Positions 1 through 38,984 of a stretch of DNA of 38,984 nucleotides are shown here, in pieces. A program made the translations under genes and the position numbers. The DNA lies in IMG/VR virus record IMGVR_UViG_3300008262_000132, positions 1 through 38,984 of that record, one strand, 5' to 3'. Origin of the DNA: a virus. The stretch's first letter is position 1, and each line of letters starts with the position of its first letter. The notes below the pieces were generated by a model. The model was not told the origin of the DNA. It saw only the letters and a list, made by a program, of their open reading frames with translations, and made no database searches.

Positions 1-1551
1 CTCGAGACCACCGAGGAGCGCTTTGTTTTGTGCTTTGGTCAGCCCGGGCATCGGGGTCTGAGTCTTCACAACGTCCATAGCCTTCAGGGGGTCGGCCATG
101 ATGTAGCTGGCATAGTCTGCTACGGTCGGAGGCGTCATCATCTGCTGGTCAGCCAGCGCTTTGCGCTCTGCCACGTACGCCTGCACAGGGTCGACACGCT
201 GCACCATGGCAAACGGATCGCCTTCAACCGGGGCTACTTTGGTCGGAGCCGCGATGCCTGCCTGTACTGACGCCTGTTCAGCGGCGAACTCTTCAGGGGA
301 CAGCCCTGCTTTACGGGCTTCTTCTGCAGCCGTTTCTTCTGCGGCCAACGCCTGCGCACGAATTGCTTTTGTGCGGCGGTATTCGGGCACCAACTCTTTG
401 AGCTGCGCATTCAGCGCCTGCACTTCTTTTTGTGCGTCAGCGTACTCAGCCTTTGCCGCAGGGTCGGCGTCTTTGCCGGGCTTCTTGAGCGCGGCCTGCT
501 TTGTCTGAAACTCTTGCAGCAAGGTGTCGTACTGCTGGCCAACCTGTATGGCGTAGGGAGCGGTGTCGCGTTCAGCAGCTTCTTTCTCGGCGGCGATGCG
601 CTCTTGCTCGGCTGCGGCTTGGGTGGCCGCGTTGCGCTCTTCGCGCTCGGCCTTGGCTGCTTGCGATTTGGCACCGCCGCGCTCGAACGCACGGCCGACT
701 GGGGCAATAGCGCCACCCAAAACGGCTCCGCCGATGAAGCTCTCGATGTACTCCTTGCGGGCTTCGGGGTCGGTCAGGTTTGTGCCTGCTTGCAAACGCT
801 CGAGCACCTGCTGCACGGTTTCGGTGAAGCCTTCACGGCCCATGGCCGCGCCTGTCTTGGCGGTGTAGTCCATGGCCGCTTTGCCCAGCGTCTGGCTGGC
901 GATCGCCTTGGCTTGCTCGGTTGTCAGCTTGGAGCCCACGGAGCCGAACAGCTTGCCCACACCGGGCACCAACGCCATCGCGGCCGTGTCGATAAGAGCT
1001 TGGGGAATGGCTGCGCCAAGAGCAGCAGCGCCGCTGGTCTGCTCCAGCGTCTTGCCCGTGTCCATCTGAGCTGCAAGGTTGGAGCCCGTGAACTGGCCAG
1101 TAGAGACAGCGCCTGCACCCAGCAAACCCAGACCTGCGGCAACCGGAGCGGTAACGGGAGCGGCCAAAGCCGCAAGACCTGCGGCGGCTGGAGCCGCCAT
1201 GTAGGGGATAGACCCGCCAAGGGTCTCTTTGAACTTCTGGAAGGGGGCCTCAGTCCAGCCTTCTTCGGTGGGGGTGAAGCGTGCCTGCGCACGTTTCTGC
1301 GCGGCTTCGTATTCTTTCTGTGCCTCGGCCTCGCTCTTGATGCCCAGCTTGCCCTTGAGCAGCTCAAACTCCCCGCCTAAGCGGGTAGCACCGGCAGACA
1401 TCGCGGCTTTAAAACCCTTGGTGTCTTCTTTGGGCTTTTCGGCAAAAAGGTCAGGAAACTTTGTTTTTGCAGTTGACATGGCCTCTTCGTAGGACATGTC
1501 GTCCGGGACTTTGAGGGAGTCGCCATTGGGAAGCTGGAGGTATTTGGCCAT
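1..1551 (-). CDS. Large internal virion (DNA-ejection) protein, C-terminus cut off by window edge
   Basis: The frame opens with ATG at 1551 and stays open for 517 codons to base 1, so the end of the protein lies outside the window. The N-terminus begins MAKYLQLPNGDSLKVPDD, a start I associate with large internal proteins of short-tailed phages. Residues about 116-150 form an Ala/Gly/Leu-rich hydrophobic stretch and about 165-197 a second one, as expected of a protein that enters the cell envelope during DNA ejection. Residues about 300-400 are rich in Ala, Glu, Lys and Gln and should be coiled coil. It is the last of a series (GNAT-like, two glutamine/alanine-rich proteins, this one) that parallels T7 gp13-gp14-gp15-gp16, so I infer a gp16-like role. 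No transglycosylase motif is visible in the part present. Confidence is good for a virion protein and lower for the exact role. Confidence 0.75.
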   Translation of the reverse strand, partial: MAKYLQLPNGDSLKVPDDMSYEEAMSTAKTKFPDLFAEKPKEDTKGFKAAMSAGATRLGGEFELLKGKLGIKSEAEAQKEYEAAQKRAQARFTPTEEGWTEAPFQKFKETLGGSIPYMAAPAAAGLAALAAPVTAPVAAGLGLLGAGAVSTGQFTGSNLAAQMDTGKTLEQTSGAAALGAAIPQALIDTAAMALVPGVGKLFGSVGSKLTTEQAKAIASQTLGKAAMDYTAKTGAAMGREGFTETVQQVLERLQAGTNLTDPEARKEYIESFIGGAVLGGAIAPVGRAFERGGAKSQAAKAEREERNAATQAAAEQERIAAEKEAAERDTAPYAIQVGQQYDTLLQEFQTKQAALKKPGKDADPAAKAEYADAQKEVQALNAQLKELVPEYRRTKAIRAQALAAEETAAEEARKAGLSPEEFAAEQASVQAGIAAPTKVAPVEGDPFAMVQRVDPVQAYVAERKALADQQMMTPPTVADYASYIMADPLKAMDVVKTQTPMPGLTKAQNKALLGGLE

Positions 1552-1583
1552 ATCGTCTTAACAGTGTGAACCCTTGATGTGAA

Positions 1584-1612
1584 AACGCCGCAGCGGGTAT
1601 GACTGCGGCGTT
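1584..1612 (-). terminator. Hairpin between two internal virion protein genes
   Basis: A perfect 10-bp inverted repeat (AACGCCGCAG / CTGCGGCGTT) with a 9-nt loop lies in the 78-bp gap after the stop at 1630. Read leftward, the stem runs into GTTTTC, a short U-tract. It looks like a weak or partial intrinsic terminator that could lower expression of the last ejection protein; it could also act as an RNA-stabilising stem. Confidence 0.55.
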
Positions 1613-1629
1613 GGTTATTTTGACAGAAC

Positions 1630-3348
1630 TCAGTCTTCCGTCAAGTCGTAGACCTTCCCTCCGGCGGGTGCGGAAGAGAAACCAATTCCTGAAGCGTACG
1701 AGGCCAAGAACGGGTTGTTCATCAACGCCTGCCGCAACGCGGTGGTCTGCATGAGTTGTTTCTTTTCAGGCGGGGCCATCATGTAGTCCTGATCTTTGCT
1801 CAGAGTGTCCATGACCTTTGCTTGCATTTTGCCGTACTCCGCCCGAACCTTGGCTTCTTGCCCTTGCGCTTCGCGCAAGAGTTTGTTGCGCTCGTACCCC
1901 GGACCCGCAGCAATCTGCGCCGCTTCTTTGCGCCCTTTGATTTCCATGCCGGTGGTAAGTATTTGCTGGTCTGCCGTAAAGAGCGTTCTGAGGTCAGCGC
2001 GTTTTTCCCCAGTCATTTTCTCGGCAGCGTCAAGACCCAGACGTTTAATGTCGGTCTCAGTGCGGCCAATCTGGTTCTTGAACTGGCGGCGCTCTTTGGC
2101 CGTCATGTTGGCCTCGTTGCGACGGAACTCTTCAATCTGGTCGCGGGCGTCGTCCATCTTCTCCTGCGCAGCACGCAAGTCTTTGAGTCCGGCGCTGTAT
2201 GTTTTCAGCCCGGTCTGAGCGCCCTTGCCGATGGCCGTAGCCAAGCCGCCGGGGGTAGACATAATGGCAAGCCCTGCCTCGAGCATTGCCAGACCTGCGG
2301 TTTCGTCTTTACGCTTGCCTAGCTCAGCTTCGCGCTTGGCCAACCGCGCTTCTTTGGCTTCGCCGTACTTGCCACGTGCAGCAACATCTTTCTCAAACTC
2401 TTCCAGTGCGCTTTTGTCCTGCGCACGCATGGCATCGTACAGGGCCTGCCGCTCCGCATCCACTTTCGAAGTGTCGGTAAGCCCCATTGCTTTTTGCATG
2501 GCAGCGTAACGGTCAGTAACGGATTGCTCAGGCGTGGCGGCAGCGGCGGCAGGTCCGGCCCCAGTACCGGGACGTGGCGCGGCACCGCGCTCCTTGGTCG
2601 GTGCGGCTTTTGCGGGAGGCGAGATCGACGGGACGCTTGGCAGTTGGCTACCCGACATGATGCGGCGGTCCATGCCGCTGTAATCGTCTTTGCTGAAAGT
2701 TGGCGTTACTTTTGCTGCAGAAGCTGCTTCTGATTTGGCGGCGCGGCGCTCATCCGCTCTAGGTAAATCAGGGAACGGACGGAAACGACCGCCCTCCAGC
2801 ATGCGCTGCTGCTCATCTCTGAATGCCTGCTGCTCTTCTTCGGACGGTTGCGATTGTGCCCGCGCATACTCTTGCACATCAGGGCTGTATTGAACGCGAG
2901 CGCCCATGCCCATTTCCATGGACTCTTGCTTGTACTTGTCAGCAATGCTGCCACCAAATTGATACCGCTCAACCGCACCGCCGCCAGCCATGCGTATGAC
3001 GGGCTCTTGGCCATAGGTAGACTCGCCCTCGTCGTAGCCTTCGTAGCCCATGATGCCGCCTTCGGCCGCAAACTGCATGTTGGGCGCAGGAAGCGCACCG
3101 ATACCCACATTCTCAGGCAACTGCTGTGGAGACATCTGCGCAATCGCTTGGTCTGCCACTTTGGGCTGAGGCTGCGCACCTTGCGTGGCTTGGCCCGCCG
3201 CACGTAGCTGTTTACGTGCGTTGCTCTCAGATATTGCCATCGGAAGGATGTATGGATCGCCCTTGTGCATCTGCGCGTATTTCCGCAACTGCTCGTCAGA
3301 CAACATCCGCAGCGTGGTGGTGATCTCGTTTACGTTTGGGACTGCCAT
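1630..3348 (-). CDS. Internal virion / ejection protein, Ala-Gln-rich (572 aa)
   Basis: The protein is 572 residues, very rich in Ala, Gln, Lys and Glu. Residues 93-98 (FAAEGG) and 119-126 (RMAGGGAV) contain a short Met/Phe-Ala-x-Gly-Gly motif that recurs in the two neighbouring virion proteins. Residues about 290-510 are charged heptad-like sequence predicted to be long coiled coil, with an Ala/Gly/Leu hydrophobic segment near 351-378 in the middle. No enzyme motif is seen. It begins 9 bp after the stop of the preceding gene and sits second to last in the ejection-protein series, where T7 has gp15. I infer an internal core or ejection protein; the sequence itself is not recognisably gp15. 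Confidence 0.65.
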   Translation of the reverse strand: MAVPNVNEITTTLRMLSDEQLRKYAQMHKGDPYILPMAISESNARKQLRAAGQATQGAQPQPKVADQAIAQMSPQQLPENVGIGALPAPNMQFAAEGGIMGYEGYDEGESTYGQEPVIRMAGGGAVERYQFGGSIADKYKQESMEMGMGARVQYSPDVQEYARAQSQPSEEEQQAFRDEQQRMLEGGRFRPFPDLPRADERRAAKSEAASAAKVTPTFSKDDYSGMDRRIMSGSQLPSVPSISPPAKAAPTKERGAAPRPGTGAGPAAAAATPEQSVTDRYAAMQKAMGLTDTSKVDAERQALYDAMRAQDKSALEEFEKDVAARGKYGEAKEARLAKREAELGKRKDETAGLAMLEAGLAIMSTPGGLATAIGKGAQTGLKTYSAGLKDLRAAQEKMDDARDQIEEFRRNEANMTAKERRQFKNQIGRTETDIKRLGLDAAEKMTGEKRADLRTLFTADQQILTTGMEIKGRKEAAQIAAGPGYERNKLLREAQGQEAKVRAEYGKMQAKVMDTLSKDQDYMMAPPEKKQLMQTTALRQALMNNPFLASYASGIGFSSAPAGGKVYDLTED

Positions 3349-3357
3349 GATGCTTCC

Positions 3358-4338
3358 TTATGCCATGTTGGCAATTGCCAAATCGGCCAGACCTGAACCC
3401 ACGCGACCACCTTCCGCCATCCTGCTCAAGCCGTACGCACCCAGACCGATACCCGCCAATTGCGATGCCGCGCTGGCAGGGGCCTGATACAGACTTTGTG
3501 CGTTCTGGCTCATGGGGATGCCGCGCAACGTGTCGGACATAAATGCCAACTGCTTGTACGGGTAGTTCTGTGCGTTCAAGAAATCTTGCTGCTGGGCGTT
3601 CAGGATGTTCTGGATTTGCGCTTGCTGGCCTGCGCCAAACTGCTGCTGCAACTGCGCAATACCTTGCTGCTGGCCAAACTGAGTTTGACCCAACTGGCCC
3701 AGTGTCGAAGCCCCTTGCAAGCCTGTACCCAAACCTTGAAGACCAATCCCCGCAGCCTGTGCGCGTGATTGCTGCTCGGTGTTGAACTGGTTCTGCGCGT
3801 TGCCAAACGCGCTTTGCAGACCTTTTGCTTGGATGCTTGCCAACTGGCTGTTCAACGCCCGGGCGGCTTCTGCTTCTTGGATAGCTTGGCGGGAACCACC
3901 AAACGCACCCGCGCCGACAGCTTGCGCTTGACGGGCTTGACGGGAAATGTCGTCTTGACGACGCGCAGACTGCATCTCCAAGTCCGTCACGTTTTGCATG
4001 TACGGAGACATGTAAGCCGAGGCCGTGCCCGGTTGCGTGAACGAATTGGCGGTATACCCAGCGTAGTCCATGCCGCCTTTGCCAGCTTGCGCAGCAAGGT
4101 CAGAACCAACCCCGATCTGCGAGGCTGGGGTCATTGTCGCTGCGCTGGAGTACGACTGCTGCTGCAAAGGGGTGAACTGGGCAAACCGCTCACCCTGATA
4201 CTGCATGTACGGGTTCGTGTTTGTGTTTGTCAGCGCCGCAGTTTTACCCAGCATCGACTCCACATATGGGCGTGCGTACTCCGGGATGGACGTTTGCGTT
4301 ACTGACTGGCTTGTGGGTTGGGAACTACCGCCGTCCAT
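3358..4338 (-). CDS. Internal virion protein, Gln-rich, gp14-like by position (326 aa)
   Basis: A 326-residue protein with a low-complexity Gln/Ala/Gly core. Residues about 105-160 carry a pattern I know from aquatic phage ejection proteins: SPYMQNVTDLEMQSARRQ followed by GAGAFGGSRQA and long Gln-rich helices. The C-terminus has the MAEGGRVG version (about residue 306) of the Ala-x-Gly-Gly motif shared with its neighbours. It lies directly downstream of the GNAT-like gene, matching the place of T7 gp14. The family is recognised only by pattern; the ejection role is inferred. Confidence 0.65.
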   Translation of the reverse strand: MDGGSSQPTSQSVTQTSIPEYARPYVESMLGKTAALTNTNTNPYMQYQGERFAQFTPLQQQSYSSAATMTPASQIGVGSDLAAQAGKGGMDYAGYTANSFTQPGTASAYMSPYMQNVTDLEMQSARRQDDISRQARQAQAVGAGAFGGSRQAIQEAEAARALNSQLASIQAKGLQSAFGNAQNQFNTEQQSRAQAAGIGLQGLGTGLQGASTLGQLGQTQFGQQQGIAQLQQQFGAGQQAQIQNILNAQQQDFLNAQNYPYKQLAFMSDTLRGIPMSQNAQSLYQAPASAASQLAGIGLGAYGLSRMAEGGRVGSGLADLAIANMA

Positions 4339-4368
4339 AATTGACCCCGCTAGAGTTGTGGTTGCACA

Positions 4369-4776
4369 TCATAATTTTATCCTCATCACTTTGTGGGTCA
4401 CTTCCAACCCAAACTTTTCGTACATGTTCACAAGCGAGCCCTGCGCCCAAACTTGGGCTTTGGTGGCTCCGTGCATCTTCATCCACTTGAACATTTCCGC
4501 GATGACATGTGGGCGCATGATGCCTTTGCCACCCATCAAGTTGCCGTGGCCAATCCGTTCCCGGGGGTAATCAATGAACTCCACCGTGGCAGCGCCCGTG
4601 ATGCCTTCGTCCGGCTCCTCCCAAACCACCAAGTAGGTGCGCCCAGTTCGCACTGAGTGCTCGACCTGCTCAATAGTGATCGCGCTAGGGTCGATGTCAA
4701 TTGCTTTTTGCAGCAACGGGGCTGCAATCGGCCAAACTTGAGGCAACTCACGGGGATCAATTTGGTAAAAGGGCAT
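4369..4776 (-). CDS. GNAT-fold (acetyltransferase-like) protein, T7 gp13-like by position (135 aa)
   Basis: The 135-residue length and order fit a small GNAT fold: an N-terminal helical part, a central strand TYLVVWEE followed by a Gly-Ala turn (EGITGAATVEF), a helix AEMFKWMKMHGATKAQVWAQ, and the closing MYEKFGLEVTHKVMRIKL, which resembles the GNAT 'YEKLGF' end motif. The acetyl-CoA-binding R/Q-x-x-G-x-G/A signature is not clear, so enzyme activity is doubtful. T7 gp13 is also a small GNAT-like protein placed just before gp14-16 and needed for virion assembly, so I infer an assembly or structural role. No strong ribosome site precedes the ATG; the stop at 4779 of the upstream gene is only 2 bp away, suggesting coupled translation. 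Confidence 0.6.
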   Translation of the reverse strand: MPFYQIDPRELPQVWPIAAPLLQKAIDIDPSAITIEQVEHSVRTGRTYLVVWEEPDEGITGAATVEFIDYPRERIGHGNLMGGKGIMRPHVIAEMFKWMKMHGATKAQVWAQGSLVNMYEKFGLEVTHKVMRIKL

Positions 4777-4778
4777 GG

Positions 4779-7700
4779 TTAGGCTGGTAAAAATTTGGAC
4801 GAATTGCTGTTGACGGCCACCTTGCCTTTGCCAACAGACTTGCGGCGGTTCTTCTGCACACGATCCATCATGGCGTACAGCTTGCGGGCACCGGCTTCAG
4901 TCGAGCCGTTACCCAGCTCCGACACAATACGCGCTGGCACCACGAACTCGCCATCAGCCAGACGGGCAGGGCGCTTGTTGCCAATTGTCGCAGGGATTGA
5001 GTCCGAAACGCCATCCCCGGGGCCGCGCAGCAAGCGTCCGCCATCCGAGTAGCCGCCAAGGTCATACTGCGCAGCCGCTCCGCCACCGGCCAGAGCGCCA
5101 AGACCGCCTTGGGCCATGTGCATGAGACCGCCGTTTTTCACGCCATGAGAACCGCCGGGCAGGATATTAGATGCGATCTCTTTCACATCCTTGGCATCCG
5201 CCATCACATCTGCGGGTTTTTCGTACATGTTGTTCGTTATGTAGCGCCCAGTGTTGGGGTCATACACGGTTTCCATGTTGTACGTGCCGGGATTGGTCAC
5301 GCCGTAACCGTACTGCGGAGCTGGAATGTTTATGCCTTTATTGGCGGGGTCGGCTTTTTGCTGCGCCGTTGCCTCATTGATGTCGCGCTGGTTAAGCACC
5401 GCGTTGCTGCCGAACGTAGCGCCGGGCAAGCCCATCGCCATCTCGCCGTAGGGGCGGGCAATACCCTTGATCTGTTGGTTTACAGAGTAAGGCTCGTTAC
5501 CGCGCAAGAACTCGTAAGCCCTTGCCGACTCGCCCTGCATGTAGTTCTGCGGAACCATGCCAAACTCGCTGCGCCATGTCTCCCCAATAGCGGGGTTCTG
5601 TGCAGCAATGATGTTCAGGTCAGACGTTGGCCCCATGCTGTATGTTTTGCCGTTCTTGTCTGTAAACACGGCTTGTGCGCCGCTCACCCGCGACAGCTTG
5701 CCACCAGCAAAATCAACGGTGCTGCCTACAGGCGCGTTCTGCCAGTACTGCTGGTACGCAGGGATGATCTGCGAGACGTTACTGACCGTACCGCCGCGTT
5801 CGCTTCCGCCCATGACACCCTGTGGCGTCAGCACTTGCAAGCCGCTTATGCCGCCTGTGGGGCTGTTTGTGCCCGCATACGCAGGGATCGTCGCATTGGT
5901 GACTGGCAAGTTGTTTATGCCACCTGTTGTCGGTGTCGTTGTTGGGGGTGTCGTTGTTGGCGGTTTCGACCCTGTTTGAAGGTTACGGGCGGTGTCGATG
6001 GCCTTTTGCAAGTCCGCAACCCCCCATTGCGGTAACGCTTTGTTGATCTGCGCCGCTGTAAACCCAGAAGTGGCAAGCCACTTGTTCAAATCTGCCTGCG
6101 CTTGCGGGTCTGTGCGGCCGTTGTTTGCGTTGTACCAGTCAAGGATTGCGCGTGTGGTTGGGTCAACATTGCTGCCAGCACTGCCGCCAGTTGTCGGGCC
6201 GGGTCCGGGGCCCGTCACAAAAGGACCGGGATTTTCAACAGCGGCCTTTCGTCTGGCGTCCTCTGCTGCTCGTTCAGCGGCAAGATTTTCACGCCACTTA
6301 GGATCAGTCCATTCACCGGTTGGGCGGCGATCAATTGCTGCTTGCGCTCCCGCTGCATCCAAATATGGGTTGACCCCCGCACGGGCAAACTGGTCGCCAA
6401 CTCTTTCATGCTGCATTGGATCGGTCTGCTCGATCTTCCAGTCAATGTAGTTGCGCTGCTCTGGCGTCAACTTGGCCCGCGCCGCGTCAATCTCGCTTTG
6501 AGGGATGGCCGACATGGTGGGGCGGGACGTGCTTGTTGTGGTCACGTTCCCGCCGGGGTTGGCGATCCTGAACTCCTCGCCTTTTGCGGCCATGTCCGCT
6601 CGAACGGCTTGCTTCTGCGCAAGGCGGGCCTGCTCTTGCGTTCGGTTGTACGCATCGAGGGTGGCGTTGTTAAAGTCGGCCACATTCCCAAACTCGGGGA
6701 ACGCCGCTGCCATTTGTGCAGGGGTGTATTTCAGCAGCGCGGCATCCAACGCTGCTTGGGTTTGGGGGCCTGCTTTAATCTCCGCCCGTATAGCTGCTGC
6801 ATCTCCAGTTGTGCCGCCGTCCGCAAAGCTCAGAAGGCTGGTGATGCCGCCGTTCTTGGCATACATTGTGCTTTTGTATTGCGACGCAGGCGTCGAGCGC
6901 AGCCTGCGGTACTTGCCGCTGATGGGGTCGTAGCTGTAATCAATGATGTTACCCTCGGCAGGTTTTTCGGCCTCCTGCTCTTCCGGCTGCATTGCTGGCA
7001 ACGCTGCTGCCCCAGCATACTTGGCCAGCCCACCTACACCGCCAACATTGCTCATGAAGGCTTCACGCGAGGCTGGGTTATCCATAAGCCCAGACAAACC
7101 CCGTTTAGCGTTTGTATACGCGTCCGTGTTTGCGGGGTTAAATCCGCTGACCGCTTTGTTTTCGAGGGCCGCTGCATCCATGCCAGAAAGAAAATTCGAT
7201 TGCGGCGCGGGCGCTGCTGCGGGAGCCATGGCTGCTGTATTGACGGGGTTGCCGACGGTCATAGCTTCCGCACCCGAAGAAGGGCCGTAGTACGCACTTG
7301 GCGTCGAGGAGCCAAACAAAGTTGGCGCGTTTTGGGAAAAGTTTGCACTATCGACAATTGGAGTCGCGCTGGCAGCTTGAGTAGCTTGCGCAGCAGGAGC
7401 CGCAGCAGTTTCCAAAGCAGCCGTTTCCATTCCTGCAAGGGCGTCAATTGGAGCGGCCGTACTCGCAGCGGCCGTGCCCGCAGCACTGAGACCCCCTGCC
7501 AAACCAGCGCCACCGTACGCGCCCATACCTGCCATCAAACCCTTTTCCAAGCTACCCGTAGCAGCGGTATAGCCAGCGCCAACCATAGCAGCAGCCAGAG
7601 GAGCACCGACTCCAGTAGCCGTCAAGCCTGCGCCAATAATCATCGGGAGCAGGGACTTCAAGTTGAACGCTTCAGGCAGACCCGTTTCGGGGTTGATGGT

Positions 7701-7829
7701 CAGATTCTCGCCATGCACTTGTGCAAGGGCGTTTAGGCCAGCAACTTCGTTGGGTGTCATGTGCACCAGCATCGAATCGCCGTGTCGGCCTTTAGCGGCC
7801 ATGTTGTTGGCAAGGGCGTGTAGGCTCAT
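4779..7829 (-). CDS. Large virion structural protein with hydrophobic N-terminal part (1016 aa)
   Basis: The 1016-residue protein has an Ala/Gly-rich hydrophobic segment at about residues 60-120 (for example LLPMIIGAGLTATGVG) that could insert into membranes. The middle is Pro/Thr/Ala-rich with little visible order, including a run of threonines and prolines. The last 120 residues contain several Gly-Gly motifs (SFADGG near 335, MAQGG near 906) and a block I know from phage tail and internal proteins: DGVSDSIPATIGNKRPARLA then DGEFVVPARIVSELGNGS. The end is basic. It lies between the nozzle/structural genes and the gp13-like gene. I infer an internal or tail-tip protein used in ejection. A candidate promoter sits just upstream. 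Confidence 0.65.
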   Translation of the reverse strand: MSLHALANNMAAKGRHGDSMLVHMTPNEVAGLNALAQVHGENLTINPETGLPEAFNLKSLLPMIIGAGLTATGVGAPLAAAMVGAGYTAATGSLEKGLMAGMGAYGGAGLAGGLSAAGTAAASTAAPIDALAGMETAALETAAAPAAQATQAASATPIVDSANFSQNAPTLFGSSTPSAYYGPSSGAEAMTVGNPVNTAAMAPAAAPAPQSNFLSGMDAAALENKAVSGFNPANTDAYTNAKRGLSGLMDNPASREAFMSNVGGVGGLAKYAGAAALPAMQPEEQEAEKPAEGNIIDYSYDPISGKYRRLRSTPASQYKSTMYAKNGGITSLLSFADGGTTGDAAAIRAEIKAGPQTQAALDAALLKYTPAQMAAAFPEFGNVADFNNATLDAYNRTQEQARLAQKQAVRADMAAKGEEFRIANPGGNVTTTSTSRPTMSAIPQSEIDAARAKLTPEQRNYIDWKIEQTDPMQHERVGDQFARAGVNPYLDAAGAQAAIDRRPTGEWTDPKWRENLAAERAAEDARRKAAVENPGPFVTGPGPGPTTGGSAGSNVDPTTRAILDWYNANNGRTDPQAQADLNKWLATSGFTAAQINKALPQWGVADLQKAIDTARNLQTGSKPPTTTPPTTTPTTGGINNLPVTNATIPAYAGTNSPTGGISGLQVLTPQGVMGGSERGGTVSNVSQIIPAYQQYWQNAPVGSTVDFAGGKLSRVSGAQAVFTDKNGKTYSMGPTSDLNIIAAQNPAIGETWRSEFGMVPQNYMQGESARAYEFLRGNEPYSVNQQIKGIARPYGEMAMGLPGATFGSNAVLNQRDINEATAQQKADPANKGINIPAPQYGYGVTNPGTYNMETVYDPNTGRYITNNMYEKPADVMADAKDVKEIASNILPGGSHGVKNGGLMHMAQGGLGALAGGGAAAQYDLGGYSDGGRLLRGPGDGVSDSIPATIGNKRPARLADGEFVVPARIVSELGNGSTEAGARKLYAMMDRVQKNRRKSVGKGKVAVNSNSSKFLPA

Positions 7830-7857
7830 TTGCGCCTCTCTGAAAATGGGTTATTGG

Positions 7858-7886
7858 ATGGTATCACGAGGGGTCTTTTTGGGCAA
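7858..7886 (-). promoter_or_regulatory. Candidate sigma70-type promoter for the ejection-protein genes
   Basis: In the 57-bp gap before the 1016-residue protein, leftward reading gives TTGCCC (7886-7881), a 17-bp spacer and TACCAT (7863-7858), each matching four of six consensus bases. The position is suitable, but such matches are frequent by chance. Confidence 0.3.
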
Positions 7887-8549
7887 TTACGGCAAGCGGG
7901 AGATGCTGTTGACGGTCATAATCACTGACGCAATCTCTGGGCGAGCAGGCAATGTGCCCACCGGATAGTGCTCAAGGAACACATCTGTGCTGCTGGCCCA
8001 CCACTTAATGGTGAGGTACTCGGTGTCAGGGTCCTCAACAGTGAAGATGCCGGAGACAGTCACCACAGCGTGCCCCCACGTACTCGAATCTTTGCGGGCA
8101 GGGACATCAACACGGGTGGTGGACAGCGGGTAATTTGTGCCGTCATATCCGGCCCAAACTTCAAACTCCTGCACAGCGTTGCTGCGGTTGCTCACCTGCA
8201 AGCGGAACGTCACGAGGTACTGGCCGGTCTTGTCAAACCAAACTTCATCCGTGTTCTCCACCCGGATGCCCTGCGTGATCACGGGCTGGTTGAAGCTCAA
8301 CTGGTTCGCTGCCGTGATGCTGGCGTTGGCCTGATCCTGATCGCTCATCAGCATGGCGTGGGGGTTTTGGAGGTACAAGCCCCCGTTTGTGCCCAGCAGC
8401 GAGTTCAGCGCATTGATCAGGCGGTTGAAAAACAACCGCAACACGTTGGAGAATTGATCCTGATACCGGCGCTCGTACAGCTCCGTAGCCAGCGGGAGGC
8501 TGGGAGGCTCAGGGGTATTTAACCGGCTGGATACTGGTCCTGTTGCCAT
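7887..8549 (-). CDS. Virion structural protein, beta-rich C-terminal half (220 aa)
   Basis: A 220-residue protein. Residues 25-60 are helical (ELYERRYQDQFSNVLRLFFN) and the rest reads as alternating beta strands, with a jelly-roll-like stretch from about residue 95 (VENTDEVWFDKTGQYLVTF) to 185. This layout is common in small spike or fibre-base proteins of aquatic phages. It starts 2 bp after the nozzle gene stop, so it is co-translated with tail genes. No catalytic motif is seen. A trimeric attachment or tail protein is an inference from context. Confidence 0.6.
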   Translation of the reverse strand: MATGPVSSRLNTPEPPSLPLATELYERRYQDQFSNVLRLFFNRLINALNSLLGTNGGLYLQNPHAMLMSDQDQANASITAANQLSFNQPVITQGIRVENTDEVWFDKTGQYLVTFRLQVSNRSNAVQEFEVWAGYDGTNYPLSTTRVDVPARKDSSTWGHAVVTVSGIFTVEDPDTEYLTIKWWASSTDVFLEHYPVGTLPARPEIASVIMTVNSISRLP

Positions 8550-8551
8550 AA

Positions 8552-10411
8552 TTACCTGCGCCCGTCAGGACGGATGTCAATCCGGGGAGCGCCAAGCTGC
8601 CATGTGGTGCCAAGCTGCGAAGAATCGATCTTGAAGATGAGCTGCCGCCCGCGCACCCGGGTGTAAATCTGCCCGGTGAACTCTTCGGTTATGACGTACG
8701 TGCTGCCCTTGATCACGCCCTGACCGGCGGAGCTGGTGACCCCGGAACCCGAGTTTTGCAGTCCTTGCAGCGTCATGGTGATCTGCGGCGTAGGGGAAGA
8801 CGATGACCCATCAAACGTCAAATCTGGCAACACGCGCCAGACAAACCCGAAGTTGTGGCCATCCCCGATGTCGAATTCCGAGGACGAGATGTTGGCCGCA
8901 ATGGGTGTCGGCACGGCTGTGGAGTTGTCGTCCACCCCGTCTTCGTGGTTTACGATGTTGTTGATGTAGGTCGCAGCAATCGGGAAGCTCAACAAACCGG
9001 AATCCAGCCACGCGGTGCGGCCCATCGTGCCGTAGTACCAGATTTTTTCAAGGTAGTTGTAGATGACGTACTTGTCCACCACCGTGGAACCTGCCGAGCA
9101 GTAGAACCACCAGACCTCGTTGAATCCCTCATTGGTGCCCGCAAAAACCTGCGCCGCCTGATCTTGGTTGAAGTCGTTGAAAATGTAGCGACGCAAGTCG
9201 CAGTTGAGCGTTTGCACACGGCCATCGTAGGCGTAGAACTTGTCCACGCCCATCCAGTACACCACCCCAGAAGCCAGTGCCACGGCGTTTGGGCCCGCAA
9301 TCGAGATGTTGTCGCCCAGCAACTGGGTGCCCCAGACGTAGGGTGGTCCGAGGTACTGCAACGAGTACAGCGCCTGATCCGTGAACGTGACAATTTCCTG
9401 TCGGGTTTGGATGGCGGTGATGATTTCCGAGCCGTGCGACAGGCGGATACTGCCTGCTTGGTTGGTGATGGCGGGGGTCCAGACGAGGAAGTTTTCCTGA
9501 TCAGACCAGCGGATCAGCATGGGGTCGATTGTGGCGGAGCCGTAATCGTTGGTGCCAAATACCAGAGTAAAGCGCGAAGAATCCGACACGATGATCTTGT
9601 TCTGGAACAGCGGTGTGTCTGCATCGCCGGAGACGGTTAGGTTGACCCCACGGGTTCCCGTACCAGCAGATGAGTCCCAGTAATAAATGCCGCCGCTACG
9701 GGGGCCAAATAGCAAATCTTCACCGTAGTTGTACTGGTTCCAGAGCTGCAAAGGAATAGGGTCGGAAGCGCTCGTACCCCAAACACCAGAACCCCAACCC
9801 CCTGCGCCCCATCCAACCAGTGGAATTTGCGTTTCAGGGCCAGTGTTGAGCTGGTACGCAGCAACCACGGAAGCTCCGCCACCGGGGGAACCAGACACGT
9901 CAGTCGCATTGGCCGTGGCCGACACCGTGATGGTGTAGCTGTTTGCGTTAATTACAGTGACTTGATACTCGGCATTGAGCACGCCTGCCGTGATGTTGCC
10001 GCCCAGACCGACAGCGCCGCTGAAGGTTACAAAGTCCCCGGTCAAGCAGCCGTGAGCCGTGTCCGTGACGGTGATGACGCTGGAGCCCAGCGTGGCCACA
10101 AACGGGTTGGCATTGATGGTGGGTGTTGCCCGGATGGGGGTGATGTCGAAATACTGCCCGCCCAGATTGATGTAAAACTTCAGGTTTGTGCCCACACCAA
10201 TCAAGTTCGCGCCGCCGATGGTAATCCAGTTCCACAACGAGCGGCAGACGCCCAAAAACGTGTTGGGGCTGAAGCGTGTCCAGCCGCCGATCTTCTCGGG
10301 GTTGCCCTGACGGAAGCGGATTTTGTCGCAGTCGTACCAACCGCCTTCGGTGGTGTAGCGGGTGTTTTCCCGGTTAACCCCCGGTTTGAACAGTATTTTC
10401 TGTAGTGGCAT
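8552..10411 (-). CDS. Tail nozzle / stabilisation protein, P22 gp10 or T7 gp12 type (619 aa)
   Basis: The 619-residue protein is almost entirely beta strands with many Trp, Tyr and Gly. It begins PLQKILFKPGVNRENTRYTT and continues to a Trp-rich GGWTRFSP motif, the usual opening of DNA-stabilisation/nozzle proteins of short-tailed phages (P22 gp10-like). Repeated propeller-like motifs follow (for example DLLFGPRSGGIYYWDSSAG near residue 240 and VVYWMGVDKFYAYDGRVQTL near 385). Residues about 100-180 look like an inserted Ig-like domain. The position before the gp13-like and ejection proteins matches T7 gp12. The protein should form the distal tube of the short tail. Confidence 0.75.
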   Translation of the reverse strand: MPLQKILFKPGVNRENTRYTTEGGWYDCDKIRFRQGNPEKIGGWTRFSPNTFLGVCRSLWNWITIGGANLIGVGTNLKFYINLGGQYFDITPIRATPTINANPFVATLGSSVITVTDTAHGCLTGDFVTFSGAVGLGGNITAGVLNAEYQVTVINANSYTITVSATANATDVSGSPGGGASVVAAYQLNTGPETQIPLVGWGAGGWGSGVWGTSASDPIPLQLWNQYNYGEDLLFGPRSGGIYYWDSSAGTGTRGVNLTVSGDADTPLFQNKIIVSDSSRFTLVFGTNDYGSATIDPMLIRWSDQENFLVWTPAITNQAGSIRLSHGSEIITAIQTRQEIVTFTDQALYSLQYLGPPYVWGTQLLGDNISIAGPNAVALASGVVYWMGVDKFYAYDGRVQTLNCDLRRYIFNDFNQDQAAQVFAGTNEGFNEVWWFYCSAGSTVVDKYVIYNYLEKIWYYGTMGRTAWLDSGLLSFPIAATYINNIVNHEDGVDDNSTAVPTPIAANISSSEFDIGDGHNFGFVWRVLPDLTFDGSSSSPTPQITMTLQGLQNSGSGVTSSAGQGVIKGSTYVITEEFTGQIYTRVRGRQLIFKIDSSQLGTTWQLGAPRIDIRPDGRR

Positions 10412-10442
10412 GGTTTACCTCAGCGTTGCGACATTTTCGCAC

Positions 10443-10958
10443 TTAACTTAAGAACAGCGCAATCTCGGCCTCTCGGCGCTTAACCAGCCCGGGGAGAACC
10501 TTGCCGCCACCCTTGGTCCAAGCCCGGAACGCATCGGCTGCACCCTCCCAGTCACCCCGGTTTGCTTTCATGCGGATGGTGCTGCGCTGCAAGTTGCCTA
10601 GCCCGAAATTGAAGGATATAGAGACCAGAGCGTCGAAGCTGCCTTGACGCCCAACCACGCTGGGCACAAGACGAAGAACACCCCGTTCAAAAGTTCCGAC
10701 ATCAATTCGGAATAGTTCGTCGATCTCTTCTTTCGTCCAGACACGGTTGTCCTCCGGTTTCAGTGGGAACTCACTGCGGATCATGGGAATGTCCTCTTTG
10801 GTCTTGCCCGGTGGCCGGACCATGGGGAGCCTGATCTGCTCTTGGTACAGGACGTGGCCGTAGCCGATCGTCCAGATGTGCGCCGGGCAAAGGTAGGGCC
10901 GAGAGCGCTTGCCCTCGTACCTGTGCATCAGGTCTTCACCTGCCTTGCTCAGTTTCAC
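10443..10958 (-). CDS. Endolysin, GH24 lysozyme with Glu-Cys-Thr triad
   Basis: This is a 171-residue phage lysozyme that cuts the N-acetylmuramic acid to N-acetylglucosamine bond of peptidoglycan at the end of infection. I choose GTG at 10958: it follows GGAG with a 6-nt spacer and forms a 4-bp GTGA overlap with the holin stop. A longer reading from GTG 10970 lacks a ribosome site. With this start the catalytic pattern E15-x8-C24-x5-T30 is visible, followed by IGYGH, as in R21/P1-type endolysins; Cys replaces the common Asp. Further down, SFDALVSISFNFG and a final RREAEIALF block are standard GH24 motifs. There is no N-terminal signal or anchor and no second cysteine, so the enzyme should be cytoplasmic and depend on the holin. 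Confidence 0.9.
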   Translation of the reverse strand: MKLSKAGEDLMHRYEGKRSRPYLCPAHIWTIGYGHVLYQEQIRLPMVRPPGKTKEDIPMIRSEFPLKPEDNRVWTKEEIDELFRIDVGTFERGVLRLVPSVVGRQGSFDALVSISFNFGLGNLQRSTIRMKANRGDWEGAADAFRAWTKGGGKVLPGLVKRREAEIALFLS

Positions 10959-11458
10959 TTCTTGCTCCACTGGCGGCTACCGAACCAGAAGCCGATGATT
11001 CCGCCCAGCATCGCCATCTCGTCGGAGCTGAAGATCAGGTCGGAGTAGCGGATGATGTCGTCAATGCTGGTGATCAGGCCGGGGGTCTGGTATAGATACC
11101 AAGCCATGAAGGCGTTGATCGCCACCAGCTCAATCACGAAGATGTAAGTCACAGTGGGGCGCACAGTGCCCACGTAGTTGGCAACCCATGTGGAAGCCTT
11201 CTCAAGCACCTTCTCGTCGTGCGCAAGAGCTGCCTCAGTCATCCGGGCATCGGTCTCCATGGCAACCTGATCGGTGCGGACCTCTTCAATCTTCAGTTGG
11301 GCAGCAAAGCCCTGTGCGGCCATAGCCAGCTCACGCTCGTTTTGGAGCGCAGCCAGTTTCAGCTCGTGCGCTTGGTCGGCCTTGTTCTGAAAGTACTCCA
11401 GCAGTTTCGGGAGACCGGAGATCAGAAGACCCCCAAGAGTTGAGAAAAGTGAAAGCAT
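10955..11458 (-). CDS. Holin, three-transmembrane (GTA-holin-like) type (167 aa)
   Basis: The 167-residue protein begins with a hydrophobic segment (LFSTLGGLLISGLPKLLEYF, residues 4-23), then a charged Ala/Glu/Lys helix (about 24-90), then two more hydrophobic segments (about 97-121, VGTVRPTVTYIFVIELVAIN; and 146-161, EMAMLGGIIGFWFGSRQW). The Arg-Pro in front of the second segment and the end GGIIGFWFGSRQ are typical of the 3TM holin family of gene transfer agents and phages. It would open the inner membrane to release the endolysin. Its stop overlaps the endolysin GTG, and its ATG overlaps the preceding stop as TGATG. Confidence 0.75.
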   Translation of the reverse strand: MLSLFSTLGGLLISGLPKLLEYFQNKADQAHELKLAALQNERELAMAAQGFAAQLKIEEVRTDQVAMETDARMTEAALAHDEKVLEKASTWVANYVGTVRPTVTYIFVIELVAINAFMAWYLYQTPGLITSIDDIIRYSDLIFSSDEMAMLGGIIGFWFGSRQWSKK

Positions 11459-12075
11459 CAGTTACCCCTTTTGGTTAGCATGGCGCTGGCAATCTCCAGC
11501 ATGAATTTTACTTGTTCAAGGTTTTCTGGCTCCTGCGGCCAGCCGACTGTGATCTGTCCAACAAAGCGGTTCTGATCTGGCGGTACGCTGATCCGGCATG
11601 TAAACGTCACACCCTTCTCGATGTACCACAGGCCCACCTCGGACTGCGCGTAGCGGTATGGGCCACACGGAATTTCCGCCGTCATCAGCTTGACCACATC
11701 GTTGTTGTTCGGGGTGCTGTGTGTGAACAGGCCCACGTCGATGTCGTCGATGCTCTTGTCCCTGCCGTCCTTCGTGTACGCCTTGTAGACCACCCGAGAG
11801 TTGAACAGAGGGTTGACCTTGAAGATCGCCACAACGGCTGCGCCCGTCTGCTTGAACAGCATGGCACTGGCTTCATCCGCACGAGGCGTGTTTATCTCTG
11901 GCAGCTTCTTGGACTCCTTGTAGGCATCCCTCATGAACTCTTGGTTTTGCCACAGGAAGTAGCCAGCGAAGGCCACTACGCCCATGACAAGGATGGCAAA
12001 CAGCTTGAACGGCGAGTCCACATACCCGAGCACCTTGTCGAGGGTTGTGTTGGCGTTTGGCTTCTCGTCGCTCAT
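11458..12075 (-). CDS. Membrane-anchored protein with external domain, lysis region (205 aa)
   Basis: One N-terminal transmembrane segment is clear (residues about 23-42, FKLFAILVMGVVAFAGYFLW), preceded by a charged cytoplasmic tail, and a soluble C-terminal domain of about 150 residues follows that would face the periplasm. Two cysteines in that domain (in AEIPCGPYRY and GVTFTCRIS) could form a disulfide. I know similar proteins beside holins in aquatic phages but no function. The ATG forms an ATGA overlap with the preceding stop. A spanin-like or superinfection role is possible but only inferred from position. Confidence 0.6.
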   Translation of the reverse strand: MSDEKPNANTTLDKVLGYVDSPFKLFAILVMGVVAFAGYFLWQNQEFMRDAYKESKKLPEINTPRADEASAMLFKQTGAAVVAIFKVNPLFNSRVVYKAYTKDGRDKSIDDIDVGLFTHSTPNNNDVVKLMTAEIPCGPYRYAQSEVGLWYIEKGVTFTCRISVPPDQNRFVGQITVGWPQEPENLEQVKFMLEIASAMLTKRGN

Positions 12076-12518
12076 CGCAGGTGCTTCATGTAGATGACAA
12101 AACCACCAACCATCAGGCCAGCCAGCACAATAGTCGCCAAGCCGATGGCGATGTACTCGGCCATCTTCTCAAGCTCTTCCTGACGCCTCTTGGCCTCTCG
12201 GGCGGCTTCCTCTTTGGCTTCTCTGCGCTTGCGTGCCGCAGCAGCTTGAAACTTTACCCAGTCGTTCCACATACCCGGGCGACCTGCGTAGACCATCCGC
12301 TCACGAAGCTCTTCTTCCTGCTGCTTGAGCTGCTCCAGCGCCATGAACTCAGCGAGGTCGGAGCCACCACCCTTCTTGGTGGCTTCTTCTTGAATCTTGG
12401 CCTTGTTGTCGAAGTAATCAAAGACCCGGGAGCCGAGCTGGTGCAACTCCTTGCCGTTGGCCAGAGCACCTTTTATTACTGCAAAGGCTGCGTTGGCGGC
12501 AGCAATTTCGGCAAGCAT
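12072..12518 (-). CDS. Coiled-coil protein with C-terminal membrane segment (148 aa)
   Basis: The first 40 residues are Ala-rich helix; residues about 50-118 are strongly charged coiled coil (RRQEELEKM and similar); one hydrophobic segment (about 122-143, IAIGLATIVLAGLMVGGFVIY) lies near the C-terminus, followed by MKHLR. This tail-anchored layout would place the coiled coil in the cytoplasm. Its ATG directly follows the stop of a tiny membrane protein (TAAATG). Lysis-region position suggests help in membrane disruption, but no known family is recognised. Confidence 0.65.
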   Translation of the reverse strand: MLAEIAAANAAFAVIKGALANGKELHQLGSRVFDYFDNKAKIQEEATKKGGGSDLAEFMALEQLKQQEEELRERMVYAGRPGMWNDWVKFQAAAARKRREAKEEAAREAKRRQEELEKMAEYIAIGLATIVLAGLMVGGFVIYMKHLR

Positions 12519-12617
12519 TTACAAACTCCATACAAACCGCACGATTACACTTGCGCACCAAACCACAAGCCCGATCAGAAGGGCCGCTGCACAGAATGCT
12601 ACGGCCCAGTCTTTCAT
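12519..12617 (-). CDS. Tiny single-span membrane protein (32 aa)
   Basis: A 32-codon reading frame fills the gap between the lipoprotein and the coiled-coil gene exactly. Its ATG (12617) overlaps the lipoprotein stop as TGATG, and its TAA is directly followed by the next ATG. The product starts MKDWAVAFCAAALLIGLVVW and ends VRFVWSL: a short charged head, one hydrophobic span of about 22 residues and a basic/aromatic tail. Tight coupling on both sides and the membrane profile argue that it is real. It could be an antiholin, a pinholin-like peptide or a small spanin partner; none of these is shown. Confidence 0.6.
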   Translation of the reverse strand: MKDWAVAFCAAALLIGLVVWCASVIVRFVWSL

Positions 12618-13222
12618 CAGCAGGGTCCGTTTGTGCAGGACAGTGTGCTGGTTGTCGTAGTCGTTGTGGTGGGGACTACGGTAGGAACAGATGTATTGTC
12701 AGTAATACCGCCACCAGCAATCCGACCAGAGTTGCCAGAGTTGCTTCCACTGTTTGCTCCAATCGAGTAGCTACCTGAACCGATCACACCGTTGCCGCCG
12801 ATGGTTGTCACGTTGGCTGCGGGCGCTTGAATCTGCGAGGCCATGCCGACAAAAGCTTGGTTGGTGCTGATGCCCAGAGCCGTGGCGTTGTCGGACTGAC
12901 GCATGCCAAGAGAAGTCTGCTTGTTGACCGTGTAGATTTGGCCGACAGTTGGCAACAACAGACCCGTCCACTGCATGGCGTAGTCAGCCCAGTTCTTGGG
13001 GGCGTTAATCTGAGCGTTCTGTTGACCACCACCCATTTGCAGGGACATGACTGCGGCAACCTTGGCCGTGGTGTCGCCTTGCTGGGCGATCTGGGCCAGT
13101 GCTTGGAAACGGGCTGTCTGGGCCGCTGCTTGCGCTTTGTGAGCTTCGGCATAGGCTTGGTACTCGGCAGTGGCGCAGCCCGTCAGGGACAGGGCGCAGA
13201 GGATGATGGCGATCAGTTTCAT
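12617..13222 (-). CDS. Lipoprotein with Thr-rich C-terminus, lysis region (201 aa)
   Basis: The N-terminus is a bacterial lipoprotein signal: MKLIAIILCALSLTGC, with lipobox LTGC and lipidated Cys16. Mature residues 17-60 are Ala/Gln-rich helix (AEYQAYAEAHKAQAAAQTAR), the middle is Asn/Gly/Ser-rich, and the end has a run of seven threonines before STLSCTNGPC. It overlaps the cupin stop by 4 bp (ATGA) and the next gene by 1 bp. A lipoprotein beside holin and endolysin suggests an outer-membrane spanin or a surface-exclusion protein, but its length and Gly/Ser/Thr tail are unlike typical o-spanins. Confidence 0.65.
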   Translation of the reverse strand: MKLIAIILCALSLTGCATAEYQAYAEAHKAQAAAQTARFQALAQIAQQGDTTAKVAAVMSLQMGGGQQNAQINAPKNWADYAMQWTGLLLPTVGQIYTVNKQTSLGMRQSDNATALGISTNQAFVGMASQIQAPAANVTTIGGNGVIGSGSYSIGANSGSNSGNSGRIAGGGITDNTSVPTVVPTTTTTTTSTLSCTNGPC

Positions 13223-13539
13223 GGTTGCTCCTGTTGGTAGTCCATTGGCCCGATGGGCGCGTTTAGGTCAGGGTTCTTGACAATGTTGAAGATGCGTGTG
13301 TTGTCTTCCAAAGCCAAAATCTCATGCGGCTCTCCGGGACGGAAATCCAGAATCTGTCCAGCCATAGCCTCCAGCTCCCAATCATGGGAGTACGCCTTGA
13401 TCTTGCCACGCGCCACAATGGTGATGTGCACATTGTCTTCGGTGTGGTTGTGCTTCGGAAGGACGTCTCCAGCCTTCTCAAAGTCGTACATGGCCCCACG
13501 GATGGAGCCAAGGCTATTAAGGGGTTTAGCCAATAACAT
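13219..13539 (-). CDS. Cupin-fold protein (106 aa)
   Basis: The 106-residue product from ATG 13539 is a single small cupin barrel. Motif 1 is KHNHTEDNVHITIVARGKI (His30, His32, Glu34, Gly45) and motif 2 is GQILDFRPGEPHEI (Gly61, Pro68, Gly69, His72), so a metal site is likely intact. I prefer this start because GGAAG lies 9 nt upstream and the overlap with the previous gene is only 14 bp; a longer in-frame ATG at 13620 would add 27 residues of no visible homology. It sits between fibre-region and lysis genes. Substrate is unknown; sugar or lipopolysaccharide binding, enzyme activity or a structural role are all open. Confidence 0.7.
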   Translation of the reverse strand: MLLAKPLNSLGSIRGAMYDFEKAGDVLPKHNHTEDNVHITIVARGKIKAYSHDWELEAMAGQILDFRPGEPHEILALEDNTRIFNIVKNPDLNAPIGPMDYQQEQP

Positions 13540-13969
13540 CGGGTGCACTTCCGGGGTTGTCTGTGCTTGGGATTGGCTGGGGTTGGTCTGGTGCCAACAC
13601 CCATGAAACTGTGGCTTCATCCCACTCGTAAAACGGCGGACTGTTTGGCTCTGGCATTGGCACAGGAGCTTCCCAGAGGTACGAAAAACTGTTCATGACC
13701 CATGATGGGTACGCCTTTGGCGGAATAAAACCTACACCATCCCATGTGTAACCAACCCCTGCGTAGTTTTTGCGAAACGCTTTAGACTGGTCCGGGTCTG
13801 GCGTTGGTGGGTTGCTGTTTGGGGTGTAGTACACCCCGCCATGAGTGCTGTAGCTGGTTTGAACCCAAGTGGCCGGGTCACCCCAATTGCCTGTGTCAAT
13901 CTCAGCCTGATCAATGACCAGCACCTGCTGGACAACATTGTTTTCATCAATTTGCGCAAAATGACTCAT
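13526..13969 (-). CDS. Conserved phage protein of the 'KNYAGIGYTYD' type (147 aa)
   Basis: The protein opens MSHFAQIDENNVVQQVLVI and has a middle block FRKNYAGVGYTWDGVGFIPP followed by YPSWVMN and a Trp-rich end. I recognise this pattern from small proteins next to tail-fibre genes in cyanophages and other aquatic phages, where no function is known. It forms a 4-bp overlap with the glycine-rich fibre gene. A short fibre, fibre chaperone or attachment accessory is the likeliest role, inferred from position. Confidence 0.7.
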   Translation of the reverse strand: MSHFAQIDENNVVQQVLVIDQAEIDTGNWGDPATWVQTSYSTHGGVYYTPNSNPPTPDPDQSKAFRKNYAGVGYTWDGVGFIPPKAYPSWVMNSFSYLWEAPVPMPEPNSPPFYEWDEATVSWVLAPDQPQPIPSTDNPGSAPDVIG

Positions 13970-14889
13970 GTTGTAAACGTCCCCGAAGAGGTAAAGGTGT
14001 GGTAGGTGTACCCACCGGCTGAAGTGACTGTTCCGCCAGTAGCAACTTGACTTCCAGCGTAGCGAATAATCACAACACCAGAGCCGCCAGAAGCCCCGCT
14101 ACCGCCGCTACCCACAGAGCCACCACCGCCGCCGCCGCCAGTGTTGGCAGTCCCGGCAATTGGATAAGTCACGGACCCAGAACTAGCTCCGTTGCCGCCG
14201 CCGCCCGTACCACCCGGAGGAACGTAGGATAGAGTTGATTGGCCGCCGCCGCCGCCCGCATAAGTGGTGCCGTTTAGCCATGCCGAACCATTACCACCTC
14301 TACCGTTGCTATATCCAGCGCCTCCAGCGCCTCCACCCCCGCCACCTATTGGATACCCGCAGGGTTGCGTATATGGACCGCCATTGTTTCCTTGCCCTGC
14401 TATACCCGCACCGCTGTGACCCCCGCCAGAGCCGCCCGGCCTGCCCACAGAAGACCCGCTGTTGTAACTATTCGCCCCTCCACCCCCGCCTGTTGAGGCA
14501 AGGCTGTTGAAAGACGAGGTAGAACCATCGCTTCCAATATTTGTGGAGCCAGCGCCTCCAGCGCCAACCGTAACAGAAAAACCAGTACCTTTTGCAATAG
14601 CGGCTGACTGCGTACGATACCCGCCAGCACCACCTCCACCAGCTCCAATCCAAGCGCCGCCGCCTCCGCCGCCAGCAACAACCAAATACTCGACATTCAA
14701 AGCGTTCGACTTCCCGTACAGAGAACTCATGCTCCACGTTGTGCCGCTGCCTCCGACGCCCGCAAGGGTACGGACGTTGGCTTGGTTCATCGAAATGGTC
14801 GCGGTCAGGCTCAGGCCAAGTTCAGCGGCAACGCTAACTGGGCTTGTTGTGCCCCCCATATTCAAGGGGCCGCTTGCTGGCATTGTCAT
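13966..14889 (-). CDS. Glycine-rich tail adhesin-like protein (307 aa)
   Basis: After an N-terminal part of about 65 residues (MTMPASGPLNMGGTT...), residues about 68-275 are dominated by glycine blocks such as VVAGGGGGG, GGGGGAN and GGSGGGHSG, followed by a short C-terminal strand region (GYTYHTFTSSGTFTT). This is the layout of Gly-rich phage adhesins; T-even gp38 builds a polyglycine-II sandwich from similar runs. The variable loops between Gly runs would bind the receptor. A strong AAGGAG precedes the ATG. It follows two fibre genes and is the best candidate for the receptor-binding tip, by analogy. Confidence 0.65.
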   Translation of the reverse strand: MTMPASGPLNMGGTTSPVSVAAELGLSLTATISMNQANVRTLAGVGGSGTTWSMSSLYGKSNALNVEYLVVAGGGGGGAWIGAGGGGAGGYRTQSAAIAKGTGFSVTVGAGGAGSTNIGSDGSTSSFNSLASTGGGGGANSYNSGSSVGRPGGSGGGHSGAGIAGQGNNGGPYTQPCGYPIGGGGGGAGGAGYSNGRGGNGSAWLNGTTYAGGGGGQSTLSYVPPGGTGGGGNGASSGSVTYPIAGTANTGGGGGGGSVGSGGSGASGGSGVVIIRYAGSQVATGGTVTSAGGYTYHTFTSSGTFTT

Positions 14890-14898
14890 GCTTGCTCC

Positions 14899-15855
14899 TT
14901 ATGGGGTGCCGTAGGCGGTGATGTTGTCTGCGGAGATCAGGGCACCCGCGCTGCTGAACGAGGCCACCACGGTGCCGCCGTACTTGATCACGAGCTTACC
15001 GCTTTCTTCCATGATGGTGAAGTTGGTTGTTGTCAGGCTTGTGACGGAACCGCTCAAAGTGATGTTGCCCGAGGATGTCACGGTTCCCGAGAGCGTCAGT
15101 CCGTTGGCTGTGCCCGTACCAGCGACCGAAGTCACAGAGCCGCCGCCAGAGCCAGCGCCAATGGCCGTGCGGAAGTCCGCAGCGTTCAAAGACGAGACGG
15201 TGTTGTCTGCGTTGAACCGAGGGAACGTCACCGCGCTCGGGTTGCTGATGGTGAACAGGTTGCCGCCCAGCGTGGTAGCGCCGAAGTTTGTCCGGGCCGT
15301 TGCTGCAGTGGTGCCGCCGGAGCCGCCGTTGGCCACAGGCAATGTGCCGGTGACGTTGGTGGCCAAGTTCACAAAGGTGGTGGACGTTGTACCTGTACCG
15401 CCAGAGGCGATGGGCAGGGCTGTGCCAAGCGTCAGGGAGTTCAGCCAGTTGAGCTGGGTTCCCACGTCCGTGCCGTTGTTGTACACGATGGTGCGGGTGC
15501 CAGCAGGGACCGCTACGCCAGTCTGGCCGGAGACCTTCACGGTGACCGCGTAGCTGGAGTCGTTGATGACGATGTAGGGCTTCTCGATGGCGGGGACGTT
15601 GATCGTGCCCGCTGCGGATACTGCGCCTGCTGCAATGTTCAGACACAGTGCCCGGGCATCTTGCAGGGCGGTGGTGTTGGTCAGCGTCAGGGTAGCCACG
15701 TTGGCCGTGAAGTCCCCGGAGTCCAGTGTTGCCATACCCACAATGGCTTGCTCGATGGCCGTGCCGATGTTGCTGTTGGTCGTGGTGCCCCATGTGCCCG
15801 ACTGCTCACCGTTGCCGATAATCTCGAACTTGAGGTTGGAAAAGGTGCTTGACAT
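14899..15855 (-). CDS. Tail fibre protein (318 aa)
   Basis: The N-terminus (MSSTFSNLKFEIIGNGEQSG then TWGTTTNSNIGTAIEQAIVG) is a common virion-attachment module in phage fibres. The rest is Ser/Thr/Gly-rich beta repeat sequence with fibre motifs ALPIASGGTGTTS and TLPVANGGSGGTTAATAR. No chaperone domain is seen at its end. It lies 2 bp from the S74 fibre gene and 9 bp from the Gly-rich protein, suggesting that the three form one attachment complex. Confidence 0.75.
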   Translation of the reverse strand: MSSTFSNLKFEIIGNGEQSGTWGTTTNSNIGTAIEQAIVGMATLDSGDFTANVATLTLTNTTALQDARALCLNIAAGAVSAAGTINVPAIEKPYIVINDSSYAVTVKVSGQTGVAVPAGTRTIVYNNGTDVGTQLNWLNSLTLGTALPIASGGTGTTSTTFVNLATNVTGTLPVANGGSGGTTAATARTNFGATTLGGNLFTISNPSAVTFPRFNADNTVSSLNAADFRTAIGAGSGGGSVTSVAGTGTANGLTLSGTVTSSGNITLSGSVTSLTTTNFTIMEESGKLVIKYGGTVVASFSSAGALISADNITAYGTP

Positions 15856-15857
15856 GA

Positions 15858-18194
15858 TTATCCTTTCGCCTCAAGGGCGGCTAACCGGGCTTCGAGTGCG
15901 ACAACACGCTCGGCCAATTTTACAGCGGCGACCAGCGCAGCGTTACCGTATGCGAGGGAGAGGTTGCCTTTTTCATCAGTCTGAACCGCCTCTGGCAGAA
16001 ACTCTTGCATTCGCTGTGCGGATACACCAGCCTGTCGGTCGCCGGAATCAATGCGGGTGTACGTGCCGTGCTTGATCTTTGCCAATTTTTCGATGAAGTC
16101 GGCAGGTAAATCGGCCCAGTCTTTTTTCAGGCGTTCATCAGAATAGGCCGTGACGTTACCCGTGACAACCAAGTTGCCGCCGTTTAGGTTGTAGTTGGTT
16201 GCATCCCAATAGAGATAATTGGAGCCTGAACTGCTGAGGTAAATCACACCGGTTGTGCCGCCGGTGCGGTACGCAGTCATATCCCCGTTTACGGCAGTAA
16301 TGCCAGTACTGACACCGGATGTGTTCGGGGTTGCAGTGAGTCTTGTGACGGATACCGTTCCAGCAGTGAAGTTGCCAGAGGCATCCCGGGCAACGATTGT
16401 GCTTGCTGTATTTGCGCTGGTGGCATTCGAGGTGACGGTGAACGTGGCGTTGCCAGCTTGGTTGGCTGTGAAAGTCTGCGAACCAGACAGGCCCGTACCC
16501 GACACGTTCATGGTCAGGGTGCCGTTGTTTACGTTGGCCGCAGTGGTGGCTGTCGTGGCATTACCGCTCAAAGTCGCAGTGATCGTGCCCGCGCTGAAGT
16601 TGCCCGAAGCGTCACGCGCCACAAGGGTCGAGGCTGTGTTTGCGTTGGTGGCGTTGGTGGCAATCGTCACGGCGCTGGAGCCGTTGTAGCTCGTGCCGGT
16701 CAGGTAGGTGCCAAACGTCAGGGTGTTCAGGTTTGAGCCCAGAGCCACGCCGGAGATGGTGCCTGCACTCCATGTGAACGCAGACCCGTTCCAGTTCAGC
16801 ACTTGGTTGGATGCCGATGGGGCCGTAGCGAAAGCCGTTGCCCCCGAGCCGGTCTGGTACGCGATCTGGTTGGCCGCGCCGCCTGCGAGGTTGGTTGCTG
16901 TGGTTGCGCTTGTAGCTGCACCGGACAGTGTGGCTGTGATGGTTCCCGCGCTGAAGTTACCCGAGGCATCCCGAGCTACAACCTTGCTAGCTGTGTTGGC
17001 GTCAGTTGCGTCCACCGCAAAGGTTCGGGCTGCGGAGCCGTCGTATGTGCCAGCAGCGGTCAGGTATGTGCCCGCTGTCAGGGCGTTGGCCACCGATCCG
17101 GCTTGGCCAGAGATGTTGCCCGAGACCGCTGCGCCCGAGATGGCGATGGCTGTGGGAGTGACGCTTGTGACTTGACCCTGTGCGTTGGTGGTGATCACCG
17201 GCACCGTGGCGGCGTCGCCGTAAGTTCCAGCAGTGCCCGTGTTGGTGATGCTGAACTGCGTGCCAGAAAGGCTCAGGCCCGTGCCCGCGCTGTAAATCTG
17301 CGCTGATGAAATCTGGGCAAACGTAATGTTGGTCGTGCCAAACGTGATGACGCCGCTTGTGTTGCAGGTGTAGGTCTCACCCGCGCCTGTCGCGCCCAAC
17401 TGAACAAAAACCGTGGAACCTTCGCTCAGACCGTTTGCGCTGTTAATTACATAGGTGTCAGCATCGCTGGCGCGTGTTAGCACCCAATTTGTAGAAACTG
17501 TACCTACAACTGTGACAACATAAATGCCGTTCTCGATTGGATTGGTTTGGCTATAAACCAAAACGCGATCACCCGGCGATGTGAAGATGCCATCAATAAT
17601 TAACTCAACTTGCGTTCCCGCGTTAGTAAGCGTTGCACCAACACCCGCAGTGCCGTTGTTGTAAGTTGCGTTAAGGTTAGTTGGGCTTTCAACCATTACG
17701 GGCTGGTGGAAGTGAATGCCGGACGCCGCCAAGGTGTCAACGTAGGTCTTGTTGGTGATGTCGTTGCCGCTGGTCGGAGTTGTGGACACCGTGCCGGACG
17801 TGATGTTGGCCGTGGTGATGTTGGCCGTGCTGGTGCCCAGAGTCCCGATGTCCAGCGTGGTGACGGCGGAGCCCGCAGCGTCCAGATACACCGACCGTGA
17901 GGATGGGTATGTGACAAACACGTCTTTGGAGCCAGCGCCAAAATTCACTAAGGACCCTGCGTTGCTGGACGACACCACCGTGGTGCGAGACAGCGTAGTG
18001 CCGGAGGATGTGTATGTGCCAACACCAACTTCCCAGTCGCCGGAAGCTGAGTCCACGATGGCGTAGAAGGTCTGGTTGCCGTCGCCCACCGCCGCAAATG
18101 ACTGGAAGCCCGAAGCTGCACCGGCCAGCGTAACCGTGCCCGTGCCAGTTGTGGTGGTGGTTTCCTTGACGCGATCTTTGAGTGCCAATGCCAT
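15858..18194 (-). CDS. Tail fibre with C-terminal S74 self-cleaving chaperone domain (778 aa)
   Basis: The body is Thr/Ala/Gly-rich beta-fibre sequence with three copies of a repeat that begins VARDASGNF(S/T)AGT. The last 94 residues are an intramolecular chaperone of the endosialidase/S74 type: SDERLKKD gives the Ser685-Lys690 dyad used in self-cleavage, followed by GVSAQRMQEFLPEAV, SLAYGNAALVAAVKLAE and a final Leu/Ala coiled coil. In this family the domain trimerises, guides folding of the fibre and is then cut off. The gene starts 9 bp after the repeat-containing structural protein. Confidence 0.85.
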   Translation of the reverse strand: MALALKDRVKETTTTTGTGTVTLAGAASGFQSFAAVGDGNQTFYAIVDSASGDWEVGVGTYTSSGTTLSRTTVVSSSNAGSLVNFGAGSKDVFVTYPSSRSVYLDAAGSAVTTLDIGTLGTSTANITTANITSGTVSTTPTSGNDITNKTYVDTLAASGIHFHQPVMVESPTNLNATYNNGTAGVGATLTNAGTQVELIIDGIFTSPGDRVLVYSQTNPIENGIYVVTVVGTVSTNWVLTRASDADTYVINSANGLSEGSTVFVQLGATGAGETYTCNTSGVITFGTTNITFAQISSAQIYSAGTGLSLSGTQFSITNTGTAGTYGDAATVPVITTNAQGQVTSVTPTAIAISGAAVSGNISGQAGSVANALTAGTYLTAAGTYDGSAARTFAVDATDANTASKVVARDASGNFSAGTITATLSGAATSATTATNLAGGAANQIAYQTGSGATAFATAPSASNQVLNWNGSAFTWSAGTISGVALGSNLNTLTFGTYLTGTSYNGSSAVTIATNATNANTASTLVARDASGNFSAGTITATLSGNATTATTAANVNNGTLTMNVSGTGLSGSQTFTANQAGNATFTVTSNATSANTASTIVARDASGNFTAGTVSVTRLTATPNTSGVSTGITAVNGDMTAYRTGGTTGVIYLSSSGSNYLYWDATNYNLNGGNLVVTGNVTAYSDERLKKDWADLPADFIEKLAKIKHGTYTRIDSGDRQAGVSAQRMQEFLPEAVQTDEKGNLSLAYGNAALVAAVKLAERVVALEARLAALEAKG

Positions 18195-18203
18195 TTTGTG
18201 TCC

Positions 18204-18890
18204 TTACGACGGTAGCTGCGTCCAGCCGGGGGACTGCACGTCGTTGATATTTTGCCAGTTTGGGTTCTGGCTGTCGTCAATTACCGCCCAGACCAGCGCC
18301 CCTCCGATGCTGATGGTGAGCTGCACGCCGGTTGGGTAGACGTTGGCTATTTTGATGACGCCAAATGTGCTCAGTGCGCTCACAGCTTCCGCGATGGAGC
18401 CATTGAAGATGACCTGCGACACCTGAGTTGCCGTGCCCGCCGCGCTCTCTGCAATTGCCACTGAAATCAGCAAGCCCCGATTCATGGAGTCCGAACCTGT
18501 GGCTGTTTCCGACAGCGCGGCCAAGAACGTACCGATGGCTGTTTGAGCGGCTGTGGCGCTGGTGCTTTCTGCTTGCGATGCCAAGAACGTACCGATGGCC
18601 GTTTGAGCGTCTGTGGCCGTGCCCTGCTCCAGCATACTGGCCACCATGTTGGCGATGACCGACTGAACGCTGGATGCAGAGGATGTTTCAGCCTGCGTAG
18701 CCACCATTGTGGCGATGACCGATTGGGTATTTTGGCCCGTAGCAGTCTCGCTCATGATGCCGCCGCGAATGACGCTTGGGGCCTCAAAGGAAGCCACCGC
18801 TGCAGCGGCTTCTGGTTGCGTGGCGGCGAACGTATTCCCGCCTAAAGAGGCGAAGGGTGCTTGGGCAAAAGTGACATCACCAAACACCAC
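18204..18890 (-). CDS. Virion structural protein with internal tandem repeats (228 aa)
   Basis: The start is GTG (18890 or 18887), preceded by TAGGGG. Residues about 45-135 hold four to five copies of a roughly 21-residue unit, e.g. SQAESTSATAAQTAIGTFLA and TQAETSSASSVQSVIANMVA; two of the DNA copies are nearly identical. The C-terminus (AVIDDSQNPNWQNINDVQSP and GWTQL) is a pattern I know from small tail proteins, where it often occurs in several copies. It is placed between an HNH gene and the S74 fibre. Probably a fibre-base or tail protein. Confidence 0.65.
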   Translation of the reverse strand: MVFGDVTFAQAPFASLGGNTFAATQPEAAAAVASFEAPSVIRGGIMSETATGQNTQSVIATMVATQAETSSASSVQSVIANMVASMLEQGTATDAQTAIGTFLASQAESTSATAAQTAIGTFLAALSETATGSDSMNRGLLISVAIAESAAGTATQVSQVIFNGSIAEAVSALSTFGVIKIANVYPTGVQLTISIGGALVWAVIDDSQNPNWQNINDVQSPGWTQLPS

Positions 18891-18899
18891 TTGCCCCTA

Positions 18900-19463
18900 T
18901 CAGGCTGCGTCCACGAAAGTTACTCCGTGCACGATATTGAGGATTGACTTTTTGCTCACGCCAAGCTGAGTTGCAAGCGCCTGCATCGACAAAGTTGGGT
19001 ATGTTTTTTTGACGTACACGGCTTGCTCCAGTGTGAGTTTTGAATTTGGCCTGCTTGGAATTGGCATCGTAACCGCCTTTTCCTCATCCATGCCTTTATT
19101 TATCCGGTACAAAATTGCAGCAGGTGAACACTTGAGCGAATTGGCCCACTCTCGAAGTGTTTTTGTTTCCCCGTTGGCGGTGATGAACCGGTTGTTTCGT
19201 TTGTTTCTTGCCTGCTCTGCTCTGGTTGCCCACCGGCAATTCTCAGGGCTATACGGCCCGGAGTTGTCTTTGCGATCAAGCGTTGCACCCTCGGGGCATT
19301 CACCCATATCCTTCAAAAAGCTTTGGAAGCCATCTGCGCCATGCCAGCGGCTATCAACAACAATACCCCGGCCACCGTAGTCGGGGTAGCATTTCTGCTT
19401 TTTGTTGTAGCACCGGTTGTGCATGGTCCGCCAAACTCCAAGAAGCCGTTTAAAACTTGTCAT
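18900..19463 (-). CDS. Free-standing HNH homing-endonuclease-like protein with helix-turn-helix end (187 aa)
   Basis: I choose ATG 19463, which has TTGGAG 6 nt upstream; an ATG five codons earlier lacks one. The first 90 residues are a family often found as selfish genes in phages: RLLGVWRTMHNRCYN, YGGRGI, then TLDRKDNSGPYSPENCRWAT (Asp63 to Thr80), a divergent HNH/AP2-type core. Two DNA-binding modules follow: one with KTLREWANSLKCSPAAILYR and one ending in a helix-turn-helix (MQALATQLGVSKKSILNIV). It would cut a phage-lacking site and copy itself there. It is wedged between two structural genes and is not inside an intron. Confidence 0.8.
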   Translation of the reverse strand: MTSFKRLLGVWRTMHNRCYNKKQKCYPDYGGRGIVVDSRWHGADGFQSFLKDMGECPEGATLDRKDNSGPYSPENCRWATRAEQARNKRNNRFITANGETKTLREWANSLKCSPAAILYRINKGMDEEKAVTMPIPSRPNSKLTLEQAVYVKKTYPTLSMQALATQLGVSKKSILNIVHGVTFVDAA

Positions 19464-19503
19464 GATCACTCCAAACATTGAAGTTTAGAGTGTATCCATC
19501 TAG

Positions 19504-20082
19504 TTATGCCGCGTCAAGGGAAAAAGAGTAACTGACGTTCAGGGTGTCGCCGTTGTCCACGGTCTTGTCGCCGCCAGTGAAGTCACCAGCAGAGAACAAG
19601 ATACCGGAAGTGCCGCTGCTCACGCTGGCCAAGAACGCGCCAGCCACCACAGTGCTGTTCACCAGCATGGCAAACGAGGATGGACTGCCGGAGTTTGTGA
19701 TCACCGATGGATCAGCCGTTGTGGCCGTGCCAAACGTGACAGCCTTGCGGTTGCCAGTGTAAGCAGTGCCGGGCACCAACTCAGTCCAGCCAGCGTGCGA
19801 GGCCAGTGTGTCGGCAGCGGCGAATGTTGTGCCGGAGCCGGGGCCTTCGACCAGACCCAAGTACCAAGCGGCGGTGTAACCCGAAGCGGCAAAGTACTTG
19901 CTGTTCATGTCCTGCAGACCCTGATTGACCACGAGGTTGTGGAACGAGTCGGACCATTTTTCCTTGCCGTCTGCGCCCACGCAAGTGACGGTGAAGACAC
20001 CGCCCGCGCCAACGCGCTCACCGCCAGCGCGGTTTGTGGTCATGCCTGCGGTAACGCTGTCGGCTGCTTTGCTGTGTTCCAT
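19504..20082 (-). CDS. Tail/virion structural protein (192 aa)
   Basis: A 192-residue beta-rich protein. The segment NLVVNQGLQDMNSKYFAASG and a later YLGLVEGPGS, TGGDKTVDNGDTLNVSYSF pattern occurs in small structural proteins near fibres of several phages. The last strand pattern (KTVDNGDTLNV) also resembles the end of the next gene upstream (KTVNNDTFQI), hinting at related folds. No enzyme motif is visible. It precedes the HNH insertion. Confidence 0.65.
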   Translation of the reverse strand: MEHSKAADSVTAGMTTNRAGGERVGAGGVFTVTCVGADGKEKWSDSFHNLVVNQGLQDMNSKYFAASGYTAAWYLGLVEGPGSGTTFAAADTLASHAGWTELVPGTAYTGNRKAVTFGTATTADPSVITNSGSPSSFAMLVNSTVVAGAFLASVSSGTSGILFSAGDFTGGDKTVDNGDTLNVSYSFSLDAA

Positions 20083-20091
20083 GATGGCTCC

Positions 20092-20538
20092 TTAAGAGAT
20101 TCGCACGATTGCGCTGTTGGCATCGGCTGTTGGGAAGATGATTTGGAAAGTGTCGTTGTTGACGGTCTTGTCGGAGCCAAAGTCCAGCACCGCCACAGAC
20201 TTGTTGCCTTCGCTGCTGTTGTAGATCAAAGCCGCACGGGCCGTGAACGTAGCGCCAGTCCAAGAAGTGTTGGCAAAGCTGAAGTATGCCGTGGGCACGT
20301 TGCTGCTGTTGTTTGCCGCCACAGGCGTGGTCGTGATGGTCAGCGTGTTGCCACCGGCCGAATAGCCCGCGCCAGTCACCTCGTTGGAGGTGCTGTACAC
20401 GGTTGTCGCATAGCCAAGGTCCGCAGCGGCGGTATACAAAGCGATCTTGAACGTGTCCGGCGAGGTGGGGCCAAAGTTGTGGACACCCTGCGGCAGCTCG
20501 ACTTTGAACGAAGTGGTTGCGGTTTGTACGATTGACAT
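20092..20538 (-). CDS. Small beta-rich virion protein (148 aa)
   Basis: A 148-residue Thr/Ser/Ala-rich protein with alternating strands, beginning MSIVQTATTSFKVELPQGVH and containing DTFKIALYTAAADLGYATT, a motif common in tail proteins of aquatic phages. It starts 1 bp after the adaptor gene stop. It shares the KTVxNxDT strand with the following gene, so the two may be distant duplicates. A tail-tip or fibre-connector role is inferred. Confidence 0.65.
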   Translation of the reverse strand: MSIVQTATTSFKVELPQGVHNFGPTSPDTFKIALYTAAADLGYATTVYSTSNEVTGAGYSAGGNTLTITTTPVAANNSSNVPTAYFSFANTSWTGATFTARAALIYNSSEGNKSVAVLDFGSDKTVNNDTFQIIFPTADANSAIVRIS

Positions 20539-20539
20539 A

Positions 20540-21217
20540 TCAGTTTACCCCTCTGTTTTGAGGTAGCGGTGGCGAACGGTACTGGCCGCTTCTGTAGCTG
20601 TCGGAACGCTCCAGTCCATCGCCCAGACGTTTGGCCAATGCTACGGCTTCTTTGAACTTCATGTCGTAGCCCTGCATGATGTCAACTTCACCCTTCATGT
20701 AGGTGTACGCCTCGACCAGCGAACCGTAAAGCAGCACGCTGTCAAAGTTGTCACCCAACCAAGAAGTCCCGGCCGTCACAATCGACGGTGGATAAAAGAA
20801 GTAATGTAGCTCGGCCACGTAGGTGGCGTCTGGCGTTGGGCCCAAGATGAAGGTCAGTTCATTGATGTCGTTGGACTGCGGGCCAAACAGAGCGTAGTAT
20901 TTGGGAAACGCCGTGTCGTTGGGGTTCGGGTACGCCTGCCGGATGAAGTTCACATCCTTGTTGAGCAGGTACTCGTAGTTACCCGAAGCATCCACCACTG
21001 CCAGCGAGTGCACCGACAAAAAGTCCGAAGGACATGCCAGATACTTGTTGTTGCTGGTGGTAGAGCCCGTCACATTCTTGCGCAACGATGGGAACTGCAC
21101 CATGTTGAAAATGCGCTGCTCAGCCTGCTCCACAAACACAGGAATCTCCGCCTCAAACGAAGCGTCCTGATTTTCTGTGTAGGCGATGATCGCCGCTTTC
21201 AACTCGGTGTAGTTCAT
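20540..21217 (-). CDS. Head-tail adaptor protein, SU10-adaptor-like (225 aa)
   Basis: The protein begins MNYTELKAAIIAYTENQDAS and continues with FVEQAEQRIFNMVQFPSLRK and CPSDFLSVHSLAVVD, the characteristic helical start and strand series of phage adaptor proteins such as that of SU10-type podoviruses. A helical C-terminus (YMKGEVDIMQGYDMKFKEAV) follows. The 225-residue length is typical. It would sit under the portal and join the head to the tail. Confidence 0.75.
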   Translation of the reverse strand: MNYTELKAAIIAYTENQDASFEAEIPVFVEQAEQRIFNMVQFPSLRKNVTGSTTSNNKYLACPSDFLSVHSLAVVDASGNYEYLLNKDVNFIRQAYPNPNDTAFPKYYALFGPQSNDINELTFILGPTPDATYVAELHYFFYPPSIVTAGTSWLGDNFDSVLLYGSLVEAYTYMKGEVDIMQGYDMKFKEAVALAKRLGDGLERSDSYRSGQYRSPPLPQNRGVN

Positions 21218-21224
21218 TCAGACC

Positions 21225-21479
21225 TCACGCCATTGGGCCACGAGCCATCACGCCCTTGGTGGCTGCACCAGTGCCACGGATTTTGATGCCGCTGGTTTTG
21301 GTAGGTGGGTAGTCTTGGCTGCGCACGTTGGCCACGGACACGTTGGTGTCTCGCATGGTCTTCTTGGCAGGCTCGACGCCGACCACTGGGGTAACGACAG
21401 TTCGAGGTTGTGGGCCAGCAACACGAGTTGCTGTGGTTTTTTCCCCCGACGGAACGGGGCGTCCAGCTTTAGTTGCCAT
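21225..21479 (-). CDS. Small basic protein with GAATKG C-terminus (84 aa)
   Basis: An 84-residue Lys/Arg/Thr/Pro-rich protein without predicted enzyme fold. The C-terminus SGIKIRGTGAATKGVMARGP recurs in small phage proteins I know from aquatic genomes and resembles the KG-x-T-x-G motif of neighbouring small proteins. It lies 7 bp before the adaptor gene and 1 bp after the next small gene. Possibly a nucleic-acid- or capsid-binding accessory; no function is known to me. Confidence 0.6.
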   Translation of the reverse strand: MATKAGRPVPSGEKTTATRVAGPQPRTVVTPVVGVEPAKKTMRDTNVSVANVRSQDYPPTKTSGIKIRGTGAATKGVMARGPMA

Positions 21480-21480
21480 A

Positions 21481-21675
21481 TCAGGCTCCCTTCTTACCGG
21501 GGCTGCGTTGGTTCATGACCTTGGCCATGTTGCGGCCGTACTGCAGCATATCGCTGTTGGTCTTGCCACCAGCTTTCAGCTTGGTCGGTGTTTTGCCGGG
21601 ATGCATGTGGGCTTCATGCTTGCGCACGGCCGACTTCACCATCTTCTTGTCTTGCGCGAGGTCTTTTTTGTCCAT
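21481..21675 (-). CDS. Small Lys/His-rich protein (64 aa)
   Basis: A 64-residue highly basic protein (DKKDLAQDKKMVKSAVRKHE, then MHPGKTPTKLKAGG and YGRNMAKVMNQ). I recognise the H-E-x-x-MHPGK..TKL pattern from small phage proteins of unknown function. Short spacers on both sides (1 bp each) place it firmly in the late operon. Probably a DNA-binding or head-associated small protein; not proven. Confidence 0.65.
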   Translation of the reverse strand: MDKKDLAQDKKMVKSAVRKHEAHMHPGKTPTKLKAGGKTNSDMLQYGRNMAKVMNQRSPGKKGA

Positions 21676-21676
21676 G

Positions 21677-22069
21677 TCAGACTCCTATTTGAACTGTAAC
21701 TGTACCAACTTCCACGGTCAAAGCCAAGTTATTTGGCGTCAACGCATTGTCAAAACCCCGGGAACCGCCAACAGGGTTCCAGCCCCACTGAATGTCCCGC
21801 GAACCCCCGGTGTTGAAACCGTCTGTATTGGTGCCCGCCGTCACATACGTGGTGTCCCTGCGAGGGTTGCGCACCGCCTGTGGGTCATCCACCGGATACA
21901 TGCCCAGCAGAAGCTGCGGCTGATCTGGGTCCCAGCAAGAATCGCACACCAGCAGGTTGTACGTCTTGGTCTTGATCACCTCTTTGCGCAGCGCGGTCAG
22001 CTTGAACTGAAACCCACAACGATCGCACATGGCGATCGAGTTCTTGCCTGACGCATAGCGATTACCCAT
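21677..22069 (-). CDS. Zinc-ribbon-containing phage protein (130 aa)
   Basis: Residues 15-18 (CDRC) and 42-45 (CDSC) form two CxxC knuckles of a zinc ribbon, with VIKTKTYNLLV between them. WDPDQPQLLLGMYPVDDPQAV follows, a block I know from conserved small proteins next to adaptor genes in aquatic phages. The C-terminal half is Gly/Asn/Thr-rich and includes IQWGWNPVGGSRGFDN. Its ATG overlaps the previous stop as TAATG. A structural or adaptor-linked role is likely from context. Confidence 0.7.
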   Translation of the reverse strand: MGNRYASGKNSIAMCDRCGFQFKLTALRKEVIKTKTYNLLVCDSCWDPDQPQLLLGMYPVDDPQAVRNPRRDTTYVTAGTNTDGFNTGGSRDIQWGWNPVGGSRGFDNALTPNNLALTVEVGTVTVQIGV

Positions 22070-23001
22070 TACGTGCCGCTCCCAATGAACATCTGCCGTG
22101 GCACGAACCGCACAGCGGCCTTCTCACGGTCTTCGTCTTGGGCAAGCTGCCACGCCTCATCGTACTGAGCTTTCAGCACTTGCATGCGATCCGCTGCGTT
22201 GGGCAGCTTCATTGCCAGATAGTACGCCAAGCCTGCCACCATGCAGGGGATGAACCGGAAAGGCACGTCCGCCACGTTGACACCGCCACCGATGTCTTGT
22301 GTGCGGCGCAGACGCCAGTACACCAGCGTGTACGGCTGGGTGTTGTCCGGGGTTGGCCAAACGGTCACTGCAGGCAGTTGCTCCCAGTAGACCGCATCAC
22401 CGTTGCTGTGGGCTGCGGCCGTTGTGTTGGCTTGGCCTCGGGCGCAGTTGTTGAGCGTGTTGCCGGAGATGTACCCGTAGGCGATGATCTCGGTGCCGAT
22501 CTTGACGAACCCGGCGGCGGGCAGGCCCACAACGGAGTCAAGCGTGATGGTTGTCGCGGTGGACGTGATCGCGCCGCTAAGCTGAAGCCCTGTGGGACTT
22601 GTCTGGGCATTCAGGCGCTGCACCCAAATCTGGATGGGGCGGGCTTGCTGCAGCTTGTTGGGGATCGTGGCGTAGGTCGAGACGCTGATGCGCGTGATCG
22701 TCAGATCGGCTTGGGTGGCCACGTTGTTGGCCCCGGTGCGGATCACGTGCTCGATCAAATCCACCGTGTCGCTTGGCAGCGCGTAGGTGTTCTGGCCCGC
22801 CGTCAGCGCGATCGTGCCTTGCTCGAACGTCCACATGTTCAGGCCCCGGTTGGCCCAGTCTGCAAACATCAGGTTCAGAGAGCGGCGTGCTGTCTTCAGG
22901 TCATAACCCGTGCGCAGCTCCGCCCCGCATCGCTCGAAGGCTTCTTCGACGATTTCTGTCAAATCCAGATTGAACGCTGAAACGCCGGAAGTAGTAGCCA
23001 T
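22069..23001 (-). CDS. Head-tail connector / tail tubular A-like protein (310 aa)
   Basis: The N-terminal helical part (DLTEIVEEAFERCGAELRTG then ARRSLNLMFADWANRGLNMW) followed by TYALPSDTVDLIEHVIR is the standard layout of podovirus head-tail connectors and tail tubular A/gp4-type proteins. Residues about 140-200 appear to be an inserted beta domain (TTITLDSVVGLPAAGFVKIG and a Cys-Ala-Arg-Gly turn). The end returns to helices (YYLAMKLPNAADRMQVLKAQ). Two adaptor-type proteins (this and the one at 20540) probably form successive rings under the portal. Confidence 0.75.
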   Translation of the reverse strand: MATTSGVSAFNLDLTEIVEEAFERCGAELRTGYDLKTARRSLNLMFADWANRGLNMWTFEQGTIALTAGQNTYALPSDTVDLIEHVIRTGANNVATQADLTITRISVSTYATIPNKLQQARPIQIWVQRLNAQTSPTGLQLSGAITSTATTITLDSVVGLPAAGFVKIGTEIIAYGYISGNTLNNCARGQANTTAAAHSNGDAVYWEQLPAVTVWPTPDNTQPYTLVYWRLRRTQDIGGGVNVADVPFRFIPCMVAGLAYYLAMKLPNAADRMQVLKAQYDEAWQLAQDEDREKAAVRFVPRQMFIGSGT

Positions 23002-23234
23002 TATCTGAACCCTGCTGTTTTCTTGGCGATGCGTTTAGGCTGCGCCACGAACTGTTTACCTGCGGCTTTGCCAGCACGCTTGGCCTTGGTGGTGGCAGCG
23101 TACTCAGCCGGTGACAGCGATTTTATGGCAGCTTCGGGCAAATATCGCTCCCCCGTCTTGGAAGACGGTTTGCCGGACTTGGTGCGCCATTTCTGGTCAC
23201 CCCAATCCTTGAGCGATTTTTGCGGGGCTTTCAT
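23001..23234 (-). CDS. Small basic protein of the 'KSLKDWxDQKW' type, DUF5872-like (77 aa)
   Basis: From ATG 23234, which forms an ATGA overlap with the previous stop, the product starts MKAPQKSLKDWGDQKWRTKS and contains GKPSSKTGERYLPEAAI and PAEYAATTKAKRAGKAAGKQ. This matches a small domain (DUF5872, as I remember it) found in phages, bacteria and chromatin-like proteins; the name is from memory. The protein is strongly basic. An upstream in-frame ATG at 23270 would add 12 residues and overlap its neighbour more. Its TAA overlaps the next ATG. Confidence 0.75.
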   Translation of the reverse strand: MKAPQKSLKDWGDQKWRTKSGKPSSKTGERYLPEAAIKSLSPAEYAATTKAKRAGKAAGKQFVAQPKRIAKKTAGFR

Positions 23235-23527
23235 CTCATTGTGCCTTTGGTTTTGCCTTTGACGCAGCAACCATCAGCACGGGAGGAGGCCGAAACCTTG
23301 CCGCCCGATTTGAACGTCTTGCGGTACTCAACCCCAAACTTCTGGGGTTTTACAAAGGTATCCCTGCCGTCGGGCTTCCCTGCCATCAGGTCCGCGTACG
23401 CGCTAATTTCTGAGTCTTTATCCAGTTTTTTGGATGCGGAAAAACGAGCGCCCGCCCCCTTAAACTGTTTGTCCAGTACCAGAAACTGGGGGTTAACCTT
23501 AAAACCTACATCTGATTCGTCAGTCAC
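23231..23527 (-). CDS. Small basic protein with C-terminal RADGC-KGKTKG motif (98 aa)
   Basis: I choose GTG 23527, which has GGAGG 8 nt upstream; a GTG three codons earlier sits directly on the GGAG. The product contains LDKQFKGAGARFSASKKLDK, a beta-like block, and ends GGKVSASSRADGCCVKGKTK plus GTMR. That last motif is nearly the same as the C-terminus of the gene at 23799. The coding DNA at 23241-23260 also matches the gene at 24060 at 17 of 20 positions. Function unknown; the shared end suggests a common binding partner. Confidence 0.65.
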   Translation of the reverse strand: MTDESDVGFKVNPQFLVLDKQFKGAGARFSASKKLDKDSEISAYADLMAGKPDGRDTFVKPQKFGVEYRKTFKSGGKVSASSRADGCCVKGKTKGTMR

Positions 23528-23795
23528 GATAGCCACCTCCGGCTGCTTTGTACTTCTTGGCCACGAGCTGCGCTTTGCGGGCTGACCACTGGCCAGCTCC
23601 TGTGCCTTGGGTTGCTGCGGACTTCACCTCGGACACAATCCGCTTGCGCAGACTGGGCTTGGTGTAGTTGCCCGCAGCATTGACTTTGCCGCCTTCAGCG
23701 TACTGCGTGAAGTCGGTGTCATCCCGGCGTGCTTTTTTCACGCCTTTGGGCATCTTGGAGGGGGCGATGTCCCCCATTCCGCGACTGGCCATCAT
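23520..23795 (-). CDS. Small basic protein ending in GQWSARKAQ-KYKAAGGGY (91 aa)
   Basis: A 91-residue basic protein. The second half, beginning GGKVNAAGNYTKPSLRKRIV and then GAGQWSARKAQLVAKKYKAA before a GGGYRD end, is a pattern I recognise as a widespread but uncharacterised small family in aquatic phages. It overlaps the next gene by 8 bp. It belongs to the cluster of small basic proteins between the capsid and connector genes. Confidence 0.7.
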   Translation of the reverse strand: MMASRGMGDIAPSKMPKGVKKARRDDTDFTQYAEGGKVNAAGNYTKPSLRKRIVSEVKSAATQGTGAGQWSARKAQLVAKKYKAAGGGYRD

Positions 23796-23798
23796 GGC

Positions 23799-24050
23799 TT
23801 ACACCATCTTCCCGCGAGTGTGGCCTTTGGTGACGCAACCGTCTGCACGTGTCACGCCGCCTTTTTTCATCTTCCGGCCTTGCGCTGCCGCTTCGATTGC
23901 CTTGCGGCGCTCTTCTTCGGCGGCATCGCGTTGGCCGCTACGGGCAATGGCAGACGGCAACGCCCCACCAAAACCTTTGGCCATGAGCTTACCAGTCATG
24001 CCTTGACCGGTCATCATCCCCGCAAGGGGGGAAATGTCACCGAGTTTCAT
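23799..24050 (-). CDS. Small basic protein with C-terminal RADGC-KGHTRG motif (83 aa)
   Basis: An 83-residue protein: Met/Gly-rich start (MKLGDISPLAGMMTGQGMTG), an Ala/Glu/Arg helix (DAAEEERRKAIEAAAQGRK), then KKGGVTRADGCVTKGHTRGK and MV at the end. The last 16 residues align with the end of the gene at 23231 and an internal part of the gene at 24060. The two-part layout (helix plus GG linker plus basic tag) is shared among these genes. No function is known to me. Confidence 0.65.
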   Translation of the reverse strand: MKLGDISPLAGMMTGQGMTGKLMAKGFGGALPSAIARSGQRDAAEEERRKAIEAAAQGRKMKKGGVTRADGCVTKGHTRGKMV

Positions 24051-24059
24051 GGCAGCTCC

Positions 24060-24377
24060 TTAGCAGGCTTTGCCGCCGCGCTTCATGCCCAGAGGCTTGG
24101 CTGCACCCATCTTGATCATGGTGCCCTTGGTTTTACCCTTGGTGGCCACGCCGTCTTTGCTGGGGGCAGCAGTTTTGACCGCGCCCATTTTGGAAGCGCC
24201 TTTAGTCACGGTTTTCATGTTTTCTTTCATATCGCCACCTTTTGAAAATTTGCGGCCCTTGTCCGCGTTGGAAAAATCTTTGCCCACGGACTGTGGGACG
24301 CCTGCTTTCTTGGCAAATGCGGGGTTGTTCGCCACCGCTGCCATGAAATTGTGTTGTTTCTTACTAACTGAGGGCAC
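24060..24377 (-). CDS. DUF3008-type small basic protein (105 aa)
   Basis: The start is GTG 24377, supported by AAGGAG 7 nt upstream. The N-terminus MPSVSKKQHNFMAAVANNPA followed by FAKKAGVPQSVGKDFSNADK is the conserved DUF3008 pattern seen in phages and bacteria, with unknown function. The C-terminal half contains SKDGVATKGKTKGTMIKMG, an internal copy of the basic motif at the ends of the neighbouring small proteins, and closes with RGGKAC. It overlaps the previous gene by 14 bp. Confidence 0.75.
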   Translation of the reverse strand: MPSVSKKQHNFMAAVANNPAFAKKAGVPQSVGKDFSNADKGRKFSKGGDMKENMKTVTKGASKMGAVKTAAPSKDGVATKGKTKGTMIKMGAAKPLGMKRGGKAC

Positions 24378-24612
24378 TTCGCTGCTCCTTCATAAACTCG
24401 TCCAGCTTGGCATCCAGCCGGTCAAGGCGTTGGATAACGCGGTTCATGTCGTTGTGCATGTCCATCTTGGCCACAAACTTCTCGGCGTTTTCTTCCCGAG
24501 TCTTGCTGAGCAAAATGGACAAGCGCTTCACCTCGTCATGGGAGATTTTCACCCAAAACAGGAGTAGCGCCGAAGCAAACGACAGGACGGTGTTCCAGAC
24601 TGGCAAATCCAT
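24364..24612 (-). CDS. Small membrane-anchored coiled-coil protein (82 aa)
   Basis: One hydrophobic segment near the N-terminus (WNTVLSFASALLLFWVKI, residues 6-23) is followed by a continuous charged helix to the end (residues 24-80, with MHNDMNRVIQRLDRLDAKLD as a clear heptad stretch). This layout resembles small phage membrane proteins sometimes described as holin- or spanin-like, but it is far from the lysis genes. It starts 3 bp after the preceding stop and overlaps the next gene. Confidence 0.6.
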   Translation of the reverse strand: MDLPVWNTVLSFASALLLFWVKISHDEVKRLSILLSKTREENAEKFVAKMDMHNDMNRVIQRLDRLDAKLDEFMKEQRSALS

Positions 24613-24615
24613 GAC

Positions 24616-24870
24616 TCAGCACTTCCAAGCCCGCAGGCTTTTGTTGATCCGGCTGTCCGGGTCTTTGGCCGTCTTCTCGCTGGTCAGCTTCTTCTTCATG
24701 CCTTCCATACGGGCGCAAAAAGAGTCGCGGCGTTTGCCGCCCTCTGGCTGGGGTGCTTTCAACCCGGGCTTGCCCGGGTTGGCCTTGTTGTAAGACGCAC
24801 GCCCTTTCGCGTTCAGACCGCCCTTCTCGGACTTGCCTTCCTTGCGTTGCCATGCGGGACTCTTAGGCAT
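24616..24870 (-). CDS. Small basic protein of the DUF6321 type (84 aa)
   Basis: The sequence has the pattern I recognise as DUF6321 (name from memory): WQRKEGKSEKGGLNAKGRAS, then YNKANPGKPGLKAPQPEGGK, SFCARMEGMKKKLTSEKTA and a final DSRINKSLRAWKC. It is found in cyanophages and other aquatic phages and has no assigned function. It is very basic and overlaps the previous gene by 8 bp. Confidence 0.8.
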   Translation of the reverse strand: MPKSPAWQRKEGKSEKGGLNAKGRASYNKANPGKPGLKAPQPEGGKRRDSFCARMEGMKKKLTSEKTAKDPDSRINKSLRAWKC

Positions 24871-25141
24871 AAAACGCCGTCACTTTCGTGTTGGAAAGCG
24901 TGGCGTAAATATCTGTTGCAAACAGCACGCCTTCGGCTGGGATCAGAATGTTGAACGTCTCACCGCCTGCGGCCGTGTTCAGCGTAAAGAGCGTTGTGCC
25001 ACTGGCTCCGCCGTCTTTCATGGTGACACTGCCTGCAGACGCGCCGGGCTCGATCACCAAGCTACGCAAGCGGGCGCGAAACGTCGTCACCGCACCGGAC
25101 GCGGCTAACGAGGTGGCTTTGACATCGGTTTGCATCGTCAT
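24863..25141 (-). CDS. Small beta-rich structural protein (92 aa)
   Basis: A 92-residue protein with strand pattern and little charge: DVKATSLAASGAVTTFRARL, SLVIEPGASAGSVTMKDGG, then TLFTLNTAAGGETFNILIPA and ATDIYATLSNTKVTAFYA. Similar short proteins near the capsid gene of aquatic phages look like head decoration or fibre pieces. A strong GAAGGAG precedes the ATG. Function is inferred from context only. Confidence 0.65.
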   Translation of the reverse strand: MTMQTDVKATSLAASGAVTTFRARLRSLVIEPGASAGSVTMKDGGASGTTLFTLNTAAGGETFNILIPAEGVLFATDIYATLSNTKVTAFYA

Positions 25142-25161
25142 AATTAATCTCCTTCAAAACA

Positions 25162-25175
25162 GGGGCCGAAGCCCC
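25162..25175 (-). terminator. Hairpin with UUCG-type tetraloop between small structural genes
   Basis: Leftward reading gives GGGGC-TTCG-GCCCC followed by TGTTTTG. The 5-bp GC stem with a stable UUCG loop and short U-tract is a plausible weak intrinsic terminator or RNA-stabilising end after the gene at 25185. The next ribosome site lies just beyond it. Confidence 0.45.
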
Positions 25176-25184
25176 GGGGATCAA

Positions 25185-25478
25185 TTAAGCGGGTGTGACG
25201 GATGTGGTGCCGTCCGAAGCTTTCCAAGGCGAGTTTGCAGCGGTGCCGGTGGCGGTGTACTGCAGGCCAGTGGCGAGGTCCACAACAGTCTTACCAATCA
25301 CTTTGCCAGTCGTGTTGATGGCGTTGCCAATTGCGCCAATAGCGGCGGCAGTGGATGTGGGGAGTACCAGAGTGGTGGCAGTGACGCTGCCGATGACGCC
25401 GCCGGTGATGGTGCCTGTGATGTTACCAACGAAGCCGTTTTGCGATACGACTGGGCCGGAGAAGGTAGTATTTGCCAT
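25185..25478 (-). CDS. Small Gly/Thr-rich beta protein (97 aa)
   Basis: A 97-residue protein rich in Gly, Thr, Ala and Val: MANTTFSGPVVSQNGFVGNI, TGTITGGVIGSVTATTLVLP and GLQYTATGTAANSPWKASDG. This looks like a short fibre or decoration-type beta repeat. It is the first gene after the HNH insertion and probably followed the capsid gene directly before that insertion. Function unknown. Confidence 0.65.
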   Translation of the reverse strand: MANTTFSGPVVSQNGFVGNITGTITGGVIGSVTATTLVLPTSTAAAIGAIGNAINTTGKVIGKTVVDLATGLQYTATGTAANSPWKASDGTTSVTPA

Positions 25479-25503
25479 GATGTATTCCTCATGCGGTTAA
25501 GGC

Positions 25504-25543
25504 GTATCTGTCTGCATGACGTCGGCCCGGAGCCGTCAGATAC
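25504..25543. repeat. Nested inverted repeat between HNH gene and next structural gene
   Basis: GTATCTG (25504-25510) pairs with CAGATAC (25537-25543), enclosing an inner CGGC/GCCG stem with loop ccgga; a further CCGGA-AAG-TCCGG hairpin follows at 25545-25557. There is no U-tract. The structure lies downstream of the HNH stop in the leftward transcript and could be an RNA processing or expression-limiting element linked to the insertion. Confidence 0.5.
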
Positions 25544-25573
25544 ACCGGAAAGTCCGGGGGTGGTTCGTTTATA

Positions 25574-26176
25574 TCACTGCGGTTCGGTGTGGTCAACGAG
25601 TTTGTTGGACTTTTTCAAGTTCTCTCCCTGCGTGATGACGCGCAGGTTCCACGGCACGTGAAGGCCGCACACGAACTCCCCGCGCAGCGGGACGATATGG
25701 TCAACGACATACTGCTCGCCAGTCGTCTGCGTCATGGTGATGGCAATTTGATAGAGCTGCCGAATCTCTGACTTTTGCCTTCTGGAAAGCCACTTTGGGG
25801 TGGCATCCCTGTGCTTACGGCGGCGGACTTTGTTGTCTGCCAACACCTGCACTTTGTTGTTTGCTTTCCAGTTGTTACGGTACTCCCGCAGTATTGCAGC
25901 GGGGCGTGTTGCGGCTGCTTGAATGACCTGCTCACGATTTTCTTGGTACCACGCGTGCTTGCGGTCCTTGACCTCTTCGTTGCGGTTGTACGCCCTGAAG
26001 TAATCGGCGCGTGTGTCTGCTGCCGCTTGCCATTCCACCTTCAGACATTCGACGCACGCACCTTTCGTTTTGCGTGGTGCGATGTGCCCATGCTTACAGG
26101 GCTCGCCTGTGAAGTAGTGCGTTGCGCCTGCAGCTTTGGCCTCGGCCCGGGTTTTGGGTAGGTTGGTTGTGTCCAT
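25574..26176 (-). CDS. Free-standing HNH endonuclease (200 aa)
   Basis: The N-terminus has a Cys/His cluster (EPCKHGH, then CVECL; Cys27, Cys41, Cys44) that may bind zinc. The middle is a long basic helix region. The C-terminal HNH core is clear: YVVDHIVPLRG (Asp159-His160), GLHVPWNLRVI (His173, Asn177) and ENLKKSNK. This is a frequent selfish homing endonuclease of phages. It sits between the major capsid gene and the small structural genes, with a strong terminator between it and the capsid gene, so it probably has its own promoter; the leftward sequence TTGTGG-17-TTACAT upstream is a weak candidate. It is not in an intron. Confidence 0.85.
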   Translation of the reverse strand: MDTTNLPKTRAEAKAAGATHYFTGEPCKHGHIAPRKTKGACVECLKVEWQAAADTRADYFRAYNRNEEVKDRKHAWYQENREQVIQAAATRPAAILREYRNNWKANNKVQVLADNKVRRRKHRDATPKWLSRRQKSEIRQLYQIAITMTQTTGEQYVVDHIVPLRGEFVCGLHVPWNLRVITQGENLKKSNKLVDHTEPQ

Positions 26177-26243
26177 ATTGGCTCCTGTGACTTAGTAACA
26201 GGTAATGTAACACATAACCGCCACCCACCACAAGGGCAAAAAG

Positions 26244-26265
26244 AAAGGGCCCCGAAGGGCCCTTT
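26244..26265 (-). terminator. Strong intrinsic terminator after the major capsid gene
   Basis: AAAGGGCCC and GGGCCCTTT form a perfect 9-bp stem with a 4-nt loop. Read leftward the loop is C-TTCG-G, the very stable UUCG tetraloop, followed by CTTTTTG. It lies 23 bp past the capsid stop at 26288. Because of its symmetry it could also act rightward (TTTTAG). It would let the capsid gene be made in excess over the genes beyond it. Confidence 0.85.
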
Positions 26266-26287
26266 TAGAGTACTTTACGTACTAGTA

Positions 26288-27220
26288 TCAGGCAGAGCCC
26301 GAAGAGCCCCAGATACCCAATGGGTCAGACCAGCCGAAGCTATAACGCTCGCGGGCCTTGTAACGGACGTTGCCGGTATCGAAATCACCGTCCATCGAAG
26401 TGGACAGGGCGGTACGCTCGAAGTGCTTCAGGCCGTTTGGAACGTCGGTCAACAGGAACCAAGCGTTGTTGTCGGTCAAGAAGTGGTTCACAGTGTAGCC
26501 ACCGGGGATAGCGCCCATCTGCTTGATCGCGTTGATGTCGTTATCAGCAGTCGAGACACGCAGCTCGGTGTCAAGCAGACGCTTGGCAACGAACATCAGT
26601 GCTGGAGGGATCACCATCTTGGTGGGCTTGGCGGCGATCAACAGACCGCGTTCATCAGTCCAAGCTGCGATCTGGATCACAGCGTTTTCCAACGAAGTTT
26701 CGTTCAAGTCCACACCCACGGTTGGGCTGTTGTAGTTCACAGAACCGTTGACCAGAGGGTGACCAACGCGGGCGCTCGAAGAGTTCACACCGAACAACGA
26801 CACACCGTCACCGCCAGCGTAAGAACCGTTGAAGCCGTTGTTCACGACTGCGGCAGCTTTCACTTGCTTGGTGTAGGACATGGCACGGGCCAAAGACTTG
26901 GTGTAGCGAGCAGACAGGCTGTCGTACAAGTTGTCTTCAACAGCTTCTTCCGTGATGGAGAAGCCCAGTGCGATGGTTTCGTGGTTGTAGCGAGCAGTGA
27001 AGGCTTCCTGCGCGTTGTCATAAGCGATGGCGGAGCCTTCGTTCTTGACAGGAGCAGCGCCAAAACCGGCCAGCTTGGTTTCTTCTTCGAACGAACGCTC
27101 AGATTTCTCTGTTTCGTACAGTTCTTTGTGCTCTTCGCCGTAACGGGCGTATTCCATACCGAACAAGGCGTTCAGACCGGGGAGCAGCTCTTTGAGCAGT
27201 TGTGCGCGTGAAATTGCCAT
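26288..27220 (-). CDS. Major capsid protein, Mu gpT-like HK97-type (310 aa)
   Basis: The 310-residue protein starts AISRAQLLKELLPGLNALFG and contains ERSFEEETKLAGFGAAPVKN, TARYNHETIALGFSITEEAV and YDSLSARYTKSLARAMSYTK. This is the capsid type I know from aquatic phages and which resembles the Mu-like gpT head subunits. The acidic N-terminal helices, the ETIALGFSITEE spine region and the closing GWSDPLGIW end are typical. Gene order (portal, scaffold, two small head proteins, this gene, terminator) supports it. It should build the icosahedral shell. Confidence 0.9.
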   Translation of the reverse strand: MAISRAQLLKELLPGLNALFGMEYARYGEEHKELYETEKSERSFEEETKLAGFGAAPVKNEGSAIAYDNAQEAFTARYNHETIALGFSITEEAVEDNLYDSLSARYTKSLARAMSYTKQVKAAAVVNNGFNGSYAGGDGVSLFGVNSSSARVGHPLVNGSVNYNSPTVGVDLNETSLENAVIQIAAWTDERGLLIAAKPTKMVIPPALMFVAKRLLDTELRVSTADNDINAIKQMGAIPGGYTVNHFLTDNNAWFLLTDVPNGLKHFERTALSTSMDGDFDTGNVRYKARERYSFGWSDPLGIWGSSGSA

Positions 27221-27235
27221 GATTCAGACTCCTTA

Positions 27236-27835
27236 TCAGGCGACGCCGGTGGCGTTGGTGTACGAATGCTGGCCGATGTTGAACTTCACCAACACGTCAG
27301 TGTAGGCGTCGCCCACAGTAGAAGTGATGTTGTTTGCAAAACCAACGATACGGAAAGCGGCGGTGCCAGCTTGGGCAGTTGCGCTCACGGCCGAGTTCGA
27401 GTTGCCCGACTGGGTAGAACCAGTAGAAGAACTCTGTGCAGCAGCGAAGAACACGTTTTGGCCCAGCTTAGTCTGGCCGACAGAACCGTCAGCTTGGACT
27501 TGGAACACAGCACGGTCGTCATCCACAACGTACGCCACGCCGTTCAAAGCGCCCGAGGGGTAGTACTGCGAGAACACAGTCTGACCTTGGGTGTTGGTGT
27601 ACGAGCAGCCCACGAAGACACCAATGGTGCCAGCAGGGAACGCATCACCAGTACCACCGGTTTCGGTGACGATGTTGATGTAGCCGTCTGTGTGAATCTT
27701 CACGACTTGGCCGTTGAAGATGTTGCTGGCATAGCCAGCGGGGGTGATCAAAAGCTGACGTGTCTCACCTGCGTAGGGGAGACCGTCAACACGGTTTACG
27801 GCCCGCAGGCCGTATGGTGCAGCGGTAGATGCCAT
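27236..27835 (-). CDS. Head decoration / capsid-associated protein (199 aa)
   Basis: A 199-residue beta-rich protein with a start seen in head-stabilising proteins beside gpT-type capsids: TAAPYGLRAVNRVDGLPYAG, then IFNGQVVKIHTDGYINIVTE. The part around residue 145 is Ser/Thr/Gly/Asn-rich and disordered. It directly precedes the capsid gene (15 bp gap). It probably binds the capsid surface or the scaffold-capsid interface. Confidence 0.7.
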   Translation of the reverse strand: MASTAAPYGLRAVNRVDGLPYAGETRQLLITPAGYASNIFNGQVVKIHTDGYINIVTETGGTGDAFPAGTIGVFVGCSYTNTQGQTVFSQYYPSGALNGVAYVVDDDRAVFQVQADGSVGQTKLGQNVFFAAAQSSSTGSTQSGNSNSAVSATAQAGTAAFRIVGFANNITSTVGDAYTDVLVKFNIGQHSYTNATGVA

Positions 27836-27849
27836 TTAAGGACTCCTTG

Positions 27850-28317
27850 TTACTTTGAACCAGAACCAAAACCAGCACCGCGACTGGAAGAAGACTTTCG
27901 GTCTGCAAACAGTGGCATGCGCGGGTCGTTGTTTCGCATGAAGTGGTTATCAACGGATTCCATCTGAGTTTGCGCTTGGTTGTTGTAGTAATCGTCCCGG
28001 GACTGCGCCTGCTCTTTGGACATCTTGCAAAGCATGAGTCCGCCGATTTCGACGTTGCCGGTCTTCTCACTACCCAACAGCATGAGCTCTGGATGGTCGG
28101 CTGCTTTCACTGGCACCCAGCCTTCACGCATCTTTTTGGACACGTTTGTCGGGTCGGCTTGACCGAGGATGTGCGTAGCAACCCAGCGGTAAACCATCCC
28201 GGGCTCGGGAGTCGGATCAGGCAGCGCACTCGGCGGTACGTATACAGCACGAGCAGTTTTCTCGCGTGACTTCAGGTCACGATTTGTCCGGTCTTGTGTC
28301 AATTCAGCCATTGTCAT
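27850..28317 (-). CDS. Conserved head-region protein of unknown function (155 aa)
   Basis: A 155-residue protein with YRWVATHILGQADPTNVSKK, MREGWVPVKAADHPELM and GGLMLCKMSKEQAQSRDDYY, a pattern I know between scaffold and capsid genes in aquatic phages. The end is Ser/Gly-rich. ATG 28317 overlaps the scaffold stop as ATGA; an ATG two codons later has better ribosome-site spacing and could be used instead. Probably a head or assembly protein, by position. Confidence 0.65.
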   Translation of the reverse strand: MTMAELTQDRTNRDLKSREKTARAVYVPPSALPDPTPEPGMVYRWVATHILGQADPTNVSKKMREGWVPVKAADHPELMLLGSEKTGNVEIGGLMLCKMSKEQAQSRDDYYNNQAQTQMESVDNHFMRNNDPRMPLFADRKSSSSRGAGFGSGSK

Positions 28318-29255
28318 TTCTCCAATTTAGCAACTTCAGCAGCGTATTGCTGCGGGGTCAATCCATACTTCTGCGCCAACGCAAGCTGCGTGTTCGTCAG
28401 TTGCACTTTCCGAACTCCTGACGAACGAGTCGCCGGAGCTACAACCGTGGAGCGCCTCTTGGAGCTATCACCGGACTTTGGCCTATCGTCACCGAAAACA
28501 TCGGGGAACGTCGACTTCATGCGAGAGTCAATCCTCTCGAAGTATTCTTCAGTTCGCGGGTCAATGCCCGAATTGACTAGTTTCTGGTGCAGCCCTAGTG
28601 CAAAGCTGGTAAGTTCCTCGAAACCATTCGCGCCGAACCACTGGTTTTTTGCCTGCCAGCGCAGGGTCTTTTCGTCGACTGCGGGTGCTGTTTCGCGGTT
28701 TTGTGGGATTTGTACAGTATCTTCGTCCAGTTGTAAAGGGGTTGGACGAAAGTTTTTTGCGGCCTCTGCCTTCATTTTGGCATCCATCAACGCTTCTTGA
28801 GCGGCGATGATTGCCTCGGTGTCAAAGGACTCGTTGGCTTCTTTCAAAGCTCGTTTGGCCTTGTCCACTTCGTTTTCAGCGATGTGTTTCATGGACGCGG
28901 CGTAGTGCTCAGAGCCGTTGTTCACGTACTGTTTGAGCTTGTTGTTCTCCGCCACCATGTGCTGTGCAAGACGCTCCAGCTCTTGTTTCTCACGCAACAA
29001 CGCTTCCTTGGCCCGGCGCTCGTCGTGACGGGCATGGGTCAAGTCCTTGATGCGCTTCTTGACGTTGTCAGAGTAGCTTTCGATTTCTTCGTCCGTGGGG
29101 TCCGCCACTTCACGGTCCAGCGGCTTGCGGCCACGGTCGCGCTCAGGGGTGTCGTCTACGACTTCAATCTCGATTTCCGTGTCACCGGCATCGAGGTCAA
29201 CCGTCTGGCCTTGGGATTCGTCCTGTTCGTCAGGGAACTTAAATGCTTCTGCCAT
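28314..29255 (-). CDS. Capsid scaffold protein (313 aa)
   Basis: The protein is 313 residues, with an acidic N-terminus (residues 1-60, many Asp/Glu), a long charged coiled coil (about 60-165) and a short C-terminal helical domain (LTNTQLALAQKYGLTPQQYA). Acidic start, coiled-coil core and a basic C-terminal part that can touch the capsid are the features of phage scaffolds. It lies just before the capsid genes. The scaffold would direct shell assembly and then leave. Confidence 0.75.
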   Translation of the reverse strand: MAEAFKFPDEQDESQGQTVDLDAGDTEIEIEVVDDTPERDRGRKPLDREVADPTDEEIESYSDNVKKRIKDLTHARHDERRAKEALLREKQELERLAQHMVAENNKLKQYVNNGSEHYAASMKHIAENEVDKAKRALKEANESFDTEAIIAAQEALMDAKMKAEAAKNFRPTPLQLDEDTVQIPQNRETAPAVDEKTLRWQAKNQWFGANGFEELTSFALGLHQKLVNSGIDPRTEEYFERIDSRMKSTFPDVFGDDRPKSGDSSKRRSTVVAPATRSSGVRKVQLTNTQLALAQKYGLTPQQYAAEVAKLEK

Positions 29256-29265
29256 TTCTACTCCT

Positions 29266-29700
29266 TCAAGCGCGGGTCAGTCCGCGAGGGTCTTGCACAA
29301 CAGCGTCCACCTGATCGTCATTGATGAGGCGAAACTCTTTTCCAAAAATCTTGAACCGGGTGCCTGTGTAGGTCCGAACAAGGATGAAGTCGCCTTCTTT
29401 GCACCACGCGCCGTTGGGGAACTTCGCTTGGTCTTTGTAGGCGTCTGCGCCGACACGCAAAACAAAAAGAACCGTTGTGGCATGTTCTTCCTGACGCATG
29501 GTGGCGGTGTCTCTGACCAGATCAAGGGACGTGCCCGCGATCTTCTCATCGACTTCTGGCACAACACACAGAATCTTCCAACCTGTTGGGGTCGGGAGCG
29601 CACTGGCTTTTGTGTCGTTGTCTGCATCTTCGTCGGGCTTGTCGACCGGCTGGATGTGGCTGGGCAAGGAAATGCCCGGGGGCAGAATGATTTCACTCAT
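29266..29700 (-). CDS. GroES-like co-chaperonin (144 aa)
   Basis: After a 35-residue acidic start the Cpn10-like barrel begins: PTGWKILCVVPEVDEKIAG, followed by a loop where the GroES mobile loop would be (TSLDLVRDTATMRQEEHATT), then VLFVLRVGADAYKDQAKFPN, CKEGDFILVRTYTGTRFKI and GKEFRLINDDQVDAVV. These match the GroES order of strand, mobile loop, 'GD-V/I-L' and the closing I-x-x-x-D-I-x-A strand. The recognised relatives are phage co-chaperonins such as T4 gp31. It would partner the host GroEL to fold the capsid protein. It lies between the portal and scaffold genes. Confidence 0.75.
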   Translation of the reverse strand: MSEIILPPGISLPSHIQPVDKPDEDADNDTKASALPTPTGWKILCVVPEVDEKIAGTSLDLVRDTATMRQEEHATTVLFVLRVGADAYKDQAKFPNGAWCKEGDFILVRTYTGTRFKIFGKEFRLINDDQVDAVVQDPRGLTRA

Positions 29701-29887
29701 CTGATTGCTCTACTTTCTTCGCAAGGTCTAGGAGATGACGCTCTGCGGTCGCAAGACCTTGAATGATTCCGCAGAGTTTTTGGTATTCGTCAAAGTTGCG
29801 GCATGCCCCACCCGCCAAGTCGTCGGCGTAGTTGTTCATGTCGGTGCGTATTTGGTCGCGCAATACGCGTGCGAAGTCTTGTATCAT
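29693..29887 (-). CDS. Small helical protein next to portal (64 aa)
   Basis: A 64-residue alpha-helical protein (IQDFARVLRDQIRTDMNNYA, then GGACRNFDEYQKLCGIIQGL and a charged end). It overlaps the GroES-like gene by 8 bp and follows the portal gene by 6 bp. I know similarly placed small proteins in aquatic phages but no function. Confidence 0.65.
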   Translation of the reverse strand: MIQDFARVLRDQIRTDMNNYADDLAGGACRNFDEYQKLCGIIQGLATAERHLLDLAKKVEQSDE

Positions 29888-29893
29888 TTCTGC

Positions 29894-32368
29894 TTACTTT
29901 CCTTTTCGTGAGTTGGCCAATATCTGCGCCGCTTGCAACGCAGCCTGTGCTTTGTTCTTTGCGATGTCAGCGCCCATGCGCACACCTTCGCGTTCTTGTT
30001 CGCCTTGCAGGCGCTTTTCTGCCTGTTGCGCTTGCTGGCCAGCCTTGAAGCCTTCCAACTCCAGCTTGCCATCCAGCTCCTGCTTCTTCAGCTCCAGCTC
30101 GTCGGCTTTGGCTGCGGCATCCACTTGCAGCTTGCGCTCTTTCAGCGCCAGCTCGCCTTGCTTGATCTGCAGCTCTTGCATCTGCATCTGAACAACCGGG
30201 TCTTGGGCTTGCTGCTGTGCTTGTTGCTGAGCGGCTTGGGCTTGGTTTTGCTGCGACACTTGCACAGCGGCTTGGGCCATCATGGCCGACAGCGCCACTT
30301 CCACTTCTGGCGGCAACTTCTCGTCTTCGGGCGGCAAGGGCATGCCCAACTGTTGCTCAATCTGCTGGCGGTACGCAAAGCCTACGTGCTCCGCAATGTG
30401 CGCCATCATGGCTGCTTGGATCATCGGAGCCTTGGGGTTTTGGCCAATCAGCGCCATGATGGTCGGGTCTTGCATCGGTGCGGTGTGCACAGCAATGTGG
30501 GCTTTGTGATCTTGGTACAAAAAGGCTTTGACCGGCTTGCCTTTGAGCACCGCCTGATTCTCAGACACGGGGTCCTTGGGCTTCATGTCGTCTTCGATTG
30601 GCACGAGCTTCTCGGCGTTCTTGATGCCCAGCACGTCCAGCATGCCCCGGTGCAGGGCAGGCAGGTCGTAAATGTCCGGTGCCATCTGGGCCATCTGGAT
30701 CACAGCTTGATACTGCACAACACGCTGGCTGAGCGTGGCGGCGTTCGGGTCGCTGACAGGCAGGATGTCCACATGCTGGTAGTCCGAAGCCTTGGCCTTG
30801 GGGCCCTCTTCGCCATCGGGCTCGTAGGTGTACTCGTCGTCTGTGTAGTCGCGGATGATCGCGGCCAGCAACTGCAGCTCTTCTTTCAGGGAGTAGTGCA
30901 CACGCGCCTGAACGGCCGTCATCACTTTGAGCTGGCGCTCAAGGATAGCCAGTGTGGAGCCCACAGGAGCGTTGGCCCCCATGTCCGCCACCTTCATGTC
31001 GGCCGTCGCGGCGAAGCGGCGACCTTCATCGACCACTGTGCCCAAGAGCTGGAACAGCGTCTGGCTTGGCTCCTTGTACGGCAGCGGCATGATGTTGTCA
31101 CGGATCGCGCCCGAGCCAACGTCCACGTCACGGAACTCACCCGGAGCGATCGGGGTGTCGTCACCCTTGATGCGCAGGCCGCGTGTCTTCAGACCGCCGG
31201 GCAAGTTGCTCAGCGTACCGGCGTCGATCAACTGACGCATCAAGCTGGTGGCCGACTTGGCGAAGCCGCCGATCAGGTGGAACAGACCGAAGCCGTAGGC
31301 ACCAAAACCGGGGATGTACTGGTAGTGAACGAAGTGCTGGCGCTTGAGCTTGAGCTCGTCGTCCTCGTTCCAGTTGCGGCGCACGGACAAGATGGTGTTG
31401 GTGCCACGGATCATGGTGACCACGTACGGCAGCGCAATCTCAGACTCGTCTTCGCACAGCGGGTCGCCCTTGAGGTACAGGTCCACATGGGACTCGTACA
31501 GCGTAAAGCGGTCGTCGTTCAGATCGCTGAAGCCGGTCTCTTTGTCCTTGGCCTTGTTGATCTCGCTGATGGCTTTGTCCGGGTCACCGATCTCCACGTC
31601 ACGGTAGAAGCCAGCTTCTTGCAGCTTGATGATCTCGTTCTTCGTCTTGCGCATCTGGTGCGTCAGGCGGTAGCAAGTCTGGATGTTGGACGTGCCGTAG
31701 GGCAGCAGGATGTCCTCGGCCGGGATGAAGATCGACACTTGGCGGTCAAGGCTTGGGTCGAAGTAGACCTTCTTGAACGCGGAGCCTGTGGCGGGGAGCG
31801 ACCACAGCATGCGCTCGTGCTCAGCGCGGAACTCCTTCATCACCTCCGTGAGCTGGAAGTTCATGTCAGCCTCGACACGCAGCGCGGCTTCTTTCTTCTG
31901 CGGGGTCTCTTTGCCAATGATCTTGGTGCGCACAGGTCCGGCAGCAGGGAACGTCTCGGTGATCGTTTCTGACTGGAACCTGACAACCGCTTCTGTGATC
32001 ATGGGGTGGAACACGCCACTGGCACCGTTCCACGGCTCCGTGCGCTCCTCCATGTTCAAGCCCAAGAGCTTGAGGCCCTCGGTGTACGCCTTCTCCCAGT
32101 CCTTGCGGCTGTTGCGGTCGTTGTCGATGTCACCGGCCAACTCGCCTGCAAGGGTCTGCAGCTCGCCGTCGTCAAGGAACTCGGCCAAGTTGGCGTCGAA
32201 GTCGTCGATGGTGGGCTCACCCGGCTCGATCTCGATCTCCATGTCACCGACCTTGATGCTCACCTCTTCGGGGTCAACGATCTCAATTTCGATGGGGTCG
32301 ATGTCTTCCGCCAAGTCCTCAAGACCTCGGGGTTGCTGAAACATTGCTTTGTCAAAATTTGTAGCCAT
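29894..32368 (-). CDS. Portal protein (824 aa)
   Basis: The 824-residue protein begins with an acidic region (residues about 20-75, many Asp/Glu/Ile) and contains typical long-portal motifs: WEKAYTEGLKLLGLNMEERT, GASGVFHPMITEAVVRFQSE, FEKVYF-like SAFKKVYFDPSLDR, then a stem-helix region near 400 (LFHLIGGFAKSATSLMRQLI). The last 180 residues are Gln/Ala/Lys/Glu-rich coiled coil, probably the barrel or crown. Large portals with such tails are usual for this group of phages. The dodecameric ring would be the DNA entry and exit channel and bind TerL. Confidence 0.85.
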   Translation of the reverse strand: MATNFDKAMFQQPRGLEDLAEDIDPIEIEIVDPEEVSIKVGDMEIEIEPGEPTIDDFDANLAEFLDDGELQTLAGELAGDIDNDRNSRKDWEKAYTEGLKLLGLNMEERTEPWNGASGVFHPMITEAVVRFQSETITETFPAAGPVRTKIIGKETPQKKEAALRVEADMNFQLTEVMKEFRAEHERMLWSLPATGSAFKKVYFDPSLDRQVSIFIPAEDILLPYGTSNIQTCYRLTHQMRKTKNEIIKLQEAGFYRDVEIGDPDKAISEINKAKDKETGFSDLNDDRFTLYESHVDLYLKGDPLCEDESEIALPYVVTMIRGTNTILSVRRNWNEDDELKLKRQHFVHYQYIPGFGAYGFGLFHLIGGFAKSATSLMRQLIDAGTLSNLPGGLKTRGLRIKGDDTPIAPGEFRDVDVGSGAIRDNIMPLPYKEPSQTLFQLLGTVVDEGRRFAATADMKVADMGANAPVGSTLAILERQLKVMTAVQARVHYSLKEELQLLAAIIRDYTDDEYTYEPDGEEGPKAKASDYQHVDILPVSDPNAATLSQRVVQYQAVIQMAQMAPDIYDLPALHRGMLDVLGIKNAEKLVPIEDDMKPKDPVSENQAVLKGKPVKAFLYQDHKAHIAVHTAPMQDPTIMALIGQNPKAPMIQAAMMAHIAEHVGFAYRQQIEQQLGMPLPPEDEKLPPEVEVALSAMMAQAAVQVSQQNQAQAAQQQAQQQAQDPVVQMQMQELQIKQGELALKERKLQVDAAAKADELELKKQELDGKLELEGFKAGQQAQQAEKRLQGEQEREGVRMGADIAKNKAQAALQAAQILANSRKGK

Positions 32369-32377
32369 GGGGCATCC

Positions 32378-33916
32378 TTAATAGTACGCAGCCTTGCGTG
32401 CTTGGTAGTAACGGTCGTCTTTCTCGTCCGAGTCCAGCGCGATGAAGCCGCCTTGCCGGAACCGCAAAAGTGCTTGGGTGGTCGTGTCCACGAAGTCATC
32501 GTGCTCCCCAACGGGGAACGCCGCCATTTCCTCGATCACTTCCCGGGCCCAGCGCGTGTCGGGTGCCCAGACTTTACCCGAACTGAACAAATCCGCAACC
32601 GCGTTAAGGCGCACCAGCTTGTCGTTGCCCCGGCTGGGGCTGAATTCTTGGACCGGTATGCCCATGGCCCGCAGCTCTTGGATCAGCGGCGCACCGGCCG
32701 CTTTCTTTTCCACGATGAACGCGTCTGGGTCCCACTCTTTCCAATGCTTGAGCGCCACTTGCTTGAGCTCCGGGAAGGCCATGCGGTCCTTGAATGCGTC
32801 CAGCAGGATGACCTGCGGCGAGTCGTTTTCTTCCTCGTTGTAGAACACGCCCCACGTCGTGCAGGCGCTGTAGTCGGAGTTGTTCTTCACTTCAAAGGCC
32901 GTGTCCCAGCTCTGGATGATGTAGTCGCAGCGTGGCGGCTCGTCCTGCTCCCATATGCGCCACATCTTGCGGCTCACGATGGCCGAGTTCTCGGCGGTGG
33001 GCTGCTGCATGTACTGGGCGTTCCAATACTTAGGGTCCAGCGCGGCCTTGGTGGACTTGAGGGTGGCCAGCGGCCATTGCTCGGGCCAAAGCGACTTCTC
33101 GTTCTCCGCACCCTCGTGCAAGATGGCCGGAAGCTCCACGATTTCCCACGGCTCGGCCTCTGGGTTCTTGGACTGGTAGCTGATCAAGCGCCCGGTCAGG
33201 TCCAGCAAGGACCAGCGCGTCATGACCACGATGATCCCCCCGCCCGGCATCAGTCGCTGGAGCGGGCCCGTCTGGAACCAAGACCACGCAGTGTCGAAAG
33301 CCAACCGTGAGTTGGTCTTAACGTCCTGCTCCGAGTGGGGATCGTCAATAACGAACAGATCAGCACCACGACCAGCAAGAGCGCCGCCGACACCAGCAGC
33401 ATAGTACTGACCACCAGCGCTTGTAGACCATTTACCAGCAGCCTTTTGGTCGTCGGCCACCATTGTTTGGGGGAAAATCTCACGGTACTCCTCTGTGTCG
33501 ATCAAGTTTCGGATGCGACGGCCGAAGTCTTCGGACAAACCGGCCGTGTGCGTCCCCATGATGATCTTCTTTTGGGGGTACTTGCCTAAAAAATAGGCAG
33601 GAAACAGGTATGAGCTGAACTCGGACTTGCCCATACGCGGCGCGATGTTGATGATGACGCGCTTTTTGCGCCCCTCGATCACGTCCGTGAAGATTTTGGC
33701 CAGCTTTCGGTGGTGCGGCCCGATTTTGAACCCCGGATAGACGGCCGCAGCGAACCCCAGCATGTTGTCTTGGGCAGCGGCCAGCCGGGCGCGGGACTCG
33801 CGCAGCTCCAAATCGTCCAGCAGCTCCATCTTTTCTTGGACGGACATCGTCGGCAAAGCGCGTTGCAGCGCTTCCAACTCACGCTTTGTCAGCGTTGTCA
33901 GCTTGGACAGGTTCAT
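32378..33916 (-). CDS. terL: Terminase large subunit (512 aa)
   Basis: The N-terminal ATPase domain has Walker A at residues 92-98 (APRMGKS) and Walker B at about 186-192 (ADLFVIDD), followed by the coupling motif region VMTRWSLLD (231-239). The C-terminal nuclease domain has a first Asp in QSWDTAF (Asp338), an Glu in FIVEKKAAG (about 403) and HDDFVDT (Asp473, Asp474, Asp477), the usual RNase H-like metal ligands. The length is normal. It packages DNA through the portal and cuts concatemers. Its start overlaps the preceding gene by 38 bp. Confidence 0.95.
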   Translation of the reverse strand: MNLSKLTTLTKRELEALQRALPTMSVQEKMELLDDLELRESRARLAAAQDNMLGFAAAVYPGFKIGPHHRKLAKIFTDVIEGRKKRVIINIAPRMGKSEFSSYLFPAYFLGKYPQKKIIMGTHTAGLSEDFGRRIRNLIDTEEYREIFPQTMVADDQKAAGKWSTSAGGQYYAAGVGGALAGRGADLFVIDDPHSEQDVKTNSRLAFDTAWSWFQTGPLQRLMPGGGIIVVMTRWSLLDLTGRLISYQSKNPEAEPWEIVELPAILHEGAENEKSLWPEQWPLATLKSTKAALDPKYWNAQYMQQPTAENSAIVSRKMWRIWEQDEPPRCDYIIQSWDTAFEVKNNSDYSACTTWGVFYNEEENDSPQVILLDAFKDRMAFPELKQVALKHWKEWDPDAFIVEKKAAGAPLIQELRAMGIPVQEFSPSRGNDKLVRLNAVADLFSSGKVWAPDTRWAREVIEEMAAFPVGEHDDFVDTTTQALLRFRQGGFIALDSDEKDDRYYQARKAAYY

Positions 33917-34526
33917 CTGGTGTCAGCGTGTATGAAGAGCCGTTTTCGGGAATGTCGTCCGGGGTTGTGGAGACGTCAATGACGTCGATCACACCCATGA
34001 ACTTGTTGAGCTTGTCCTTGATGCGCTGCTCAACCTCGGCGTCGGTCATGACGGTCTGCTTGACCTCTACCTTGTCAGTGAACAGCCCCACTTCCGTGAC
34101 TTTGCCCAGCAGGCCCAGCGCTTTGAGCCGGATGTTGGGGTTGGGGCTCTCGCACTCTTCAAGGATTTTGGCCACGGCGTACCCGCGCAGCTCCTTGGCT
34201 TGGTTGACGAACTCCCAGTCGTACGCGGTGAGCATGCCCACCAAGTGCTGTACCGCCTTGGGCGTCTGTATGTTAGTGAGCGCTGACTGAATGGATGCTG
34301 GCGTGGAGCCGGTTGTCAGTGTGGCGAAAGCTGCCCGGGCCGTTTGCGTTTCGGCTTCCGTCTTGACCTTGTCGTCATCCAGCCCCAAGTCCTTGAGCCA
34401 GTCGGCCGTTGCAACCTTGGCGTCAATCGTCTGTGCTGGCGTGGCCTTGGCCATCGGCACGAAGTCATCCGGCATCTCTTGAAAGATGACGGGGTCCAGA
34501 TCGGTTGAAATGAGGTGGTCCAGCAT
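33879..34526 (-). CDS. Probable terminase small subunit (215 aa)
   Basis: A 215-residue protein upstream of and overlapping TerL by 38 bp. It is helical in the middle (TPKAVQHLVGMLTAYDWEFV, ELRGYAVAKILEECESPNPN), with KALGLLGKVTEVGLFTDKVE and VEQRIKDKLNKFM, a pattern I associate with small terminase-like proteins in aquatic phages, and an acidic tail. Position and length fit a DNA-recognition subunit; no helix-turn-helix is obvious. The ATG has TAAGGA upstream. Confidence 0.65.
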   Translation of the reverse strand: MLDHLISTDLDPVIFQEMPDDFVPMAKATPAQTIDAKVATADWLKDLGLDDDKVKTEAETQTARAAFATLTTGSTPASIQSALTNIQTPKAVQHLVGMLTAYDWEFVNQAKELRGYAVAKILEECESPNPNIRLKALGLLGKVTEVGLFTDKVEVKQTVMTDAEVEQRIKDKLNKFMGVIDVIDVSTTPDDIPENGSSYTLTPDEPVQADNADKA

Positions 34527-34611
34527 TTGTCCTTACGGTTGGCGGGTTGCAGTCCCGGTGTGCAAAGTGTACACTCACATTGGCAGTGCTGCAATCTTTT
34601 GATTTATGCAT
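34465..34611 (-). CDS. Possible 48-aa leader ORF before the terminase genes
   Basis: A 48-codon frame starts at ATG 34611 and ends in TGA at 34465, overlapping the terminase small-subunit gene by 62 bp in another frame. Its only strong support is the ribosome site AAGGAGAAGCAAATG, almost identical to that of two early genes of this phage. The product begins MHKSKDCSTANVSVHFAHRD and shows no recognised motif. It could be a real small protein, a translated leader, or an accident of shared leader sequence. Confidence 0.3.
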   Translation of the reverse strand: MHKSKDCSTANVSVHFAHRDCNPPTVRTNAGPPHFNRSGPRHLSRDAG

Positions 34612-34639
34612 TTGCTTCTCCTTGGGTCAAGACCCATTC

Positions 34640-34674
34640 AACCCCCCGCGTCGCAAGGCCCGGGGGGTTTTTTT
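34640..34674 (+). terminator. Rightward intrinsic terminator in the divergent spacer
   Basis: AACCCCCCG (34640-34648) pairs with CGGGGGGTT (34661-34669); a 12-nt loop separates them and seven T follow (34668-34674). It is a strong terminator for rightward RNA. All genes to its left lie on the other strand, so what it terminates is unclear: antisense transcription from the late block or a small RNA starting just upstream. Confidence 0.8.
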
Positions 34675-34696
34675 CGTCCTCGAGATTCTTACAATT

Positions 34697-34725
34697 TTTA
34701 TAAAATTTTTGGGCACTGCCTAAAA
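34697..34725 (-). promoter_or_regulatory. Candidate late promoter (leftward)
   Basis: Leftward reading gives TATAAA (34702-34697) with TTTTAG or TTTTTA 17-18 bp upstream as a poor -35. Transcripts would start near 34690 and run through the terminase block. An AT-rich dyad overlaps the spacer and -35, so repression or activation by a bound protein is plausible. The -10 is good; the -35 is not. Confidence 0.35.
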
Positions 34726-34728
34726 ATT
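34704..34728. repeat. 11-bp AT-rich inverted repeat over the candidate late promoter
   Basis: AATTTTTGGGC and GCCTAAAAATT flank the triplet ACT, with one mismatch in the dyad. It overlaps the -35 and spacer of the candidate leftward promoter, so it could be an operator; it could also be a hairpin. Confidence 0.5.
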
Positions 34729-34734
34729 AAGCAA

Positions 34735-34767
34735 GGGGGTGGGTCTGGGAAATGCGGGGGGTGGGGG
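34735..34767 (+). other. Putative G-quadruplex run
   Basis: The top strand has five G-runs (5, 3, 3, 6 and 5 G) separated by loops of 1-6 nt between 34735 and 34767, which meets the G3+N1-7 rule. It stands in the divergent spacer between the late and early promoters. The strand asymmetry next to an AT-rich patch is also seen in some replication origins. Folding is predicted, not shown. Confidence 0.6.
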
Positions 34768-34934
34768 TGGTTGTCTTGGAGTTGTCTAAGTTTTTACAAA
34801 ATGGTCTGTGCGGCTGCGGAACAGTGTTCATGTGGACGACGGTCTCTCTGCTGTACATGGCTTGGTGGGGGTACGGTGGGGTCTTAGGTATGCCATTCTC
34901 CCCTGCCTGTAATGCTTAGAAATACCCCCTTCCA

Positions 34935-34940
34935 TACAAT
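34935..34940 (+). promoter_or_regulatory. Candidate -10 box of a rightward early promoter
   Basis: TACAAT matches five of six consensus bases, 75 bp upstream of the first rightward gene. No good -35 lies at the usual spacing. Transcription would start near 34947, placing the first palindrome in the 5' leader of the mRNA. Confidence 0.35.
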
Positions 34941-34976
34941 AGAGGCATCGGTTAGGGAATGGTTCTCTAGCCGATC

Positions 34977-34993
34977 GGGGACAAGGTGTCCCC
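34977..34993. repeat. Early-region palindrome copy 1
   Basis: GGGGACA-AGG-TGTCCCC, a perfect 7-bp inverted repeat with a 3-nt centre. It lies 16 bp before the first rightward ATG, next to its AAGGAG site. It is the first of seven copies; see the matching finding. Confidence 0.95.
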
Positions 34994-35009
34994 ATTCAAG
35001 GAGTCTTTC

Positions 35010-35420
35010 ATGTCTACACGTTCCACAGTTCACGCCGTTATCACTGCCGCCTTCGCCTACGGTGAGGGCATCGCAGACCTTCAGAAGGCATTCAAGGGCC
35101 AGACCGCCGAGGCCGTCCGTGCCGCCTTGTTGCCTGACGTGGCCAGCTTCCCCAAGTACGCCGTGCCGCTGGTTGACGGTGCTGGCAAGGCCACAGGCAC
35201 CAAGGTGCTCGACAAGACCCATGCCAACTACGAAGCCTGCCGCAAAGCCTTGGGCCGTTTGGTGAGCGCCATCGCTGGCAAGTCGAACAACACCACCGAA
35301 GAGATCGAGATTCCCGCTGAGTTGCTCGCCGCCGCCGCGAAGCTGGTCAAGTTGGCGCAGGAGTACGAGGGCGCTCGCTCGTTGGCATCCAAAGCGCTGG
35401 CTCAAGCCTTCGCTAAGTGA
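35010..35420 (+). CDS. Unknown early protein (136 aa)
   Basis: ATG 35010 has AAGGAG 8 nt upstream and is the natural start; a GTG 8 codons earlier lies inside the palindrome. The 136-residue product is Ala/Lys-rich and mostly helical: VHAVITAAFAYGEGIADLQK, a PKYAVPLVDGAGKATGTK loop, then ELLAAAAKLVKLAQEYEGAR. I do not recognise it. As the first gene after the divergent spacer it is likely among the earliest expressed. Confidence 0.8.
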   Translation: MSTRSTVHAVITAAFAYGEGIADLQKAFKGQTAEAVRAALLPDVASFPKYAVPLVDGAGKATGTKVLDKTHANYEACRKALGRLVSAIAGKSNNTTEEIEIPAELLAAAAKLVKLAQEYEGARSLASKALAQAFAK

Positions 35421-35422
35421 TC

Positions 35423-35445
35423 GGGGACAAGTTGTCCCTGTTTTT
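35423..35445 (+). terminator. Early-region palindrome copy 2, followed by a T-run
   Basis: GGGGACA-AGT-TGTCCC-T (35423-35439; the last base of the right arm differs) begins 2 bp after the previous stop and is followed by TGTTTTT. This is the only copy that looks like an intrinsic terminator, probably a partial one because the next gene follows at 35511. Confidence 0.6.
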
Positions 35446-35510
35446 CTGTGGCGGTGTCAGCAGGAGCTGGCCCCGCTGTTTCAATTCCTGTCAAACCCTT
35501 GGAGATTCCC

Positions 35511-35666
35511 ATGCGTACCTTCACCCAGCAACTCATCCTCAACATCCAGCGCACCCAAATGCTTGCCGAGTGCGACGCCCTCATCGAAGACCGTGACTAC
35601 TTTGACATCGACTCGCGTGAGTCTGTGCTCGACCAGTACAACGCTGACTTCCCCATCCACAACTGA
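35511..35666 (+). CDS. Unknown small early protein (51 aa)
   Basis: ATG 35511 is preceded by TTGGAG. The 51-residue product is acidic at its end: RTFTQQLILNIQRTQMLAEC then DYFDIDSRESVLDQYNADFP. No family is recognised. It is separated by 10 bp from the next gene, so the two are co-transcribed. Confidence 0.75.
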   Translation: MRTFTQQLILNIQRTQMLAECDALIEDRDYFDIDSRESVLDQYNADFPIHN

Positions 35667-35676
35667 AAGGCCCATC

Positions 35677-35889
35677 ATGCGCAACCTCACCAACCCCATC
35701 GTGTCCGAGCAGGGCACAGTCGAAGTCCGTGGTCAGGCGTACCACCTGCAAACCATCAGCTACGGCTCACGCCACCACATCCACGTCTTCCGCAAGGCAG
35801 AGCTCAACAGGCACGGGCTCGTCTTCACCAGCCAGCGTGAGTACGAGATGTGGAAGACCCAGCTCGGGGCACAGCGTGAACTGTTCTGA
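35677..35889 (+). CDS. Unknown small early protein (70 aa)
   Basis: ATG 35677 follows GAAAGG. The 70-residue product has a beta-like start (EQGTVEVRGQAYHLQTISYG) with several His/Arg (SRHHIHVFRKAELNRHG) and a helical end. No motif is recognised. The gap after it (35890-36349) is the longest in the early region and carries a palindrome, a terminator and AT-rich repeats. Confidence 0.75.
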   Translation: MRNLTNPIVSEQGTVEVRGQAYHLQTISYGSRHHIHVFRKAELNRHGLVFTSQREYEMWKTQLGAQRELF

Positions 35890-35900
35890 GCACCGGGAAC

Positions 35901-35917
35901 GGGGACAGCATGTCCCC
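35901..35917. repeat. Early-region palindrome copy 3
   Basis: GGGGACA-GCA-TGTCCCC, extended to 10-bp arms by AAC/GTT on the outside. It lies 11 bp after the stop at 35889 and 23 bp before an intrinsic terminator. It is the longest dyad of the family. Confidence 0.95.
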
Positions 35918-35939
35918 GTTATGCAATCCATGCATAAAG

Positions 35940-35965
35940 TTGCTTAAAAAAGAGGCAATTTTTTT
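35940..35965 (+). terminator. Intrinsic terminator after the first early gene group
   Basis: TTGCTT and AGGCAA form a 6-bp stem (one G-T pair) with an A-rich loop of 7 nt, followed by seven T (35959-35965). It would end the transcript that starts at the divergent spacer. Confidence 0.6.
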
Positions 35966-36047
35966 GAGTCCAACATTATTGAAGGCATTCACTCTGACAG
36001 ACAGCCGCAAACCCGCATGGATACTAGCGTTCGGCAAGTTGGTCACA

Positions 36048-36099
36048 CCTAATATATATATAAATATATTATAGATAGATAGATATATATCTCTCTATA
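36048..36099. repeat. AT-rich tract with palindromes and GATA repeats (origin candidate)
   Basis: The 52-bp stretch is nearly all A and T. It holds an inverted repeat (TAATATAT ... ATATATTA, 36048-36071), an imperfect ATAG/GATA tandem run (36071-36085) and a perfect 12-bp palindrome AGATATATATCT (36081-36092). The surrounding 400 bp has no gene. Easily melted DNA beside palindromes is typical of replication origins or strong promoter regions; this is inference. Confidence 0.5.
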
Positions 36100-36185
36100 C
36101 GTCCACGTTTCCGGAGCCAAGCAAAGACGTACTTTAAGGGTTTGGGGTTAGCACTATCCCCACAGATATATTAGTTGTGACACAA

Positions 36186-36201
36186 ACGTGGAAAGCCACG
36201 T
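36186..36201. repeat. ACGTGG/CCACGT inverted repeat
   Basis: ACGTGG-AAAG-CCACGT is a 6-bp inverted repeat. A third CCACGT lies at 36103-36108, next to the AT-rich tract. They could be protein-binding sites around an origin or promoter. Confidence 0.4.
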
Positions 36202-36251
36202 GTTTATTGGGCTCGCGACCGTCCTGAGAAAATGACCGCCTTCTATATTCT

Positions 36252-36288
36252 TGGACACACAAAAGATTATGGTGGACACAAAGAGATT
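36252..36288 (+). repeat. Two direct repeats of TGGACACA..A.AGATT
   Basis: Copies at 36252-36268 and 36273-36288 are 21 bp apart, start to start, so they would lie on the same face of the DNA helix. They sit 60-100 bp before the ATG of the next gene. A regulator-binding or iteron-like role is possible; two copies are weak evidence. Confidence 0.4.
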
Positions 36289-36310
36289 CTGCGTGCACAC
36301 TACTCACATC

Positions 36311-36327
36311 GGGGACATGGTGTCCCC
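36311..36327. repeat. Early-region palindrome copy 4
   Basis: GGGGACA-TGG-TGTCCCC, extended by C/G on the outside. It ends 22 bp before ATG 36350, immediately before its ribosome site, as copy 1 does for the first gene. Confidence 0.95.
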
Positions 36328-36349
36328 GTTCAACACCACAGGAGTTCAC

Positions 36350-37180
36350 ATGGTTCAGCCACGCATTGCAACCAACGGGTTCAAGAGGTTCACCCTCGCC
36401 CAGATACGCACCATCCTTGAAGGCTACGGGTACGACCCCGAGCAGGTCGAGGAGAAGGTCAAGACCATCGCCAAAGAGCGGGCCGCACTGAAGGGGCTCA
36501 AGCTCAAGCAGACACGCTCGGTCACGTACTGGCGCTACCTTCGTACCCCACTCAAGCGAGAGATCGAGATCGCCAAGTCGTCGCTGGACTACATCAAGCG
36601 CAAGGAGATTCGGGGCGAAGCGCTGGAGGACGCTGATGTGGCCCGGCGTGAGGCGTACGAGGCATACACCGTGGTGCTGTCCCGTCTGCTGTCGCAGTTC
36701 GATGTGTTCGTGGAGTTGAATCCCTCGATGACGCCCACGCAGGTGCTCAAGCAGGAGCAAGACCGGGGCAAGTGGAAGTTCGTCACCAAGGGTGAGCACT
36801 GGGCTGACTGGGTGCCGGTCAAGGCGAGGGCTCCGGTGCTGGAGTTGTTCGCCGCTGTGCCGTACCGCAAGCAGGCCAAGACCAAGGTGCCGTTCGAGCG
36901 CAAGATTCCCAAGGGTTCGCAACGCAGTCGGCGCACGATGCTGGAGGAGGCAATGGCCAAGGAGTTGGAGACCTTGCAGGCCAAGCATGTGGCGTACGAG
37001 CCCAGCACCGGGATGTCAGACGCCTTGCTGGAGGAGTTGCAGACCCAGCGTGACCGGATCGGCCACAAGATACGCCAGATCAAGCGAGCGCAGGCTCGAC
37101 TGCACGAGAAGCGAGACAACACCCCATTCCCCATCACATGGCATGGGTTACTGAACGACGAGGAGATTGGCGATGAGTAA
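36350..37180 (+). CDS. Unknown early protein, basic and coiled-coil (276 aa)
   Basis: ATG 36350 has AGGAG 6 nt upstream; the frame is open further left to TTG 36251, but that would translate through palindrome copy 4. The 276-residue product is highly charged and helical. It begins VQPRIATNGFKRFTLAQIRT, has a basic helix AKSSLDYIKRKEIRGEALED, and ends with a basic coiled coil (DRIGHKIRQIKRAQARLHEK) before ITWHGLLNDEE. I do not recognise it. A DNA- or RNA-binding role would fit the charge, but no domain is visible. Confidence 0.75.
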   Translation: MVQPRIATNGFKRFTLAQIRTILEGYGYDPEQVEEKVKTIAKERAALKGLKLKQTRSVTYWRYLRTPLKREIEIAKSSLDYIKRKEIRGEALEDADVARREAYEAYTVVLSRLLSQFDVFVELNPSMTPTQVLKQEQDRGKWKFVTKGEHWADWVPVKARAPVLELFAAVPYRKQAKTKVPFERKIPKGSQRSRRTMLEEAMAKELETLQAKHVAYEPSTGMSDALLEELQTQRDRIGHKIRQIKRAQARLHEKRDNTPFPITWHGLLNDEEIGDE

Positions 37181-37400
37181 AGACCCGGTTGTTTTTTACA
37201 AGAAGTTCCGCAAGGCGGGCAAGGGCGGCTCCTATCGGGAGATGGAGTGGGCGCTCAGATACAAGGGTGTGCCTGAGCCGCACATCATTCTGGTACTGGC
37301 CTGTATCCGGGCACATCGGGAGGAGGCGGCACGCTTCAACCTGAGCGAGAAAAGCAGGGAGCGAATGCTGTTGGCCCTGCGAAATACGGCGAAAGAATGA
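37173..37400 (+). CDS. Unknown small early protein (75 aa)
   Basis: ATG 37173 lies inside the end of the previous gene (8-bp overlap) with AGGAG 7 nt upstream. The 75-residue basic product reads SKDPVVFYKKFRKAGKGGSY, then MEWALRYKGVPEPHIILVLA and KSRERMLLALRNTAKE. It is helical and may be translated by coupling with the gene before it. No family is recognised. Confidence 0.75.
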   Translation: MSKDPVVFYKKFRKAGKGGSYREMEWALRYKGVPEPHIILVLACIRAHREEAARFNLSEKSRERMLLALRNTAKE

Positions 37401-37402
37401 AC

Positions 37403-37419
37403 GGGGACAAGTTGTCCCC
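37403..37419. repeat. Early-region palindrome copy 5
   Basis: GGGGACA-AGT-TGTCCCC begins 2 bp after the stop of the previous gene. The centre is the same as in copy 2. A second, different hairpin follows 7 bp later. Confidence 0.95.
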
Positions 37420-37426
37420 AATCGGT

Positions 37427-37453
37427 TGGTGTGCGTTGCGGGGCCGCACACCA
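37427..37453 (+). other. 9-bp hairpin in the leader of the next gene
   Basis: TGGTGTGCG pairs with CGCACACCA across a 9-nt G-rich loop. No T-run follows. It lies between palindrome copy 5 and the ribosome site at 37475 and may stabilise or control the mRNA. Confidence 0.55.
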
Positions 37454-37487
37454 TGCCGCATATACCCTGCCCCCAAGGAGAAAGCAA

Positions 37488-37658
37488 ATGAGTGGATTCA
37501 ACGAGTATGTGGTGGTCATCGAGACCGCTGGCGATGGGGAAATTGACCGCGAGTACTTTGAGTACAACGCCCTGAGTTCAAGCGAGGCGCAAGCCTACGC
37601 ATTCGACGATCTTGCCGACAACCAGCGTGTGGTGTCGGTGTGGCAACGTGTTCTTTAA
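37488..37658 (+). CDS. Unknown small acidic early protein (56 aa)
   Basis: ATG 37488 has the site AAGGAGAAAGCAAATG. The 56-residue product is acidic: SGFNEYVVVIETAGDGEIDR then NALSSSEAQAYAFDDLADNQ. The VVVIETAGDG start followed by an acidic helix resembles small phage proteins of unknown use. The next gene begins 11 bp after it with the same ribosome-site sequence. Confidence 0.75.
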   Translation: MSGFNEYVVVIETAGDGEIDREYFEYNALSSSEAQAYAFDDLADNQRVVSVWQRVL

Positions 37659-37669
37659 GGAGAAAGCAA

Positions 37670-37930
37670 ATGACAACTTACATCGACATGACAGAGACCA
37701 TGATCAAACACAAGCAACCCACCTTTCATTACCTGTGCGTCAACGCATTCGGCTGGCGCTCGGGTGATGACCTGCACGACCTCATGAAGGCGATGGACAA
37801 AGAGAAGCACACCTACTGGGTGTGGTACGTGCCCGGCGAGTCGGCCGCTAACTATGCGATCAGCTTCTACCAACCCCAAGTCGAGGGCAGTTTCGTGCTG
37901 GCCCAAGTCGAGAAGAAACAACGCAAGTAA
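37670..37930 (+). CDS. Unknown early protein (86 aa)
   Basis: ATG 37670 has the same 17-nt ribosome-site sequence as the previous gene. The 86-residue product contains KQPTFHYLCVNAFGWRSGDD and HTYWVWYVPGESAANYAISF. It is aromatic-rich and compact, with a single Cys. The stop is directly followed by palindrome copy 6. No family is recognised. Confidence 0.75.
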   Translation: MTTYIDMTETMIKHKQPTFHYLCVNAFGWRSGDDLHDLMKAMDKEKHTYWVWYVPGESAANYAISFYQPQVEGSFVLAQVEKKQRK

Positions 37931-37931
37931 C

Positions 37932-37948
37932 GGGGACAACCTGTCCCC
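37932..37948. repeat. Early-region palindrome copy 6
   Basis: GGGGACA-ACC-TGTCCCC begins 1 bp after the stop at 37930 and extends by one C/G pair. A second hairpin and a long pyrimidine-rich stretch follow before the next gene. Confidence 0.95.
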
Positions 37949-37957
37949 GATCCCGTG

Positions 37958-38016
37958 GGCACTGCGGCTCAGTGCCTTTCCCTATCAACTTTCTTTTTCC
38001 CTTTTATTTTCTTTCA
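37958..38016 (+). other. Hairpin plus pyrimidine-rich leader
   Basis: GGCACTG (37958-37964) pairs with CAGTGCC (37970-37976) over a 5-nt loop, then TTTCCC. From about 37989 to 38016 the top strand is almost all T and C. The pair may be a weak terminator, or the pyrimidine tract may help ribosome (S1) binding for the gene at 38035. Confidence 0.45.
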
Positions 38017-38034
38017 AACCAAGGAGATTTCCCC

Positions 38035-38505
38035 ATGTCTACATTTTCCAAGCAAGTGGCCAACGCCGTGCGTACAAACCGTGCAGAGGTCAAACGCCTA
38101 GCCCTCAAAGCCAACCTGCTCAAACACCCAGAGGTCAAGAGTGCCTTCGAGATGCTCCCACCCAAAGTGCGCAAGGATGCAACGCTGGCCATGTCCGTCT
38201 TCAGCAACAGCGTGTTCATCAACCTGCACGTGTTCGACCTCGACTCATTCAAAGACAAGCGCTTCACCAACCTGCTCGAACGCTTCATCGACTGGGAGAC
38301 CACGACGGCCGACTACACCTACAGCCTGCCCAACAAGGACGTGCGCTTCGATAAGCGGTGCTACGACGACAAGGTGGGCGACTTCACCATCAGCGTGCAG
38401 ATCATGGCGTATGTGAAACCAGACAGCCCACTGTGCCGCATCGTGACCACGGGCTTCACGGAAGAAGTAGTTCGTAAGGAAGTCAAGCAGATCGTCTGCG
38501 CGTGA
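38035..38505 (+). CDS. Unknown early protein (156 aa)
   Basis: ATG 38035 has AAGGAG 9 nt upstream; an ATG 21 codons earlier in the same frame would encode a Phe/Pro-rich leader from the pyrimidine tract and is unlikely. The 156-residue product has a basic N-terminal helix part (NAVRTNRAEVKRLALKANLL) and a mixed strand-helix body (FINLHVFDLDSFKDKRFTNL, DFTISVQIMAYVKPDSPLCR). I do not recognise a family. Confidence 0.75.
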   Translation: MSTFSKQVANAVRTNRAEVKRLALKANLLKHPEVKSAFEMLPPKVRKDATLAMSVFSNSVFINLHVFDLDSFKDKRFTNLLERFIDWETTTADYTYSLPNKDVRFDKRCYDDKVGDFTISVQIMAYVKPDSPLCRIVTTGFTEEVVRKEVKQIVCA

Positions 38506-38510
38506 GCGTA

Positions 38511-38527
38511 ACCGGAGGAACTCCGGT
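38511..38527. repeat. Variant palindrome ACCGGAG-GAA-CTCCGGT
   Basis: A perfect inverted repeat with the same 7-3-7 geometry as the GGGGACA family but a different sequence. It begins 5 bp after the stop at 38505 and precedes copy 7 by 22 bp. Confidence 0.8.
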
Positions 38528-38549
38528 GAACGCCTAATCAACCAACAAC

Positions 38550-38566
38550 GGGGACGCTGTGTCCCC
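38550..38566. repeat. Early-region palindrome copy 7 (variant arm)
   Basis: GGGGACG-CTG-TGTCCCC has one changed base in the left arm but extended AAC/GTT flanks like copy 3. It lies 21 bp before ATG 38588. Confidence 0.9.
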
Positions 38567-38587
38567 GTTCAACCAAGGAGAAGAAGC

Positions 38588-38773
38588 ATGGTGTATTTAC
38601 TGATGGGGTTTGACGAGAACAACGTAGTGCAACTGCTGACACGGCGCATCTTCACGGACATAGCCCACGTCGAGCACTACCGAGACACAGTGAACCCAAG
38701 CTGGAAACCGTTCATCGCCCATGTAAACGAGGCGGCATTCAACCAAGCAATCAACCAAGGAGAAGAAGCATGA
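38588..38773 (+). CDS. Unknown small early protein (61 aa)
   Basis: ATG 38588 has AAGGAG followed by AAGAAGC. The 61-residue product begins MVYLLMGFDENNVVQLLTRR and ends with NQAINQGEEA. The last codons double as a second copy of the leader sequence of this gene and serve as ribosome site for the next gene, which starts at 38770 by ATGA overlap. No family is recognised. Confidence 0.75.
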   Translation: MVYLLMGFDENNVVQLLTRRIFTDIAHVEHYRDTVNPSWKPFIAHVNEAAFNQAINQGEEA

Positions 38774-38984
38774 AACTCAACGTCTACAACGACCCCGGCC
38801 ACGGCTGGGTTGCAATCAAACGCTCTGTCCTCATCAAGCTGGGCATCGAGCACAAGATCACGTCATACAGCTACCAGCGTGGGCAGACCGTCTATCTCGA
38901 GGAGGACTGCGATGCATCCACGCTCATCGGTGCCGCGCACGATGCCGGTATTACCTTCGGGTTTGTGCACAAGCACACCGACAA
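38770..38984 (+). CDS. Unknown early protein, C-terminus outside window
   Basis: The frame from ATG 38770 is open to the right end (71 full codons). It reads KLNVYNDPGHGWVAIKRSVL, then YSYQRGQTVYLEEDCDAST. A similar 'VYNDPGHGW..V' start occurs in small phage proteins of unknown role. It is coupled to the gene before it by the 4-bp overlap. Confidence 0.75.
   Translation, partial: MKLNVYNDPGHGWVAIKRSVLIKLGIEHKITSYSYQRGQTVYLEEDCDASTLIGAAHDAGITFGFVHKHTD

Follow-up and report, generated by a model that had tools for sequence, protein, structure and literature searches.

The palindromes repeated along the early region of this phage are probably operators bound by g1, the product of the first early gene, which would, as a dimer, control its own expression and repress or silence early genes while co-diversifying with its sites. 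At the level of sequence, four features were evident: arrays of dyads, lineage-specific concerted switching of their arms, bracketing of g1 by the first two sites, and covariation between the type of dyad and the N-terminal portion of g1.

Palindrome family in the window

The window, that is, the whole stretch of DNA analysed, is the IMG/VR record IMGVR_UViG_3300008262_000132 of 38,984 bp; relatives of 62.8–66.5 kb suggest that it is a fragment. The seven copies of GGGGACA-N3-TGTCCCC listed in a preliminary description of this DNA were all recovered (Table 1), five with perfect arms and two, at 35423 and 38550, with one arm base off each. The accompanying claim that every early gap longer than 60 bp holds one or two sites, and the tight junctions and the 34-kb late block none, was also borne out. 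According to the gene calls, these gaps span 34527–35009, 35421–35510, 35890–36349 (with two sites), 37401–37487, 37931–38034 and 38506–38587, and all contain a site, whereas the tight junctions at 35667, 37173, 37659 and 38770 do not. A search of the 38,984-bp window at up to three mismatches returned no match beyond the seven sites. The shuffled window gave 2.5 matches at this threshold, and no perfect copies are expected for 14 fixed bases in 39 kb. Among the perfect 7-3-7 palindromes of the window, GGGGACA-N3-TGTCCCC was the only repeated family, and an eighth copy was located past the window end, at position 11784 of the near-identical contig L006.

Other features of the region were recorded alongside. 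An AT-rich block, tatatatataaatatattatagatagatagatatatatc, occupies window positions 36050–36100, with sites 3 and 4 on either side, and a G-rich element, ggtgggggtacggtgggg, at 34862–34883, some 55 bp before the −10 box of g1, was present in nearly all relatives examined. The near-identical contig L005 lacks 298 bp corresponding to window positions 29972–30269, inside the open reading frame at 29894–32368, as well as about 131 bp upstream of g1 (34720–34850); these missing segments are either real indels or assembly collapse.

Table 1. Dyad sites, g1 and associated features of the early region, in window coordinates.
Feature	Positions	Strand	Remarks
Putative −10 box TACAAT of the g1 promoter	34935..34940	+	Conserved in relatives
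Leader hairpin ATCGGTTAGGGAATGGTTCTCTAGCCGAT	34947..34975	+	Predicted 5' end of the g1 mRNA, directly after the −10 box
Dyad site 1, GGGGACA-AGG-TGTCCCC	34977..34993	.	g1 leader hairpin on one side, g1 start codon on the other
g1, 136 aa, proposed cognate dyad-binding regulator	35010..35420	+	First early gene; flanked by sites 1 and 2
Codons of g1 helix α3 (residues 74–89), proposed recognition helix	35229..35276	+	R83 at 35256–35258
Dyad site 2, GGGGACA-AGT-TGTCCCT	35423..35439	.	2 nt past the g1 stop, followed by TTTTT (terminator-like on +)
Dyad site 3, GGGGACA-GCA-TGTCCCC	35901..35917	.	
Dyad site 4, GGGGACA-TGG-TGTCCCC	36311..36327	.	276-aa ORF downstream
Dyad site 5, GGGGACA-AGT-TGTCCCC	37403..37419	.	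Stop codon immediately before
Dyad site 6, GGGGACA-ACC-TGTCCCC	37932..37948	.	Stop codon immediately before
Dyad site 7, GGGGACG-CTG-TGTCCCC	38550..38566	.	61-aa ORF downstream

Dyad arrays in related phages

Several hundred related viral contigs were found via the terminase. The motif, which the preliminary description had proposed to look for in related phages, recurred there as a dyad with different arms: the same region carries a repeated dyad in 89 of the 110 non-identical relatives with early DNA, compared with 0/110 shuffled loci and 0/23 late 5-kb chunks, and these counts are not independent events because the relatives share kinship. Re-examination of three untyped loci (L162, L131 and G004) revealed a dyad of its own in each, using settings outside the first scan for L162 and L131 and wrapping the contig as if circular for G004; the other untyped loci are mostly short.

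The arm sequence is lineage-specific, with more than 20 types that include GGGGAAC-N2, GGGGAGA-N2 or N3, GGGGAAA-N2, GGGGACT-N1, GCGGACA-N3, CGGGTCA-N3, CGATTCA-N3, GTGGTCA-N2, TGTGAGA-N2 and AGGTGCA-N3. Within one genome all copies agree, even where orthologous sites keep conserved flanks. The spacer between the arms is 1–3 in the other lineages and differs by 1–2 bp among types, which weakens the operator reading because one rigid dimer would not tolerate such a difference. Downstream of the terminase start, no copy of a genome's own palindrome was detected in the relatives. Tandem paralogous genes were seen in the late block of G005 (35991–40508, four copies of about 290 aa) and of G003 (19906–23149, two of about 365 aa).

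Intergenic placement holds in the window but not universally, since the position of site 1 depends on the lineage: it may precede the g1 start, lie upstream of the promoter or fall within the beginning of the g1 coding region. In the GCGGACA-type phages (L147, L161, L164, L171 and L138), the first dyad falls inside the g1 coding region, with an imperfect arm in all those examined. Site 2 is found 2–17 nt past the g1 stop in nearly all relatives. A sense stop codon occurs at most 20 nt before the site in 51% of 430 sites, compared with 10% of random positions; 139 of the 430 come after a stop but lack any start within 70 nt, and in 80 a stop and a start both occur. Most sites lie away from predicted promoters, which likewise weakens the operator reading. 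When the early region was compared by blastn with named phages, no match was returned, and the 25 kb read from the DSL-LC04 and HTVC027P regions contained no comparable dyad family.

Covariation of g1 with dyad type

The preliminary description saw no matching regulator, which is probably wrong, as g1, encoded between sites 1 and 2, is a strong candidate. In 82 of the 89 typed loci, an automatic search detected a gene whose end immediately precedes a site, and this gene was nearly always g1; a few g1 calls were corrected and others restored by inspection (e.g. G010). Variation in the N-terminal part of g1 follows dyad type, and the C-terminal tail of g1 is modular. In Mantel tests, motif distance was correlated with the distance between g1 N-parts (partial r 0.31, p 0.001) but not with that between C-parts (0.06, p 0.064) or terminases (−0.24). 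The nearest neighbour had the same dyad type in 58/63 cases when defined by the g1 N-part, 34/63 by the small terminase, 28/63 by the terminase and 30/41 by F6. The g1 C-part reached 55/63 in this plain comparison and, with close kin excluded, 17/63 versus 29/63 for the N-part. For pairs with 80–90% terminase identity, g1 N-part identity was 0.58–0.63 within a type versus 0.22 between types, and the corresponding C-part values were 0.26–0.38 versus 0.25.

Among the early gene families screened, which covered the first 9 kb, g1 tracked dyad type best. Palindromes lying over 300 nt past g1 and detected de novo matched those around g1 in 61 of 62 loci, compared with 181 of 1839 mismatched pairings; therefore, linkage of sites 1 and 2 to g1 does not account for the association.

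Residues and predicted structure of g1

The residues that switch with dyad type are clustered in one predicted helix of g1. When GGGGAAC genomes are compared with GGGGAGA genomes, perfect segregation is limited to three residues of the N-part: S45G and, at the start of predicted α3, an S-to-D and a T-to-A replacement. L150 and L160 are sisters by their g1 N-part (support 0.94), yet they differ in the dyad and in these three residues. Position 83 is R in GGGGAC types, and the GGGGAAA and TGGGGAA types have D or N there; the CGATTCA genomes have N at this position although motif position 6 is C, and the relationship between residue 83 and the motif is a lead, not a code.

Sequence searches of g1 against Pfam, PHROG and the PDB yielded no significant match and no recognisable DNA-binding domain. 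AF2 models were computed for two g1 types (pLDDT 82 and 79) and differ in detail. Comparison of both with the PDB using Foldseek and VIA-align gave nothing convincing (best Z 4.6 and 4.8), which does not imply a new fold, and the model of the window g1 had no convincing match in a viral structure library. For a helix-turn-helix (HTH) in g1, there was no profile match and the fold matches were weak only. DNA binding by g1 is thus suggested by its covariation with the dyads.

Cultured relatives

Synechococcus phage MinM2 (OQ594354), a cyanophage, carries 35 copies of CGGTTCA-N3-TGAACCG at up to two mismatches, spread over the whole genome with many in the late region; 18 are intergenic and 17 lie in genes, with 92% of the genome coding. 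This distribution fits early repression less well. A hidden Markov model of the g1 tail had a single match in the six-frame translation of MinM2, MM2_92 (E 9e-10), which is the first divergent early gene of this phage and has dyads on both sides. An identical g1 homologue is encoded by the Planktothrix phages Pag-Yong1 and Pra-JY27 (65,014 bp).

Alternative explanations

The preliminary description had offered two main readings, an operator family, which was supported, and mRNA hairpins, which mostly were not. That the palindromes work as RNA hairpins, in mRNA processing, stability or termination, is very unlikely, even though they fold well as RNA and a T-run follows site 2 in 38 of 70 loci, versus 35/219 for the other sites and a background of 3%. 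At site 2, runs of at least four were found in 38/70 loci on the sense strand versus 1/70 on the antisense strand, and this site may double as an intrinsic terminator; elsewhere T-runs are few. The arm covariation proposed as a check was rare: relative to the arms of each genome, 6 departures were compensatory versus 117 that affected one arm, and mismatches on the sense strand of 374 distinct sites were more often A-C (45) than G-U (20). A main role as RNA hairpins is disfavoured because one-arm changes far exceed compensatory ones and G-U is no commoner than A-C, and on this mismatch pattern it was rejected. The neighbouring leader hairpin behaves unlike the dyads: both its arms vary among loci, and it still folds in most relatives having this promoter, which is what RNA constraint looks like. 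Moreover, site 1 is upstream of the promoter in some types. That the family consists of mobile, REP-like elements spread by a RAYT transposase can hardly be credited. The sole point in favour is the resemblance, raised in the preliminary description, of the GGGGACA/TGTCCCC ends to those of some REPs. No match to the Y1 transposase family (Y1_Tnp) was found in nine phage records, whereas control genomes do match, and spread by transposition was rejected because positions and flanks (up to 92% identity) are orthologous while the arms switch.

That another phage or host protein binds the dyads, with g1 just travelling with sites 1 and 2, is improbable. The absence of a recognisable DNA-binding fold in g1, the presence of further HTH proteins and the restriction of the systematic gene screen to the first 9 kb speak for it; against it, the far sites also follow g1 (61/62), the type-switching residues are concentrated in one g1 helix, and F6 and the terminases predict type poorly. 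F24, a conserved 92-aa Cro-like HTH protein from the replication region, was rejected as the binder, as its recognition helix is nearly constant across dyad types. Somewhat less unlikely is that g1 binds the dyads in a non-transcriptional role, such as organising the DNA, controlling replication, packaging or marking self-DNA, a role that might also be supposed for the Cluster O repeats. About half of the sites follow a stop, often with no start nearby, those of MinM2 are genome-wide with 17/35 in genes, and the authors of the Cluster O study hold regulation of initiation to be unlikely for their repeats (PMC4351075). Against such a role, the sites in the window's group are confined to the early region, site 1 lies at the g1 promoter or start, and the bracketing of g1 suggests autoregulation.

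Comparison with known systems

The closest precedent is the family of 7-3-7 repeats of Cluster O mycobacteriophages (Corndog), a 17-bp palindrome, TGTTCGG-N3-CCGAACA, predicted to be a dimer binding site, with one arm sequence in all genomes, more than 30 copies genome-wide and an A/T-rich centre; its function was unexplained when described in 2015, and no cognate protein was identified (PMC4351075). Shared with the dyads are the 7-3-7 geometry, arms that are invariant around a variable centre, presence in many copies in a genome, positions mostly away from promoters and phages without a recognised integrase. In contrast, the arms here are lineage-specific, the copies are fewer and restricted to the early region, and there is a candidate cognate gene; compared with the more than 30 copies of Cluster O, the window and its near-identical contig have 7–8, in the early region, and MinM2 alone exceeds that number.

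The stoperators of Cluster A (L5-type) are 13-bp, asymmetric sites of temperate phages, oriented with transcription and bound by a repressor monomer, which occur both at promoters and in short gaps between genes, and the specificity of these repressors varies within one domain among relatives (PMC9283540). Both systems have multiple sites placed in the short gaps between genes of an operon and, for the dyads with g1 as the proposed binder, specificity variation in one protein domain among relatives. The dyads differ in their symmetry, in a protein family without known match and in the lack of a tyrosine integrase match: a search for this sign of temperate life with the Phage_integrase profile gave no match in nine records, and other lysogeny routes are possible. 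In our reading, the dyad arrays would act like stoperators yet fall outside the stoperator family.

Of the Cluster K repeats, SAS are tied to translation starts, and ESAS have inverted repeats and some differences among subclusters (PMC3203893). They share with the dyads the character of intergenic repeated motifs; the dyads have no tie to the translation start, and about half of them come after stop codons. The operators of lambdoid phages, which are temperate, are palindromic, few and clustered beside two promoters, and their sequence changes with the repressor among immunity types. Both groups thus have palindromic sites that differ by type together with a binding protein, proposed in our case; here, however, there is one site per gap along the early operon and no recognised repressor fold.

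Proposed mechanism and significance

Under the preferred operator reading, a g1 homodimer would occupy each dyad, its two subunits each taking one 7-bp arm. Binding to site 1, which is close to the promoter or start of g1, would provide autoregulation, and at site 2 and the downstream-junction sites g1 would slow or stop transcription of the early operon, stoperator fashion. In each lineage, the specificity of g1 and all operators would have switched together, leaving no cross-regulation among relatives. The steps that we infer are that g1 dimerises, binds DNA and represses, and that selection acts against cross-regulation.

More tentatively, a large freshwater group of phages without tyrosine integrase could share a new regulator family, founded by g1, that binds DNA as a dimer and whose operators would be rewritten wholesale among close relatives. 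Early control would then be private and unreadable by co-infecting relatives, a heteroimmunity-like diversification without lysogeny.

The analysis turns unexplained dispersed phage palindromes into a testable protein–operator pair, for which more than 20 natural specificity variants are available for reading the recognition code and the cultured phages MinM2, Pag-Yong1 and Pra-JY27 offer bench access to the g1–dyad system. If true, the operator reading would reveal operator–repressor diversification in phages without a recognised tyrosine integrase and would provide a candidate logic for the Cluster O repeats.
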